A stretch of DNA of 64,000 nucleotides from a gamma proteobacterium HTCC5015 (GCA_000155715.1 DS990600.1:69975-133974), one strand, 5' to 3'. Shown: positions 1 to 64,000, numbered from the stretch's first letter. Notes: a model not told the origin generated them from the letters alone. Program-made: numbers and translations.

Positions 1-905
1 GCCGTAGCGCCTTTTTTCACCGTCCAAGCCCGCACTTCTTTGACCCCCGCCGTGAAGAAGGTTTGCAAGCCCAGTAAATCGTAGCCCGCGCGAATGACGC
101 GATTAAGCCCCGGCTCTTCTAAGCCCATATCGGCGAGAAATTCGACTTTTTCCTCGTCGTCGAGTAACGCAATTTCGGCTTCCATCGCCGCACAAACGGG
201 AACCACACACTCGGCGCCCTCTTTCTCCGCTTGCTTGCGCACGGCGTCGAGGTGCGGGTTGTTGTCAAAACCGTCGTCATTGACGTTGGCCACATAGAGC
301 ATGGGCTTAGCGGTGATAAAGGCGTGATCTTTGAGTTGAACCCACTGATCCGCATCAAAACCTACGGTGCGCGCGGGCTCGCCCGCCTCTAGATGGGCCA
401 CCAACTTTTCTAGCAGCTTTGCTTTGGCAATGATGTCTTTATTGCCCGATTTGGCATTGCGCTGCGTTTTTTGAAAGGCCGTATCCGCCGCCTCTAAATC
501 CGACAACAGCAACTCCGTATTGATGATTTCCATATCATCGAGCGGGCTGATTCCCCCCGAGACGTGGGTGATGTCGTCGTTCTCAAAGCAGCGTACGACA
601 TGGGCAATCGCGTCCGTTTCTCGGATGTTAGCCAAGAATTTATTGCCTAGGCCCTCGCCCTTTGAGGCGCCCTCTACCAAGCCCGCAATATCGACAAACT
701 CCATGGTCGTGGGAATGATTTTCTCGGGCTTCACAATGTCGGCGAGCGCGTCCATGCGCGCATCGGGCACGGGAACGATACCGACGTTGGGATCAATCGT
801 GCAGAAGGGGTAATTTTCCGCTGGGATTTCCGCTTTGGTCAGGGCGTTGAATAGGGTCGATTTGCCCACATTGGGAAGCCCGACGATACCGCATTTAAAA
901 CCCAT
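1..905 (-). CDS. ychF: YchF/EngD redox-regulated P-loop ATPase, C-terminus cut by window edge
   Basis: The minus strand from the ATG at 905 stays open to the window edge, giving about 301 residues of a protein whose family is usually about 363 long. The start reads [17 protein letters not shown], the G1/Walker A loop of the Obg-like TRAFAC class. [14 protein letters not shown] follows as the G3/switch II region with the family-typical G rather than a GTPase-type sequence. YchF prefers ATP to GTP and associates with ribosomes; its precise role is unsettled. It lies 73 bp downstream of pth, the usual neighbour in gammaproteobacteria. The C-terminal TGS domain is only partly inside the window. 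The assignment is firm. Confidence 0.95.
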
Positions 906-978
906 GATTTGTCTCGCTCTGTATGGTTATCTATTAAACGCTTCTCAAAGAATGAGAAGTAGACGGACGCCTTGTGTC

Positions 979-1572
979 TTATCGGCTGTGCAGCTGCATC
1001 ATGGCCTTTTCTAGCTGGCCACTCAAAAGCGTATCGAGCACATCATCGACATCCATCAAACTGTTAGTAATCTGCTGGCGTTCACTTTTGCTGGCATTTT
1101 TTAGCACATAGCCAACGACATCATCCCTGTGGCCTGGGTGGCCAATGCCAATGCGTAGGCGCCAAAAGTCTTTGCCCATCGCCGCGATAGTATCGCGTAA
1201 GCCGTTGTGGCCACCGTGACCCCCCGCGCGTTTTAAACGGGCAACACCGGGATCGAGGTCCAGCTCGTCGTGGGCCACTAAAATATGCTCAACGGGAATT
1301 TTATAAAAGCGCGCCATGGCCGAAATGCTGCGGCCACTGTGGTTCATGAAGGTCGTCGGCTTGAGTAGACGGATATCTCTACCCTCAAAGCGAATGCTCG
1401 CCGCCTCACCTTGAAATTTGCTATCGGGCCGAAAGCTAGCGCCGTAGCGCGCCGCGACCTCGTCTAAAAACCAAAACCCGGCGTTGTGCCGGGTTTCAGT
1501 GTACTTGTCCCCGGGGTTGCCCAAGCCAACCAGCATTTCAATGCCTGGATTGAGAACCGCGGGGCCAGCCAT
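979..1572 (-). CDS. pth: peptidyl-tRNA hydrolase
   Basis: The product of 197 residues releases tRNA from peptidyl-tRNAs that drop off the ribosome, in the cytoplasm. Family motifs are plain: MLVGLGNPG near the start, TRHNAGFWFLDE with the catalytic His, KPTTFMNHSGRS, and HDELDLDPG. The length matches the family (about 190-195). A start at the internal ATG (1536), just before LVGLGNPG, is equally possible and would remove 12 residues. It follows rplY by 6 bp and precedes ychF, so the three are probably cotranscribed. Confidence 0.95.
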   Translation of the reverse strand: MAGPAVLNPGIEMLVGLGNPGDKYTETRHNAGFWFLDEVAARYGASFRPDSKFQGEAASIRFEGRDIRLLKPTTFMNHSGRSISAMARFYKIPVEHILVAHDELDLDPGVARLKRAGGHGGHNGLRDTIAAMGKDFWRLRIGIGHPGHRDDVVGYVLKNASKSERQQITNSLMDVDDVLDTLLSGQLEKAMMQLHSR

Positions 1573-1578
1573 TGACGC

Positions 1579-2253
1579 TTACTCGTCGCCTTTGGCTTCT
1601 TCTTCGTCTTTCGCCGTGGGCACTTCATCCGCAGCGACTTCACCGGCCTCTTCCTCTTCAGGCTCTTCGGCGATGACATGAGGCTTAGTGATAGACACCA
1701 CGCCATCGTCGTGCTCTTCGCCGTGAGACAACGCGACACTCTTAACGCCTTCGGGCATCTTGAGATCAGACAAGTGCAACGTCTCGCCCAAACCGAGCTC
1801 GGCGATATCTACCTCGATGTACTCGGGCAAGTGACGTGGCATACAAACCACTTCAATTTCCGTCATCAAGTGGTGTACTTCGCCGCCTTCGAGCTTCACG
1901 CCCTTAGACGTTTCTTCGTTGATGAAGTGAACGGGCACACTCACCGTAATTTCCTGACCGGCGACAACGCGCTGAAAATCGATGTGTGTGAGTAGGTTTT
2001 TGAAGGGGTGACGCTGCATGTCACGCACAATGGCATTCTCTTTATTGCCATCGATATCCAGCTCTAGGATGTGCGAGAAAAACGCTTCGTTTTCCACCAT
2101 CAAAATCATTTCCGCGTGAGACAGCGTTAATGAAACGGGATCGCCAGAACCGTACAAAACGGCAGGCAGTTTGTCCGCGCGGCGCAGGCGGCGGCTCGCA
2201 CCTTTCCCCAGATCCTCGCGAACTTGCGCTTTAATTACAAAATTGTCAGACAT
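1579..2253 (-). CDS. rplY: 50S ribosomal protein L25, Ctc-type long form
   Basis: This 224-residue protein is the long L25/TL5/Ctc form: an N-terminal 5S rRNA-binding domain (about residues 1-95, beginning with VREDLGKGASRRLRR) and a C-terminal beta domain, ending in a very acidic Glu/Asp-rich tail of about 40 residues. It binds 5S rRNA in the large subunit. It is the second gene of the prs-rplY-pth-ychF series. The 227 bp between it and prs could hold its own promoter but I see no clear one. The assignment is firm. Confidence 0.95.
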   Translation of the reverse strand: MSDNFVIKAQVREDLGKGASRRLRRADKLPAVLYGSGDPVSLTLSHAEMILMVENEAFFSHILELDIDGNKENAIVRDMQRHPFKNLLTHIDFQRVVAGQEITVSVPVHFINEETSKGVKLEGGEVHHLMTEIEVVCMPRHLPEYIEVDIAELGLGETLHLSDLKMPEGVKSVALSHGEEHDDGVVSITKPHVIAEEPEEEEAGEVAADEVPTAKDEEEAKGDE

Positions 2254-2480
2254 AGTAGTTTCCTCAATTGATAAAACCCCGAGCTACCGCGACCAATAGC
2301 CCGAAGGGCGCGGATTTTAGCACAGAAAACGCGCAAAATGGGAAGGATTTAGTGCCGCTTTTAAAGCGCCAAGGCCATTGGTGAGAGCGGCGGGGCGCCA
2401 CGAGAGGTTTCAATCGGACGCAGCGCCCTAGCAGGCTGCTAGAGGCACTGCATCTGCCGCTGTTCAATTCCTATCGATAA

Positions 2481-3440
2481 TCAGTCGAGAAACAGCGAAC
2501 TAACCGACTCTTCGTTGTGGATGCGGTAGATGCTGTGTGCCAACATTTCCGCCACCGATAACTGGCGGATTTTATCGCAGGCCATGCCCGCGTCACTCAA
2601 TGGAATGGTATCCGTTACCACCAGCTCGTCGAGCTCCGAGTTGGAAATATTATCAATGGCGGGGCCCGACAACACCGGGTGCGTCACATAGGCCACGACA
2701 CGCTTGGCGCCGTGCTTTTTCAAAGCCGAAGCCGCTTTGCACAGGGTGCCCGCAGTATCGACCATGTCATCGACAATGACACAGGTGCGATCTTTCACTT
2801 CACCAATGATATGCATCACTTCGGATACATTGGCCTCGGGGCGGCGTTTATCGATAATCGCCAGATCGGCATCGTTTAACTGCTTGGCCACCGCGCGAGC
2901 GCGAACCACACCGCCGACGTCGGGCGAGACAACAATCAAGTTTTCGTAATTTTTGCTGTTGATGTCTGCCAGCAAAATAGGCGAGCCGTAGACGTTGTCG
3001 ACGGGAACGTCAAAAAAGCCCTGAATCTGATCGGCGTGAAGGTCGACCATCAAGACGCGATCGACCCCAACGGCCTGAAGCATATTGGCCACGACCTTGG
3101 CTGTGATCGGCACGCGAGCAGAGCGCACGCGGCGATCCTGACGCGAGTACCCCATGTAGGGGATCACCGCTGTAATCCGACCCGCCGACGCGCGGCGCAG
3201 CGCGTCGGTGAGCACGAGAATTTCCATTAAATTGTCATTGGTCGGTGCGCAGGTCGATTGCACAATAAAGACATCCTTGCCGCGCACATTTTCCTCGACC
3301 TCCACGGCGACTTCGCCATCGGAGAACTTGCCGACATTGGCTTGGCCAATGGGCAATTGCAAATGTTCTGCTACAGAGTGAGCGAGGGCGGGATTGGCAT
3401 TCCCAGTGAAGAGCATCAAACGATTTTCAAGATCGGCCAC
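2481..3440 (-). CDS. prs: ribose-phosphate pyrophosphokinase (PRPP synthetase)
   Basis: The 319-residue protein makes PRPP from ribose 5-phosphate and ATP for nucleotide, His and Trp synthesis. It carries the PRPP-binding loop [15 protein letters not shown] near residue 220, the RQDRR flexible loop near residue 100 and the family C-terminus. Length is typical of class I enzymes (about 315). It lies directly downstream of tRNA-Gln, as in Pseudomonas-like genomes, and is separated from the tRNA by a bidirectional terminator hairpin. Confidence 0.96.
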
Positions 3441-3483
3441 AGCGACACCTAGGTGTTTATTATCAGGTCAGTCGAACTCTAAC

Positions 3484-3523
3484 AAAAAATCCGCTCCCTC
3501 GGTAAGCAGGTAAGCGGATTTTT
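3484..3523 (-). terminator. rho-independent terminator after tRNA-Gln
   Basis: Read on the minus strand, AATCCGCT and AGCGGATT form the two arms of a stem, followed by a run of T (A's at 3484-3489 on the plus strand). The plus-strand arms are also flanked by ATTTTT, so it may work in both directions. It separates the tRNA from prs. Confidence 0.75.
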
Positions 3524-3531
3524 ATGGAAGA

Positions 3532-3606
3532 TGGCTGGGGTGGCAGGATTCGAACCTGCGAATGGCAGGATCAAAACCTGCTGCCTTGCCGCTTGGCGAC
3601 ACCCCA
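3532..3606 (-). tRNA. tRNA-Gln (anticodon TTG)
   Basis: On the minus strand a 75-nt cloverleaf begins TGGGGTG and ends with CACCCCA plus G and an encoded CCA. The anticodon arm is GCAGG-TTTTGAT-CCTGC, giving the anticodon TTG (Gln). The T arm contains the conserved GGTTCGAATCC. The acceptor stem is fully paired. It lies between ispE and prs, its standard place in many gammaproteobacteria. Confidence 0.95.
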
Positions 3607-3615
3607 ATTGTTTTT

Positions 3616-4458
3616 TTACTTGCTGTGAGCCGGAGACACGTTAACGCCCTTGGCTACAAATCCCTGCAAATCACTTGGCCGCTGCTCGAACACTCGTTGC
3701 GCTTCGCTCTGCGAGTCGAAAACGCTAAATACGCAAGCGCCCGTGCCGGTCAATCGCGCCGTCGAAAAAGCCTCTAAAAAACGCATGGCCTCGTCAACGG
3801 GCGGGTACTCACGGCGTACCAGCGGCTCAAAAACATTGCTCAAATCATCAACTTGAGCCCCTGTTTCGAGGCCGCGTATTTTCCTTATCGGGCAGTCTCT
3901 TGTCAATGCCGGGTGGGAAAAAAGTTTCCCCGTATTGATCGACACAGAGGGCGCCAGAACCACAAACCAAGGCTCGTCTATCTGGATGGGTGTGATTTGC
4001 TCTCCCACCCCCTCAGCCCAGCAGCTGCGCCCGCGCACAAAAACCGGCACATCCGCTCCCAGCGCCAAGCCCAGCTCCGCCAGCTCATCGAGGGAGCAGT
4101 CCAGTTGCCACAGTGCATTAAGCCCCAGCAAAACGCTCGCTGCATCCGAGGAACCGCCGCCGAGTCCACCACCCATAGGCAGCTTTTTATCCACCGTAAT
4201 ATCCACCCCGAGCGCCGTGCCGCTGTGCCGTTGCAGCGCCTGTGCGGCGCGCACCACTAAATCTTGTTCTGCTGGCACGCCCTCTAAATAGCTGCTGCGC
4301 GTAATCTGGCCATCGTCGCGCCGGCACAGATGAACCTCGTCGCCGTAATCGAGAAACTGAAAAATGCTTTGCAGCAGGTGATAGCCATCTTCGCGCCGCC
4401 CTGTGATATGCAGAAAACGGTTTAACTTGGCGGGAGCCAGTAAACTCAGGCGATCCAT
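3616..4458 (-). CDS. ispE: 4-diphosphocytidyl-2-C-methyl-D-erythritol kinase
   Basis: This GHMP-family kinase phosphorylates CDP-methylerythritol in the non-mevalonate isoprenoid pathway. The ATP site PMGGGLGGGSSDAASVLLGL and the substrate motif APAKLNRFLHITGRREDGYH are intact. I place the start at the ATG at 4458, which shares a base with the lolB stop (TAATG), giving 280 residues; an upstream TTG at 4473 would lengthen the protein by 5 residues. Cotranscription with lolB is likely. Confidence 0.94.
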   Translation of the reverse strand: MDRLSLLAPAKLNRFLHITGRREDGYHLLQSIFQFLDYGDEVHLCRRDDGQITRSSYLEGVPAEQDLVVRAAQALQRHSGTALGVDITVDKKLPMGGGLGGGSSDAASVLLGLNALWQLDCSLDELAELGLALGADVPVFVRGRSCWAEGVGEQITPIQIDEPWFVVLAPSVSINTGKLFSHPALTRDCPIRKIRGLETGAQVDDLSNVFEPLVRREYPPVDEAMRFLEAFSTARLTGTGACVFSVFDSQSEAQRVFEQRPSDLQGFVAKGVNVSPAHSK

Positions 4459-5081
4459 TAGCGCACAGACCAATCGCTGACGATCATTTTGATCTTGATA
4501 TAAGGCGATTGCAGGAAGACCTTTCGCGGCACGGCTAAAAGCTCACCTTGGAACTGTGTTTCGGTGTACTCGGGGATTTGCACATGCCACTCACCACTGT
4601 CAAAGGCGAGCGTGTGGCCGTATTGATCCACGCGCACACTGGGGTTTTCAGGGTCTCCCACGGCACCGAGTATCCAAGCGCGCATGTCGCTGATGGGAAT
4701 TTCCCAGCCCGTTTGCATCCAAACTAAGCCCTCAGCAGTGGCAGCTCGGCGCGTGTTGCCATCGCTGTCTTGCATAAACACGCCTTGTTCGTCGCTGCGA
4801 ATATCCAGCGACCCCGCCCCAAACGGCCCCGCCATGCGCAGACGGAAGGCATCGGGTGCCTGATCCCAAAAGACACTGACCGTGCCCGAATCATCGGCGG
4901 TCGTAACCGCTGCGCGGCCCTCAATATTCCACGCCTCGACGCGACTGAGACGATCTTGCCACGCCAGCCAGTGCGATTTGACCTGCTTCACCCCGTCGGG
5001 GTTTTGCGTTTGAAAACTCGGATTGGACGCACACCCTGCCAGTGTGAAGGCGGTGGCGATAACAACAAGCAATCTCTTCAT
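4458..5081 (-). CDS. lolB: outer-membrane lipoprotein LolB
   Basis: LolB receives lipoproteins from LolA and inserts them in the outer membrane. The start at 5081 gives MKRLLVVIATAFTLAGCASN, a signal peptide with lipobox LAGC; about 207 residues in all, as is usual. The longer open frame upstream lies inside the preceding TPR gene. The start overlaps the TPR stop by 4 bp (ATGA), which argues for translational coupling. The order lolB-ispE-tRNA-prs is classic. Confidence 0.9.
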   Translation of the reverse strand: MKRLLVVIATAFTLAGCASNPSFQTQNPDGVKQVKSHWLAWQDRLSRVEAWNIEGRAAVTTADDSGTVSVFWDQAPDAFRLRMAGPFGAGSLDIRSDEQGVFMQDSDGNTRRAATAEGLVWMQTGWEIPISDMRAWILGAVGDPENPSVRVDQYGHTLAFDSGEWHVQIPEYTETQFQGELLAVPRKVFLQSPYIKIKMIVSDWSVR

Positions 5082-6835
5082 TGGGGATACAGCTGAATCG
5101 TTTGTTGAAGTACATCGTGGTTGGGCGACGCCTCTTGGGCCTCGTTCCAAATGCGGCGCGCTCTGTCCTTGTCGCCGAGATGCCACAGCACCTCGCCCAA
5201 GTGGGCGGCAATTTCGGGATCGCGGTCGGTGTCATAGGCGCGCTGTAAAAACTCGAGCGCCGTCTCTAACTCGCCCTTGCGAAAATGCAACCAGCCCATG
5301 CTATCCATCACCGCGGGATTGTGGGGTTTTAAGGCATAGGCCTCTCGAATCAAAGCCTCGCCCTCCTCCAGATCGCGCTGGCGATTGACGAGCGTGTAGC
5401 CAAGGGCGTTTTTAAGGTTGGGATTGTCGGGCTCGAGCTCCAGCAAGTGGCGCAGGTCTTTGATCGCGCGATCAATTTCACCCACTTTTTCGGCCACTAG
5501 GGAGTGAGCGTAAATCAAATCGAAATTGTCGGGTTCCTTTTCAAGCGCGCTCTGTAACACAGAGTAGGCCCTTTCGAACTGGTATTCGCCCATCAAAATA
5601 TCCACTTTAGCCAGCGCGTAGTCGGCCTCGTTGTCTGGATTGGGGTCGGACTCGGCCATGGTATCGATCACCGACATGCCCTCGTCAACGCGACCGAGTT
5701 GAGCCAGCATGCGGCCCTGTCGCAACACGGCATCTCGGTGGTACTCACCTTCACTAACCCGCAAGTAGTGCCGCAGGGCCGCACTGTAATCGCCGCGCTG
5801 CTCTGCCACTCTGCCCAAGTAGTACAGCGCTTCTTGGCTATTGCGACCGCTGCGCAACACATGAGAAAAATAATTATCGGCCTCGTCGAGCTCCATTAGC
5901 TCCAGCGATAAAAAGCCCAAGCGCATGGCGAGGTCCACATTGTGAGGCTGTTCTTGAAACATCTTCTGATACTCGGCCCGCGCATCAAAATAACGGTGCT
6001 CCTGTATCAGCAAACGCGCATAGGTCAAGCGCAACTCATTGTGATCGGGGTGCACTTCCAGCGTGTCGGACAGCAGCGTTAAAGCCTCGTCACCGCGCTC
6101 CAGACTCTCTAGGATTTGCGCCTTGAGCATCACCGCGCTGAGATCATCGGGCGCGCGCTGCAACAATTCGTTGATACTGTCCAGTGCCGCCTCGGATTGT
6201 TCAAAGCGCGCTTCAACAGTGGCTTTGGCAAAATACGCTTTATCCTCCTCGGGATAGAGTTCGGGCAATTGCCGAGCAACGGCGATCGAAGTCTCCGATG
6301 TGTCTTCAGATACCAGCAGAGCAATCGTCTCTAATAAGCCTGCTCGCGCACTGGTGGCAAGCTGAATGCGAGCGTCAAAATAGGTGGTCGCCGCCTCGGC
6401 ATCGCCCTGCCTCAAGGCCGCGACTGCAGCGTAGCGGTAGGCTGCCGAGCTGTTGGGGTTAATCGCCAGCCAGCGCTCTGCCGCCGCTTGAGTTTTTTCA
6501 TACTCCTTGGCGTAGAGCGCCGCCTTGGCCGCCTGCTGGGCGACTTCCTCGTCTTGCATCACCTCTGCTGCAGCGGCTAGACGCGGCACCGCCACATCGA
6601 GATACGACTGTGCTCTGTCGGTCTGCCCGTCCTCTTCGGCCAAACTGGAGTGAACCCCCGCTACTTGGCCGAGTAAGTAGTCATAGACGGTCTGGGTCGA
6701 GGCATCAAACTCGACACTGGGGCTGCCCACAATGCTGTCGAGCGCCGCTTGATCGGCGCGCTTTTTTTGAAAGCTTTCACAGCCGACGAGGCTCGCCGAC
6801 ACGGCAATAGAAAGGCAAAGACAAAGTTTTTTCAT
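5078..6835 (-). CDS. TPR-repeat lipoprotein
   Basis: Starting at 6835 the protein begins MKKLCLCLSIAVSASLVGCE, a lipoprotein signal with lipobox LVGC. The remaining roughly 560 residues are nearly all tetratricopeptide repeats; typical helices carry motifs such as DDLSAVMLKAQILESL and PDNPNLKNALGYTLV. It is coupled to lolB by an ATGA overlap, a pairing found in many pseudomonads, so it is probably a periplasm-facing outer-membrane scaffold. No enzyme domain is visible and its partners are unknown. Confidence 0.85.
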   Translation of the reverse strand: MKKLCLCLSIAVSASLVGCESFQKKRADQAALDSIVGSPSVEFDASTQTVYDYLLGQVAGVHSSLAEEDGQTDRAQSYLDVAVPRLAAAAEVMQDEEVAQQAAKAALYAKEYEKTQAAAERWLAINPNSSAAYRYAAVAALRQGDAEAATTYFDARIQLATSARAGLLETIALLVSEDTSETSIAVARQLPELYPEEDKAYFAKATVEARFEQSEAALDSINELLQRAPDDLSAVMLKAQILESLERGDEALTLLSDTLEVHPDHNELRLTYARLLIQEHRYFDARAEYQKMFQEQPHNVDLAMRLGFLSLELMELDEADNYFSHVLRSGRNSQEALYYLGRVAEQRGDYSAALRHYLRVSEGEYHRDAVLRQGRMLAQLGRVDEGMSVIDTMAESDPNPDNEADYALAKVDILMGEYQFERAYSVLQSALEKEPDNFDLIYAHSLVAEKVGEIDRAIKDLRHLLELEPDNPNLKNALGYTLVNRQRDLEEGEALIREAYALKPHNPAVMDSMGWLHFRKGELETALEFLQRAYDTDRDPEIAAHLGEVLWHLGDKDRARRIWNEAQEASPNHDVLQQTIQLYPQ

Positions 6836-6955
6836 GACATCGCGTTTGTTCAAACTGGCTCAACTATACCTAAGTGCACTGCAATCCCAAGCCTTTTTGC
6901 TCATAAATCGTTAAAATACCCTCGACTGTTCACAAGAGATTAAGATTGCTCATCT

Positions 6956-8206
6956 ATGCCGCTATCCGTACTCGGCCTCAATCACACCTCCGCCCCCGTC
7001 GACGTTCGCGAGCGAATCGCCTACGAAGGCGAGGCACTGGCGCGCGTATTACATCAGCTCAATAACGCCCCCGGCGTAGAGGAAGCGGTCGTCGTCTCCA
7101 CCTGCAACCGCTCTGAGTTTTACACGCGGGTCGACGATCAACAGCGCCTCAACCAATGGCTGCTAGACCAAAACATCGAGGGCATTGTTCCCGAACAGCA
7201 CCTTTACCAATATCACGATGCCGAGGCCGTGCGCCACCTATTCCGCGTCGCCAGCGGGCTCGACTCTCTCGTGCTCGGCGAACCGCAAATTCTCGGGCAA
7301 CTCAAAACGGCCTACCAAGCCGCCCGCGATTGTCACAGTGTTGGATCGGCGCTGGGGCCATTGTTTGAGCAGGCCTTTTCCGTTGCCAAACTCGTCCGCA
7401 GCGAAACGGATATCGGCGCCAACCCAATTTCTGTGGCATTTGCCGCCGTGCGCTTAGCACAGCAAATTTTCGGAGAGTTACACAACAACACCGCGCTGCT
7501 TATCGGCGCGGGCGAAACCATTGAACTCGCAGCCCAGCATCTTGCTGGCAAAGACATTGGCCACGTTTTAATTGCCAACCGCAGTGTCGAAAAAGCCGAA
7601 GCGCTGGCGCAGCCCTTCGGCGGGCGCGGCCTCGGCATCCCCGATATTCCCAGCGCACTGATCGAGGCCGACATCATCATTTCCTCCACCGCCAGCCCGC
7701 TGCCACTGCTCGGCAAAGGCATGGTGGAAACAGCGCTAAAAGCGCGTAAGCACCGTCCCTTTTTCATGGTCGATATCGCCGTGCCGCGAGATATCGAGGC
7801 AGAAGTCGGCGAGCTCGACGATGTCTATCTATATACGGTAGACGACTTAGAGCAAGTCATCGAAGAAAACCGTCAGTCCCGCCAAGAGGCAGCGCTACAG
7901 GCCGAGGACATCATCCGTCTCAAAATCGACGACTACTTCGAGTGGCAGCGCAGCCAAAGCGCCGTAGACACCATTAGCCAATTGCGGCACAGTGTCGAGC
8001 GCACGCGAGACGAGGCGCTACAGAAATCATTAAAATTGATTGAACAGGGCAAACCGCCCGAAGAAGCGCTGCAACTGCTGGCTCATAGTTTGACCAACAA
8101 AGTACTGCACGCTCCCACTGTGCAACTGCGTCAAGCTGCCAGCGAAAACGATCGACAATTACTTGAAATGGCTCGACGCCTGTTTGACTTGGATCGCACA
8201 TCATAA
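6956..8206 (+). CDS. hemA: glutamyl-tRNA reductase
   Basis: This 416-residue enzyme reduces glutamyl-tRNA to glutamate semialdehyde, the first step of C5 tetrapyrrole synthesis. It shows the N-terminal catalytic domain with the active Cys in VVSTCNRSEFY, the motif SGLDSLVLGEPQILGQ, and the NADPH domain LLIGAGETIELAAQHL with a C-terminal dimerisation helix. It is divergent from the TPR-lolB operon across about 120 bp and is followed by prfA, as in most gammaproteobacteria. Confidence 0.96.
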   Translation: MPLSVLGLNHTSAPVDVRERIAYEGEALARVLHQLNNAPGVEEAVVVSTCNRSEFYTRVDDQQRLNQWLLDQNIEGIVPEQHLYQYHDAEAVRHLFRVASGLDSLVLGEPQILGQLKTAYQAARDCHSVGSALGPLFEQAFSVAKLVRSETDIGANPISVAFAAVRLAQQIFGELHNNTALLIGAGETIELAAQHLAGKDIGHVLIANRSVEKAEALAQPFGGRGLGIPDIPSALIEADIIISSTASPLPLLGKGMVETALKARKHRPFFMVDIAVPRDIEAEVGELDDVYLYTVDDLEQVIEENRQSRQEAALQAEDIIRLKIDDYFEWQRSQSAVDTISQLRHSVERTRDEALQKSLKLIEQGKPPEEALQLLAHSLTNKVLHAPTVQLRQAASENDRQLLEMARRLFDLDRTS

Positions 8207-8260
8207 ATTGCGTCCCACTCACTCACGACTAGGGGCCCAGTGCCGCTGTAAAAGATAAAA

Positions 8261-9337
8261 ATGAAAGACTCTATTCGTCAAAAACTCGAAAATCTTGTCG
8301 CTCGCCACGAAGAGGTCGGCATGCTGTTGTCCGACCCCGATGTCATCAACGATCAAAACCGTTTTCGCGATTTATCGAAAGAGTACGCCGAACTCGAACC
8401 CGTCACCAAAACCTTTAGCGAATACCAAACCCAAAGCGACAATTTGAGCACGGCTGAGGAAATGCTCGACGACCCCGACATGAAGGAGATGGCACAAGAG
8501 GAAATCGACAGTGCCCGCGTCGAGATCGAACGTTTGGAACAAGAGCTGCAAATTTTATTGCTGCCCAGTGACCCTCACGACAACAGCAATATCTACGTGG
8601 AAATTCGCGCTGGCACCGGCGGCGACGAAGCCGCCATTTTTGCCGGCGACCTACTGCGCATGTACACGCGCTACGCCGAAAACCAAGGCTGGCGGGTTGA
8701 ACTACAAGCGGAGAGCGAGGGCGAGCACGGCGGCTACAAAGAAGTCATCGCGCGCATCATCGGCCAGGGTGCATTTTCGAAAATGAAATTTGAATCGGGG
8801 GCGCACCGCGTACAGCGCGTGCCCGAAACCGAATCGCAAGGTCGCATCCACACTTCGGCGGCGACCGTCGCTATCATGCCTGAAATTGACGAAGTGGAAG
8901 CACCTGACATCAATCCCGCCGATCTGCGCATCGACACGTTCCGCGCCTCGGGCGCGGGCGGGCAGCACGTCAATAAAACCGACTCGGCCATTCGCATCAC
9001 TCACGTGCCCACTGGCATTGTGGTAGAGAGTCAGGCCGAGCGCTCTCAGCACAAAAACCGCGCTCGCGCTATGAGTCAGCTACAGTCAAAAATCATACAG
9101 GGCGAACGCGACAAGCAGGCGCAAGAGCAGGCCGCCACGCGCAAATCACTGGTCGGGTCGGGCGATCGCTCAGAGCGTATCCGCACCTACAACTTCCCCC
9201 AGGGACGCGTCACCGACCACCGCATTAACCTCACGCTCTACAAGCTCGACGACGTTATGGGTGGCGGTCTAGAGCAAGTCATCGACCCGCTAGTCAGCGA
9301 GTACCAAGCCGACCAGCTCGCGGCACTGGCGGAGTAA
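8261..9337 (+). CDS. prfA: peptide chain release factor 1
   Basis: RF1 terminates translation at UAA and UAG. The 358-residue protein has the catalytic motif [15 protein letters not shown], with the GGQ whose Gln is methylated by PrmC, and lies 54 bp after hemA. prmC, which often follows prfA, is not here; the next 97 bp hold a BIME and then a convergent fumarase. Confidence 0.96.
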
Positions 9338-9348
9338 CACGCCCACAA

Positions 9349-9423
9349 CGTGGGTCGGACTTCAGTCCGACTCAAACAACCACCCCACCATCCGCAAACT
9401 ATCGGGCTAAAGCCCGACCCACG
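9349..9423. repeat. BIME: two facing REP units (family A)
   Basis: Two short palindromes face each other: GTGGGTCGGACTTCAGTCCG at 9350 and TCGGGCTAAAGCCCGACCCA at 9402, joined by about 30 bp. An almost identical arrangement recurs at 12430-12503. It lies between the convergent prfA and fumarase genes, the usual position of REP elements. Confidence 0.8.
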
Positions 9424-9434
9424 GTGGCCTAGTG

Positions 9435-10949
9435 CTAAGCTTCGACCACGGGAATTTTGCCGATCTTGGCTTGCCAGATTTTGGGCGCTGTCTGGTGGAC
9501 GGATTCGCCCTGAGTATCAACCGCCACAGTCACCGGCATGTCTTCAACCACAAACTCGTGGATGGCCTCCATGCCCAAGTCTTCAAAGGCCACCACCTTG
9601 GAAGACTTGATGGCCTTGGACACCAAGTAAGCCGCACCACCGACGGCCATTAAGTACACTGCCTGGTGCTTTTTAATCGCATCGAGCGCCATGGGGCCGC
9701 GCTCGGCTTTGCCGATCATGCCGAGTAAACCCGTTTTTTCTAACATGGTGTCGGTAAACTTATCCATGCGCGTGGCTGTGGTCGGTCCCGCAGGCCCTAC
9801 TACTTCTTCGCGAACAGGATCGACGGGGCCGACGTAGTAAATAAATTTGCCGGTAAAGTCGACGGGAAGCTCTTCGCCTTTCTGGATCATATCCACCATG
9901 CGTTTATGCGCGGCATCGCGACCCGTTAGCATCGTGCCCGACAGTAATAGCGTATCGCCTGGCTGCCAGCTGGCCGCCTCTTCTGCGGTGACTGTATCTA
10001 GATTAACGCGCTTGGCTTCACCGCCATCGCGGGTAATCTCTGGCCAGTCGTCCAAACTCGGTGGCGTCAACTCCGCGGGGCCAGAGCCATCCAGCGTAAA
10101 GTGGGCGTGGCGCGTGGCCGCGCAATTGGGAATAATGGCCACGGGCTTATTGGCCGCGTGGGTTGGATAGTCTTCGACCTGCACATCCAACACCGTGGTT
10201 AAGCCACCCAAGCCTTGGGCGCCAATCCCCAGCGCATTGACCTTTTCATAGATTTCTAAACGCAGTTCTTCGGCGCGATTTTGCGGGCCGCGCTCCTTGA
10301 GCTCCTGAATCGTAATCGATTTCATACAGGCTTTCTTGGCCAACTGCATAGCCTTGTCTGCCGTGCCGCCAATACCAATACCCAAAACACCCGGAGGACA
10401 CCAACCCGCTCCCATCGTCGGCACCATTTTCAGCACCCAGTCGACGATGCTGTCGGAGGGGTTAAGCATGGCGAACTTGGACTTCGCCTCAGAGCCACCG
10501 CCCTTGGCCGCCACTTCCACGTGCACTTTATCGCCGGGAACGACGCGAGTGTGAATCACAGCGGGGGTGTTGTCCTTGGTATTCTGACGTTTGCCATCGG
10601 GATCGGCCAGTATCGAAGCGCGCAAAATATTGTCGGGCAGTTTGTAGGCGCGACGCACCCCCTCGTTGACCATATCCTCGACGCCCATCTGCGCATCCCA
10701 CTGCACTTCCATACCGATTTCCAAGAACACCGTCACAATGCCTGTATCCTGACAAATTGGGCGGCGGCCCTCGGCGCACATACGCGAGTTGATCAAAATC
10801 TGCGCCATGGCATCTTTGGCAGCGGGGTTTTCTTCCTTGTTATAAGCCGCGTGCACGGCGTCGATAAAATCTTTGGGGTGGTAGTAAGAAATGAACTGCA
10901 AGGCGTCTTGCACGCTTTGGATAAAATCGTCCTGACGGATGACCGACAT
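9435..10949 (-). CDS. fumA: class I fumarate hydratase (4Fe-4S)
   Basis: The 504-residue protein belongs to the iron-sulfur fumarase class that interconverts fumarate and malate. Visible landmarks are RRPICQDTGIVTVF near residue 60-75, GMLNPSD-like and WCPPGVLGIGIGGT segments, the cluster cysteine in IPNCAATRHAHF, and the C-terminal beta domain (VGPAGPTTATRMDKF). Both class I domains are present in one chain. The neighbours are unrelated, so it is probably monocistronic. Class I is certain; the exact paralogue letter is not. Confidence 0.92.
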   Translation of the reverse strand: MSVIRQDDFIQSVQDALQFISYYHPKDFIDAVHAAYNKEENPAAKDAMAQILINSRMCAEGRRPICQDTGIVTVFLEIGMEVQWDAQMGVEDMVNEGVRRAYKLPDNILRASILADPDGKRQNTKDNTPAVIHTRVVPGDKVHVEVAAKGGGSEAKSKFAMLNPSDSIVDWVLKMVPTMGAGWCPPGVLGIGIGGTADKAMQLAKKACMKSITIQELKERGPQNRAEELRLEIYEKVNALGIGAQGLGGLTTVLDVQVEDYPTHAANKPVAIIPNCAATRHAHFTLDGSGPAELTPPSLDDWPEITRDGGEAKRVNLDTVTAEEAASWQPGDTLLLSGTMLTGRDAAHKRMVDMIQKGEELPVDFTGKFIYYVGPVDPVREEVVGPAGPTTATRMDKFTDTMLEKTGLLGMIGKAERGPMALDAIKKHQAVYLMAVGGAAYLVSKAIKSSKVVAFEDLGMEAIHEFVVEDMPVTVAVDTQGESVHQTAPKIWQAKIGKIPVVEA

Positions 10950-10989
10950 GGCTTACCTCATTCGTTTTCAGTCGCTTTTAGTGCGCCAC

Positions 10990-10995
10990 ATTATA
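10990..10995 (-). promoter_or_regulatory. possible -10 box for the fumarase gene
   Basis: A perfect TATAAT lies on the minus strand 41 bp upstream of the fumarase ATG. I do not see a good -35 box at 16-18 bp, so the call rests on the -10 alone. Confidence 0.35.
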
Positions 10996-11108
10996 CACCA
11001 GTCGCCCACCGCATTGGCCTTGCCAGTCAACTTATCTTAGACTGCCTCAATCATAATAAGTGGCCTTATGGCCAATACATAACGAAAACTGCTATTCGGG
11101 AGATGACC

Positions 11109-12347
11109 ATGCGATTGATGACTATCGCTAGTTTACTGTTAATTTTGCCGAGTTGGGCGCTGGCAGCCCCCGCTGGCACTTCTGACTACAATCAGTGGCG
11201 TGCCCAGCAAAATGACGCGCACTATGCGATTCAGCTGATTGCCTCAGCCAGTGAAAGTCGCCTACCTAACGCCGCCGATATTGAGCAGGTCAAAGCCGTC
11301 AATCCCTCACTGGACGTGATCTACCAGCGCAAACATGTCAAAGGCAAAGTCTGGCACGCCCTGCTGTGGGGTTCGTTTGACAGCCCCGAGCGCGCACTAC
11401 AGGCCAACCGCGGCCTGCCCGACAGCCTGCGCAACGACTCCCCTTGGGTGCGAAAAATCAGCAGCTTGCCCGCGCGCGAAGCCACCGGCTCGCCTGCCCC
11501 AGCTCCCGCCCCCGCCAAGAAAACCCGTTCCAGCGGTGGCTTGCAAGGGGAGCTGGCCGCGATGCTGCTGGGCAACAGCGCCAGCTCAGCGCCCAAACCT
11601 GCGCCCCCTAAACCCTCTGCTCGGCGCCCCAAGGCACAAGCCGCCCCAGCGCCAAAGCCGCGAGTGCGTCGACCCGACGACAAAAGCCCGCGCGCACCGA
11701 GCCATCGTTTAGATACCAGCGGCCTGAGCAAAAATCCCAGCGTTCTCCGCGATGGCGCTCCAAGCCCTTCAAGGAAATACACCAAACCCACTCTACTGCC
11801 GCCTGGCAACTACACGAAAAAAGGTTGGGAAAATAGCCTTGCAGGGGACGACCACCCTAGCGAAGAGGGCTTGGAAACCTATATCCCTCGCCAAGGCACC
11901 TATCCCTACGCACGCTTCGAAGCGGGGCAAATTAGCTACGACGCCACCCCAGAGCCCACGGGCACTCAAATGCACTTTAACCTAGGGCTGGATGTCGGCT
12001 ACTACGTCGCCACCGAGCTTGGCTACACCTCTGCCAGTGGCATCAAGGCCAACGGCGGTCCCGAGATCGACCTCAGTGGCCTAGAGGCCTCACTGCTGTT
12101 CAAACTTCCCATTGATGGCGAACTCTATCGCCAGTGGATTCCCTATGTTCAAGTGGGACTTTTCGATTGGGAGACGGAAGGCGCCGCAACGACCAGCGAC
12201 AGCGATCTGTTTATCGGCGCGGGGCTAGACTACAAACTCAATACCCACTGGGCCATCGGACTGCGCACCAAGCAATACGACTTTAGCGCCGCCGAAGCCA
12301 CGGCGACCACGCTCAACCTAAGCTGGCGCTGGCAAGGTCGCAACTAG
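11109..12347 (+). CDS. secreted SPOR-like domain plus outer-membrane beta-barrel protein
   Basis: The long open frame extends far upstream, antisense to fumarase. The real start is most likely the ATG at 11109, 6 bp after GGGAG, giving a signal peptide MRLMTIASLLLILPSWALAA and about 412 residues. Residues roughly 35-115 look like a SPOR domain (HYAIQLIASASES, then GKVWHALLWGSF and WVRKISSLP). Next comes a Pro/Ala/Arg-rich linker of about 120 residues. The C-terminal 150 residues have alternating aromatic strands of a small OmpA-like or acyloxyacyl-type barrel and end in LNLSWRWQGRN. SPOR domains bind denuded peptidoglycan; a bridging role between wall and outer membrane is inference. Confidence 0.7.
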   Translation: MRLMTIASLLLILPSWALAAPAGTSDYNQWRAQQNDAHYAIQLIASASESRLPNAADIEQVKAVNPSLDVIYQRKHVKGKVWHALLWGSFDSPERALQANRGLPDSLRNDSPWVRKISSLPAREATGSPAPAPAPAKKTRSSGGLQGELAAMLLGNSASSAPKPAPPKPSARRPKAQAAPAPKPRVRRPDDKSPRAPSHRLDTSGLSKNPSVLRDGAPSPSRKYTKPTLLPPGNYTKKGWENSLAGDDHPSEEGLETYIPRQGTYPYARFEAGQISYDATPEPTGTQMHFNLGLDVGYYVATELGYTSASGIKANGGPEIDLSGLEASLLFKLPIDGELYRQWIPYVQVGLFDWETEGAATTSDSDLFIGAGLDYKLNTHWAIGLRTKQYDFSAAEATATTLNLSWRWQGRN

Positions 12348-12372
12348 CGGTGGCTGTTGGTTCAGTTATACA

Positions 12373-12503
12373 GTCGGGCTGAAGCCCGACCCACGGCAGT
12401 TTTCCCCCAAAAAAAACAGACACCGGCGACGTGGGTCGGACTTCAGTCCGACCCAAACAACCACCCACCATCCGCAAACCGTCGGGCTGAAGCCCAACCC
12501 ACG
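12373..12503. repeat. single REP plus BIME (family A)
   Basis: One REP unit (GTCGGGCTGAAGCCCGACCC) at 12373-12395 is followed by a facing pair at 12430-12503 that closely copies the 9349-9423 element. It fills the gap between convergent genes. Confidence 0.8.
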
Positions 12504-12508
12504 GCAGC

Positions 12509-12892
12509 TTACGCTGCCGTTAAAAACAGCGCCGCGATACAGCCCATACCTGTAGCCCAAATCAGTGTGCGAATCAGGCCTTGATCGGCGATATAGGCAA
12601 TCCCGAAAAGCACTCGACTCACCACAAAGCCGATGGCGAGATAATCAATCGTCGCCTGCTCCGCGCCGGCGGCGAGGTGAGCGACAATCACCGCGGCAAA
12701 AAACGCGGGATTCACTTCAAAGCTGTTCAACTGTGCCCAGTGCGCGCGCTTTCGAGCGCCCTGTAAATTGTCCAAAAAATCGCGTGGGGCATGATTCTGT
12801 TTAGGCCCAAAATCGCCTTGGAATTTTGCAAACCCCGTAAAGGCGTAGGGTAAAAAGGCCGCCACTAGCACACACCAAAAAGCAATCGTCAT
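12509..12892 (-). CDS. MAPEG-family membrane protein
   Basis: The ATG at 12892 follows GGAG by 5 bp and gives 127 residues. There are four hydrophobic segments, at the N-terminus (TIAFWCVLVAAFLPYAFTG), middle (PAFFAAVIVAHLAAGA and YLAIGFVVSRVLFGIAYIA) and C-terminus (LIWATGMGCIAALFLTAA). The N-x-x-E-x-x-P type motif appears as NSFEVNPAFFAAV. This matches MAPEG proteins, a family that includes membrane glutathione transferases; bacterial members are mostly uncharacterised. Confidence 0.8.
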   Translation of the reverse strand: MTIAFWCVLVAAFLPYAFTGFAKFQGDFGPKQNHAPRDFLDNLQGARKRAHWAQLNSFEVNPAFFAAVIVAHLAAGAEQATIDYLAIGFVVSRVLFGIAYIADQGLIRTLIWATGMGCIAALFLTAA

Positions 12893-13150
12893 ATCTCGCT
12901 CCAATTCATTGTTGTCGTAAAGTCGCCCGAGTGTGCCACATAACTCGCCTCACCCCAGCACCATTTGTTCAAAAAACCCACACAAGTCGCCCGCCCACAA
13001 AAACAAAACACTCGTTTTAAACGCTTGTATTTCGCCTTTGCCACTCGTCCTGCGCCTATTGTGAATTTTGCGGCGCCTTGTGTCCTGTAAAAGCAAGCGA
13101 TTTAACCCTAGGCTTAAAATATAAAGACAGCGGTAAAAGAGGAGTACGCA

Positions 13151-14242
13151 ATGTCTGACACGCACAACCCCAACACAATGAGCGATCTAGAAAAATCGAT
13201 GCACATCAAAAAAACGGTGCTCGATGCCGGTGAAGCACTACGCGAGCGACACCCTTGGCTGCGCCACCAAAATGCCATCGGGGCCAGCATTATGGCGCTC
13301 TCGCTGCTGGGCATGATTGCCAGTGGCGCTTTGTACATTTACGACATAATTCCGTGGTACGTCTGCGTGCCGGCAACAGCGATTTTTGCGTCGTTTATCC
13401 ACGAACTGGAACACGACTTAATCCACCAGATGTACTTTCGCAAAACCCCTTGGGCCAACGACTTAATGCTAACGCTCGGCTGGATTGCCCGCGCGAGTAC
13501 GATCAACCCCTTTGTGCGTCGCAAACTACACCTGCACCACCACAAGTTTTCGGGCACCGAATCCGATCTAGAAGAGCGCGGCATTACCAATGGCGAGCGC
13601 TGGGGACTGCGCCGCTTTTTAATGACGGGCGACAATATGCTCGCCGTCTACTTGCGTCCTTTCAAAATGGCCAAAGCGACGCGGGCTTACATCCGTTCAC
13701 AAAACCCTAAAAGCAAAGCAGAAGCTGCGCGCATGGGTCGCGAACAACTCATGAGCTATGTGCCACTCGGTACGGTTTACTATATTTTATTCCACACTTG
13801 GGTGGTCGCTCACGCCGTCCTCATAGGTGCGTCACTGCTGGGTTGGAACCTAACCCTGCCCGATACACTCGCTACGGGCCTAGGCTACCTCGATGTATTT
13901 GCCGTGGTGTACATGCTGCCGTGCTTACTGCGCACATTCTGCCTGCACTTCATCAGCTCCAATATGCACTACTACGGTGATGTCGAGGGCCGCAACATCA
14001 TGCAGCAGTGTCAGGTGCTCAACCCTTGGTGGCTAATGCCCATGCAACTGTTTTGCTTTAACTTCGGCAGCACCCACGCCATTCACCACTTTGCCGTCAA
14101 AGAGCCCTTTTACGTGCGTCAGGCAACCGCCAAAACCGCCCACAAAGTGATGCGAGAAATGGGCGTTCGCTTTAACGACTTTGGCACGTTTAAACGAGCC
14201 AATCGCTTTTATCGTCAAGATGGACAGACACAGCAAGCCTAA
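13151..14242 (+). CDS. fatty acid desaturase-type membrane di-iron enzyme
   Basis: The gene starts at an ATG preceded by GAGGAG. The 363-residue product has the three histidine boxes of membrane di-iron desaturases/hydroxylases: HELEHD near residue 94, HLHHHKFSG near 131 and HAIHH near 312, with hydrophobic segments between them. It would introduce a double bond or hydroxyl group into an acyl chain at the inner membrane. The exact substrate and position cannot be told from sequence. Neighbours on both sides are in the opposite orientation. Confidence 0.85.
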   Translation: MSDTHNPNTMSDLEKSMHIKKTVLDAGEALRERHPWLRHQNAIGASIMALSLLGMIASGALYIYDIIPWYVCVPATAIFASFIHELEHDLIHQMYFRKTPWANDLMLTLGWIARASTINPFVRRKLHLHHHKFSGTESDLEERGITNGERWGLRRFLMTGDNMLAVYLRPFKMAKATRAYIRSQNPKSKAEAARMGREQLMSYVPLGTVYYILFHTWVVAHAVLIGASLLGWNLTLPDTLATGLGYLDVFAVVYMLPCLLRTFCLHFISSNMHYYGDVEGRNIMQQCQVLNPWWLMPMQLFCFNFGSTHAIHHFAVKEPFYVRQATAKTAHKVMREMGVRFNDFGTFKRANRFYRQDGQTQQA

Positions 14243-14252
14243 CCCACAACAT

Positions 14253-14277
14253 GTGAAGGCCGCACTGCGGCCTTCAC
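14253..14277. terminator. strong hairpin between convergent genes
   Basis: Perfect 11-bp arms (GTGAAGGCCGC / GCGGCCTTCAC) enclose a 3-nt loop, immediately after the desaturase stop and before the end of the AraC gene. There is no long T run; I read it as a bidirectional attenuator or terminator. Confidence 0.55.
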
Positions 14278-14287
14278 ACAACGGCGA

Positions 14288-15322
14288 TCAACCCATACTA
14301 CTTAACCACTGCTGCCGATAATCGCTGGGACTACACCCCGTCCAGCGACGGAATGCTCGAGTAAAATTGGCGGGGTCTTGGTAGCCCAACTGAAACGCCA
14401 CCGTCTGCACCGTTTCCCCCTCCTTTAATAGTGCCACCGCTCGCTCTAGCCGAGCCTCTTTTAAAATCCGATGGTAATTAGCGCCGTGTTCTTTGAGGCG
14501 GCGTTTGAGCGTTCTCACCGACAGGTGCAACACAGCGGCGACTTCTTCAAGACTGTAATACCCCCCTTCCTGCTTCACCATGGCTCGGCGCACTTGTCTG
14601 ACCCAATCGGCCTCCTCGCGCTGGCGATAGTCCTCAAGTTCGCGCTCACAAAACAACACCGCTTGCTGCGCGGCCGAAGGGTTTGCCATCAGTAAGGGGC
14701 GGTCGAGATAATCCCCGGGAAATCGAATCTGATCGCGGGTCTTTCCGTAAACCAACTCAATGGGCAGTCGATCTTTATAGTGGTGGTAATAACTGGGTTC
14801 ATCGTGACTGAGCCATATTTCCACTTCTCGGCGCTGTGGTGCCTCGCCAACTAGGTGAACGCTATCGAGATACAGGCCAATCAACAGACTCTCAAATAAA
14901 AACTGTCTTAAGTCGCCAACCTCTCCCTGCTCTCGCAATGTCACCACCACTTGCGGCCCCTCGCGATCAACACTCAAACTCAGTGCCTCGCCCACCCGCA
15001 GAGGGAAAAAACGCACGGTTAAATCGAGCGCCTCGCCCAGTGTGCTACAGCACATAGCGGCGTAGCCTAAAAAGCCATGTGCCGTCGGCCGAAAACGCAT
15101 ACCGAACTCGTAACACAAGCCGGGGTTTTCGGTGAGACGCAAAATATTCCTCGCCAGAGGCTCATACTGGCTCGGTCGAATCGTCGCACTGGGGTCGGCA
15201 AGTTCCTCCTCTCGGAGTCCCGTTCCCGCCAAACAATCCGTCAATGCAACACCGTGTTCGCCAGCAATATCCACCAGCAACCTAGGGTAGGTCATGGGTA
15301 TAAAAGGTCGATCTTCTATCAT
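14288..15322 (-). CDS. AraC-family transcriptional regulator
   Basis: The 344-residue protein has the N-terminal ligand-binding domain of the OruR/ArgR-like AraC group (about residues 20-200) and a C-terminal double helix-turn-helix (about 245-335; EEVAAVLHLSVRTLKRRLKE, then YQDPANFTRAFRRWTGCSP). It is transcribed away from the SDR-patatin-monooxygenase operon, so it probably controls that operon. Direct repeats in the shared intergenic region fit this. The ligand is unknown. The ATG at 15295 is a possible alternative start. Confidence 0.9.
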   Translation of the reverse strand: MIEDRPFIPMTYPRLLVDIAGEHGVALTDCLAGTGLREEELADPSATIRPSQYEPLARNILRLTENPGLCYEFGMRFRPTAHGFLGYAAMCCSTLGEALDLTVRFFPLRVGEALSLSVDREGPQVVVTLREQGEVGDLRQFLFESLLIGLYLDSVHLVGEAPQRREVEIWLSHDEPSYYHHYKDRLPIELVYGKTRDQIRFPGDYLDRPLLMANPSAAQQAVLFCERELEDYRQREEADWVRQVRRAMVKQEGGYYSLEEVAAVLHLSVRTLKRRLKEHGANYHRILKEARLERAVALLKEGETVQTVAFQLGYQDPANFTRAFRRWTGCSPSDYRQQWLSSMG

Positions 15323-15340
15323 GTCCTAGATGTATCACGA

Positions 15341-15407
15341 TGGCCCAAAATGACAAGCAATTTGGCACCAATTACCCTCACGAAACGCCCTTAGCTATGC
15401 CTATACT
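15341..15407 (+). promoter_or_regulatory. putative AraC-regulated promoter of the SDR operon
   Basis: TGGCCCAAAA (15341) and TGGCACCAAT (15363) are direct repeats 22 bp apart, about two helix turns, in the position of AraC-type activator sites. A -10-like TATACT follows at 15402-15407 without a good -35, and AGGAG precedes the ATG at 15430. Weak -35 plus direct repeats suggests activation by the divergent regulator; this is inference. Confidence 0.4.
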
Positions 15408-15429
15408 GATTGCCTATTAAGGAGTTTGC

Positions 15430-16272
15430 ATGTCTAAAAACCGTTCTTTCAAAAATGCCGTTGTTGTCGTCACTGGCGGCGCGCGAGGTATTGGGCTGGC
15501 CACCGCAAAGCAGTTGCTCGACCTAGGCGCACGCGTTGTGATTGCCGATATCGATTCAGAGCTCGCACAAAAAGAGGCGCACGACCTTGGAGCGCTAGCG
15601 GTGACGCTGGATATTCGCGATCACCAGAGTATTCAACAATGCATCGACACCGTAGAAAAGCAACTCGGTCCCATTGACGGCTGGATCAACAACGCCGGCA
15701 TCATGCCCATGGGCGCATTTGTCGAAGAGCCAAGCGAACTGAGCCAAACCCAAATTGAGATCAACCTCATCGGCCTTATTGCCGCTTGTAAAATGGTCTT
15801 GCCCGGCATGCTGTCGCGAAAGCGAGGCCGCATTGTCAATGTTGCCTCACTGGCGGGGCGCTTTGGCCTACCCGGCGCGGCTGTCTACAGCGCCACTAAA
15901 TTTGGCGTGGTCGGCTTTACCGAAGCGTTGCGCGAGGAGTACCGCGACAGCGGTGTCCACATCGCTAGCGTACTGCCATCCAAAGTACTGACGGAATTGT
16001 CTAGTGGTACCGATGAAGGCCGCTTAATTCCTGCCGTCACACCGGAGCAAGTCGCCGACGGCATCATAACGGCCTTATCGGGCAAGGCGGATGAAGTGGT
16101 AGTGCCGCAATCACTCTCCGCAGTGGCCTCAGCCTATGGCGCGCTACCGACACGCGTCGCGAGACGCTTTCGCCGATTGATCGACGACCACCGAATTCTC
16201 AACAGCCTCGATCACAATTTACGCAAAGGCTATACCTCCCGCCTTGCCCAGCTCACAGTATTGAAACGGTAA
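15430..16272 (+). CDS. short-chain dehydrogenase/reductase
   Basis: The 280-residue protein is a classical SDR with the cofactor loop VVTGGARGIGLA near residue 14, the NAG motif (INNAGIMPMG) and the catalytic YSATKFG (Tyr-x-x-x-Lys). It probably oxidises or reduces an alcohol/ketone with NAD(P). An AGGAG lies 7 bp before the ATG. It is first in a three-gene operon with a lipase and a Baeyer-Villiger-like monooxygenase, so a role in turning over alkyl or steroid-like ketones is plausible but not shown. Confidence 0.88.
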   Translation: MSKNRSFKNAVVVVTGGARGIGLATAKQLLDLGARVVIADIDSELAQKEAHDLGALAVTLDIRDHQSIQQCIDTVEKQLGPIDGWINNAGIMPMGAFVEEPSELSQTQIEINLIGLIAACKMVLPGMLSRKRGRIVNVASLAGRFGLPGAAVYSATKFGVVGFTEALREEYRDSGVHIASVLPSKVLTELSSGTDEGRLIPAVTPEQVADGIITALSGKADEVVVPQSLSAVASAYGALPTRVARRFRRLIDDHRILNSLDHNLRKGYTSRLAQLTVLKR

Positions 16273-16276
16273 TTCC

Positions 16277-17203
16277 ATGACTCACAAAAAAGCTCTTGTT
16301 ATCGGATGTGGTGGCGTCGCCGGAGGCGCTTGGACTACCGCCATGCTATCGGCCTACGCCGAGGCCACAGGTCACGACCCGAGAACCTTCAACATTATTA
16401 TGGGCACCTCTTCTGGCTCGGTCATCAGCGCACTGCTGGGCGGTGGAATCGGCGTCGATGAATTGGTCGAAGCCCAGCAGCAGGAACGCGTGTGCATTGC
16501 CGGTGGCGAGTGGCGTCACGGCGGCGCCACACCCCCCATGCCCAAAACACAATGGCCCAGCGCCCAGCTCATCAAGCTCGGTTTAAACGGCAAAGCATCG
16601 ACGCTTACCGCCCTCTCGGGTTTGCTTCCCCAGGGCCAGCAAGATCTAAGCCCTATGATTCGCATGGTCGAGGGCGTGTGTGACGAAACGGGCTGGGTAA
16701 AACACCCCAACACTTGGGTCATGGCCGTCGATGCCGCCAGCGGTGAACGCGTCGCGTTCGGCTCAAAGTCGGCGCCACACTGCGCCATGGGCGATGCTGT
16801 GCGCGCCTCCTACGCCGTACCGGGATGGTGTCCCAGCGTTAACATACAAGGCCGTGAATACATCGATGGCGGCGTCGTCTCCCCGACCTCTGCCGATTTA
16901 CTGATGGGCAAAGACATCGACGAAGTCGTCATCATCCCACCCATGGTCTCTCGACAACTCGACCGCCCCCGCCATCCCTTTGCCAAAGTGGAAAGGCTCT
17001 TGAGAAAAACCATGACACAGCGGGTCAACGAGGAAGAAGCCGACTTAGTGAGCGCGGGCATTCAAGTCACTCGACTCGAACCCACCCCCGAAGATTTAAA
17101 CGCCTTTGGCTACAACATGATGGACCCCGCGCGGAGACGCCTCGTTTTTGACACGGCCATGCGCACCTCGCCTCGTGTTGTTAAAGCCGCAGGCCTCGCT
17201 TAA
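16277..17203 (+). CDS. patatin-like phospholipase
   Basis: This 308-residue protein starts 4 bp after the SDR stop. It has the patatin oxyanion and nucleophile features: a glycine-rich start (VIGCGGVAGGAW), the nucleophile elbow GTSSGSV (Ser near residue 37) and the dyad motif YIDGGVVSPTSADLL. Such enzymes cleave ester bonds of lipids. No signal peptide is apparent, so it likely acts in the cytoplasm or at the inner membrane. Confidence 0.88.
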   Translation: MTHKKALVIGCGGVAGGAWTTAMLSAYAEATGHDPRTFNIIMGTSSGSVISALLGGGIGVDELVEAQQQERVCIAGGEWRHGGATPPMPKTQWPSAQLIKLGLNGKASTLTALSGLLPQGQQDLSPMIRMVEGVCDETGWVKHPNTWVMAVDAASGERVAFGSKSAPHCAMGDAVRASYAVPGWCPSVNIQGREYIDGGVVSPTSADLLMGKDIDEVVIIPPMVSRQLDRPRHPFAKVERLLRKTMTQRVNEEEADLVSAGIQVTRLEPTPEDLNAFGYNMMDPARRRLVFDTAMRTSPRVVKAAGLA

Positions 17204-17230
17204 TTTTCACCCCTTTTTTAAAACACTGTT

Positions 17231-18694
17231 ATGAAATACACGCAAACACTCGACGCACTGATTATTGGGGCTGGCCCATCGGGCTTAAGCGCTCTTATCA
17301 AACTCAAAAAACAAGGTGTCCACAATGTACGCATTCTGGACATGAGTCAGCGCATCGGTGGCACTTGGGCCAACAACGACTACCCCGGGCTGCGCTGCGA
17401 TATTCCCAGCGAAATGTACTCCCTAGGCTATGCCCCCAACCCGCAATGGAGCCGCACTTATGCACCACAGGCGGAAATCCAGCAATACCTTGAAGGAGTT
17501 GCCCAACAATTCAATATCACGGATCAAATTCAACTCAATACGGAAGTCACTGCCGCGAGATGGCAAGAAAAAGAACAGCTTTGGCACATTGAAACCGCTG
17601 CAGACGAATGCTTTAAAGCACGTTTTTTTATACCCGCTACGGGCTTTATTGGCGAAGCCAAAATGCCTGAGTTTCCTGGGCAAAGCGAGTTTAAAGGCAC
17701 GATGTTCCACTCGGGCCTTTGGAACCACCGGCACGATTTAAGTGGAGAGACCGTTGCCGTCATTGGCTCTGGCGCGTCAGCAATCCAGTTTGTGCCCGCC
17801 ATACAACCCCGCGTTAAAAAGCTGATCAATTTTCAACGCACACCGAGTTGGGTACTCCCCAAACCCGATGTGGCGATACCCTCTCCACTAAAAGGCTTTT
17901 ACCAGCGCTTTCCAAACGTGCATCGCTTGGTTCGCGAAACGGCCCTACTCGCCGCAGAACCCGTACTGCCAACTTTTGAGCACGAACCCATTTTGCGCAG
18001 TCTCAGCCACCCTTTGGGCTTATTGAACATTCGGCGCAGTGTTCGCGACAAAACGCTCCGAAAGCAACTGAAGCCAGATCATACACTGGGCTGCAAACGG
18101 CCCATGTTCTCTAACGATTGGTACAAAGCCCTCGATCAAGACAACGTCGAAGTCGTCTTCAAGGGCATCGAGCGCATCAGTCAACGCGGCGTAATCGATA
18201 GCGACGGCAAAGAATACCCCGTCGATACCATTATTTACGGCACGGGTTATGCCGTCGACGACCCCGCCATTTACCAACGGATCACGGGTCGCCACGGGGA
18301 AACACTGGCCGACACATGGAACGGCGAACCGCGCGCCTATCAAGGCATGGCCATTCACGGCTTCCCCAATTTATTTATGATGCTAGGCCCGAACTCGCAC
18401 AGCTTGGTTGGCTCCGTCATGTGGACATCAGAACACCAAGGCATCTATATCGCCCAAGCCATTCGAAAACTGTTAGACAGCGGCGAAGCGCGCATGGAAG
18501 TCAAAGAAAGCGTGCAAAAAAATTTCAACCAGCGTATCGAAACACGCTTGGATCGCATGCCCATTCGGCCCGAAATTTGTAAGAGCTACTACCTCGACGC
18601 CAAAGGCCGCAACCGCTTCGTCTGGCCAGAGTATGGTTTCAATATCAAAAAGCGTTTAACTCAAGTCAATTTAAGTGACTATCAACTCGGCTGA
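17231..18694 (+). CDS. flavin-containing monooxygenase, Baeyer-Villiger-like
   Basis: The 487-residue protein has an N-terminal FAD loop (IIGAGPSGLSAL), a second Rossmann motif (VIGSGASAIQF) near residue 178 and, between them, FKGTMFHSGLWNHR, which resembles the Baeyer-Villiger signature FxGxxxHxxxW. It is therefore a class B flavoprotein monooxygenase that inserts oxygen next to ketones or oxidises heteroatoms. It ends the SDR-patatin operon; an ester made by such an enzyme could be cleaved by the patatin neighbour. Confidence 0.88.
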   Translation: MKYTQTLDALIIGAGPSGLSALIKLKKQGVHNVRILDMSQRIGGTWANNDYPGLRCDIPSEMYSLGYAPNPQWSRTYAPQAEIQQYLEGVAQQFNITDQIQLNTEVTAARWQEKEQLWHIETAADECFKARFFIPATGFIGEAKMPEFPGQSEFKGTMFHSGLWNHRHDLSGETVAVIGSGASAIQFVPAIQPRVKKLINFQRTPSWVLPKPDVAIPSPLKGFYQRFPNVHRLVRETALLAAEPVLPTFEHEPILRSLSHPLGLLNIRRSVRDKTLRKQLKPDHTLGCKRPMFSNDWYKALDQDNVEVVFKGIERISQRGVIDSDGKEYPVDTIIYGTGYAVDDPAIYQRITGRHGETLADTWNGEPRAYQGMAIHGFPNLFMMLGPNSHSLVGSVMWTSEHQGIYIAQAIRKLLDSGEARMEVKESVQKNFNQRIETRLDRMPIRPEICKSYYLDAKGRNRFVWPEYGFNIKKRLTQVNLSDYQLG

Positions 18695-18708
18695 CGCACC
18701 CGTTTTTT

Positions 18709-18945
18709 GTGGGAGGCCCGCCTCGGGCCGACTGTATGTGGCTCGAACCAAACAGCCTCGACCTAAAGGTGGCAACAACTCCCGTAGGAGCGTTAAAGCA
18801 CGCGAAAACCCATCGGCGGCACACAAACATTCGCCTGCTTGGCAGGCTCCTACAGCACGAAACCGTAGGAGCGCGCCCTGCGCGCGAACAACCCCATCAG
18901 CGACACACGGGCTTCGCCTGCTTTAAGGCTCCTACAGCACGAAAC
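18709..18945. repeat. REP block (families B and G)
   Basis: The 295 bp between the monooxygenase and the DCC protein are mostly repeats. GTGGGAGGCCCGCCTCGGGC at 18709 recurs inverted near 52617. Units starting GTAGGAGCG at 18784 and 18865 each close with GGCTCCTAC; these match the tandem block at 20274. No gene is seen. Confidence 0.75.
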
Positions 18946-18989
18946 CCCATAAAACCGCGCCACCGATTAAAAAATGTCACAATACCTCT

Positions 18990-19418
18990 ATGCCTGTAGA
19001 CGAAGCATTAAATCGCTCACACCACACTCCCGTCATTGTCTTCGACGGAGTCTGTGTGATGTGCAACGCTTGGGTTCGTTTTCTCGTTCGTTTTCATCAC
19101 CGTCAGCCTTTTTTATTTTGCACCGCACAGTCGAAAACGGGGACCGACCTGCTCAAGTACTTTCATCAAAATACCTGTGAACTAGACTCAGTACTGCTAA
19201 TTCAAGAAGGACAAGCCTATACACACAGTGATGCCGTATTGCGGATTTTTTCTCTATTACCCGCTCCTTGGCGCTGGCTGGAACTCGCCCGCTGTTTTCC
19301 TCGCATCATCACAGACAAGTGCTATACCCTTATTGCAAAACATCGCTATCGCTGGTTTGGCCAATACAATATCTGCCCGATTCCAAGCCAACGCATTAAA
19401 GATCAAATGATTGAATAA
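18990..19418 (+). CDS. DCC-family thiol-disulfide protein (DUF393)
   Basis: The 142-residue protein has the hallmark FDGVCVMCNAW, the D-x-x-C-x-x-C motif of DUF393, near residue 21. The rest (FLVRFHHRQPFLFCTAQS, later HSDAVLRIFSLL and LGAPWRWLEL-like text) fits the family. Members are presumed thiol-disulfide oxidoreductases; no substrate is known. It is followed closely by three other small proteins in the same direction. Confidence 0.85.
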   Translation: MPVDEALNRSHHTPVIVFDGVCVMCNAWVRFLVRFHHRQPFLFCTAQSKTGTDLLKYFHQNTCELDSVLLIQEGQAYTHSDAVLRIFSLLPAPWRWLELARCFPRIITDKCYTLIAKHRYRWFGQYNICPIPSQRIKDQMIE

Positions 19419-19443
19419 TCATCATGAAACAGAGGAGCATCCC

Positions 19444-19689
19444 GTGAACCTTGAAACGATCAGTCACTTTCTTCTGGCCTCACTACTCATCCACTGGGTT
19501 CTCCTCGCCCTTTGGGTGGGCCTTTTAACACTCGCAAAGCCCTGGTTATTTCGGGTACACACTCGCTGGCTGCCCATGGAGGAAAAGCATTTCAATATCA
19601 TTCACTATGCGGCTATTGCCTTTTACAAGGTTTTAATTTTTATATTTAACCTAGTGCCTTTACTGGTCATACACTTTGTCTTACTTTAG
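19444..19689 (+). CDS. small two-helix membrane protein (DUF6868-like)
   Basis: I place the start at the GTG at 19444, 6 bp after GAGGAG, giving 81 residues; an upstream ATG at 19411 has no such site. Two hydrophobic segments (FLLASLLIHWVLLALWVGLL and FYKVLIFIFNLVPLLVIHFV) flank a short charged loop. The pattern resembles DUF6868 proteins. Function unknown. Confidence 0.65.
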   Translation: MNLETISHFLLASLLIHWVLLALWVGLLTLAKPWLFRVHTRWLPMEEKHFNIIHYAAIAFYKVLIFIFNLVPLLVIHFVLL

Positions 19690-19693
19690 AGAA

Positions 19694-19993
19694 ATGATAA
19701 CGTCCAAATTCTTTAAAGCACTCTCGACACTATTACTAGGGCTTTCTGTCGTAGCGTGTAGCAGTTCGCCCACAGAGGCCGAGTACGCCATCCACTACCC
19801 CATCGGCCCAGTTGACGATGATCAGCCTCGGGGGCACTACCAAAGGCTATCCGACGAACACCGGCGATTAGGCAATCACGAAATCGCGAACACCTACCAA
19901 GCAAAGGCCAACGAGCAACGAGACTACCATCACGACTACACGGCCTTTGATTTATTCATCGACATCGTTCTTGACGAAACCACTAAGGACTAA
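19694..19993 (+). CDS. small lipoprotein of unknown function
   Basis: Starting at the ATG at 19694 (4 bp after the preceding stop), the 99-residue product has the signal MITSKFFKALSTLLLGLSV followed by lipobox VVAC. The mature part is hydrophilic and rich in His, Asp and Tyr. I recognise no domain. It is tightly packed with the next small membrane gene. Confidence 0.65.
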   Translation: MITSKFFKALSTLLLGLSVVACSSSPTEAEYAIHYPIGPVDDDQPRGHYQRLSDEHRRLGNHEIANTYQAKANEQRDYHHDYTAFDLFIDIVLDETTKD

Positions 19994-19995
19994 CT

Positions 19996-20244
19996 ATGGA
20001 ACCTATGGGCATTATTGCGTTTTTAATCGTCGGCGCTATTGCGGGCTGGCTTGCGGGAAAGTTTTCTAAGGGCAAAGGCTTTGGTCTATTTGGCAATATC
20101 ATCGTCGGCGTGATCGGCGCCGTCATCGGTGGCTTTACCTTTGACCTCCTCGGCATTGCCGTCAACGGCCTTATTGGCTCTATTGTAATGGCCACCGTCG
20201 GCGCCGGTATATTGCTGTTTGCACTGGGGCTGATCAAAAAATAG
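19996..20244 (+). CDS. GlsB/YeaQ/YmgE-family stress membrane protein
   Basis: The 82-residue protein is three glycine-rich hydrophobic segments, with the family signature AGWLAGKFSKGKGFGLFGNI followed by VGVIGAVIGGF. These transglycosylase-associated-family proteins are small inner-membrane proteins often induced by stress; their mechanism is unknown. It lies 2 bp after the small lipoprotein gene. Confidence 0.88.
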   Translation: MEPMGIIAFLIVGAIAGWLAGKFSKGKGFGLFGNIIVGVIGAVIGGFTFDLLGIAVNGLIGSIVMATVGAGILLFALGLIKK

Positions 20245-20273
20245 CGATTCGCCTGCTTTAAAACACGCCTTCT

Positions 20274-20592
20274 GTAGGAGCGTGTCCTGCACGCGAAAAA
20301 ACCATCGGCGGCACATCAACATTCGCCTGCTTGGCAGGCTCCTACAACACGAAACCGTAGGAGCGTGCCCTGCACGCAAAAAACCCATCGGCGGCATACA
20401 AACATTCGCCTGCAAGGCAGGCTCCTACAGCACAACACCGTAGGAGCGTGCCCTGCACGCGAAAAACCCATCAATGGCACACAAACATTCGCCTGCAAGG
20501 CAGGCTCCTACAGCACGAAACCGTAGGAGCGTGCCCTGCACGCGAAAAACCCATCGATGGCACATCAACATTCGCCTGCAAGGCAGGCTCCT
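20274..20592. repeat. tandem array of an 83-bp REP doublet (family B)
   Basis: GTAGGAGCGTG recurs at 20274, 20357, 20440 and 20523, an exact 83-bp period. Each unit holds GTAGGAGCGTGCCCTGCACG, a short spacer and GGCAGGCTCCTAC, so the ends are complementary. The copies differ by a few bases. Unlike a CRISPR, the whole unit is conserved and there is no variable spacer. Confidence 0.85.
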
Positions 20593-20598
20593 ACACTC

Positions 20599-20925
20599 CG
20601 TCGCTCCCGCGCAGGCGGGAGCCCAGTGGCTTTACTAACCCACGCACTCAAAGACGCTGGATTCCCGCCTACGCGGGAATGACGAATATTTCAGAGATTG
20701 GGGGTTGGAAGAATGACGAATATTTCGTGAGGCACGGCTAAAAATTTGTCATTGCGAGGAGGCGCAGCCGACGCGGCAATCTGCCCACCGAACACACCAG
20801 CAGATGGCTGCGCCTGCTTTAAGGCTCCTACAGCACAACATCGTAGGAGCGTGCCCCGCACGCGAATAGTCTATCGACGGCACACAAATATTCGCCTGCT
20901 TTAAGGCTCCTACGGTAATCTAGCC
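20599..20925. repeat. further REP elements (families C, E and B)
   Basis: A family C element (20599-20684; CGTCGCTCCCGCGCAGGCGG at one end, GCGGGAATGACG at the other) is followed by a family E element starting near 20750 (TCATTGCGAGGAGGCGCAGC) and one and a half family B units to 20925. No gene is seen between 20245 and 20972. Confidence 0.75.
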
Positions 20926-20940
20926 GCAACATATCAGGCC

Positions 20941-20969
20941 AAAAAAAAGCCCCGCATCTGCGGGGCTAA
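20941..20969 (-). terminator. rho-independent terminator of the fad operon
   Basis: On the minus strand AGCCCCGC and GCGGGGCT form a stem with a 4-nt loop (AGAT), followed by eight T's. It starts just after the stop of the acyl-CoA dehydrogenase gene. Confidence 0.92.
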
Positions 20970-20972
20970 AGC

Positions 20973-23264
20973 TTACGAAACTTCGCGCAGCTGAGGTGGC
21001 GACTCAAGCCCGCCATCACCGGTGGCGGTAAAGCCCGCGGGTTGACCGTTTAAGCCGTAGTACTCCTCTTGTGTGAAGACATCGACTTCAATCGCTTTTA
21101 AACAAGCCTCTGTCGCTTGGGTCAGCTGTTGGTGCTCGTCTTTTGAGATGACCGATTTTTCCAGCGCGGCATCCACCATGTCTTCCACTTTACCGCGAGG
21201 CAGTTGGCGTGCTTTCTGCGCTTGTTTGATTTTAACTCGCACGGGTTCAGCCTCGGAGGTTAAGCGGAAAGCTTCGACCAAGCGACCGAGCCCTTTGCTC
21301 TTATCCTCGGGTACCCACTGACCTTGAGCTACACGCAAATACTGATCTCCATAGCTCTGAATGGTGCGAGCTGCGGCGCGGCTTTGTTCATCTGAAGGCA
21401 GTCGACCTAGGCGGTTAATGCTCAGGAAGAAGCGACCTACCGTTCTCAGCAAGAAACCCAGGGCCCCTTTACCAAAGTTGGCGTACATCCCTTCGTAGGC
21501 GTTTTGCACTTGCGCCAAGGCGTACTCACAAGCGTATTCAACCAATGCCAAATCCTCGGGCTTGCGACCTTCGGCTTCATAGCGACGCAGTGCCGACGTA
21601 GCAGCGTACATCCAAGCCACGGCATCGGCGTAGCGACCCGTTAAATTGCCCTTCATCTTCAACTTGCCGCCCACAAAAAACATTGCGAGGTTGGTCATCA
21701 TGCCGTAGCGCGTTGCCGACCAACTGAGGCGGCGGTAGTAGCTGCTCGTTTTAGGATCGGCCTTGCGAGTTTTTTTCGTGGTTAAGAAACCACGCGTCAC
21801 ACCGCGCAGCCAGCTCATCACAATCCCGCTAAAGAACTGCAACATCCAAGCGCTCAGATTTTTACGGAATGCCGATGTGTCTTCCTGCTCTACCGCTTCG
21901 ACAACATTAAAGGCGTAGGGGTGGCAACGCGTCGCGCCCTGACCAAAAATCATGAGCGTGCGAGTCATAATGTTCGCGCCCTCCACCGTAACGCCAACAG
22001 GCGCAGAACAATACAAACGCCCCATGACATTATTGGGTCCCTGCATCACACCAAAGCCCGCGGCCACGTCCATCGCATCCGTACCCAGCACGCGGCCATA
22101 CTCAGTGGAGTAGGCTTTCATAATGGCAGAGATCACGGGAGGTTGAATGCCATTGTCCACGGCAGAGCAACCAAATACGCGGGCGGCATCAAACATATAA
22201 GTCAGCGCCGCAATGTGCCCGACCTTTTGCTCCACACCTTCCATTTGCCCAATGGGAATACCAAATTGGCGACGCACCATAGAGTAAGCACCGGCAACCA
22301 TAGCCGAGTGGCGCATGCCACAAATACCGGTAGCGGGCAGAGACACCATGCGACCGCCAGCCAGTGACTCCATCAGCATCTTCCAACCCTGGCCCACATA
22401 CTCTAAACCACCGAGTACATTCTCCGCGGGTACAATCACGTCGCGACCCACAATGGGGCCGTTGGGGAAGGCATCGCCAATCGGCTCGTGGTGATCGCCA
22501 ATATGCAGGCCCTCGGTACCCTTCTCAAGCAGTACCACGCTAATGCCCACATCTTCGCCCTTGCCCAATAGGTTTTCAGGGTCTTGAATGCGCACCGCTA
22601 GAGAAATCAAATTGGCGATAGGGGCCAGCGTGATATAGCGCTTGCGGAAGTTGAGACGGAATTTGATCTCGCCATCGCTGTCCTTAAACACCACCCCTTC
22701 GGCTTTGATCGAAGCGGCATCAGAGCCCGCGGTGGGCTCAGTCAAGCCAAAACAGGGAATGTACTCGCCGTTGGCCAGCTTGGGTAAATAGTGCTGTTTT
22801 TGTTCCGCCGTGCCGTAGTGGCCCAAGAGCTCGGCGGCGCCGAGTGAATTGGGAATCACAATCAAAGCCGACACCAAACCCGAAGCGGGCGTAACCTTGG
22901 CCATAACGCAGGATTTGCCCAGCGTGGATAGTGGCGTGCCACCGTATTCTTTGGCGATTTGAAAGCCAAAGAAACCGTTGTCGGCCATAAACTGGATGAC
23001 TTCATCGGGCAGCTTGCGCGTGCGGTTAATTTGGTAGGCATCTACCCTATTCAACAGCTCTTCTACAGGGCCGTCGAGATAGGCTTGCTCCTCGGGGGAC
23101 AACTGATCGTAGTTCTCGCTGAGAATCGCATCGAAGTCGACCTTGCCGCCAAAGAATTGACCGTCGATCCAAACATCGCCCGCCTCCAGTGCTTGGCGCT
23201 CCGTATCAGAAATTTGCGGCAACACTTTGTTGTCGCGCATCCAGTTCATCATTAATTGAAACAT
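20973..23264 (-). CDS. fadE: acyl-CoA dehydrogenase, FadE type
   Basis: The 763-residue protein catalyses the first, FAD-dependent step of beta-oxidation. It has the acyl-CoA dehydrogenase core (about residues 75-470; FGLTEPTAGSDAASIK is the signature) and a long C-terminal DUF1974 region typical of FadE. It is shorter at the N-terminus than the E. coli enzyme (about 814) and lacks its leading membrane helices. It is last in a fadI-fadJ-fadE operon, 14 bp after fadJ. Confidence 0.92.
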   Translation of the reverse strand: MFQLMMNWMRDNKVLPQISDTERQALEAGDVWIDGQFFGGKVDFDAILSENYDQLSPEEQAYLDGPVEELLNRVDAYQINRTRKLPDEVIQFMADNGFFGFQIAKEYGGTPLSTLGKSCVMAKVTPASGLVSALIVIPNSLGAAELLGHYGTAEQKQHYLPKLANGEYIPCFGLTEPTAGSDAASIKAEGVVFKDSDGEIKFRLNFRKRYITLAPIANLISLAVRIQDPENLLGKGEDVGISVVLLEKGTEGLHIGDHHEPIGDAFPNGPIVGRDVIVPAENVLGGLEYVGQGWKMLMESLAGGRMVSLPATGICGMRHSAMVAGAYSMVRRQFGIPIGQMEGVEQKVGHIAALTYMFDAARVFGCSAVDNGIQPPVISAIMKAYSTEYGRVLGTDAMDVAAGFGVMQGPNNVMGRLYCSAPVGVTVEGANIMTRTLMIFGQGATRCHPYAFNVVEAVEQEDTSAFRKNLSAWMLQFFSGIVMSWLRGVTRGFLTTKKTRKADPKTSSYYRRLSWSATRYGMMTNLAMFFVGGKLKMKGNLTGRYADAVAWMYAATSALRRYEAEGRKPEDLALVEYACEYALAQVQNAYEGMYANFGKGALGFLLRTVGRFFLSINRLGRLPSDEQSRAAARTIQSYGDQYLRVAQGQWVPEDKSKGLGRLVEAFRLTSEAEPVRVKIKQAQKARQLPRGKVEDMVDAALEKSVISKDEHQQLTQATEACLKAIEVDVFTQEEYYGLNGQPAGFTATGDGGLESPPQLREVS

Positions 23265-23278
23265 CGTTAATCTCCCCT

Positions 23279-25579
23279 TCAGTTTTTGTAGAAGGTGTCG
23301 TTGTTTTTGGCCATATCGACCAGAATTTGAGCAGGCTGGAAGTGCTCGCCATGGCGCTCCGCCAAAGTCTCCAGCTTTTGCACAGAGGCCTGTAGACCAA
23401 GGCTATCCATATAGCGGAATGGGCCGCCGAGGAAGGGCGGGAAGCCCAAGCCGAAGATAGCGCCGATGTCGCCGTGCATCGGCTGTTGAATGATGCCCTC
23501 CTGCAAGCAGAAAGCGGCTTCGTTAATCATCATCCAAGTACAGCGCTCAGCCGCTGCAACGAGATCGGGGTTCTTCCAGGGTGTGACGTTCATCGCGTCA
23601 AATACTTCCTGGTTGACGGGCTTACCTTTAACGCCATCGCCGTATAGGTAAAAACCCTTGCCGGCCTTGCGGCCGAGGAAACCTTTTTCGATCATGCGAT
23701 CCGCGGCGTCGGGCGATTGCATACGCTCGCCAAAGGCCGCCTCCAACACGGGGCCCACTTTCGTTCCCACGTCGATACCCACTTCATCCAACAGGGTAAT
23801 GGGGCCGACGGGATAGCCAAACTGCTGCAGTGCTTTGTCGAGCTCTTTGGGGCCAACGCCCTCTAACAACAAGCGGCTGGCTTCGTTTAAGTAAGGCGCG
23901 AGGATGCGCGTGGTGTAAAAGCCGGGGCCGTCTTTCACCACAATCACCGTTTTGCCCTGAGCTTTACCAAACGCCACACAGCCCTTCGTCACCTCAGGTG
24001 CGGTCTTGTCGGTGGTAATAATTTCCAACAGGGGCATCTTTTCAACGGGAGAAAAGTAGTGCAGACCGATCACATTCTCGGGGCGCTTGGCGGCCTTGGC
24101 GATATCGCTGATGGGAATCGACGATGTGTTCGAGGCAAAGATCGTATTCTCGTTGCCGTTGGCTTCGGTGTCTTTCAGCATTTGATGCTTAAGGCCTAAG
24201 TCTTCAAACACCGCCTCGACCACCAAGTCTAAACGCTTAAAGCCCGTGTATTGATCGGTGTAAGTCACTTGGCGCTTGGCCGCTTCGGCATCGAACTGAG
24301 ACATCGCACCCAGCTTGGCGCGCTTGTCATAGTACTTGGCCACATAGCCAACGCCGTGGGACAGGCCCTTGGCATCGCGGTCTTTTAAACGCACGGGCAG
24401 TTTGGCTTTTGCCACTGTATTCAGTGCAATACCCGCACCCATTAAGCCCGCACCGAGTACGCCCACACGCTCAATGGTGCGCGTCTCTACGCTCTCATCG
24501 GCAACGAAGGTTTCTTTTTTCAGTGCGTTGGTGGCGTGGAAGATACCGCGTAGCTGCTTCGACACATCGCTCATGGCCAAATCGCCAAAGGCCTGTGCCT
24601 CTTCTTCGTAGCCCGCCTCAATGCCGTGACTAAAGCCTTTTTCAACCGCACCAATAATGCGCTCAGGCGCGGGATAGTTGCCGTAGGTTTTCTTGGCCGC
24701 CTGCTTGCGCGCTTGGTCGAAGACCACTTTGCGGCCCACGGGATTTTTCTCTAGCGCCAACTCTTGCAGCGCTTCCTGAGATAGCTCCATCGATTTAGCG
24801 GGGCGCGGAGCCGTCGATTTAAGGGCCAGCGCAACGGCGCGCTCTTCCAACGCTTCGCTGCCCACGATTTGATCAATCAAGCCCATTTTTAGCGCTTGCT
24901 TGGGTTTGAGCTGTCGGCTCGTCAACATTAAATCCAAGGCCGCGGGAATGCCGACCAAACGCGGCAGACGCTGTGTACCGCCACCCGCGGGCAACAGCCC
25001 CAACATGACTTCGGGCACACCCAGCGCCGTGTTGGATCGGCTCGAAGCCACGCGGTAGTGACAGGCCATCGCCAGCTCTAAACCGCCACCGAGACAAGCG
25101 CCTTCGATGGCTGCAACGACGGGGATATTGAGGTCTTCAATGGCTTTAAAGCCGCGATGACAGGTTTTAGACAGCTCGACGACTTCCTGCTTGCTGCCAA
25201 TACTATCGAACAAGTTAATGTCTGCGCCGGCCACAAAAGAACCGGGCTTTGTCGAGATCAGCACCAAGCCTTTTAAACCCGCCTGGCGACGGACTTGATC
25301 CATGACATCGTCCATTTGCTCGGCGAACTCAGCCTTTAGGGTATTTTGCGCTTCGCCGGGCACATTGATTTCAATCACGCCTACTTTGTCGTCGCGCACG
25401 CGCAATTGAAAAGCGCTTTGTTGGCGCGCGGGCTGAGTCGCCTTGCTCGCTACTTTCTTCGTGGCTTTTTTAGCCGCGCTCTTTTTGCTGCTCACCTTTT
25501 TTTTAGTCACTTTTTTAGAGGCTTTCTTTGAAGCCGCTTTCGATGCATTCGCACGATTCAGTTTTGTTTCTTCGCTCAT
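23279..25579 (-). CDS. fadJ: fatty acid oxidation multifunctional protein (FadJ/FadB type) with Lys/Ala-rich N-terminal tail
   Basis: The start at 25579 gives 766 residues. Residues about 75-260 are enoyl-CoA hydratase (SFVAGADINLF, ACLGGGLELAMACHYRV) and residues about 365-740 are 3-hydroxyacyl-CoA dehydrogenase (VGVLGAGLMGAGIALN; GLHYFSPVEKMPLLEII). Both active regions look complete. Unusually, the first 50 residues are a low-complexity tail dominated by Lys, Ala and Ser (KKASKKVTKKKVSSKKSAAK), like histone H1 or PhaF tails, before the catalytic part begins. It lies between fadI and fadE. Confidence 0.92.
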   Translation of the reverse strand: MSEETKLNRANASKAASKKASKKVTKKKVSSKKSAAKKATKKVASKATQPARQQSAFQLRVRDDKVGVIEINVPGEAQNTLKAEFAEQMDDVMDQVRRQAGLKGLVLISTKPGSFVAGADINLFDSIGSKQEVVELSKTCHRGFKAIEDLNIPVVAAIEGACLGGGLELAMACHYRVASSRSNTALGVPEVMLGLLPAGGGTQRLPRLVGIPAALDLMLTSRQLKPKQALKMGLIDQIVGSEALEERAVALALKSTAPRPAKSMELSQEALQELALEKNPVGRKVVFDQARKQAAKKTYGNYPAPERIIGAVEKGFSHGIEAGYEEEAQAFGDLAMSDVSKQLRGIFHATNALKKETFVADESVETRTIERVGVLGAGLMGAGIALNTVAKAKLPVRLKDRDAKGLSHGVGYVAKYYDKRAKLGAMSQFDAEAAKRQVTYTDQYTGFKRLDLVVEAVFEDLGLKHQMLKDTEANGNENTIFASNTSSIPISDIAKAAKRPENVIGLHYFSPVEKMPLLEIITTDKTAPEVTKGCVAFGKAQGKTVIVVKDGPGFYTTRILAPYLNEASRLLLEGVGPKELDKALQQFGYPVGPITLLDEVGIDVGTKVGPVLEAAFGERMQSPDAADRMIEKGFLGRKAGKGFYLYGDGVKGKPVNQEVFDAMNVTPWKNPDLVAAAERCTWMMINEAAFCLQEGIIQQPMHGDIGAIFGLGFPPFLGGPFRYMDSLGLQASVQKLETLAERHGEHFQPAQILVDMAKNNDTFYKN

Positions 25580-25593
25580 GACTCTACTCCCAA

Positions 25594-26898
25594 TTACTCT
25601 GCTTCGAGCACCATTGCGGCGCCGACACCACCCGCTGCACACGCGGTGGTTAAACCAATGCCGCCACCACGGCGCTTGAGTTCATTGATGGACTGCCCAA
25701 TGACGCGAGCGCCCGTGGCACCAAAGGGATGGCCGAAGGCAATCGACCCACCGTTTACATTGAGAATGTCGCGATTCACTTCGCCCACCGCGCGCTTTAA
25801 GCCCATCATCTCTTGTGCGTAACGATCGGACTCTAGGCCACGGATGTTGCACAGCACTTGTCCGGCAAAGGCCTCGTGCATATCGATTAAGGTCATATCG
25901 CTCAGTTTCATACCCGCACGCTCCAACGCAGTGGGCGCGGCCAACACGGGCCCCATCAACAAATCTTCTTTCGGCGTTTTTGCCGCAAAAGCATAGGAGC
26001 GAATGTAGCCCAGCGGCTCGTAACCCAAGGCCTTGGCTTTTTCCTCGCTCATCAACAACAGCGCCGAGGCGCCATCGGTCAACGGGCTGGCGTTACCCGC
26101 CGTGACTGAGCCCGTCACGCGATCGAACGAGGGCTTGAGTTTGTCGTAGCTGGCGCGCTGCGAGTTTTTGCGCACGAGGTTATCGTCTTTTAGGGGCTCG
26201 CCCTTGGGCGGCAAGAAAGCCGTCATGACTTGGCTGTCGAGATAACCTTGCTGCCAAGCATTCGCCGCATTGCTGTGCGAGGCGTGGGCCAAGTCGTCCT
26301 GCTCGGCGCGACTAACGCCCCACTTCTTAACCATTTTCTCGCAGCTCTGGCCCATGGTTTCACCCACCGAGTACTCGGTAATGGAGGGTGCCTGAGGCAA
26401 AATGTCTTTGCCGCGCAACTGGCTGATCAACTTCAAGCGATCCTTGGCCGTTTTGGCAAAGCTGACATCGCGCATGATTTTTGAGAACTTGGCCGACATA
26501 GGCAGACGCGCTGACGATGTGGAATCGGTACCGCCCGCAATCACGATATCGGCATTGCCCGCCAAAATGGTTTCCGCTGCGCTGGAGGCCGTTTGAAAGC
26601 TCGTCGCACAGGCGCGAGTAATTGAATAGGCATCGACGTCGTCCATGCCACAGGCCAGCGCCACCTCGCGGGCGATAAACGGCGCTTCGGGAATCATCAC
26701 CGTCATACCGTACACCAACTGATCTAAATCCTTTGGCGCAATATCGTTGCGCGCCATCAATTCAGACACCACCATGGCCCCCAGATCAATCGCGTTTAAA
26801 TCGTCATAGTGTGTCGCAATGCGTGCAAACGGCGTACGCAGCGCATCGACGATGGCAACGCGTCCCGTGCGGGAGGTAGACAATGTATTCTTCGGCAT
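25594..26898 (-). CDS. fadI: acetyl-CoA C-acyltransferase (3-ketoacyl-CoA thiolase), FadI type
   Basis: The start MPKNTLSTSRTGRVAIVDAL at 26898 gives 434 residues; the longer open frame upstream is intergenic. Thiolase marks are the acyl-accepting Cys in SITRACATSFQTA, GGSIAFGHPFGATGAR and the proton-donor Cys in TACAAGGVGAAMVLE. It releases acetyl-CoA in the last step of beta-oxidation. It is the first gene of the operon and the palindrome cluster upstream is the likely control site. Confidence 0.93.
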   Translation of the reverse strand: MPKNTLSTSRTGRVAIVDALRTPFARIATHYDDLNAIDLGAMVVSELMARNDIAPKDLDQLVYGMTVMIPEAPFIAREVALACGMDDVDAYSITRACATSFQTASSAAETILAGNADIVIAGGTDSTSSARLPMSAKFSKIMRDVSFAKTAKDRLKLISQLRGKDILPQAPSITEYSVGETMGQSCEKMVKKWGVSRAEQDDLAHASHSNAANAWQQGYLDSQVMTAFLPPKGEPLKDDNLVRKNSQRASYDKLKPSFDRVTGSVTAGNASPLTDGASALLLMSEEKAKALGYEPLGYIRSYAFAAKTPKEDLLMGPVLAAPTALERAGMKLSDMTLIDMHEAFAGQVLCNIRGLESDRYAQEMMGLKRAVGEVNRDILNVNGGSIAFGHPFGATGARVIGQSINELKRRGGGIGLTTACAAGGVGAAMVLEAE

Positions 26899-26932
26899 AA
26901 CAACCTCGATATTCAATTCATCAAAATGATTC

Positions 26933-26991
26933 GCACAACACACAAAAGCACAATGCTTGTGCGCCGCACAAAGCACTACTTTGTGCTGTGC
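26933..26991 (-). promoter_or_regulatory. cluster of GCACAA/TTGTGC palindromes upstream of fadI
   Basis: Two perfect inverted repeats share arms: GCACAA-TGC-TTGTGC at 26948-26962 and GCACAAAG-CACTA-CTTTGTGC at 26966-26986. A further half-site GCACAA lies at 26933-26938; read on the minus strand (TTGTGC) it is placed like a -35 box, 17 bp before TGAATA. The fadI ATG is 35 bp further on. This looks like a repressor operator overlapping the fad promoter; the regulator is not identified. Confidence 0.5.
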
Positions 26992-27144
26992 AGCAAAATC
27001 CAACAATGACAGAAACTGCCACAAACACCGACCAAAACCACCAAACGCTATTCCCCAGCGCCAAAACCCCATGAAATGCGACAACCCCTCCCCTCAGGGC
27101 GCGCCAACTCACTATCGGCCCTTCATTTGCCGACAAAGCCCCCC

Positions 27145-27434
27145 GTGGGTCAGACTTCAGCCCGACACTAGCGAATCTAAGCTTTATCCCGCTTTCGACT
27201 CGGGTGCGAGGACATCGACATTTTGAACTTTATTTACCGAAGGGATGTAAGCAAGGGGCGTAAACCGGAGCGCAAGCTTCACACCACCAAAAAAAGCCAC
27301 CGTGGGTCGGCCTTCAGGCCGACATTACCAAAACAGTGCCACCACCGTCGGCCCGAGCACCCAATGGCATAAAGGTGCCCTCCTACAAAATCCATCCCCC
27401 TCTCCCCTAGCGGGAGAGGGCCGGGGAGAGGGGG
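27145..27434. repeat. REP units in the fadI-array intergenic region
   Basis: Between 26992 and 27558 I find no gene. There are family A units at 27145-27166 (GTGGGTCAGACTTCAGCCCG) and 27302-27323, and a C-rich hairpin at 27396-27434 with arms CCCCCTCTCCCC and GGGGAGAGGGGG. Confidence 0.7.
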
Positions 27435-27558
27435 CGGAACAGCCCAAACGCCCTCACCACATTCTCCACAGCGCCACAAAAAAGACCGCCCAATTTGCGA
27501 CACAAAATGACGCAAACAACACTACACTGATAAAAACAAATAAACCGAGAAACTCTCC

Positions 27559-27879
27559 ATGAGCCATCCAGATGCCAATACATTTAAGCCCCTTTTAAAA
27601 GCCATCGACAATGCAAAAAATGAACTCAGTGACAGCATGAGCACGGGCAATTTTAGCGACTCTAAATCGGCACTCTACGCCCTGCTAAAACACACTAAAA
27701 AACTTAGCCTAACTGACCCTTCACTCCACCACGAACTTAAAGCCCTCTCTCAAAGCTGCTGGAACGCCATGTACCGCTTCCACGAGGGTGGCGACAGTGT
27801 GTACGCCAAAGCAGGTCGCTGTATTCACGAAGTAGGAAAATTAGAAACGAGAGTGAAAGAAGTGTGCTCTTCGCAGTGA
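27559..27879 (+). CDS. hypothetical 106-residue protein beside the CRISPR array
   Basis: The ATG at 27559 opens a 106-residue frame with balanced composition. The product looks all-alpha (SDSKSALYALLKHTKKLSLT, then HHELKALSQSCWNAMYRFHE), without signal peptide or membrane segment and with three Cys in the C-terminal half. I recognise no family. It ends 26 bp before the decayed outer repeat of the array. It may simply be the flanking gene; nothing in it links it to CRISPR function. Confidence 0.5.
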   Translation: MSHPDANTFKPLLKAIDNAKNELSDSMSTGNFSDSKSALYALLKHTKKLSLTDPSLHHELKALSQSCWNAMYRFHEGGDSVYAKAGRCIHEVGKLETRVKEVCSSQ

Positions 27880-27905
27880 CAACAGGCTTAGTCCGACTCC
27901 TCGCA

Positions 27906-27942
27906 ATAACAAGGGAGTATTTGCTGGAATAAGCTCTGAAAC
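27906..27942 (+). repeat. decayed terminal CRISPR repeat
   Basis: The last 14 bases (ATAAGCTCTGAAAC) match the array repeat exactly and the middle matches in part, while the first 13 bases have mostly diverged. A 55-bp segment separates it from the first full repeat, longer than any spacer. It marks the old, trailing end of the array. Confidence 0.8.
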
Positions 27943-27997
27943 AGCCGAGACAGCATCCTGCGCCGTAGAAAGTCAAACGCATCCAGTAACGCTACAA

Positions 27998-29816
27998 GTT
28001 TCAGCTGTTGGTTTGTTGGGATAAGCTCTGAAACGTTGAAAACGATAAAAACTGGCGCAAAGCCGAAAGTTTCAGCTGTTGGTTTGTTGGGATAAGCTCT
28101 GAAACAGCGGCCATGCACAAAAGCGAACCTGAAACATAGTTTCAGCTGTTGGTTTGTTGGGATAAGCTCTGAAACTTGTAGGGAATGGTTTTCATACCCG
28201 CTCCTCCTGTTTCAGCTGTTGGTTTGTTGGGATAAGCTCTGAAACGACAGGCTCTCAAAGAAGGCAGCCATCGGCCCACCGTTTCAGCTGTTGGTTTGTT
28301 GGGATAAGCTCTGAAACACAATAAGACGCCAGAGTTGTAGCGGGTAGATCGTTTCAGCTGTTGGTTTGTTGGGATAAGCTCTGAAACTTAATGTCTTCTT
28401 TAGTAAATTCAACCATTATAGTTTCAGCTGTTGGTTTGTTGGGATAAGCTCTGAAACGTCATGAAATTGAAATCGATGAAGAAGAGTTGGGTGGTTTCAG
28501 CTGTTGGTTTGTTGGGATAAGCTCTGAAACCGCGAATGAAGGCGGCAACATTGGCGGGAGCGATAGTTTCAGCTGTTGGTTTGTTGGGATAAGCTCTGAA
28601 ACGATAACTTTACCCCCGTAGACGAAACAAAGACAAGTTTCAGCTGTTGGTTTGTTGGGATAAGCTCTGAAACAACTCCCCCAATGAGTAACACCGCGCT
28701 TGCCTCTGTTTCAGCTGTTGGTTTGTTGGGATAAGCTCTGAAACCAGTCGTGACTGGGCCGTCCCGTCCAATTTGGTAGTTTCAGCTGTTGGTTTGTTGG
28801 GATAAGCTCTGAAACGTACACAGGAATGTTCAAACCCCGTTCATACGCACGTTTCAGCTGTTGGTTTGTTGGGATAAGCTCTGAAACAAGTGGGCCACGG
28901 TGCTCTCGGCCACGGCTTCATCGTTTCAGCTGTTGGTTTGTTGGGATAAGCTCTGAAACGACCAAGACGAAAACGCCCACGGCCTCAACATCCGGTTTCA
29001 GCTGTTGGTTTGTTGGGATAAGCTCTGAAACTTAACGGCGACAGCGTAAACGCCGATCTCGGTCTGTTTCAGCTGTTGGTTTGTTGGGATAAGCTCTGAA
29101 ACGCTCTCTCAGTGATTCTTTGCTCGTTTCTGCTACGTTTCAGCTGTTGGTTTGTTGGGATAAGCTCTGAAACCGAGACGTTTACGTTCACCACGACGAA
29201 GCGTTTGGTTTCAGCTGTTGGTTTGTTGGGATAAGCTCTGAAACACGAGAAAAGAGATTTGGAAAAAGTACATAGACCTGTTTCAGCTGTTGGTTTGTTG
29301 GGATAAGCTCTGAAACCTCATCACCATGGGCGTCGATGTGCAAAAGCGCGTTTCAGCTGTTGGTTTGTTGGGATAAGCTCTGAAACGACGCAGCACCGGT
29401 TGAAATTGAAAACGACGATGAAGGTTTCAGCTGTTGGTTTGTTGGGATAAGCTCTGAAACCAGCCGCTTCACCGATCTCTCGGTGAAAATTGCAATGTTT
29501 CAGCTGTTGGTTTGTTGGGATAAGCTCTGAAACGGAAAAAATCCGGGTGTTCTGGGGTGTCGATACTTCGTTTCAGCTGTTGGTTTGTTGGGATAAGCTC
29601 TGAAACGGCCTTCGCGTCTGAGTTCGGCAACATCACGGGTTTCAGCTGTTGGTTTGTTGGGATAAGCTCTGAAACAGTTCGATGATGAATTAGGCCCAAG
29701 GGATGTTTGTTTCAGCTGTTGGTTTGTTGGGATAAGCTCTGAAACGCCATACGGCTCAGGGTGGCGTCGTGTGCTGTCTGTTTCAGCTGTTGGTTTGTTG
29801 GGATAAGCTCTGAAAC
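27998..29816 (+). CRISPR. type II CRISPR array, 26 full repeats and 25 spacers
   Basis: A 37-bp repeat starting GTTTCAGCTG and ending AAGCTCTGAAAC occurs 26 times without a mismatch that I can see. It starts at 27998, 28069, 28139, 28209 and so on to 29780. The 25 spacers run from 32 to 37 bp, most 33-35, and none is repeated. The two ends are complementary (GTTTCAG / CTGAAAC). I orient it on the plus strand because the repeat then starts GTTTCAG, as in the Francisella type II-B repeat, and because the tracrRNA with its terminator is on this strand. The decayed repeat at the left puts the spacer-acquiring end at the right, next to the tracrRNA and cas genes. Short frames inside the array are not genes. 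Confidence 0.99.
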
Positions 29817-29900
29817 GCCGTTGTTAACTGTTTAAATTTCAGTGGGTTAGCATCGGCTTTCAGGGCGCAATATTCGAATTGGTTAGGTGACGGCACTTTC
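29817..29900. promoter_or_regulatory. putative leader, acquisition end of the array
   Basis: This A+T-leaning stretch (starting GCCGTTGTTAACTGTTTAAA) directly follows the last intact repeat on the side away from the decayed one. By position it is the leader used for spacer integration. No known motif is recognised. Confidence 0.4.
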
Positions 29901-29929
29901 TTGCAATTCTTCGAACTGGGTGATAGCTT
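29901..29929 (+). promoter_or_regulatory. possible tracrRNA promoter
   Basis: TTGCAA (29901-29906) and TAGCTT (29924-29929) are 17 bp apart, which would start transcription just at or inside the anti-repeat. The -10 is weak, so the call is tentative. Confidence 0.35.
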
Positions 29930-29930
29930 C

Positions 29931-30022
29931 GTATTCAGAATGCATCCCAACATTCTATACACTGAAATCATAGAAAATCACGTTTGTGGCCCGACCAACT
30001 GCTTCGGCATGTCGGGTTTTTT
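29931..30022 (+). ncRNA. tracrRNA (anti-repeat plus terminator)
   Basis: Positions 29932-29968 match the reverse complement of the CRISPR repeat at 24 of 37 positions without gaps, including blocks TTCAGA, ATCCCAACA and CTGAAA; the mismatches fall in two internal blocks that would bulge. It is followed by an A-rich stretch and a terminator: CCCGAC (29990-29995), inner TGC-TTCG-GCA, GTCGGG (30011-30016), then six T's. Only the plus strand has the T run, so the RNA is read rightward, about 90 nt long, and ends a few bases before the convergent cas4 stop. In type II systems this RNA pairs with crRNA repeats for processing and Cas9 loading. The exact 5' end is not known. Confidence 0.82.
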
Positions 30023-30027
30023 CATTT

Positions 30028-30606
30028 CTAAACCCTGTCATTACAGTGGGCTAAGTATTCACATTGGGTACATTTATTTTTTTGGGCGTCGCTGTACGGT
30101 AAAAATGGAGATGAAAGCGCCTTTCTAACATCGCCTACTAAGTCCTGTAACTCTTTAAAACTATTTTCTTTTCTCTCCTGCTTGTATGTCTTCCCTTGGC
30201 TCCCACACAAAATAAACCCCCTATCAAAGCTTCCAATGCCCATCTCCTCTAAGGCAAAACCGTAGGCTATGAGCTGTTGCCGGGCGCCTCTTACAGGGGG
30301 CTTATCATTGAGTTTAAACTCTACTGGGCAGACCTCTCCTTTACCCGTCAGTACTAGATCAACAAAACCATGTAAACCTAAGCTAGGTAGCTGCACAGGT
30401 TTCTCAAAAGTCTTCGCATAATCGGCCACGCCAAGGCGCTCTAATTTTCTCTCCCTAGTGAGTGCTTTTTGCCTTAAATGGTAGTTCGCACCCTGCTTGA
30501 CCCAAATAGGTGTTGCTGTCGGCGTACCCGCCATCATATGCCAAGGGACACGTGGGCAAAAAAGATACTGTCGTATCCAGCTAATAGGAATGCTTTCAGA
30601 GTACAT
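30028..30606 (-). CDS. cas4: Cas4, RecB-like Fe-S exonuclease of type II-B
   Basis: Starting at the ATG at 30606, which overlaps the cas2 end by 11 bp, the product is 192 residues. It carries the four Cys of the Fe-S cluster: C17 (LFCPRVPWH) and C179, C182, C188 near the end. The PD-(D/E)xK nuclease residues appear as D83 (GFVDLVL), E96 and K98 (PVEFKL), and Q110 (ARQQLIAYG). Cas4 trims prespacers and checks the PAM during acquisition. Its presence with cas9 defines subtype II-B. The open frame extends upstream to 30648 but the later start fits Cas4 better. Confidence 0.93.
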   Translation of the reverse strand: MYSESIPISWIRQYLFCPRVPWHMMAGTPTATPIWVKQGANYHLRQKALTRERKLERLGVADYAKTFEKPVQLPSLGLHGFVDLVLTGKGEVCPVEFKLNDKPPVRGARQQLIAYGFALEEMGIGSFDRGFILCGSQGKTYKQERKENSFKELQDLVGDVRKALSSPFLPYSDAQKNKCTQCEYLAHCNDRV

Positions 30607-30889
30607 CGAATCTATTAGGCGACTTGAAAGGGGAGGTAGCATAGCCAAAAATAAAAGCAGCCTGTGCTTGCTTTTGGCTCATTGGAATCAAAAAGGCACG
30701 GTCTGTAGGTTCTAGCTCTCCATTGAGTAGCCTGTGTATTGATTTCTTTTCAGTCGCCAGCACACAACCCCAAAAGACGGACTTCTGAACTGGCTTTAGG
30801 CCAATATCTTTAAGCTTTTCAAACACCCTGCTCCTCGCTTTATTATCCTCAATGTCATAAGCCACTAAAACGTCTTGATAGAGCTTCAT
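30596..30889 (-). CDS. cas2: CRISPR-associated endoribonuclease-fold protein Cas2
   Basis: The ATG at 30889, one base after the cas1 stop and behind GGTGGT, gives 97 residues. The ferredoxin-like start MKLYQDVLVAYDIEDNKARS holds the conserved Asp (D12), followed by KLKDIGLKPVQKSVFWGCV. Cas2 dimers bridge two Cas1 dimers in the integration complex. Size and place in the operon are typical. Confidence 0.95.
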   Translation of the reverse strand: MKLYQDVLVAYDIEDNKARSRVFEKLKDIGLKPVQKSVFWGCVLATEKKSIHRLLNGELEPTDRAFLIPMSQKQAQAAFIFGYATSPFKSPNRFDVL

Positions 30890-30890
30890 A

Positions 30891-31884
30891 TCACCACCTA
30901 AAAAAGTAAGGCCTGTAGGATGTATCACCAGAAAAATTACCCGCTAAGCGATAAATTTGCCTCTGCATGATCGTTTCTAATGTGAGCTTACGACCACGAT
31001 AATGGTATTTTGTCGCCATGGTTTTATGGACGCCAGAAATAATCCTCCGTTTCAAAGACGGGTTGAATTTTTTGGCATTACTAAGAGCAGATCTGTTTTT
31101 AATCACGACTCTATCAACAACCCAGGCACGGTATTCCTCCATGAGGTCAAAGACCAACGAGGGCCTGCCATCCCGGTCTGCATGATAAACACCAGCATAT
31201 ACTTCCAAGCCCGCATTAATTAAGCAGTGCCAAACATAGGACTGGAGAATCGAGTACCCCAGATTAAGGCTAATATTGCCAAGATCGGCGCCCCCCCCTA
31301 CCTACCCTTCCCTGAAAAGAGCTAGGTAACAATTCAGCCTCCTTGAGAGCCTCCCAATAACATCTGGCAGCTTGGCCCTCAATTCCCATTAAGGGATTAC
31401 GCCAGCCATCCAAAGCTAACGGGCTGTAAGTTTTAGCGCGTACTGCATACTGCTCTAGTAGTTCAGCGTTGGCATGGAGTATAGGCAAATTACTATTGCG
31501 TAGTGACTTTGAAAAATACTTAAGAACCGCACGTTGATTTCTTAGCTTCCCGTGCACTATTTTTGCAGACACAGCTCTCGCTTCGCTCGAGCGAATGAAA
31601 CGAAATTGTGACTCCCTTACAGAGCAGACTGCATGCTGGTTAGCGTGACTTATGCAAGCGAGGGGCCGTCCGCGAAAATCCAAAAAAAATATTTTCACTC
31701 CCCGAGCAGAGCAGGCAAGAATTAAATTAGAGGAAAGGGAAACACCCTCTTTTGCCACCGTCAGTGTCTTAATCCTGCTCAAGGGGTACTCCGCTATAAG
31801 AGTGCCCGATTCTTGAACAGTTAATCTTTCGCTTTTAATTCCAAGAAACTGGCCGTATCCACTGATGGTTATGTGCCTTAGCAT
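30891..31884 (-). pseudogene. cas1: Cas1 integrase, interrupted by a +1 frameshift in a G8 run
   Basis: Two frames together make one Cas1. The first part (31884 to about 31298) has the fold start MLRHITISGYGQFLGIKSER and the catalytic Glu in GIEGQAARCYW (E169). The second part (down to 30891) has LGYSILQSYVWHCLINAGLE and the remaining metal ligands in YHADRDGRPSLVFDLMEEYR. The frame changes at eight C's on the plus strand (31291-31298). Removing one base joins them into a protein of about 330 residues, a normal Cas1 length. As written, translation stops soon after the run and loses His and the second acidic residue. It could be a true mutation, a variable tract, or a sequencing error. Start lies 2 bp after the cas9 stop. 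Confidence 0.9.
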
Positions 31885-31886
31885 AG

Positions 31887-34800
31887 TTAAGCTCTCCGCA
31901 AGCTATATGCTTTCTTGACCTCTGCGTTAGCGCCGTTGGCAATATATTCAAAAGTTATTTTTTGCCCTGTTTCCAGTAAGAACAAGTTTGAACGGGGCGG
32001 AATGAGCAAACTGGGTATCTCTCGATTCCAGTCAAAGGTTTTATTGACGGTATCTAAGTCTTGGATTCCATTTACACGTAAAGCCGATTTGAAGTGTCTT
32101 TCAAATTGGTCCTCATCAACCGTAAAGCGAATATAGAACCTATTCTGAGAGCCTGGAGCTAGCTCAAGAGATGAAACAAATTGTTTTAAATCGGAGTCGG
32201 ATATATCAATTTTTCTCCACTCATCGAAGTAAACAATTTCATTCTTATCAAGATGAACTAACTCACTACTAATGGGAGTAACCGATTTACTTTCTGCAAT
32301 TTGTGGAACCAGCGCTGGAGATTTAAAGTCTACGTTATCCCCTTCTTTTTTAAATCCAACGGCACTGTAGCCATCAATGGCTAATAACTGATAGTTATAG
32401 CCATTTGGTGTTTTTCTCTTCACACGAAATCCACCAGAGACACTATCTACAACTGGAAGAGAGAAATCTTTCCTTACTTTCCGGTGCGCTTGGTTGGGGA
32501 TATTTCTTGGGAAATGTTTGCGGTAAACCTTCTCCCAAATTTCCTGTGGTGGCATCTTTGTTCCCCAGTAGGTCTCAAGCAGTGGCTCGTCAAGCAGGTT
32601 TTCCCAAGCAGATTTTGCGGGAATCCCAATGGTTCCGGAAAACCCACACTTCTCCTTTCTTTTTCCTATCTCATTAACTGTCACCGTTAGCTTTAAGCTC
32701 TTACGGATAGCGTCGAGCGTTTTCATCTTTTTGCCTGAGTCATCAGAAAACTTAGCACGCAGTTCTGTTTTTCTCTGCGTGAAATGAATAGAGTTTAGCA
32801 GCTCAGCAGCAATGTCCTTTTCGCCCACCTTTTCTTGCAAGTAGTCGAAAGCTTTGACCTTATCGATAGACATATACAAGTACCGTCCATCAATTCGCTC
32901 CTGCCAGTCAGAAAGGGACTGGGCTCCCACCTCTTCACCTTTAAACAAAAGAAATGGAGAGAGGCTTTCAAACACAACGTCAGCGCCCTTTGCCTTTAGC
33001 GAATTATCTATGTCATAGCCAGCCATCAGCCCATTTTCATCTATAAGAATGGGCAAAAATCTCTCAGCGTAAATACCATCTTTAAACAAAGATGTGCTCC
33101 CAATATTATATCGGCGATATTTGGGTCGCCGATCGAGCGCATCAACCTTAATCAAGTCTGGAATAAGAGCGCTTCGCCAACCAGTCTTTTCAAAACTGGT
33201 GGAAGAAATTGTTTTCAACCTACTGGCCGTGTGCGGCTGCTCTAGTGCCTCGAGAAATGTACACACGGCGTCTACAACATGGCTAGCGGCAGGCTGCGGG
33301 TCTTTCTTAGCCCAAATGGGTTCAGCGCTGGCTAGCATTTTCCGCTGTTTACTCACTGACCATGGGTCAATTTGGTGGGCGCTCAGGGTGTAATCACGAC
33401 CTTGTTTATCTAGATGTTCCGCAAGTAAAGAGGCAATTTTTTTTGCAAGCCAAGCCTGCGTTCCATTGACTCTTGTAATATTTTTTACTGCGAGAAGGCT
33501 AGTCACTTCACTTTTCAGTTCGGGAACAAAAAGAGCATGGCGGAATGCTTTCTGGTCTTCTCTGGAGAGCTCACTAAATGACCGTAGTTTTTCTCCCCCC
33601 TCGGTAAACCGTTGAATAGTGGTTTTAATTTTCTTCTTAATCAGGTTGACATCCGATGTAGAAAATTGTTTTTTCAAATACTTATCGTTCAACTGCTCTA
33701 TAACGTAAACCCTGTTTCCTTTATCGTGATTCCCTTTTGATGAACAGTAAATTAGGTTGGCCTCGGAATTAAAAACTGTTTTTTTTGTTCTTCCTGTCAG
33801 GCTTCTTGGAATGATATGGTCAATTTCACCGCTGCCACCTAGAGGTGCTCCCGTATAAGGACATATGCCTTCTGAGGATGTTTTTATTCGCTCAGTTTTA
33901 CTTACCCATCCTGCTTTACTTTTTTCACCCAATTCTTTTGCTTTTTTGGCTTTTGCGGACCCCCTTCCCCTTTTAATCTCTTCTAATTCAGCGGTAAAGC
34001 TAAATTGATTGCTTTCAATAATGATGGGGATATCAATAGAAAACTCTTTTGGCACATCATTAATTTGCGCGATCTTATGCTGGGCTATTTTCCGAGCAAT
34101 GTGTTCAATAATTGACGCCATCTGCCCATCAAATGGCCGGGTAGAGTCGGCAGAAAGTCGAGTGCACATCGCTGATTTTAACGGTACTTTTCTTTCGCCA
34201 TGTATTTCAGATAAGAGTTGATTAGTAAGTAGTGATTCAACTTTTTCTTCCTGCATTCTCCAGATATTTTCGTATGTGCAGGCTCTACACGTTTTGTTAA
34301 ACCCTGCGACATCACCTTCTATGATATTGAAAATTTGCGCTAAACTATGCGGCGAGGCGAAGCGGCTCACTTCATCAGGCTCAATATTTAGCGCTTCCCC
34401 TATTTTCGAAGCAATCAGCCCAGAATTCTTATAAAGCAGAGCCAAAGGCTTATCATCAAGTTTTTTTCCAGCCTCAAGCTTATGTAACTGTTGAAGGCCA
34501 TATTCCTTTAAATAGACGCCGTATGTCTTTTGCACTTGTGAGGCGAGCCTACACCAACCCCTAACATTCCTTCGTTCTATCTTAGGTGTGCCACTCTTCC
34601 AAAACTCTTCTATAAAGCTAGATTGCTCATCATCTGATAGATTTTTTCCTAAAACTGCACTCAGTAATGTTGATTTTAATTTTTCTTTTCTGGGGGGTGT
34701 TTTGCCACACTTAAAAAACAGTTTATTTTCCGTTTCAAACCATAGCCCCTCCCTAGCTTCCTTGGTTTCATCCACTATGTTTTTTACGAGCAGTAGAAAT

Positions 34801-36080
34801 TCATCAACTTCTGACCCAAGGGAAAGCTTTAATCGCTTATAACCCGCTAGATCGTTTCGTTTCTCTGCGTCAGTGATGGATATTAAAAGCCTAAGCTGGT
34901 AAGGGTCGATCGATCGGCTTCTTTCGACAATACGGTGAAGCGCATTAGCCAAAGTTACATTTTCATTTAAATAGGCATTATCGTTCTGTTTTACTAGCTG
35001 CCCTACCCACTCTTTCCACTTTGGGTAATGCATAGTTAGTTTTTCATCTGACAACAAAACAGACTGGCACTTAGGGGGTCTTCTATTATTTTGATCTTCG
35101 TATGGTGGAATTGTCAGGTCCGCACTTAGACTTTTAAGCGTTTTTAGCAGAGGGGCACCTTTTGTTTTTAATATTATATTTTTCTTTTCAGCCTCATCTG
35201 TCCCTCCCTTTGTGTGCCAGCCTTGAACCCACTGGTAGAAATATTTCTCTAGTCGCTTCTCATCCCAGTAACTAACTCCAGACATATTTGGGTCATTGAA
35301 GTACTTTCTTAATAGTCGTAGTTGAAAGTTACTTAAATGCCCAACCAAATTATAAAAGCCATCAATTTCCTTTGAGCTAATTTGCTTCTCTAACTCTTCG
35401 TTGCTCTTAATATCCTCCTTAATGTTCGCAAGATACTCGCTTCTAGACTTGTGCCCATCGACTGTGCTTTTTAAAACATTTTCTGATGCTATAAGGATAT
35501 TACCCCAGGCTTCTGACAGCTCCTTTTTTTCATCTTTATATTTTCCGTCAAGCGCGGTATCAAGTAGTTTTTTAAACTCATTTTTATTAGAGGGTATTTT
35601 ACCCTCGGCTCTAAATCTCACTAATTTGTTTTTGTCCGATAATAACTTAGCCAATTGCTCTAAAAGCGGAGCACTTGAATTAAAATAATCGGGCATCATC
35701 TCGCTGAAAGGTAGTGGACTCACATTCATTGACTCTTCATCTACTTCTTCGCTGATATATGTGTAACCGCGACGATTCAATAGTCCATTGATGAATTTTA
35801 ATAGTGGCTCTGTGACTTCTTCTCGTTTGATGCCGTATTCACTATCAAGTATTAACCAAAGTAGCCTCTTGGCCATTTTCCGTCTTTTATAGCCTCTAAC
35901 CTGGTGCCGTTTACCCCGTCGTCCTTCTTGTGACCAAGTAACATTACCTCTGTCATCAACCAAAAGCCCCTTTGCTACCTCTTGCGTGCAGTCTGCTCCC
36001 TCAAGATATTGGTAAAGAGCCACCCCAGTAAACTTGGCACCGAGGTCAATTGCAATTGGTGAGATATAGTTTTTTGTCAT
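31887..36080 (-). CDS. cas9: Cas9, RNA-guided DNA endonuclease, type II-B
   Basis: The 1,397-residue protein has all catalytic parts. RuvC-I: IAIDLGAKFTGVALY with D12. Arg-rich bridge helix: about residues 53-78 (GRRGKRHQVRGYKRRKMAKR). RuvC-II: FSIDIPIIIES with E689. HNH: GEIDHIIPRSLTG with H755, then N775 and N784. RuvC-III: ASHVVDAVCTFLE with H934 and D937. The long helical lobe (about 80-650) contains a CRAC pair (C598, C601). The C-terminal 350 residues would form WED and PAM-interacting parts. It is shorter than the Francisella enzyme (1,629) but in the usual range of other II-B proteins. It leads the operon cas9-cas1-cas2-cas4. The DNA is clearly richer in A+T than the flanking nqr and fad genes, which suggests transfer. 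Confidence 0.98.
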   Translation of the reverse strand: MTKNYISPIAIDLGAKFTGVALYQYLEGADCTQEVAKGLLVDDRGNVTWSQEGRRGKRHQVRGYKRRKMAKRLLWLILDSEYGIKREEVTEPLLKFINGLLNRRGYTYISEEVDEESMNVSPLPFSEMMPDYFNSSAPLLEQLAKLLSDKNKLVRFRAEGKIPSNKNEFKKLLDTALDGKYKDEKKELSEAWGNILIASENVLKSTVDGHKSRSEYLANIKEDIKSNEELEKQISSKEIDGFYNLVGHLSNFQLRLLRKYFNDPNMSGVSYWDEKRLEKYFYQWVQGWHTKGGTDEAEKKNIILKTKGAPLLKTLKSLSADLTIPPYEDQNNRRPPKCQSVLLSDEKLTMHYPKWKEWVGQLVKQNDNAYLNENVTLANALHRIVERSRSIDPYQLRLLISITDAEKRNDLAGYKRLKLSLGSEVDEFLLLVKNIVDETKEAREGLWFETENKLFFKCGKTPPRKEKLKSTLLSAVLGKNLSDDEQSSFIEEFWKSGTPKIERRNVRGWCRLASQVQKTYGVYLKEYGLQQLHKLEAGKKLDDKPLALLYKNSGLIASKIGEALNIEPDEVSRFASPHSLAQIFNIIEGDVAGFNKTCRACTYENIWRMQEEKVESLLTNQLLSEIHGERKVPLKSAMCTRLSADSTRPFDGQMASIIEHIARKIAQHKIAQINDVPKEFSIDIPIIIESNQFSFTAELEEIKRGRGSAKAKKAKELGEKSKAGWVSKTERIKTSSEGICPYTGAPLGGSGEIDHIIPRSLTGRTKKTVFNSEANLIYCSSKGNHDKGNRVYVIEQLNDKYLKKQFSTSDVNLIKKKIKTTIQRFTEGGEKLRSFSELSREDQKAFRHALFVPELKSEVTSLLAVKNITRVNGTQAWLAKKIASLLAEHLDKQGRDYTLSAHQIDPWSVSKQRKMLASAEPIWAKKDPQPAASHVVDAVCTFLEALEQPHTASRLKTISSTSFEKTGWRSALIPDLIKVDALDRRPKYRRYNIGSTSLFKDGIYAERFLPILIDENGLMAGYDIDNSLKAKGADVVFESLSPFLLFKGEEVGAQSLSDWQERIDGRYLYMSIDKVKAFDYLQEKVGEKDIAAELLNSIHFTQRKTELRAKFSDDSGKKMKTLDAIRKSLKLTVTVNEIGKRKEKCGFSGTIGIPAKSAWENLLDEPLLETYWGTKMPPQEIWEKVYRKHFPRNIPNQAHRKVRKDFSLPVVDSVSGGFRVKRKTPNGYNYQLLAIDGYSAVGFKKEGDNVDFKSPALVPQIAESKSVTPISSELVHLDKNEIVYFDEWRKIDISDSDLKQFVSSLELAPGSQNRFYIRFTVDEDQFERHFKSALRVNGIQDLDTVNKTFDWNREIPSLLIPPRSNLFLLETGQKITFEYIANGANAEVKKAYSLRRA

Positions 36081-36487
36081 GGTTACCCTCTATTATTTAG
36101 CTTTCCCTATTCAAGCGCAGCTATACGACAGGTTATGTCGTGTAAGTTTAATTATTCACTGCACAACTTACTCTTTCTTTACCACCTTTCCAAGAGTCTC
36201 TACAGACTGTGGATTCACTGCTTAAGTTAGCCAGGCGCAATGAATAAAAGTTGTGGTTAAATGGGGCCTTCCCAACTGTCTATCTTGCGATTCCCTCACG
36301 CGCTATTCGGCATTTCTCCCTATCGTCATCGAGCGGTTTCTGTAGGGATACGCCACCGTGAAAGCATGCCAGCTCAATCTTAGACAATTAATCGTTATTC
36401 TCATCCGTTTCTATTTTCTTATTTTTTTGGGATTGTCGGACTGAAGTCCGACCCACGTCTGAGCATGGATTGGTTGTTGTTTATGTT
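36081..36487. other. intergenic region upstream of cas9
   Basis: No gene is seen in these 407 bp. GAGGG lies 5 bp upstream of the cas9 ATG. A hairpin-forming inverted repeat ACGACA-GGTTA-TGTCGT lies at 36125-36141 and could be an operator or leader structure for the cas operon. A family A REP unit sits at 36435-36457 (GTCGGACTGAAGTCCGACCC). No second anti-repeat is visible here. Confidence 0.5.
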
Positions 36488-36718
36488 CTATTTTGTTGGG
36501 GTTCTGAGTAGAAAAAAGCAACCAACGCTGGTGGCGATTGTTCCAGCCATGTATCGGATGTAGACATTATTATTTGAGCGTTGTGCGAACCATTGGAAGA
36601 GTTCATTTCCCACACTTTGTTGGGCTTCGTAGCCCCAGTAAATAAAGGCGAGCCCAAGGATGACAAGGCAGCTTCCCGCGATACGTTGTAGATGTATTGG
36701 CTTCATTTTTTTGAGCAT
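36488..36718 (-). CDS. small membrane protein, DUF3185-like
   Basis: The 76-residue product has two hydrophobic segments (IAGSCLVILGLAFIYWGYEA and AGTIATSVGCFFLL) with a short polar stretch between, the layout of DUF3185 proteins. The ATG at 36706 is an alternative start. It is downstream of nqrF beyond a terminator and is probably independent. Function unknown. Confidence 0.65.
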   Translation of the reverse strand: MLKKMKPIHLQRIAGSCLVILGLAFIYWGYEAQQSVGNELFQWFAQRSNNNVYIRYMAGTIATSVGCFFLLRTPTK

Positions 36719-36817
36719 GGTTTGTTTAGGTTGATAGTGGCATTGCCTTTGTTGCTTGGCAATGTTGTTGCGTTTTGTTGATGGGGTTGTGTGTGTTTTT
36801 GGTGGCCGTTTGGTTGG

Positions 36818-36890
36818 TTCGCCTGCAGGGCAGGCTCCTACGGTGTGGTGGGTGTTGGGTTCGCCTGTGGGGTCGGCTCCTGCGGGCGTG
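36818..36890. repeat. diverged family B REP units
   Basis: GTTCGCCTGCAGGGCAGGCT and a second, more diverged copy (GTTCGCCTGTGGGGTCGGCT) lie in the 259 bp between the DUF3185 gene and nqrF. No gene is seen. Confidence 0.6.
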
Positions 36891-36943
36891 ATGGGTGTTG
36901 GTGCGCCTGAGGAGGTGGGACATTGGTTTGTTTTTTTAGATAG

Positions 36944-36969
36944 AAAAAACCCCGGCTGGGCCGGGGTTT
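36944..36969 (-). terminator. rho-independent terminator of the nqr operon
   Basis: On the minus strand AACCCCGGC and GCCGGGGTT pair around a 3-nt loop and are followed by six T's, just past the nqrF stop. Confidence 0.92.
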
Positions 36970-36977
36970 GGGGTGCG

Positions 36978-38198
36978 CTAACCGCCGAAGTCGTCGAGTA
37001 AAATATTGTCTTCTTCGACGCCTAAATCCTCTAGCAACTTAATAACGGCGGCGTTCATCATGGGCGGGCCGCACATATAGAACTCGCAGTCCTCTGGCGC
37101 TGGGTGGTCTTTTAAGTACTCTTCATAGAGTACGTTATGAATGAAACCGGTGAGACCGTCCCAATCGTCTTCGGGTTGTGGATCGGAGAGAGCCACATGC
37201 CACTCGAAGTTGTCGTTCTCTTTAGCGAGCATGTCGAAGTCTTCGACATAGAACATTTCTTTCTTCGAGCGCGCACCGTACCAGAAGGAGACCTTGCGGT
37301 CGGTTTTAATGCGGCGCATTTGATCGAAAATATGTGAGCGCATGGGAGCCATGCCCGCGCCACCGCCAACGAAGACCATTTCTGCATCTGTCTCTTTGGC
37401 AAAAAATTCACCATAGGGACCAGAAATCGACACCTTGTCGCCGGGCTTTAGATTAAAGATGTAAGAGGACATCTTGCCAGCGGGAATGCCTTTGCTGCCC
37501 GGTGGCGGTGAGGCCACGCGAACATTGAGCATGATAATGCCTTTTTCTTCGGGGTAGTTGGCCATTGAGTAAGCGCGCAGTACGGGCTCATCTACTTTTG
37601 ACTCAAAATCCCAAAGGTTAAATCGATCCCAATCGCCGTGGTATTCCTCGTCGATATCAAACTCAGAATACTTTAAATGGTGAGGAGGACATTCGATTTG
37701 AATGTAACCACCGGCGCGAAAATCGACGTCTTCGCCCTCGGGCAGTTCGAGTATCAACTCTTTGATGAAAGTCGCCGCGTTGTTGTTAGAGCGGACCGTA
37801 CACTCCCACTGTTTCACGCCGAAGACATCTTCGGGCACTTCAATTTTCATGTCTTGCTTGACGGCAACTTGGCAAGACAAGCGGTCGCCTGCGGCTGCTT
37901 CGCGCTTCGTGATGTGCGTCTCTTCTGTGGGCAGAATAGAGCCGCCCCCTTCAAAGATTTTTACACGGCACTGAGCACAGGTACCACCGCCACCGCAGGC
38001 AGAGGCGACGAACAAACCATTACTGGCGAGCGAGCCCAACAGTTTGCCACCGGGCTCAGTTTCAATGGTTTTTTCACCATTGATATCGATGGTGACTTTG
38101 CCTTGTGGAACGAGTTGGCGGCGCGCTACCAAAATCAGTGCTACCAGCAACAGTACGATGCCGATAAAGAATGATACGCCGAGAAGAATTTCTTGCAT
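36978..38198 (-). CDS. nqrF: Na+-NQR subunit F (NADH dehydrogenase, 2Fe-2S and FAD)
   Basis: The 406-residue protein has one N-terminal membrane helix, a ferredoxin domain with [15 protein letters not shown] (2Fe-2S ligands, about residues 68-80) and a ferredoxin-reductase domain with RAYSMANYP (FAD) and [15 protein letters not shown] (NADH). It takes electrons from NADH on the cytoplasmic side and passes them into the complex. Last gene of the operon; neither nqrM nor apbE follows. Confidence 0.96.
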
Positions 38199-38210
38199 GA
38201 TTATCCCCGC

Positions 38211-38819
38211 TTACAGTTGCACGCCTGAGAAGGCCATAAAGCCCAAAGACATTAGCCCCACCGTAATAAAGGTGATGCCAAGCCCCTGCAGACCATCGGG
38301 CACATCTGAGTATTTAAGTTTTTCGCGTACGCCGGCGAGTACCACAATCGCCATCGCCCAACCGATACCGGAGGAGACGCCGTAGGTCACCGACTCGGTA
38401 AAGTTGTAATCGCGCTCTACCATGAACAAAGAGCCACCCAAGATGGCACAGTTCACCGTGATCAATGGCAGGTAAATGCCGAGGGCGTTGTAGAGTACGG
38501 GCACGTATTTATCGAGAAACATCTCCAAGATTTGCACCATGGCGGCAATCACACCGATGTAGGAAATCAGCCCCAAAAAGCTGAGATCGACATTGGGCAA
38601 GCCCATCCACGCCAGCGCACCGTCTTTTAGCAAATATTGATAGATGAGATTGTTGGCGGGTACCGTCACAACTTGTACAAAAATAACCGCAACACCGAGC
38701 CCCATCGCCGTATTAATTTTTTTCGATACGGCAAGAAAAGTACACATGCCGAGGAAGAACGAAATCGCCAAGTTTTCAACGAAGATGGCCTTGACTGCCA
38801 TAGACATCAAATGTTCCAT
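38211..38819 (-). CDS. nqrE: Na+-NQR subunit E
   Basis: The 202-residue protein is a six-helix integral membrane subunit (RnfA/NqrE family) that forms, with NqrD, the intramembrane iron site and sodium path. The start [20 protein letters not shown] and [20 protein letters not shown] are typical. Its ATG overlaps the nqrD stop region. Confidence 0.96.
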
Positions 38820-39475
38820 CAGGCGTGCTCCTCGTGACCGTCTTTAATCACAAATTCGGCGTCTTCAACTTGGTCTTTTTTCCACGCGCGAAGCGCCCAG
38901 ATAAACAAACCGATTAAGAAGAAGGCACTCGGCGGTAATAGCATCAAGCCAACGGGTTGATACCAGCCGCCCTCTGATGCCAACTCGAGCAGTTGAACAC
39001 CAAACAGTGAACCCGAGCCAAACAGCTCGCGCACCGTACCGACGGCAATCAGGATGAGGCTGTAACCCAAACCGTTACCCACACCATCGAGAAAACTGGG
39101 TATCGGTGGATTTTTCATGGCAAAGGCTTCGGCGCGGCCCATTACGATGCAGTTCGTAATAATCAAACCCACAAATACCGAGAGCTGTTTGCTGATGTTA
39201 TAGGCATAGGCCTTCAACACCTGATCCACCACAATCACCAGCGAGGCAATGATCACCATCTGCACGATGATGCGAATGCTGTCCGGGATTTGATTGCGAA
39301 TCAGCGAGATAAAAAAGTTGGAACAGGCAACCACCGATGTCAGTGCAATTGACATGATAAGCGCCGTGTTCAAATTCGTTGTCACCGCCAAAGCGGAACA
39401 AATACCCAATACCTGCAAGGCAATGGGATTGTTGTTAAACAACGGATCGAGTAGGACGTCTTTTGCTTTACTCAT
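38819..39475 (-). CDS. nqrD: Na+-NQR subunit D
   Basis: The 218-residue integral membrane subunit (RnfE/NqrD family) carries the conserved [19 protein letters not shown] and [18 protein letters not shown], which hold the symmetry-related Cys ligands of the NqrD/E iron centre. It overlaps nqrE by one base and follows nqrC by 10 bp. Confidence 0.96.
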
Positions 39476-39485
39476 GGCTGCCTCC

Positions 39486-40262
39486 TCAAGAATCTTTTAG
39501 CTTGTCGAGGAACGGGCCGAAACCGGCTTCGCTCATCCAAAAACGGACTAAATGGCTGACACCTATTGTGGTCAAAGAAGCCCCCGCCAAACCGTCAACT
39601 TGGTGTTCGGGGTCTTTCACTTGGCCGCTTTTGACGACTTCAATTGCCAGTTCGCCCTGCTCGTTATAGAGCTTTTTACCCGGCCACTGAGCCTTCCATT
39701 TGGGGTTGTCGACTTCACCACCGAGGCCTGGCGTTTCCGCGTGGTCGTAAAAGCCAAGGCCGTAGACGGTTTGAGCATCGGGCTCAATGGCGATAAAGCC
39801 GTAAAGCGTCGACCACAGGCCGTAGCCGTGAATGGGTAAAATGTAGCAGCGGATGCTGCCATCATCGGCTTTTACTGCGTAGACTGGCGCGTAATCCGCT
39901 TGGCGTTTAATACTGGCGATATCTTCATCACCACTCAACGCTTCGCTCATTTCGGGATTTTTCGAGGCCGCGCGCTGATCGTAGCTTGCGGGCTCTACTG
40001 CATCGGTGTACTCGCCGCTGTCTAAGTCGACAATCCGCGTTTCGATGCGCTTGTTGTAGAGATCCGCGATGTCTGCACCGTTCAGACCCGCCACTTCAAA
40101 GCCCGCGACGGCCAAAATATTACTTTGGCGATCGATCAGCTTGTTGCGCTCCTGCTGAGGACGCAACTGCACAGCGGCGAAAGACACCACAATCGAACAC
40201 ACCAAACACACGGCGACCGCAACGAAAAGCGTTTTAAATACGCTGTCTTTTCCACTAGCCAT
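39486..40262 (-). CDS. nqrC: Na+-NQR subunit C (covalent FMN)
   Basis: I place the start at the ATG at 40262 ([20 protein letters not shown]), 8 bp inside the nqrB end, giving 258 residues with one N-terminal membrane helix and a periplasmic FMN-binding domain. The flavinylation motif reads [14 protein letters not shown]: the usual acceptor Thr of S/T-G-A-T is a Ser here (codon TCT). ApbE-type transferases normally modify Thr, so this point deserves a look. Otherwise the protein is typical. Confidence 0.94.
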
Positions 40263-41466
40263 TGCGCTGCATCCTCCGTTTAATATTAGCCTGCACGACA
40301 AAGTTGTCGAAAATAGGCGCCCACAGATTGGCAAACAAAATGGCCAACATCATGCCCTCGGGGAAGGCGGGGTTTGCCACGCGAATGACCACACACATGA
40401 AGCCGATGAGTATGCCGTAAGCCCAGCGGCCTTTGTTGGTCATAGCGGCGGAGACGGGATCAGTGGCCATGTAGACCATGCCGAAGGCAAAGCCGCCTAC
40501 GCTCAAATGCCAGTACCAAGGCATGGCGAACATGGGGTTGGTATCGCTACCAATGGCGTTAAAGAGCCACGTCGTTGCCACCATGCCGACAAACACACCG
40601 AAAATGACTCGATGCGAGGCAATCTTCGTAAAGATCAAAAACGCCGCGCCAATGAGACAGGCCAGTGTCGAGGTCTCGCCCAGTGAACCTGGGATCATAC
40701 CGAGGAAGCTTTGCTGTAGCGTAAAGCCCGCCTCTTCCACCGCTTGGATACCGCCCGTCGCGGCGAGGCCCAGCGGCGTCGCTCCCGTCACGCCATCGAC
40801 GGCCGTCCAAACGCTGTTGCCCGACAAATGCGCGGGGTATGCAAAATACAGAAAGGCGCGCCCCGTCAATGCGGGGTTGAGGAAGTTTTTGCCCGTGCCG
40901 CCAAAGACTTCTTTACCCAGGACCACGCCAAAAGAAATACCCAGTGCAACGACCCAAAGGGGCGCATCGGGTGGCATCGTCAGCGTGTAGAGCATAGAGG
41001 TAACGAGGAAGCCCTCGTTCACTTCGTGGCCGCGCACCGAGGCAAACAGCACTTCCCAGATACCGCCGACAATCAGCGTCGTCAGGTAAATAGGTACAAA
41101 GTAGAGAAAGCCGTGGAACACATTCGCCAGTAAATTGCCCTCGGCAGCAGCGCCCTGAGCAATGCCGAACATGGCCATCAGATCGCCACGCCAGTTGTTG
41201 ACCTGATCCATGCCAACACCCGCCATGCCCGTATTAGCCTGCATGCCGGTATTGAACCAAGCCATCAAAATACAGGGCAAGGTGGCAATGACCACATAGG
41301 TCATCACGCGCTTCAAATCGATCGCGTCGCGAACATGAGTCTGGCCATGGGTAACACTAGGAGGCGACCAGAAGAAAGTGTCAATCATTTCGTAGACGGA
41401 GAAGAACTTTTCGTATTTTCCGCCCTTTTCGAAATGAGGCGCGATATTGTCTAAAAACTTACGCAT
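40255..41466 (-). CDS. nqrB: Na+-NQR subunit B (FMN, riboflavin, Na+ channel)
   Basis: The 403-residue polytopic subunit carries the covalent FMN site GVTGATPLGLA (acceptor Thr in the normal GAT motif) and the family text LMAWFNTGMQAN and KEVFGGTGKNFLNPALTGRA. It contains the main sodium translocation path. It lies 3 bp after nqrA and overlaps nqrC by 8 bp. Confidence 0.97.
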   Translation of the reverse strand: MRKFLDNIAPHFEKGGKYEKFFSVYEMIDTFFWSPPSVTHGQTHVRDAIDLKRVMTYVVIATLPCILMAWFNTGMQANTGMAGVGMDQVNNWRGDLMAMFGIAQGAAAEGNLLANVFHGFLYFVPIYLTTLIVGGIWEVLFASVRGHEVNEGFLVTSMLYTLTMPPDAPLWVVALGISFGVVLGKEVFGGTGKNFLNPALTGRAFLYFAYPAHLSGNSVWTAVDGVTGATPLGLAATGGIQAVEEAGFTLQQSFLGMIPGSLGETSTLACLIGAAFLIFTKIASHRVIFGVFVGMVATTWLFNAIGSDTNPMFAMPWYWHLSVGGFAFGMVYMATDPVSAAMTNKGRWAYGILIGFMCVVIRVANPAFPEGMMLAILFANLWAPIFDNFVVQANIKRRMQRNG

Positions 41467-41469
41467 CGC

Positions 41470-42816
41470 TTAGCCCTCGATCTCAATTTTGGTGAGACAC
41501 TCGCGCAGCGCCGGACCGTAGTCGGCTTTGGACGAAGTGACAAAGGTACACAGAGAAAGATCTTCTTCATCCAACTCCAGCGCGCCCAGTTGCTGAGCCA
41601 AATCTGTGTCGATAGTGATGACCGCACGCAACAGCTGTGTAGGCAACACATCTAGTGGCATCAAGCGCTCGTAATAGCCCACGGGCACCATGGCGCGCGC
41701 GCTGCCATTGGTCGTGGTGGTCATGTTGAATAGGCGCGATTTGTTCAGGGAAGAAAACAGCACATTGAGCACAGACTTCTTGTCGAGGCCCGGGCGAACA
41801 TAGTGCAACATCAAACGCTCGCGATCCTCTTCCAAGGCGCACACTTGGCTGTGATAGCGCCCCAGAAAGGCCAACTCGCCCTGAGCGGCGTGACCTTGCA
41901 GCACCGAGCCAGACACTAGGCGAGTGTCACCTTCGACGACATCGTGATCGGTTAAATCGGTCACCGAAGCGCCGAGCACTGTGCGCACCAAGCGTGGTTT
42001 TTTAACCATGGGGCCTGCCACCGATACGACGCGACTGCTGTCGAGTTCGCCTGTGGTGAACAATTTACCAATGGCGATCACATCTTGGTAATCGATTTGC
42101 CACACAGACTTGGTGGGGCCTACAGGGTCGATGTGGTGAATGTGTGTACCCGGCAAACCCGCGGGGTGGGGGCCTTCAAACTCGGCGATTTGAACCGTTT
42201 CGAGATCGCCACCGGGAAAGCCTGCACCAGGCTTTTGGCACACGTAAATTGGGTTCGGTGTGATGCGAGCCAATACATTCAGGCCATCTTCAAAGCTGTC
42301 CATCTGCCCCTCGGCGACCACGGCGGGGTCAGCGGCGAGTGGGCGCGTATCAATGGCAGTGACAAAAATGGAGCTGGGTTTGGCATCTAAGGCGGGCACC
42401 TTGCTAAAGGGGCGCGTGCGCAGTGCTGGCCACAGGCCCGACTTCACCAACTGCTCGCGAACTTGCTCATTGCCGAGCACTTCAAGATCTTCGCGTTTCC
42501 AGCTTTTGAAAGATTCTTGCTCACTGCCGTCGACTTCAATCACAACGGACAGCAAAGCACGGCGGGCGCCACGGTTAATCGCACTAACGGTACCTGCGGC
42601 GGGAGCGGTGTAGAGGACGCCTGGCGTCTTTTTGTCCTCAAAAAGGGTTTGACCCTTCTTCACCGTATCGCCTTCTTTGACGAACATCGTCGGCTTCATC
42701 CCAATATAATCGGGGCCGAGTACTGCGACCGTCTTAATTTCAGGACCATCATGGACGATTTGTTCAGGCGCGCCAGCGATGGGCAGGTCTAAACCTTTTT
42801 TCGTCTTGATTCGCAT
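41470..42816 (-). CDS. nqrA: Na+-NQR subunit A
   Basis: The 448-residue peripheral subunit begins [19 protein letters not shown], diagnostic of NqrA rather than RnfC, and contributes to quinone binding on the cytoplasmic face. GRPALDAKP-like and [20 protein letters not shown] segments fit the family. It is the first gene of nqrABCDEF and the presumptive promoter lies about 150 bp upstream. Confidence 0.96.
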
Positions 42817-42968
42817 GCTAGGTCTTCATTTTACGGTTGATCGAGCGAGCCGCCTTGCGCAGCTCTCACTTTTCGTACGAAGCCTCTCTGTTTGAAGACA
42901 GATATGCCTTGTCTCCACAGTCGCGGCCAGCCGCTTTATTTGGCACAGCCCCAGAATAGGCAGGGCGG

Positions 42969-42974
42969 ATTATA
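42969..42974 (-). promoter_or_regulatory. probable -10 box of the nqr operon
   Basis: A perfect TATAAT on the minus strand lies 153 bp before the nqrA ATG, in a gap of over 800 bp. The -35 region (about GCGCAA) is poor. It would leave a 5' leader of about 145 nt containing short hairpins. Confidence 0.4.
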
Positions 42975-43068
42975 CAGGAAACAATCGGTTTTTGCGCGCC
43001 CCAAAAGGAGATTTTGTTGGGTGAATCCTCAAATAGCGGGCGTAAAAGTGCCCTCCTACAAAAACTCT

Positions 43069-43461
43069 CGTCATTGCGAACGCAGTGAAGCAATCTGTCC
43101 ATCGGATACATCCGCAGATTGCCGCGTCGGCTGCGCCTCCTAGCAATGACGAGTTTTAAGCCTTGCCTACTTAAAGAATGAGTCATTCCCGCGTAGGCGG
43201 GAATCCAGCGTCTTTAAGTGAGGGTAGTAAAGCCACTGGGCTCCCGCCTGCGCGGGAGCGACGGTGTGGGGCTGCATGCGAAGTTCGGCTGCGCTCGCAA
43301 TGACGAGTTTTCAGCTTCGCCGGCTGTCGATAAGGAGCGGGAGCAGGAGCGGAAGCCTCAGGACCTCCCAACCGAGCCCCGAGGACGTCATCCTGAACTT
43401 GATTCAGGATCTCCCTATCAGGGCTCCGGTTTGGAGATTCCAGATCAAGTCTGGAATGACG
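43069..43461. repeat. repeat tract (families E, C and D) between nqrA and the next gene
   Basis: The 42817-43625 gap has no gene. It holds a family E element (43069-43152, ends GTCATTGCGA and GCAATGACGAG), a family C element in reverse orientation (43182-43263, starting GTCATTCCCGCGTAGGCGGG) and a family D element (43386-43461, ends CGTCATCCTGAAC and CTGGAATGACG). After it, short TGCCTGGAATGACGGAGGGG units are repeated two to three times to about 43525. Confidence 0.75.
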
Positions 43462-43625
43462 TGGGTGTGCCTGGAATGACGGAGGGGTGTGCCTGGAATG
43501 ACGGAGGGGTGTGCCTGGAGTGACGGGGGAGTGTCTAGAATGGCGGGCAGTGGTTAAGGAAATTCCAAATCCAGTTTGAAATGACAGGGCATAGAGAGTC
43601 ATTGTCGGTCATTGCAGCAGAGACC

Positions 43626-43994
43626 CTACGGCTGGGCGGGCGGAACGCGAACGCCGATGGTGTGTTCGATAATACTTTGCACGCGCTCAAACTGCTCGCC
43701 CGCATCATTGACGGGGGCCGCCTGCTCTAGTTTGAAGGCTTGAATATCGCGACGGTAGTGACGCTCGCGCTCAATGGCCTCAATCGCGACCTCCGCCCCG
43801 GAATCCTGAACATTGGGCAGCACGGCGGTGCCAACGGGCTTAGCGCCCTGCGTCTCCACCACCTGCTGCCACTCCTCCTCAGACAAGCTCTCCAGCTCGG
43901 CCTGTGTCCCAGAAACGACCGCCAGCCCCAGCAAGACACTCACCGTGCCCAACCAAAACCGCTGAAAAAAACCACTCAAAACACTGTGTTTCAT
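43626..43994 (-). CDS. hypothetical exported protein
   Basis: From the ATG at 43994 the 122-residue product has a signal peptide (FWLGTVSVLLGLAVVSGTQA) and a short acidic mature part containing LESLSEEEWQQVVETQGA and an Arg/Glu-rich helix. I recognise no family. It is alone on this strand, divergent from the lipin-like gene. Confidence 0.6.
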   Translation of the reverse strand: MKHSVLSGFFQRFWLGTVSVLLGLAVVSGTQAELESLSEEEWQQVVETQGAKPVGTAVLPNVQDSGAEVAIEAIERERHYRRDIQAFKLEQAAPVNDAGEQFERVQSIIEHTIGVRVPPAQP

Positions 43995-44194
43995 CGACGC
44001 TACCCCGCTTGTTCTATGCGCCAAATCGGCCGCTTCGTCGCTTTTTGATCATGCTTGCGAACTGTGCGCCTCACTGTTCATCACGCGCGCCAAAAAGGTG
44101 ACAAATTCGGCGCTGCTCAACAAACGCTTGAAAGGTCGCTCACTTAGCATGAACCGCGCACATTTTGGCTAAATCACTTTAAAAGGGAATCACT

Positions 44195-45244
44195 ATGAAA
44201 ATTTTAGTTCAGACTCTACTTTTTGCCAGTTTACATCTCCCCATGCTGGCACAGGCAGCGGGGGGTAGCCCCGCTGAGCCTCCCGAGTCCAACCCACCTG
44301 GGGACGGTGGCAGCACCGCCTGTACCGATTACAGTGTGGGACAGTCTCAGCCCAGCCTAGATGGCCCACAGCAAAGGGACTTTCGCCACTTTGGCAATCG
44401 CTGGCTGAGCGACTGGTACTCGCCCTACCACATGGTTCACGACGAAATCGTCGCTGAGCAAGAGGCCGTCACAGTCATTGGGAAATTCGATTACGACTGG
44501 GTATTGCACAAAGACCTCGAAGACGAAGATGTACACGCCTATCTATACGGCAGCGGCATGAGCGACTGGGAATACCTTGGCGAGTTTAGAACCAACAGCG
44601 ACGGCAAGGTCTATGTTCCCATCTCTGGCCAAGAGGCAGGTGACTATATTGTTCGCATGGTTGTCGAAGGCGATTTGAGCGCTGTTCAAGGTTATGTGTC
44701 GGTGCGCGCAGCGGGGCATCAAGCGGTGCTCTTCGATATCGATGGCACGCTGACCATCAACGACGCCGAACAAATTGGCGATTATCTGGGTATTAAAAAC
44801 GCCGATGCTTTTTACTACGCCGAAGAGATGGTGCAGGCCTATCGCGACAAGGGCTATCAGCTCATTTTCATGACGGCCCGCCCCTACTGGATGAGCAGTG
44901 GCACCCGCGCTTGGCTGCGCGAGACCATGAATCAAGCCGAATGGCATTTGCGTACCAATATCAATGGCGAAATTCCCTCGACGGCTACGAGCGAGGAGCA
45001 CGAGCGCTACAAGCGCGAGTACATCCAGCATTTGCAAGATCAAGGCATCGACATTATTCGCGCCTACGGCAATGCCAGCTCTGATATCGCAGCCTATGCT
45101 GACGCCGGCCTCGATACCGCAGAGACTTACATTATCGGCGATCACGCCGGCGAGAGTGGGACTCAAGCGGTCTACAGCGACTATGCTTTCCACTTTGGCG
45201 ATGTGGTAGAAAACACCCCCAACGCCATCTGCCAAGGCCAATAA
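44195..45244 (+). CDS. secreted lipin/LNS2-like HAD phosphatase
   Basis: The 349-residue protein has a signal peptide (MKILVQTLLFASLHLPMLAQ), a Pro/Gly/Ser-rich stretch, a beta-rich domain (about 60-170) and a HAD domain. The HAD nucleophile motif is VLFDIDGTLTIND (Asp near residue 182) and motif II is FMTARPYWMSSGTRAWL, both like the LNS2 domain of eukaryotic lipins and related phosphatidate phosphatases. The acidic motif III region reads IIGDHAGESGTQ. Export suggests action on phospholipid or phosphate esters in the periplasm or outside; the substrate is inference. Confidence 0.75.
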   Translation: MKILVQTLLFASLHLPMLAQAAGGSPAEPPESNPPGDGGSTACTDYSVGQSQPSLDGPQQRDFRHFGNRWLSDWYSPYHMVHDEIVAEQEAVTVIGKFDYDWVLHKDLEDEDVHAYLYGSGMSDWEYLGEFRTNSDGKVYVPISGQEAGDYIVRMVVEGDLSAVQGYVSVRAAGHQAVLFDIDGTLTINDAEQIGDYLGIKNADAFYYAEEMVQAYRDKGYQLIFMTARPYWMSSGTRAWLRETMNQAEWHLRTNINGEIPSTATSEEHERYKREYIQHLQDQGIDIIRAYGNASSDIAAYADAGLDTAETYIIGDHAGESGTQAVYSDYAFHFGDVVENTPNAICQGQ

Positions 45245-45268
45245 CGACCCGTATCATCTAGGACTTGG

Positions 45269-45294
45269 GCCCGCCTCCCGCGGGCTCTTTTTTT
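45269..45294 (+). terminator. rho-independent terminator
   Basis: GCCCGC and GCGGGC pair around CTCCC and are followed by TCTTTTTTT, 24 bp after the stop of the lipin-like gene. Confidence 0.88.
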
Positions 45295-45347
45295 GCTCCT
45301 ACACAAAAGTCGCTTGGCGCTATCGGCTCGGGATCGACCGAACGCTA

Positions 45348-47255
45348 TCAAACGGCTTCCTCGGCCTGCTCCAACTGCTCACAGGCTTCCAGCCAACTCA
45401 GCTCCGTTTCTTCAAGCGTCTTGAACACCTCGCCCTGCTCCTTGTTGAGCGCCAGTAGCTCTTCTTTACGACTGGCATCTGTGTAAAGCGCCTCTTCCGC
45501 CAATGCCGTTTCCAGTCGCTGTTTATCCCTATTTAACCGCTCCATTTGCTGTTCAGCGCTTTTCACTTGTTTTCTGAGTGGGGCTAAGCGCTTGCGTTGC
45601 TCTGCCTGCCGCTGGCGCTGAGCCTTGCGGTTTTCCTTTGGGTTTTTTGGCGGAGTCGCGCCCTCTTGCTCGCGACTTTCCAGCTCTCGGCGTTGCTGTA
45701 GCCACTGCGGGTAATCGTCGACATCCCCCTCAAACTCTCGGCAGCAGCCATCGGCCACGACTCTCAACTCGTCACACAGGCTGCGAATCAAGTGGCGATC
45801 GTGAGAAATCAATACCACGCCACCCTCAAAACCTTGCAAGGCGCGACTGAGCGCGTGGCGCATTTCTAGATCGAGGTGGTTGGTGGGCTCGTCGAGCAAT
45901 AGCACCGTGGGGCGCTGCCACACCAACATCGCCAAAACCAAACGCGCCCGCTCTCCCCCAGAAAAGGGAGCGACGGCTTCGAGCGCGCGATCGCCGTGAA
46001 AACCAAAACCGCCGAGAAAGTTGCGCAGCGCCTGCTCGGTGGCTTTGCTATCGAGGTGCTGCAAATGCTCCAGCGGACTCGATGGGTCGTGCAGCTGCTC
46101 GAGTTGATGCTGGGCAAAATACCCCACTCGACAATCGGGGTGCAGATCCCACTGCCCTCCTTGCCACGGCAGTTCACCCGCGAGACTTTTAATGAGCGTC
46201 GACTTACCGGCGCCGTTGGGACCGAGCAAGGCGAGCCTCTCTCCCTCGCCCAGGCGCAGCTCCACACCATCGACAATGGTTTTGTCCTCATAGCCGACGC
46301 GCCCGCCGACCAAACTGAAATAGTGGGAGAGCTTTTTGCTGGGCGAAAAAAACTCAAAGGCAAAGGGGTTGTCGATATGCGCTGGCGCCAAATCCGCCAT
46401 GCGCTCAAGTGCTTTTACGCGACTCTGAGCCTGCTTGGCCTTGGTCGCTTTGGCGCGGAAGCGGTCGACAAATTGCTGCATGTGAGCGCGCTCGCGCTGT
46501 TGCTTTTCAAAGGCCGCTTGCTGCTGGGCGAGCTGCTCGGCGCGCGCTTTTTCAAAGGCGCTGTAATTACCGGTATACACGGTGAGGCGCTGCTGCTCGA
46601 TATGGGCAATGTGGCTGCAGCAAGCGTCGAGGAAATCTCGGTCGTGAGAAATCAACAGGATGGCGCCACCGTATTGCTTAAGCCACTGTTCCAGCCACCA
46701 AATAGCCTCGACATCGAGGTGGTTGGTGGGCTCGTCAAGCAGTAGTAAGTCCGAGCGACACATCAGCGCTTGGGCGAGATTCAAACGCACCCGCCAGCCA
46801 CCGGAAAAATCGCTAACGGGACGCGCGTGGTCCGACTCTGTAAAGCCGAGGCCATCCAGCAATTTGGCCGCGCGAGTCGCAGCGGTATAGCCGCCGAGGT
46901 TTTCGTACTCCATGAGCAGGCGACTGTGCTCCATGGCCCGATCCGCTGACGCCGTGTCGGCAATTTTTTGCTCGACGGCACGCAGCTCCGCATCGCCATC
47001 CATGACAAAATCGAGCGCCGTGCGGGACAGCCCCTCGACCTCCTGAGCCACATGGGCCAGCACACTGCCCCCCTGCACCTGAATATCACCCGCGTCACTA
47101 CCCAGCTCACCCTGAACAGCCGCCAGCAAACTCGATTTGCCGGTGCCATTGGCGCCGGTAATGCCGAGACATTGCCCGCGGTGCAGAGCAAAGCTGGCAT
47201 TTTCAAAAAGCGCCCGCGGGCCGCGACGCAAAGTGACAGACTGAAATTTCAACAT
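45348..47255 (-). CDS. yheS: ABC-F family ATPase, YheS/Uup type
   Basis: The 635-residue soluble protein has two ABC domains: Walker A GITGANGTGKSSLL with signature DFSGGWRVRLNLA, and ALLGPNGAGKSTLIK with signature FSGGERARLVLAM. Between them is the long charged linker helix of ABC-F proteins and at the end a coiled coil (about 530-630). There are no membrane segments. ABC-F proteins act on ribosomes; overall layout fits YheS. The second signature motif and Walker B (LLLDEPTNHLD) are intact in both halves. Confidence 0.9.
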   Translation of the reverse strand: MLKFQSVTLRRGPRALFENASFALHRGQCLGITGANGTGKSSLLAAVQGELGSDAGDIQVQGGSVLAHVAQEVEGLSRTALDFVMDGDAELRAVEQKIADTASADRAMEHSRLLMEYENLGGYTAATRAAKLLDGLGFTESDHARPVSDFSGGWRVRLNLAQALMCRSDLLLLDEPTNHLDVEAIWWLEQWLKQYGGAILLISHDRDFLDACCSHIAHIEQQRLTVYTGNYSAFEKARAEQLAQQQAAFEKQQRERAHMQQFVDRFRAKATKAKQAQSRVKALERMADLAPAHIDNPFAFEFFSPSKKLSHYFSLVGGRVGYEDKTIVDGVELRLGEGERLALLGPNGAGKSTLIKSLAGELPWQGGQWDLHPDCRVGYFAQHQLEQLHDPSSPLEHLQHLDSKATEQALRNFLGGFGFHGDRALEAVAPFSGGERARLVLAMLVWQRPTVLLLDEPTNHLDLEMRHALSRALQGFEGGVVLISHDRHLIRSLCDELRVVADGCCREFEGDVDDYPQWLQQRRELESREQEGATPPKNPKENRKAQRQRQAEQRKRLAPLRKQVKSAEQQMERLNRDKQRLETALAEEALYTDASRKEELLALNKEQGEVFKTLEETELSWLEACEQLEQAEEAV

Positions 47256-47338
47256 GGGGCGGGATTCTACGGCGCTATCAGACCCCTCACAAGCAAAGCC
47301 CTAGAACTTCACAAGCGCGACAATTAAAGCGATATAAC

Positions 47339-47368
47339 TTGATTCAAAGCCTGACAAGACACTATAAA
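47339..47368 (+). promoter_or_regulatory. promoter of the GGDEF/EAL gene
   Basis: TTGATT (47339-47344) and TATAAA (47363-47368) are 18 bp apart in the 185-bp gap upstream of the gene. Transcription would start near 47375. Confidence 0.55.
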
Positions 47369-47403
47369 GAACATTCACGGTAAGCCTTCAAACACGAGAC
47401 GCC

Positions 47404-47419
47404 CTCACATCGATGTGAG
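47404..47419. promoter_or_regulatory. perfect 16-bp palindrome in the leader
   Basis: CTCACATCGATGTGAG is its own reverse complement. It lies about 30 bp downstream of the predicted transcription start and 60 bp before the likely start codon. It could be a repressor operator or form a leader hairpin. Confidence 0.45.
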
Positions 47420-47479
47420 ACAATGGAAGTCTAATAAAAATTGATAAACGTCCACAAAGCAATACAGAAGGGGCGGGAC

Positions 47480-49843
47480 TTGGCTACATCAACACAACGC
47501 AGCGGTTTATTCCGCTTTTACATTAAACTCACCGATCGCTTTTTATCGGAACACATTCTGAGCGAAGAACTCACCGCTCGTCGCGGCCGCATGGGCGTCA
47601 TGGGCGCACTGCTGGGCTTTATTCTCGGCAGCGTCATGCTAGCCACCCTATTCTGGCAAACCAAGCAATTCAGCCAACCCATGTTGGTACTGAGCGCGTT
47701 TATCGCGCTGCTGCCCGTCAGCCTATTACTCTCTCGACATATGCGCAGCTGTGCCCCACTGTGCATCGCAACGGTACTCGCCATGCTGGCTATTTTAAGT
47801 CTAGCGGGCTACAGCTACGGCGGTGGTTATTCTTCCACACTGCACTGGTTCCCCTTAGTACCCGTGGCGGCCACTTTCATGGTAGGCCGCCGATTTGGAC
47901 TTGTGACCTCCTTACTGACCTTAGCTTGCGCCCTCGCTATCTACTGGCTCGAGTTAAATGGCGTCACCAGCGACTACCGCATGACATCCTCCGAGCTGCT
48001 GGATATTGCCCCCTACGTCACTGTGGCCGCCATCTTGTTTGCCACACTGCTATCAGAGGCCTATGAATGGGCCAATGACGAGTCGCGCCGCGTCATCAAA
48101 ACCGAACGCGAACAACGCAGCGCCGCCGAACAAGCCCTAGACACGCAAAAAGAACAATCACTGGTCACGCTGGAGGCCATTGCCGACGGTGTTATCTCAA
48201 CCGACGAGCAGGACCGCATCACCTACATTAACCCCATCGCCGCCTATCTAACGGGCTGGCCTGTCGAGAGAGCCATGGGCCGCTCGCTCAGCGAAGTCTT
48301 TATGATTTTCGACGAGTACACCCACGAGCCTCAAGGCAACTTTCTCGACAACTGTTTAAAAGAGGGCGCCAACAAACCCATCGGTCACCACATCCTACTG
48401 AGTTACGATGGCCGAGAGATTATCATTGAGCACCACATCAGTATTATTCGCGGACATGAAAACGCCGTTCGGGGCTTGGTGGTGGTCTTCCACGATGTCA
48501 CGGTGGAACGTGAACTCACCACACAACTTCGCTACCAAGCGACCCACGATCCATTGTCGGACTTGCTCAACCGCCACGAGTTCGAACACCAGTTACAGCA
48601 ACTAGTCAGTCAACCGATCGACAAACAGCATCACGTGCTGTGCACCATTGATATCAATCAGTTTAAGGTCATCAACGACACTTGTGGCCACAACGCGGGT
48701 GATGAGCTGATTCGCCAATTTGCCGATCTGATTCGCGATGACGCCCTTGAACGCGACATTACAGGCCGACTCGGCGGCGACGAGTTCGGCATTTTAATTA
48801 TTGGCACGAACACAGAAGATGCCGTTGCTCGCATTAAAAAACTGCGCGAGCGAATTAGCGACTTTCACTTCAACTGGGAAGATAAAAGCTTTTCAATTTC
48901 GGTGGCTATTGGCGTCGTCGAAATCGACGGCAATACCGATTACTTAGCCGATTTAATGAACGACGCCGACGCCGCCCGACAAGCCGCCAAGGAAAAGGGC
49001 CGCAATCGCATTCACGTCTATCAACCAGACGACCACGAGCTGATGCGTCGCCGTGGCGAAATGCGCTGGGCCGCCTATTTAAACGGCGCCATTGCCGACA
49101 ACCGCTTTTTGCTGACTCGACAAACCATACTGCCACTACAGGAGCACGAAAAGGGGCAGCACTATGAGATTCTGCTGCGCTGCCTCGATGAGAGTGGCAA
49201 GATCAGCTCGGCGGGAGATTTCCTTAACGCCGCCGAGCGCTACAACCTAATCTCAGAAATTGACCGCTGGGTGGTACGCCACTTAGTCACTTGGTTTGAA
49301 AGTACCCCCACCGCCATGGAAGCCACACATACGGTCTCTATCAACTTGTCGGCTCGCTCGATCATCGACTCGCGCTTTACTCAAGACCTACGCGAGATGA
49401 TGTTGCGCATGCCCGGGCTGGCAAAGAAAGTGTGTTTTGAGATTACCGAAACCGCCGCTATTGCCAACTTCAACCAAGCAAAATCATTCATTGTAGCCAT
49501 GCGCGCACTCGGGTGCAGCTTTGCTCTGGATGACTTCGGCAAGGGCATGTCCTCTTTAAGCTATTTGAAACAACTTCCCGTCGATTATTTAAAAATTGAC
49601 GGCGATTTTGTACGGGATCTTTTAAGCGATCCCATCGACCGCGCCATGGTCGAGCACATCAATCAAATCGCCCACATGATCGGCATGAAGACCATTGCCG
49701 AATACGCGGAAAACCATGAAATTATTCAAGTACTACGAGAGATTGGCGTCGATTACGCCCAAGGCTATGGCATTGATCGTCCCCACCCCATTCACAACGA
49801 AGACTTAGCGCGCCAAGAGGCCGTCGTCGACAATGTCGAGTAA
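47480..49843 (+). CDS. membrane PAS-GGDEF-EAL cyclic-di-GMP enzyme
   Basis: The open frame begins at a TTG at 47441, but a TTG at 47480 has AAGGGG 6 bp upstream and is my preferred start (787 residues). There are six hydrophobic segments in the first 200 residues, then a PAS domain ([20 protein letters not shown]), an intact diguanylate cyclase motif ([11 protein letters not shown]) and an EAL domain with YEILLR, the metal ligands in NLSARS, EITETA and DDFGKG, the Lys of YLKIDG, and QGYGI. Both halves therefore look catalytically able, so net synthesis or breakdown of c-di-GMP cannot be told. No RxxD inhibitory site precedes GGDEF. Confidence 0.9.
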
Positions 49844-50168
49844 AGCGTGGTGGGTATACAGCCTGCTGTGCGCAGACAATACGCTCTATACCGGCATTAC
49901 CACGGATCCCCAAAAGCGCTTAAAAGAGCACAACGAAAGTCCAAAGGGGGCACGCTATACGCGCAGCCGACGCCCCGTGCAACTTTGCTATTTAGAAGCC
50001 GCACCACACCGCAGCGCCGCTAGCCAGCGCGAGGCCGCATTAAAAAAGCTCGCACGACACCACAAGTGCTCAGTCATTCGAGCCGCTTGGAACGACACGC
50101 AACAACTGGCCAAACAGTGCCACTTGAGCCCCGAGCTGTGTGCTACTATCAAGGCGATTGAGGAGTAG
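49833..50168 (+). CDS. GIY-YIG nuclease-fold protein (UPF0213/YhbQ type)
   Basis: The 111-residue protein starts 11 bp inside the previous gene. It has the GIY-YIG core as [19 protein letters not shown], then the Arg in [10 protein letters not shown] and the Glu in [12 protein letters not shown]. These free-standing small proteins are common in bacteria; a DNA-repair role is suspected but unproven. Confidence 0.88.
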
Positions 50169-50170
50169 CC

Positions 50171-50374
50171 ATGTCGCCCGAGCAACGCGCCGAACTATTA
50201 GAGCAACTGAGACACTTGCGAGAAGAGCACTCTGAACTTCACGAGCAAGTGGAGCAGCTGACTCGAGCCAGCAGTGACCAAATGCAGCTCACTCGACTCA
50301 AAAAGCGCAAACTGCAATTGAAAGACGCCATCCAACGTCTCGAAAGCAAGATCATTCCCAATCTACACGCCTGA
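50171..50374 (+). CDS. YdcH/DUF465-like small coiled-coil protein
   Basis: The 67-residue product is one charged heptad-rich hairpin, with LREEHSELHEQVEQL and RLKKRKLQLKDAIQRLE. The second half carries the LKKRKLxLKD text typical of DUF465. It starts 2 bp after the GIY-YIG gene. Function unknown. Confidence 0.8.
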   Translation: MSPEQRAELLEQLRHLREEHSELHEQVEQLTRASSDQMQLTRLKKRKLQLKDAIQRLESKIIPNLHA

Positions 50375-50450
50375 TCCACGCACCCAGTCTCCCCACACAG
50401 TACTGTGCGACTCACCCAAAAAGCGATAGACTCTCACCTTTAGGCGTTAA

Positions 50451-52490
50451 ATGACCATTGGGGGCTCTGTGAAAAAACTCGCTCTACTCACACTGTTGCT
50501 AGGCAGCTTCGCTCATGCCGACAGCACGCACTACCGCGTCGCCTTTGAACCCGCTCAAGTCGTACCGAACGAGCCTTCGAGCCTTGTCGCGGGCGCCAGC
50601 ACCGTGGATATCACACCGCCCCCCGGTGTATTGCCTCGGGCAGGCTATGCGACGTGGTCGACTGTTGGCGAAGGTTTTCGCACCCGACTTTACGCCCGCA
50701 CCTACTATCTGCGCGACGCCGAGGGCGACAGCCACCTGATCGTACAAACGGATCTAACGACGGGCTCGCGCATTCTGCACACGCAACTCGGCAAGATACT
50801 CGCCCCTCACAGCGATCTCGATGTCGGCAATATCACCATCACGTCAACACACACTCACTCGGGGCCGGGGCAAATTGTCGGCAGCCAGTTCTACAACAAA
50901 CACATCTCACACCAAGCCGGTTTCGCCACCGCCTATTTTGAGTTTGTGCTAGAGCGTATCGCCAATGCAGCACTCGACGCTTACCGCAACGCGGCCCCCG
51001 CCAAAGTAGCTACGGGTAGCCAAGCCGTTTGGGGCTTGACTCGCAATCGCGCGATTGAAGCCCACGTGCTCAATAAAAACGAAGACAATAAAAGCACCCA
51101 AGATCAGCGCACATTTCACGAGGTCAACCCCAATCTTCATATGGTGCGCATTGATACACGCGCTGAGGACGGCAGCTATCAACCGCTTGGCGCCTTTGCC
51201 AGCTTCGCCATTCACGGCACAGCTCTGCCAGAGCGAGAGCGCTTGTTTAACGCCGATGTCTGGGCTTACATCCACAAGGACTGGGAATATCACATTGAGG
51301 CCGATACTGAGCGCGAAGTCCACGTCAGCGCTTTTGAAGGCAGCCACGGCGACATTGCCCCGGCTAACCGTTTTGGCATGCTCGGCTATATTGAGGCCAA
51401 GCGCGTGGGCCAAGGTATTGCGCGCGGTGCCATTGAACTCTACGACGCGCTCGGCGAGCAATTGCGCAGCGATGTCGATATTCGCAGTGCCGCTCGCCAC
51501 ATCAATATTCGCAAAGACAACCGCGTTGGCGATATTGAGCTATGCCGCGATGCCGCAGCGGGTACCACGCTCGCCGGGGCGCCGCTGGAGCACACCTCGC
51601 CCGTTATCGGACACATTCCACCCTTTAAGCCGGGCTCTCGCCGCTGGGGGGATGAAAAAGACAACTGCCAAGGCCGCAAGCGCATTCTCGGCTTCGAGCT
51701 ACTACAACCCCTGCTCGAACCCAAGGACAGTTTTCCCGACTACGTGATTTTTCAACTCGTTCAAATTGGTGACATGGCCATCGTTCCCCTGCCCTTTGAG
51801 ATGACCACGGAGGCGGGGTATCGTGTTGAGCGCGCCGTGCGCTCGGCCTATTCAGCGGCCCAACAAACACGCCCTCAGCAGGTCATGGTGACCAGCCTTG
51901 CCAACGGTTACACCGGCTATGCCACCACGCCCGAAGAGTATGGGCGGCAGCTCTATGAGGGCGGTCACACCATCTACGGAAAACACACACTACCTTATCT
52001 AGTGGCTCAAGTTGGCCAACTCAGCCAAGACATGCTCAAGCGCAAAGAGCGTCTCGTCGAACTCCCCGCACACTGGGACTACCATTTTGAAAGCCGTCAG
52101 TTCCTACCGGATAAGACAGAGGCTCGTGGCGTGCGCGCCATTCTCGATGCACCCCGTTTTCACCACGCACAGGTCAATACTGAGGGACACTGGGTGTTTG
52201 AGTGGCGCGACGTCAACGCCAGCAAAATCGAGTTACACCGCCCCTTGCTCAGCATCGAAACGCGATTGAATGGTGGCAATTGGGAGCCTCTTAAACAGAA
52301 CGGCATCGCCGTTAACGATGAGGGTTACGATCTCGCCGTTCGCATTGTCAGCGACAGCGACGACGAGGGCATGGCTCGCTATCAGGGCTATTGGTACAAC
52401 CCCTTATTCGATGGTGAAAAGCGCGAGTACCGCTTTGTCGTTCAAGCGCGAGATGGACAAGACACGCTTTATACGAAAGCCTTCCATTAA
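50451..52490 (+). CDS. secreted neutral/alkaline ceramidase-like amidohydrolase
   Basis: The 679-residue protein has a signal peptide (VKKLALLTLLLGSFAHADS); translation may start at the ATG at 50451 or the GTG at 50469. The first 440 residues match the neutral ceramidase catalytic domain: AGASTVDITPPPG at the start, the Zn and nucleophile region ITSTHTHSGPGQ, a long central block with NADVWAYIHKDWE and SHGDIAPANR, and a C-terminal immunoglobulin-like domain (residues about 530-679). These enzymes cleave the amide of ceramides. The host organism need not make sphingolipids, so the substrate may be environmental, or another N-acyl lipid. Confidence 0.85.
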   Translation: MTIGGSVKKLALLTLLLGSFAHADSTHYRVAFEPAQVVPNEPSSLVAGASTVDITPPPGVLPRAGYATWSTVGEGFRTRLYARTYYLRDAEGDSHLIVQTDLTTGSRILHTQLGKILAPHSDLDVGNITITSTHTHSGPGQIVGSQFYNKHISHQAGFATAYFEFVLERIANAALDAYRNAAPAKVATGSQAVWGLTRNRAIEAHVLNKNEDNKSTQDQRTFHEVNPNLHMVRIDTRAEDGSYQPLGAFASFAIHGTALPERERLFNADVWAYIHKDWEYHIEADTEREVHVSAFEGSHGDIAPANRFGMLGYIEAKRVGQGIARGAIELYDALGEQLRSDVDIRSAARHINIRKDNRVGDIELCRDAAAGTTLAGAPLEHTSPVIGHIPPFKPGSRRWGDEKDNCQGRKRILGFELLQPLLEPKDSFPDYVIFQLVQIGDMAIVPLPFEMTTEAGYRVERAVRSAYSAAQQTRPQQVMVTSLANGYTGYATTPEEYGRQLYEGGHTIYGKHTLPYLVAQVGQLSQDMLKRKERLVELPAHWDYHFESRQFLPDKTEARGVRAILDAPRFHHAQVNTEGHWVFEWRDVNASKIELHRPLLSIETRLNGGNWEPLKQNGIAVNDEGYDLAVRIVSDSDDEGMARYQGYWYNPLFDGEKREYRFVVQARDGQDTLYTKAFH

Positions 52491-52496
52491 GCCGCC

Positions 52497-53310
52497 ATTG
52501 TGAGGAGGCGCAGCTGACGCCGCAGTCTGTTATTGCATTCGATGGACAGATTGCTTTGCCTACAGGGGCGTAGGTAAGGGGCGTGAGCAGAATCGGAAGC
52601 TTTGCCTGTGGCTCACACTGTCGGCCCGAGGCGGGCCTCCCACAGGTATTACTGGATTACACCTTGCGGCTAACCCACCCCCACCGTCACTCCCGCGCAG
52701 GCGGGAGCCCAGTGGCTTACTACTCCACTCATTCAAAGACGCTGGATTCCCGCCTTCGCGGGAATGACGGGCATGTCGGAGATTTGAGGGTTTAGAGGAA
52801 AGACGGTCATTGGGGGGACGCAATAATAAAATAAGCCCCATGCCTCGTCATTCCAGACTGGATTTGGAACCTCCTTAACCATTACCCGTCACTCCAGACT
52901 TGATCTGGAATCTCCAAAACAAAGCCTTGATAGGGAGATCCTGAAGCTCCCGCTCCTTATCGACATCCCTGTAGGAAAATCAAGTTCAAGATGACGGCGG
53001 TGGCTCGCACTGTCGGTCCGAGAGCGGATATCCCACAGGTATTACTGGATTACACCTTGCGGCTACCCCCCACCGTCGCTCCCGCGCAGGCGGGAGCCCA
53101 GTGGCTTACTACTCCACTCATTCAAAGACGCTGGATTCCCGCCTTCGCGGGAATGACGGGCATGTCGGAGATTTGGGGTTTAGAGGAAAGACGGTCATTG
53201 GGGGACGCAATAATAAAATAAGCCCCATGCCTCGTCATTCCAGACTTGATCTGGAATCTCCAAAACGGAGCCTTGATAGGGAGATCCTGAATCAAGTTCA
53301 GGATGACGAC
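52497..53310. repeat. duplicated repeat tract (families E, G, C, D)
   Basis: The 885 bp after the ceramidase gene contain no gene. A stretch of about 240 bp starting near 52608 recurs near 53002 (offset 393 bp falling to 387 bp by the end). Each copy holds CACAGGTATTACTGGATTAC, a family C element (52685-52769, 53074-53158), GACGCAATAATAAAATAAGC and the start of a family D element. A family E fragment opens the tract at 52497. Confidence 0.8.
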
Positions 53311-53375
53311 GGCTCGTAATGACGGGGAGTGTTTAGCATGGCGAGCGTGCCAGCCTACGGCTTTTCCGAGAGCGC

Positions 53376-54245
53376 TTAGTGGACTTGGTCGCTGCTGGAG
53401 GCGGAGTCAGAGGCAAATAGCTGCGTGACGTCAACGGCGTCAAAGCGGTATTGCTGGTGACAAAACTGGCAATCGACCTCAATACTGCCACGCTCGGCGA
53501 CGAGAGCTTGAGCGTCATCCTCACCTAGAGAATAGATCGTGTTGGCGATGCGGTTGCGCGAGCAATTGCAACGGAATTGGTACTCCACGCCCTCAAATAC
53601 ACGCACTTCTTCCTCGTGAAATAAGCGGTGTAACACCTCGGTGCCGCCAAGTGTTAAAAGCTCGTCCGCCTTAACCGTATCGGCAAGCTGCTTAACCCGC
53701 GACCACAAATCGTCATCGCTACTCACTTGGGACTCGGGCAGTTTTTGCAACATGAGACCGGCGGCGCGATCCGTATTGGCCGCCAACCACATCCCTGTGG
53801 ACAACTGCTCAGAGCGCTCGAAGTAAGCGGCCAGCGCCTCTTGCAAACGCTCGCCCTCCAAAGGCACAACGCCTTGGTAATCACTGCGGCTCTCGCCCTG
53901 CTCGACGGTAATCACCATTTGGCCTTTGCCGATCATCTCGCTCAAGCTGCCTGCCTCAACTGTCTCGTCGCACTTGGCGGTTGCGCGAAACGTGCGCTCA
54001 GACGTCACCTGAACCACCAGCAGTTTGACGGGCCCATCGCCCTGAGCCTGCAGGGTAAGGTTGCCGTCAAATTTAATCGTCTCCGCCATCAATGCGGTGG
54101 CGGCGACCGCCTCGCCCAAAAGACGTTTGACGGGTTCGGGATAGCGCGTGCTTTTCAATAGCGACTGCCAAGCCGCATCTAGCTGCACCAGTTCACCGCG
54201 CACATCCGAGCGGTCCATTAAAAATCGTTGAAGCGTATCTGTCAT
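53376..54245 (-). CDS. hslO: Hsp33 redox-regulated chaperone
   Basis: The 289-residue protein holds the four Zn-binding cysteines of the redox switch, as FRCNCSRNR and DCQFCHQQY near the C-terminus (the CxC and CxxC pairs). Oxidation releases Zn and activates holdase function. Family text DGPVKLLVVQ and MLQKLPES also fits. It is downstream of gatB by 25 bp in the same direction. Confidence 0.95.
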   Translation of the reverse strand: MTDTLQRFLMDRSDVRGELVQLDAAWQSLLKSTRYPEPVKRLLGEAVAATALMAETIKFDGNLTLQAQGDGPVKLLVVQVTSERTFRATAKCDETVEAGSLSEMIGKGQMVITVEQGESRSDYQGVVPLEGERLQEALAAYFERSEQLSTGMWLAANTDRAAGLMLQKLPESQVSSDDDLWSRVKQLADTVKADELLTLGGTEVLHRLFHEEEVRVFEGVEYQFRCNCSRNRIANTIYSLGEDDAQALVAERGSIEVDCQFCHQQYRFDAVDVTQLFASDSASSSDQVH

Positions 54246-54270
54246 GGCAATCTATCTATGGTAAACCTCA

Positions 54271-55716
54271 TCAGCCATCGAGCTTTTGCTTGAGCAACTG
54301 ATTGACTTGGCCGGGGTTGGCTTTGCCCTGGGTGGCTTTCATCACCTGGCCGACGAAGTAACCAATCATTTTGCCGCGCTTGTCTTCTGGAGCGGCGCGA
54401 TAATTATCGACTTGCTCACCATTATTGGCCATCACCTCGTCGATAATGCCTTCGATCGCGCTTGTATCCGTGATCTGTTTCAAGCCCTTGGCTTCGATAA
54501 TGTCATCCGCACTGCCCTCGCCATTCCAAAGCGCTTCGAACACTTGCTTGGCGATTTTTCCAGAAATCGTGTCATCGGCGATACGGGACAACAGGCCCGA
54601 CAGCGCCACAGGAGTGACTGGGGATTCATCGATGTTCAATTCATTTTTATTCAGTGCCGCCGCCAGCTCGCCGTTGATCCAGTTAGCCGCCAATTTAGCA
54701 TCGGCGCCCGCTGCCAGCGCGGCCTCGTAGTAATCGGCCACCGCCTTGCTGGCGGTCAAAACGCCCGCGTCGTACTCTGGCAAACCCAGCTCGCTCACAT
54801 AGCGCTGGCGCTTTGCATCGGGCAACTCGGGCAATGTCGAGCGGATTGTTTCAATGTCTTCGTCCGTCACTGCCACGGGTAGCAAGTCGGGGTCGGGGAA
54901 GTAGCGGTAATCGTTGGCATCTTCCTTGCCGCGCATCGAACGCGTTTCGTCTTTGTCGGCATCGTACAAACGGGTTTCTTGCACCACTTCGCCACCGCCT
55001 TCAATGACATCGATTTGGCGCTCCACTTCGTAGTTGATGGCGCGCTCAATAAAGCGGAAGGAATTGAGGTTTTTCAACTCGGCGCGAGTGCCAAATTCGG
55101 CCTGTCCCACAGGACGCACAGAGACGTTGGCATCGCAGCGGAATGAACCCTCCTGCATATTGCCATCGCAAATACCGAGGTACTGCACCAGCGCGTGCAT
55201 TTTTTTCATGTAGGCCACCGCCTCTTTGGCGCTGCGCATATCGGGCTCGGATACAATCTCCAAGAGCGGCGTGCCGGCGCGATTGAGGTCGATGCCCGTC
55301 ATGCTGCCAAAGCCTTCGTGAACCGACTTGCCCGCATCTTCCTCAAGGTGCGCACGGGTTACACCAATGCGTTTTGTCTCGCCATCCTCCAACTCAATAT
55401 CGAGGTAACCTTGGCCCACAATGGGCAGCTCGTACTGAGAAATTTGATAGCCCTTGGGCAAATCGGGATAGAAGTAATTCTTGCGTGCAAACACGGAGCG
55501 CTGACCAATCTCGGCATCAATGGCCAAGCCAAACTTCACCGCCATTTCGACCACCGATTTATTCAGAACGGGCAGCACACCCGGCAGACCTAAATCCACC
55601 GCGCAGGCCTGCGAATTCGGCGCCGCGCCATAGGCCGTCGACGCACCAGAGAAAATCTTACTCTGCGTCGCCAGCTGCGCGTGAATTTCCAAACCAATTA
55701 CTACTTCCCAAGACAT
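54271..55716 (-). CDS. gatB: Asp-tRNA(Asn)/Glu-tRNA(Gln) amidotransferase subunit B
   Basis: The ATG at 55716 ([18 protein letters not shown]) gives 481 residues. GatB activates mischarged tRNA for amidation; [39 protein letters not shown] and the C-terminal YqeY-like tail are all visible. It is separated from gatA by yccF and a mobile-looking cassette. The longer frame upstream to 55758 includes cassette-flank sequence. Confidence 0.95.
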
Positions 55717-55788
55717 TTTTTTACCTCTTTTACTCGCCACAGAGAACACAGAGCGCACAGAGAGTAACTTTGCACTTTATGCCTGTGC

Positions 55789-56154
55789 CTACAATTTGTA
55801 GCGTCGAACACCGTCTTTTAAGAGTCGGTGATTAAAATTAATCAACAAGCCTAGAGAAAAGTGACCTAGACGCATATAACTCAAGAGCTGTGACTCAAAT
55901 AGCGGCTGCATCTTTTCAACACTTTTCAATTCAATCACTACTGTATTCTCAACCACAAGATCGAGAACATGGACGCCAATTTCTCGCCCTTTGTACATAA
56001 TTGGCAATGATTTTTGTGCTTCAACATTCAGCTTACGGATACGCAGCTCTGCACACATTGCCTTTTCGTACACTTTTTCCAGCAACCCCGGCCCCAATTC
56101 TCGATGAACCTCAATTGCCGCCCCAATAATCTTCTTGGTCAACTCATTTTCCAT
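55789..56154 (-). CDS. GxxExxY-family protein (PD-(D/E)xK-like)
   Basis: The 121-residue protein matches the GxxExxY family: GAAIEVHRELGPGLLEKVY holds the G-x-x-E-x-x-Y motif, and DLVVENTVVIELKSVEKM carries the D...E-x-K of a PD-(D/E)xK-like fold. Members occur as single-gene cassettes in odd places, including intervening sequences of 23S rRNA. Biochemical function is unknown. It lies between gatB and yccF and has no role in the gat operon that I can see. Confidence 0.88.
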   Translation of the reverse strand: MENELTKKIIGAAIEVHRELGPGLLEKVYEKAMCAELRIRKLNVEAQKSLPIMYKGREIGVHVLDLVVENTVVIELKSVEKMQPLFESQLLSYMRLGHFSLGLLINFNHRLLKDGVRRYKL

Positions 56155-56254
56155 GTCATCCCTAACTCGTTACATTGAAATTCTCCGTAATCTCTTACTA
56201 GCCACAGAGGACACTGAGCACACAGAGAAAAACTTTGCGCTTTATACCTGTAGC

Positions 56255-56301
56255 CTACAATTTGTAGCGCCGAACACCGTCTTTTAAAAGTCGGTGATTA
56301 T
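56255..56301 (-). pseudogene. 3' remnant of a second GxxExxY gene
   Basis: On the minus strand the last 15 codons read NHRLLKDGVRRYKL and stop, identical to the end of the intact gene at 55789. The rest is missing. Confidence 0.7.
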
Positions 56302-56408
56302 CTTAGCCGCCAATTCATTGACAGCTCGCCCTACAGTGACATTAAAACTCTCTGTGTTCTCAGTGTCCTCTGTGGCTAAGTTTTTATAGAACTGTGGTAT
56401 CACCTAAA

Positions 56409-56810
56409 TCAATCTCTATCTATCGCCACCACTTGTTTGCCGATAGGGAAGAGTGAGATTTGCACAAATTTGATGTGCTGCAGGGCGAAGGGGATGCCGA
56501 TGATGGTGATAAAAAAGCCCACTGCGGCAACCAAGTGTCCTATCGCTAACCAAACGCCGGCGAAGATAAACCAGAGAATGTTGCCGATTAAACCGAGTGG
56601 CCCGGTGCCGACATCCTCGCCACTTCGCTCGCGAATTTCGTAACCAAAGGGCCACAGGATAATGCGCCCAATATTAAAGCAGGCGCGCGCCCAAGGCAGG
56701 CCGACGATGGTAATCGCCATCAGGACGCCGCCGAGATACCAGACCAAGCCCATTAGGCCTCCGCCTAAAATAAGCCACAAAATGTTGAGAATCAGGTTAA
56801 TCGCACTCAT
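56409..56810 (-). CDS. yccF: YccF-domain inner-membrane protein
   Basis: The 133-residue protein consists of two YccF repeats: hydrophobic helices around [20 protein letters not shown] and [20 protein letters not shown], the shared I-x-G-x-P motif being clear in both. Its ATG overlaps the gatA stop (ATGA), so it is translated from the gat message. Function unknown. Confidence 0.88.
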
Positions 56811-58267
56811 GCAAATGCCTCTGGGCTCGCCTTATGATAGTCCGTCGCCAACTGAAATTGATGAGCTGCAGCGAGTAGACGCGCCTCATCAAAATAGTTG
56901 CCAATCAACTGGATGCCGACGGGCAACCCGTCGACGGTTTGCCCGGGCATCGATAGCGCAGGTACGCCCGCTAGGTTGACGGCGATCGTGTAAATATCCG
57001 ACAAGTACATGGAAACGGGGTCGTCGCCCTTTTCTCCAAACTTAAAGGCTGTCTCTGGCGCCGTGGGGCTGAGTAGAAAATCGACTTGTTCAAACGCTTT
57101 TTTGAAATCGTCTGAGATCAATTGGCGCAATTGCTGAGCCTTCAGATAATAGGCGTCGTAGTAACCCGCCGATAGCGCATAGGCGCCGACCATAATGCGT
57201 CGCTTGACCTCATCGCCAAAGCCTTCAGCGCGGGAGCGCGTGTAAAGATCCTGTAAATCTTTCGGGTCTTCGCAGCGGTGCCCAAAGCGCACGCCATCCA
57301 TGCGAGACAAATTCGAAGAGCACTCGGCGGGAGCGACCACATAGTAAACGGGCACGGACAAATGCGCGTTGGGCAGACTCACTTCAACGATCTCGGCGCC
57401 CTGAGCTCGATAGACCTCAATCGCCGCGTCCACTGACTCTCGAATAGACGCCGGCATTTCCTCGCCAAAAAACTCCTTGGGCAAACCGACTTTAATGCCT
57501 TTTAGGGGTTGATCTAAGGCGCCGATGTAATCGGGAACGGGTTCATTGGCGCAGGTGGAGTCGCGTTCGTCGTGACCCGCCATGGCACTCAATAGATAGG
57601 CGCAATCTTCGGCACTGCGACCAAAGGGCCCCGCCTGATCTAAACTCGAGGCAAAGGCGATCATGCCGTAGCGCGACACGCGGCCGTAGGTCGGCTTTAA
57701 TCCCGTCAAATTACAAAACGCAGCGGGCTGGCGAATGGAGCCGCCTGTATCGGTTCCCGTGGCCGCGGGCACTAAGCGGGCCGCCACTGCGGCGGCCGAT
57801 CCGCCCGATGAGCCACCGGGAACGCGCTCGGTATCCCAGGGGTTTTTCACGGGCCCGTAATAGCTGGTCTCATTCGACGAGCCCATAGCAAACTCATCCA
57901 TATTGAGCTTGCCCAGCATCACCATGCCCGCTTCGCGCATACGCTCCACGACAGCGGCATCGTAGGGCGCCACAAAGGGATCGAGCATCTTAGAGGCGCA
58001 CGAGGTGCGCACGCCGTCAGTGCAAAAAATATCTTTGTGGGCAAAGGGCACCCCCGTCAGCGGGCCCGCTTGGCCGGCAGCTCGCACGGCGTCGGCATTT
58101 CGCGCCTGTTCCAGTGCCAACTCGGCAGTTACCGTGACAAAGGCATTAATTTCCGCATTGTGCTCATCAATGCGATCGAGAAAGTGTTGTGTTAGCTCGA
58201 CACTCGTAAAATCGCCTCGCTCGAGGCCTTGAGACATTTCGGCAATGCTGTACTGATGCATAGTCAA
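56807..58267 (-). CDS. gatA: Asp-tRNA(Asn)/Glu-tRNA(Gln) amidotransferase subunit A
   Basis: The 486-residue protein is an amidase-signature enzyme: the catalytic Lys is in [10 protein letters not shown], and the Gly/Ser-rich motif [16 protein letters not shown] with [15 protein letters not shown] provides the cis-Ser and nucleophile Ser. It produces ammonia from Gln for GatB. gatC lies 58 bp upstream. Confidence 0.96.
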
Positions 58268-58325
58268 ACCTAGTTAGATAGGGGTTCAATCAATAGGGAT
58301 GGCGTTGGCCGCGTAGAATCTCGGC

Positions 58326-58613
58326 TCACTCGATCACCTTGGGCACGAGGTAGTAACCATCCTCTGTGGCGGGCGCGTGCTCTTGAAAGTGATCGCGCTG
58401 ATCCTCTTCGGTAACGGCATCATCGCGCAATGGCTGAACCATATGCAGTGGGTGCGCCATCGGTTCGACGCCTGTGGTGTCAACGGCGTCCATTTGCTCC
58501 ACCAAGTTTAAGATACTCGAGAGATTTTTTTCGTAATCCGCCACTTGCTCAGGGCGAATATCGAGCGCCGCGAGACGGGCAATTTTTTTCACATCATCAG
58601 CAGTCAATGACAT
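58326..58613 (-). CDS. gatC: Asp-tRNA(Asn)/Glu-tRNA(Gln) amidotransferase subunit C
   Basis: The 95-residue protein has the GatC pattern: VKKIARLAALDIRPEQVADY, LSSILNLVEQMDAVDT, GVEPMAHPLHMVQPLRDD and the C-terminal YYLVPKVIE. GatC stabilises the A-B interface. It opens the gat operon, divergent from mreB. Confidence 0.95.
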   Translation of the reverse strand: MSLTADDVKKIARLAALDIRPEQVADYEKNLSSILNLVEQMDAVDTTGVEPMAHPLHMVQPLRDDAVTEEDQRDHFQEHAPATEDGYYLVPKVIE

Positions 58614-58802
58614 AGGAGCTCACAATTGTGGTGGTTTCACACTAGGGCGCAAAATCTACCATAAAATCCCAGCCAACACCTCCGCTACCCACTAAATCGA
58701 GTGCCCCTAGGGCCAGAACGGGCTTTCCACGCACTCTGCTCACAACAGAGCTTGCCCGCAGCTAGCGGCGTTGCTAAAGTTGCGCCTTTCATACCTTTTT
58801 AA

Positions 58803-59858
<1,056 letters not shown>

Positions 59859-60023
59859 TCCCTCGCCACTCCATTCGAGTTTGTTCCTGTGTGGATCCTG
59901 ATCGCCAACAGGCAAGCCCCTCTCTTTGGGGAGGGGGCTGACCTCTTCCACTCAGGCTGCTTGACCCACCGAGCAGTGAAAACAGTCTATCTGGCCCCAT
60001 TTTTCTGCTAGTATCTCGAACCC

Positions 60024-60947
60024 ATGCAAGGTTCCCTTTTTCAACGCAATAGCAGTCTGACGCTTCGCCTGTTTTTTTGTCTGGTGATTTGCTGCGTTTT
60101 GATGTGGGTCGACCATCGCTACACTCACTTGCAAGCAGTGCGCCACAGCATCGATTACGTTGTATCCCCGCTGCGCTATATGACCAACCTGCCCTTCGCC
60201 GCTTGGGACTGGACCAGCAACCAATTCCGCAGCCACCAAGCCCTGTTGGCAGAAAACGAGCGCCTCACTGAAGAGAACCTCGCCCTAACCAGTCGCCAAC
60301 AAAAAATGGACGTCATCCAACGCAAAAACCAGCGATTGAGAAAGCTGCTGGGAACCGCGCAAAGTATCGAAGAACACACCATCGTGGCCGAGTTGGTTCG
60401 CGTCGCACTCGACCCTTTTAAGCAGCAAGTCACCCTTAACCGCGGCACTAACGACTGCGCCTACTCTGGGCAACCCGTTCTCGGTGCAGAGGGCATCATG
60501 GGACAAATCGTCCACACGGGGCCGTTTACCAGCACAGCACTACTGTTGACGGACGCCAGCCACGCGATTCCCGTGCAATCTAACCGAACCGGCCTGCGTA
60601 CCATCGCCCAAGGCACGGGACACGTCGATCAACTAGAGCTACTCCACATTCCCAATAACGCCGATATCGAGCTGGGAGATCTGGTGATCTCATCGGGGTT
60701 GGCACAGCGCTTCCCCGCGGCCTATCCCGTCGCTTACATCACCGATATTCAGCGCGACCCCGGTCAGCCTTTTGCCAAAGTCATGGCAACCCCAACGGCC
60801 GCCCTCGACCGCATCAATGAAGTGCTGATTATGTGGCCAAGCCACTTTGGCAAAAACGATAGCGAGTTACAGGCTTGCCTCGAGCGCCTGCAAAACCGCA
60901 GCGCCAGCCAGCGTCAAATTGAGGAGGCCCTAAGCAATGAGAAATAA
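60024..60947 (+). CDS. mreC: rod-shape-determining protein MreC
   Basis: The 307-residue protein has one N-terminal membrane helix (LRLFFCLVICCVLMW), a coiled coil (ENERLTEENLALTSRQQK) and the periplasmic beta domain (VTLNRGTNDCAYSGQPVLG; DLVISSGLAQRFPAAYPVAY). It links MreB to the wall enzymes. The 165-bp gap after mreB contains a G/C-rich hairpin near 59915-59940. Confidence 0.95.
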   Translation: MQGSLFQRNSSLTLRLFFCLVICCVLMWVDHRYTHLQAVRHSIDYVVSPLRYMTNLPFAAWDWTSNQFRSHQALLAENERLTEENLALTSRQQKMDVIQRKNQRLRKLLGTAQSIEEHTIVAELVRVALDPFKQQVTLNRGTNDCAYSGQPVLGAEGIMGQIVHTGPFTSTALLLTDASHAIPVQSNRTGLRTIAQGTGHVDQLELLHIPNNADIELGDLVISSGLAQRFPAAYPVAYITDIQRDPGQPFAKVMATPTAALDRINEVLIMWPSHFGKNDSELQACLERLQNRSASQRQIEEALSNEK

Positions 60948-61419
60948 TCCGGTGGCTGGCCTCGTCACCACAACGCTGGTGCTGGCCGTCATTTTCACAC
61001 TCGTCCCCCTGCCCGAGACGGCCGCGTGGTTTCGCCCCGATATTGTGGCGCTAGTGCTGATGTACTGGTGGCTAGCACACCCCGAAAAAATTGGCATTTA
61101 CACCGGCTTTTTTATGGGACTGCTACTCGATGTCATGCAGGGTTCTCTATTGGGCGTTCATGGCTGCGGGCTCGTCATCATTGCCTGGATTTTCTTGAAA
61201 AACTACCAGCGCATTCGCGTACTACCGCTCGTTCAGCAGGCCTTAATTGTATTCTTTGTCCTGCTGATAAAATATTTCATTGGCTTTTGGGTCGACAATC
61301 ATCGCATTCAAGGCTTCAGCGGCACGCTCCTCTACTTTGCCCCGTGTCTAACGGGCGCCATTCTCTGGCCATGGCTATTTGTCACCCTGCGCGACCTGCG
61401 TAGAAGAGCGGGAACATGA
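60937..61419 (+). CDS. mreD: rod-shape-determining membrane protein MreD
   Basis: The 160-residue protein has five hydrophobic segments and the MreD text FRPDIVALVLMYWWLAHPEK and GFFMGLLLDVMQGSLLGVHG. It overlaps mreC by 11 bp. Confidence 0.94.
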   Translation: MRNNPVAGLVTTTLVLAVIFTLVPLPETAAWFRPDIVALVLMYWWLAHPEKIGIYTGFFMGLLLDVMQGSLLGVHGCGLVIIAWIFLKNYQRIRVLPLVQQALIVFFVLLIKYFIGFWVDNHRIQGFSGTLLYFAPCLTGAILWPWLFVTLRDLRRRAGT

Positions 61420-61634
61420 GTGAGCAAAATCTAGAACAGCGCATTGAAGAGCTGGAAATCAAACTCACGTTTTTAGATTCCCAACACCAAGAATTAAACG
61501 CGGTAGTCTCTCAACTGCAACGGGAAAACACCCAGCTAAAAGCCTTGTGCAAAGACCTGAAAGAGCAGCTAAAAAATGCCACTCCCAGCATGCTGGCCGA
61601 GTTATCAGAAGAGACGCCCCCGCCTCACTACTAG
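61416..61634 (+). CDS. slyX: SlyX-family coiled-coil protein
   Basis: The 72-residue product is a short coiled coil: QRIEELEIKLTFLDSQHQEL and VVSQLQRENTQLKALCKDLK, ending in ETPPPHY, the usual SlyX C-terminus. It overlaps the mreD stop by 4 bp (ATGA). Function unknown. Confidence 0.9.
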   Translation: MSEQNLEQRIEELEIKLTFLDSQHQELNAVVSQLQRENTQLKALCKDLKEQLKNATPSMLAELSEETPPPHY

Positions 61635-62129
61635 CTAGCGCTTTTTGCGCACGTACAAGGTTTTCTTAACCTTCGCCACCGTCTTGTTTTGGACGTCGAC
61701 AATGTCGACATCAAACTCGGGGAACAAAGGCCTGCCACTCTCGGCCTCGCGGCGAATATTCTCGACTTCATCAACGGATAAACGAAACTCTGCCCGCACC
61801 GTGCCCTTTCCAGGCGCGACAAAATCAATCTCGGCGCCCTTGTCCCACGTCATATAGCCCCGACCGATCTGTTTGGACAACATTAGACAGTAAAAGGGAT
61901 CAACCATGGCGTACAAGCTGCCACCGAAGTGGGTGCCAAAGTAATTTTTGTTGTACCAAGACATCACTAACTCGACATCAATTTCGGTGAAATCAGTCGA
62001 CACGTGCCGCGTGCGAATACCGGCGCCCACATAGGGTGGATAGGCGTTGAGTAACGCCTTAAATTGCGCCGCTTGAACTTTGGGGCTATCTAACCACTGC
62101 TTAAATGTATCTATCATATTGGGTACCAA
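61635..62129 (-). CDS. DUF4442 hot-dog-fold protein
   Basis: The 164-residue protein (start at 62129 or at the ATG of MIDTFKQWL, 62117) has the DUF4442 pattern: IDVELVMSWYNKNYFGTHFG, then GSLYAMVDPFYCLML. The family has a thioesterase-like hot-dog fold and may act on acyl-CoA or acyl-carrier compounds. Its stop abuts that of slyX. No catalytic assignment can be made. Confidence 0.78.
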   Translation of the reverse strand: MVPNMIDTFKQWLDSPKVQAAQFKALLNAYPPYVGAGIRTRHVSTDFTEIDVELVMSWYNKNYFGTHFGGSLYAMVDPFYCLMLSKQIGRGYMTWDKGAEIDFVAPGKGTVRAEFRLSVDEVENIRREAESGRPLFPEFDVDIVDVQNKTVAKVKKTLYVRKKR

Positions 62130-62248
62130 ACCATCGAGAAATTAGACGTGAGGTCAATTGACGCAAAACTAGGAAAAGCTAGCCAAGCGAAGCCGCGTAT
62201 TTTGTGGTAAATTTGCGCCCCCTTCCAGTACGACCTCAGGTGGCAACG

Positions 62249-63706
62249 ATGTCATTTCGCAATTCTCGCCTCGCTTTGCTGGCCAGTTTCCTGTTGGCTT
62301 TAATGAGCGCTCCCTCCCTCGTGTTTGCCTCTGCCGGCGAAGCCATTCAACGCCTCGACCTCACAGAGCACACGGTTGGCTATATCGCCATCGCGGTTTT
62401 TGTCACGGCCTACATTTTGGTCATGCTGGAGGAAAAGCTCCACCTGAGAAAATCCAAACCCGTGCTGGTGGCAGCGGGCGTCATCTGGTTTATGGTCGGC
62501 GCCGTTTATGTAGCCAATGGCGATAGTCACAGTACCGAGGCGGCACTGCGCCACAATTTACTCGAATACTCTGAGCTCATGCTCTTTTTGCTCGTTGCCA
62601 TGACCTACATCAACGCCATGGAAGAGCGAAAACTGTTCGACGCTTTGCGCGCGTGGCTAGTGAGCAAAGGTTTTGGCTATCGCAGCTTGTTTTGGATTAC
62701 GGGCTTTTTGTCCTTTTTTATCTCACCCATTGCCGACAACCTCACCACGGCTCTACTTATGTGCGCCGTGCTGCTCAAAGTGGGCGAAGGCAATCGGAAG
62801 TTTATTAACCTCGGTTGCATCAACATTGTGGTCGCCGCCAATGCCGGTGGCGCCTTCTCGCCCTTCGGCGACATCACGACGTTGATGGTCTGGCAAAAAG
62901 GGGTCGTCACGTTCACCGAGTTCTTCGACTTGTTTATCCCCTCCCTGGTGAACTTCCTCGTACCGGCGGCGATTATTCATTTTTTCATCCCCTCCGAGCC
63001 GCCCAAAACCGACAACGAAGTCGTCATTATGAAGCGCGGTGCGCGCCGCACCGTGGTGCTGTTCTTGCTTACGATTGTCACCGCCGTTTGCGGGCACAAT
63101 TTCCTACACTTGCCCCCTGTACTGGGCATGATGACGGGGCTCGGCTACCTGCAATTCTTTGGCTACTACCTGAGAAAAACCTTTGATCGCGGCGTTGCTG
63201 AAGAGCGCGCACTGGCTGAAAAACTGGGCGACAAAGCGCTCCTAGAGCGCCTCGACAAGGCGCTTCCCTTTGATGTGTTCAGTCGTACCGCCCGCGCCGA
63301 GTGGGACACACTGCTCTTTTTCTACGGCGTCGTCTTATGTGTGGGCGGCCTCGGCCACATCGGCTATCTCTCGGAGGTCTCTCATATCATCTACAACGAG
63401 TGGAACCAGACACTGGCGAACGCCACTGTCGGTGTACTCTCGGCGGTGGTGGATAACATTCCGGTGATGTTTGCCGTGCTTTCTATGGAGCCCGATATGT
63501 CCCACGGCCAGTGGCTGCTGGTGACACTAGCCGCCGGTGTCGGTGGCTCTATGCTGTCAGTGGGCTCTGCCGCCGGTGTCGCGCTGATGGGGCAAGCTCG
63601 TGGCTACTACACATTTATGAGCCACCTGCGCTGGGCGCCCGTCATCGCCCTAGGCTACATCGCCTCAATTTTTACGCACTTGTGGCTCAACGCCCACTTG
63701 TTCTAG
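62249..63706 (+). CDS. nhaD: Na+/H+ antiporter NhaD
   Basis: The ATG at 62249 follows AGGTGG and gives 485 residues beginning with a signal-like helix (LALLASFLLALMSAPSLVFA). About 12 membrane segments follow; the two conserved re-entrant motifs are SPIADNLTTALLMCAVLL and SAVVDNIPVMFAVLSM, and GGAFSPFGDITTLMVWQKG is typical of NhaD. It exports Na+ in exchange for protons and so complements Na+-NQR. Confidence 0.93.
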   Translation: MSFRNSRLALLASFLLALMSAPSLVFASAGEAIQRLDLTEHTVGYIAIAVFVTAYILVMLEEKLHLRKSKPVLVAAGVIWFMVGAVYVANGDSHSTEAALRHNLLEYSELMLFLLVAMTYINAMEERKLFDALRAWLVSKGFGYRSLFWITGFLSFFISPIADNLTTALLMCAVLLKVGEGNRKFINLGCINIVVAANAGGAFSPFGDITTLMVWQKGVVTFTEFFDLFIPSLVNFLVPAAIIHFFIPSEPPKTDNEVVIMKRGARRTVVLFLLTIVTAVCGHNFLHLPPVLGMMTGLGYLQFFGYYLRKTFDRGVAEERALAEKLGDKALLERLDKALPFDVFSRTARAEWDTLLFFYGVVLCVGGLGHIGYLSEVSHIIYNEWNQTLANATVGVLSAVVDNIPVMFAVLSMEPDMSHGQWLLVTLAAGVGGSMLSVGSAAGVALMGQARGYYTFMSHLRWAPVIALGYIASIFTHLWLNAHLF

Positions 63707-63810
63707 GGCCTGTCCACACTCATTCCGTATCCCGCTGGGTTTGCCCAGCGGTTCCAGCCGGTGCGCAGTGCAGTAGTTCGACATAAGTAACGGCTGTGCC
63801 CGCTGGCCGT

Positions 63811-63971
63811 GTGTCGGACTGTAGTCCGACGACGGCAGCCGCGTCGGCTATGCTTCCTCGAAATGCCCGTCATTCCCCGAGATCTTCGTCATTCCCGCGC
63901 AGGCGGGAATCCAGCGTCTTTAAGTGAATGGGGCAGTAAGTCACTGGGCTCCCGCCTGCGCGGGAGCGACG
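63811..63971. repeat. REP elements at the window end
   Basis: A family A unit (63811-63830) and a reversed family C element (63887-63971) fill most of the last 294 bp. No gene is seen. Confidence 0.7.
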
Positions 63972-64000
63972 GTGGGGCGAGGGCCTCTCACCGAAATCCC

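What the first reader, a model, noticed from the sequence alone, without database searches (positions are those of the whole stretch)
27906..36080. Type II-B CRISPR-Cas locus with a 1,397-residue Cas9
All catalytic residues of RuvC and HNH are present (D12, E689, H755, H934, D937), the array has 25 different spacers, the repeats are uniform and cas4 is present, which defines II-B. The locus looks active in interference. Cas9 is about 230 residues shorter than the Francisella enzyme, so its PAM and RNA needs cannot be assumed. The A+T-rich cas genes contrast with the flanks.
Basis: partly seen in the sequence, partly recalled or inferred. Interest (0 to 1): 0.8.

Follow-up and report, generated by a model that had tools for sequence, protein, structure and literature searches.

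The report
Type II-B CRISPR-Cas9 immune locus
This is an ordinary but divergent bacterial CRISPR-Cas9 immune locus of the rare II-B kind, with an intact cutting enzyme and a newly located helper RNA but a frame-broken spacer-capture gene in this assembly; comparing it with its relatives suggests that II-B arrays are copied toward the end where new spacers are added, from a promoter element inside each repeat.

Summary
In detail: an intact 1,397-aa Cas9, cas1, cas2, cas4, 26 identical 37-nt repeats and 25 distinct spacers. Cas9 is II-B by curated model (447 bits, cut-off 399), by PADLOC and by tree (II-B/II-C split, support 100). It is a deep branch, at most 34% identical to any relative. Its length is normal for II-B; Francisella-type Cas9s are the long ones. 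Cas-gene GC and codon use differ sharply from the flanks, and two relatives of its family lack Cas9.

(1) cas1 is frameshifted at the window's only long G/C run, splitting its catalytic residues, so spacer capture is broken or the assembly is wrong there. (2) A tracrRNA lies at 29934-30022 on the + strand, with anti-repeat and terminator, so crRNAs run opposite to the cas genes. (3) No spacer has a credible target, so the PAM is unknown.

Comparing about 25 II-B arrays gave a result I did not find in the papers searched. II-B repeats carry a -10-like hexamer 6-9 nt from their 3' end, decayed repeats sit at the 5' end, and a paired TTCGAA-type motif lies about 57 and 95 nt beyond the 3' end. 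II-B arrays therefore look transcribed toward the leader, as known for II-C.

The parts
31887..36080 (-). cas9 (type II-B, Csx12-type), 1,397 aa, all RuvC and HNH catalytic residues present
   Evidence: TIGR03031 447.3 bits, cut-off 399.4; Pfam Csx12 lobe E 4.5e-234; PADLOC Cas9b, CAS-II-B; invariant D12, E689, H755, H934, D937
31270..31884 (-). cas1, N-terminal part (holds the catalytic Glu, by position in the family)
   Evidence: TIGR00287 95.7 bits over positions 2-184; PADLOC Cas1_II positions 2-187
30891..31208 (-). cas1, C-terminal part in another frame (holds the catalytic His and Asp, by position in the family)
   Evidence: PADLOC Cas1_II positions 215-317; frames
31291..31298 (.). C8 (G8 on the coding strand) run at which the cas1 frame shifts by +1; only G/C run of 7 or more in the window
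30596..30928 (-). cas2 (likely start at the ATG near 30889)
   Evidence: TIGR01573 38.6 bits, cut-off 24.5
30028..30648 (-). cas4, the II-B marker gene
   Evidence: TIGR00372 92.2 bits, cut-off 65; PADLOC Cas4_II E 1.5e-52
27998..29816 (+). CRISPR array: 26 identical 37-nt repeats, 25 unique spacers of 32-37 nt; inferred crRNA strand is +
27920..27942 (+). decayed 5' terminal repeat (stub): 3' half 17/18, 5' half 8/19; sits where scaRNA lies in Francisella-type loci
   Evidence: PMC6199352
29817..29933 (+). putative leader on the 3' (tracrRNA) side of the array
29873..29878 (.). leader half-site 1, TTCGAA (core matched at +57 nt from array end)
29910..29915 (.). leader half-site 2, TTCGAA (core matched at +94 nt; 37 nt after half-site 1)
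29934..30022 (+). predicted tracrRNA: anti-repeat 29934-29967, CTGAAATCA core, terminator stem 29990-30016 followed by T6

Best explanation
The locus is a type II-B CRISPR-Cas system of a gammaproteobacterium, probably gained by transfer. Cas9, a tracrRNA made from the + strand at 29934-30022 and crRNAs made from the + strand of the array form the interference complex; RNase III and Cas9 would mature the duplex, and Cas9 would cut DNA next to an unknown 3' PAM. Cas1, Cas2 and Cas4 would add spacers at the cas4/tracrRNA side, but cas1 is frameshifted in this assembly, so capture is either lost in this strain or the base count is wrong. Shown: the genes, array, anti-repeat and terminator. Inferred: RNA processing, cutting, and the polarity of the array (transcribed toward its leader, from promoter elements in the repeats).
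For: Family models above curated cut-offs. Tree: II-B and II-C are the two sides of one branch, support 100. Solved relatives 9ko9/8umf (E about 1e-160) and FnCas9 9ehf (2e-79). Anti-repeat downstream of the array in the window and in most II-B loci, with a shared CTGAAATCA core. crRNA:tracrRNA duplex -32.6 kcal/mol. Array transcribed opposite to the cas operon is published for II-B (PMC3936727). Two of the three FnCas9 REC3-clamp residues are kept (S576, Q582; Fn Y794 is H578 here), mapped from the alignment with residue numbers from PMC12231574.
Against: No RNA data. No credible protospacer, so activity against any target is unproven. cas1 is broken as read. The repeat's -10-like hexamer is weak in the window itself (TAAGCT).
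Confidence: 0.9

Rival explanations
1. The system is a decaying relic: cas1 is truly dead, the array is frozen and only residual interference or a regulatory (scaRNA-like) function remains.
For: The cas1 frame break separates Glu from His/Asp; three relatives have open cas1 frames there; a repeat-like stub lies upstream of the array where scaRNA is found in Francisella.
Against: Cas9, cas2 and cas4 are open and all 26 repeats are identical. The stub pairs poorly with the tracrRNA (-14.2 kcal/mol against a shuffled mean of -9.6, sd 2.4) and lacks the repeat's 5' half.
Confidence: 0.3
2. The cas1 break is a sequencing or assembly error and the whole system, including adaptation, is working.
For: It is a single-base slip in an 8-base homopolymer, the only G/C run of 7 or more in the window; the other cas genes look intact.
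Against: The other coding G/C runs of 7 found in a 464-kb sample leave frames open, so there is no sign of systematic homopolymer error.
Confidence: 0.5
3. The -10-like hexamer in II-B repeats is a Cas1-Cas2 recognition or RNA-pairing feature and not a promoter; arrays are transcribed only from an upstream promoter.
For: The hexamer lies in the part of the repeat that also pairs with the anti-repeat in several loci; no transcript starts are available.
Against: Its identity (TATRNT type) stays at a fixed place while the surrounding repeat sequence changes (0 of 5000 shuffles reach it even with one repeat per cluster); II-C repeats, whose repeat-borne promoters are published, show the same kind of hexamer at their 3' end (PMC8092290).
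Confidence: 0.35

Closest known systems
Type II-B CRISPR-Cas of Francisella novicida U112 (FnCas9)
   Same: cas9-cas1-cas2-cas4 set, GTTTCAG repeat start, array transcribed opposite to cas genes, tracrRNA downstream of the array, repeat-like segment upstream, two of three REC3-clamp residues
   Different: Cas9 is 232 aa shorter and very divergent; cas1 frameshifted here; no scaRNA supported; PAM unknown
Parasutterella/Sutterella-type II-B Cas9 (PDB 9ko9, 8umf are the closest solved Cas9 chains by sequence)
   Same: Similar length (1,435-1,462 aa chains), same domain order along the sequence
   Different: Separate branch in the tree (Parasutterella L029, Sutterella L031); different repeat and tracrRNA sequence
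II-B loci of a Gammaproteobacteria MAG (L008/L019) and a Chromatiales MAG (L022)
   Same: Most similar repeats (share GGGATAAGCT), anti-repeat and tracrRNA tail in the same place
   Different: Cas9 only about 34% identical; cas1 of G295 (L008/L019) is open across the place where the window's is broken
Type II-C arrays (published repeat-borne promoters, transcription toward the leader)
   Same: Inferred polarity and -10-like hexamer in the repeat
   Different: Hexamer at the very 3' end of the repeat in II-C, 6-9 nt inside it in II-B; Cas9 on the other side of the tree; no cas4; no 57/95 half-site pair

Membership tests
Type II-B CRISPR-Cas | Cas9 of the Csx12 family (TIGR03031) above the curated cut-off | tested here: met
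   447.3 bits against 399.4
Type II-B CRISPR-Cas | Cas9 groups with II-B and not with II-C | tested here: met
   25 II-B and 12 II-C rows fall on two sides of one branch, support 100
Type II-B CRISPR-Cas | Cas9 does not group with II-A | not tested
   No II-A Cas9 was put in the tree; none of the neighbouring proteins scanned is csn2, and cas4 is present
Type II-B CRISPR-Cas | cas4 in the operon | tested here: met
   TIGR00372 92.2 bits, PADLOC Cas4_II E 1.5e-52
Type II-B CRISPR-Cas | array transcribed opposite to the cas operon, tracrRNA with anti-repeat | tested here: met
   By sequence only: anti-repeat and terminator on the + strand; published rule in PMC3936727
Type II-B CRISPR-Cas | intact Cas1 for adaptation (not needed to assign the subtype) | tested here: not met
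   Frameshift in this assembly; the subtype is set by Cas9 and cas4, so membership does not hang on it
Type II-B CRISPR-Cas | RNA-guided DNA cleavage with a defined PAM | not testable with these tools
   No credible protospacer found
scaRNA-bearing II-B locus (Francisella type) | repeat-like segment upstream of the array that pairs with tracrRNA | tested here: inconclusive
   Segment present at 27920-27942, but pairing of -14.2 kcal/mol is within about 2 sd of shuffles

The most novel reading that the evidence does not exclude
Type II-B arrays as a class run 'backwards' like II-C: the repeats carry a -10 promoter element about 7 nt from their 3' end, transcription runs from the decayed old end toward the leader, and the leader (usually on the tracrRNA side) holds a conserved pair of TTCGAA-type half-sites, often in inverted orientation, about 57 and 95 nt from the array and 36-39 nt apart, which would be the docking site for spacer integration. 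The decayed 5' repeat keeps its 3' half because it still works as the first promoter, and Francisella scaRNA may descend from such a stub.
Probability: 0.6. Interest if true: 0.6.

Novelty: new member of a known kind. Interest (0 to 1): 0.45.

Why it matters
II-B is the rarest Cas9 subtype and has few characterised members. This one has a very divergent Cas9 with a defined tracrRNA candidate, so it can be tested directly as an enzyme. The comparative result gives concrete coordinates for where II-B crRNAs should start and where new spacers should go in, which is directly testable in a laboratory II-B system.

Tried and rejected
Spacers against phages, plasmids, the own genome, and seed scans of viral contigs for six spacers gave no credible target: the seed matches do not extend beyond the seed (23-25 of 32-35). 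One Pelagibacter phage match (30/36, E 0.5) lies in a run of acidic codons and its 3' flank, ACAGTG, shows no NGG. Reading 27920-27942 as an anti-repeat on the - strand was rejected: no terminator was found close after it, and the + strand candidate at 29934 is shared by relatives. Identity with gamma proteobacterium HTCC5015 is a lead from memory only; no held paper links that strain to Cas9, and it was not confirmed. Rfam finds nothing at the locus. Attempts to gather further II-B loci for an independent test (398 genomes of the phylum, 33 of the order of G292, plasmids, viral contigs) added none.

Full report
What is there. The window is contig C28:69975-133974 of a 2.63-Mb, 30-contig gammaproteobacterial genome. 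On the - strand lie cas9 (31887-36080, 1,397 aa), cas1, cas2 and cas4; beyond cas4 is an array of 26 identical 37-nt repeats with 25 different spacers. The repeat occurs only there in the genome. The flanks look like housekeeping genes: by their sequence, fadA/fadB-type genes on the left and nqr genes on the right (the nqr set matches a relative). In a relative of the same family (G086) nqrF is followed by an apbE-like gene and no cas genes, and neither G086 nor G312 shows a II-B Cas9; G086 was also negative for the general Cas9 model.

Subtype. Cas9 passes the II-B model (447.3 bits, cut-off 399.4). PADLOC calls it Cas9b/CAS-II-B and its neighbours Cas1_II, Cas2_II and Cas4_II. In a tree with 24 other II-B and 12 II-C Cas9s, the subtypes are two sides of one branch with support 100; the window's protein is a deep branch with no starred partner and at most 34% identity. 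II-A was not sampled. Full-length II-B proteins in this set run from 1,372 aa (Legionella) to 1,695 aa, so 1,397 is normal.

cas1 is broken as read. Its N-terminal part (31270-31884) holds the Glu and its C-terminal part (30891-31208) the His and Asp; they are separated by a +1 slip in the window's only G/C run of 7 or more. Homologues in G292, G295 and G006 are open across this place. In a 464-kb sample of the same genome the other coding G/C runs of 7 do not break frames, so systematic error is not evident, but a single error is not excluded.

Transfer. Every cas gene is 6 to 8 sd below the 33 flanking genes in GC3. Six of 373 other 4-kb windows in the sample are as A+T-rich, so such islands are rare but not unique. 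With the two relatives this favours gain over vertical descent, without proving it. Plasmids hold nothing similar at the DNA or protein level.

tracrRNA. Scanning for anti-repeats found a + strand segment at 29934-29967 that pairs with the + strand repeat (-32.6 kcal/mol), followed by a stem at 29990-30016 and T6. In 19 of 24 II-B loci, the window included, an anti-repeat that scores above every shuffle starts 105-160 nt beyond the array on the same strand; several of the rest show the shared CTGAAATCA/CTGTAATCA core by eye. This fixes the crRNA strand as +, opposite to cas, as published for II-B (PMC3936727).

Polarity of II-B arrays. Four observations agree. (a) Strongly decayed end repeats are found only at the 5' end in crRNA orientation; the 3'-most repeat differs from the rest by at most one base (L039). 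In eight of eight full-length stubs, the window's included, the 3' half is better kept than the 5' half, although by inference that half belongs to no crRNA handle. (b) II-B repeats hold a -10-like hexamer, mostly 6-9 nt from the 3' end: mean best score 5.26 bits, against 2.12 (sd 0.41) in shuffles, none of 2000 reaching it; with one repeat per cluster, 5.76 against 2.33, none of 5000. The scoring matrix was written from general knowledge of the -10 element. II-C repeats, used as a positive control, mostly have such hexamers at the very 3' end, as expected from published repeat-borne promoters that fire toward the variable end (PMC8092290). (c) On the 3' flank, two half-sites (TTCGAA, TTTTCGCAAA and similar) lie about 57 and 95 nt from the array, 36-39 nt apart, in 21 of 22 II-B arrays, in 0 of 17 5' flanks, in 0 of 25 II-C flanks and in at most 1 per shuffled set. 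The one that the pattern appears to miss (L020) has a perfect 12-nt inverted repeat there. Eight of the 22 have individually significant inverted repeats (p of 0.005 or less), and several differ in sequence yet keep the inversion. (d) Loci set aside when the pattern was written agree: L049 once its array end was corrected, L024 beside its anti-repeat, and L026, whose array is flipped relative to cas and whose half-sites stay on the array's 3' side with no anti-repeat core in the printed flank. The pair therefore seems to belong to the array and not to the tracrRNA promoter. The pattern was written after seeing the data, so these counts are descriptive, not a pre-planned test. The window follows the rule (half-site cores at +57 and +94), though its arms pair poorly and its hexamer is weak (TAAGCT).

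scaRNA. The stub at 27920-27942 sits where scaRNA is predicted in II-B loci (PMC6199352), but its pairing with the tracrRNA is not clearly better than chance, so a scaRNA is neither shown nor excluded.

Spacers. No self-target; nothing significant in phages or plasmids; seed matches in viral contigs do not extend. The PAM is unknown.

Verdict. The suspicion that this is strain HTCC5015, whose Cas9 I recall from published II-B lists, is unverified memory; if it is right, the locus itself is already listed in the literature.

Noticed in passing
window 29873-29878 and 29910-29915; 3' flanks of arrays in L009, L010, L019-L049: Conserved pair of TTCGAA-type half-sites about 57 and 95 nt beyond the array end in essentially all II-B loci examined, absent from 5' flanks and from II-C arrays.
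   Followed up: yes
II-B repeats of L009, L010, L019-L049 and window 27998-29816: -10-like hexamer 6-9 nt from the 3' end of II-B repeats; in II-C repeats it is at the very 3' end.
   Followed up: yes
window 27920-27942: Decayed repeat stub 55 nt upstream of the array, keeping only its 3' half; same place as scaRNA in Francisella-type loci.
   Followed up: partly
window 9354, 12373, 12435, 27306, 36435: REP-like palindrome GTGGGTCGGxCTTCAGxCCGAC in several copies, two of them close outside the CRISPR locus on either side.
   Followed up: partly
window 36488-36718: Small DUF3185 gene between cas9 and nqrF, where relative G086 has an apbE-like gene after nqrF.
   Followed up: no
L026 (Turicimonas muris): Array is flipped relative to its cas genes, and the leader-like half-sites moved with it.
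   Followed up: partly
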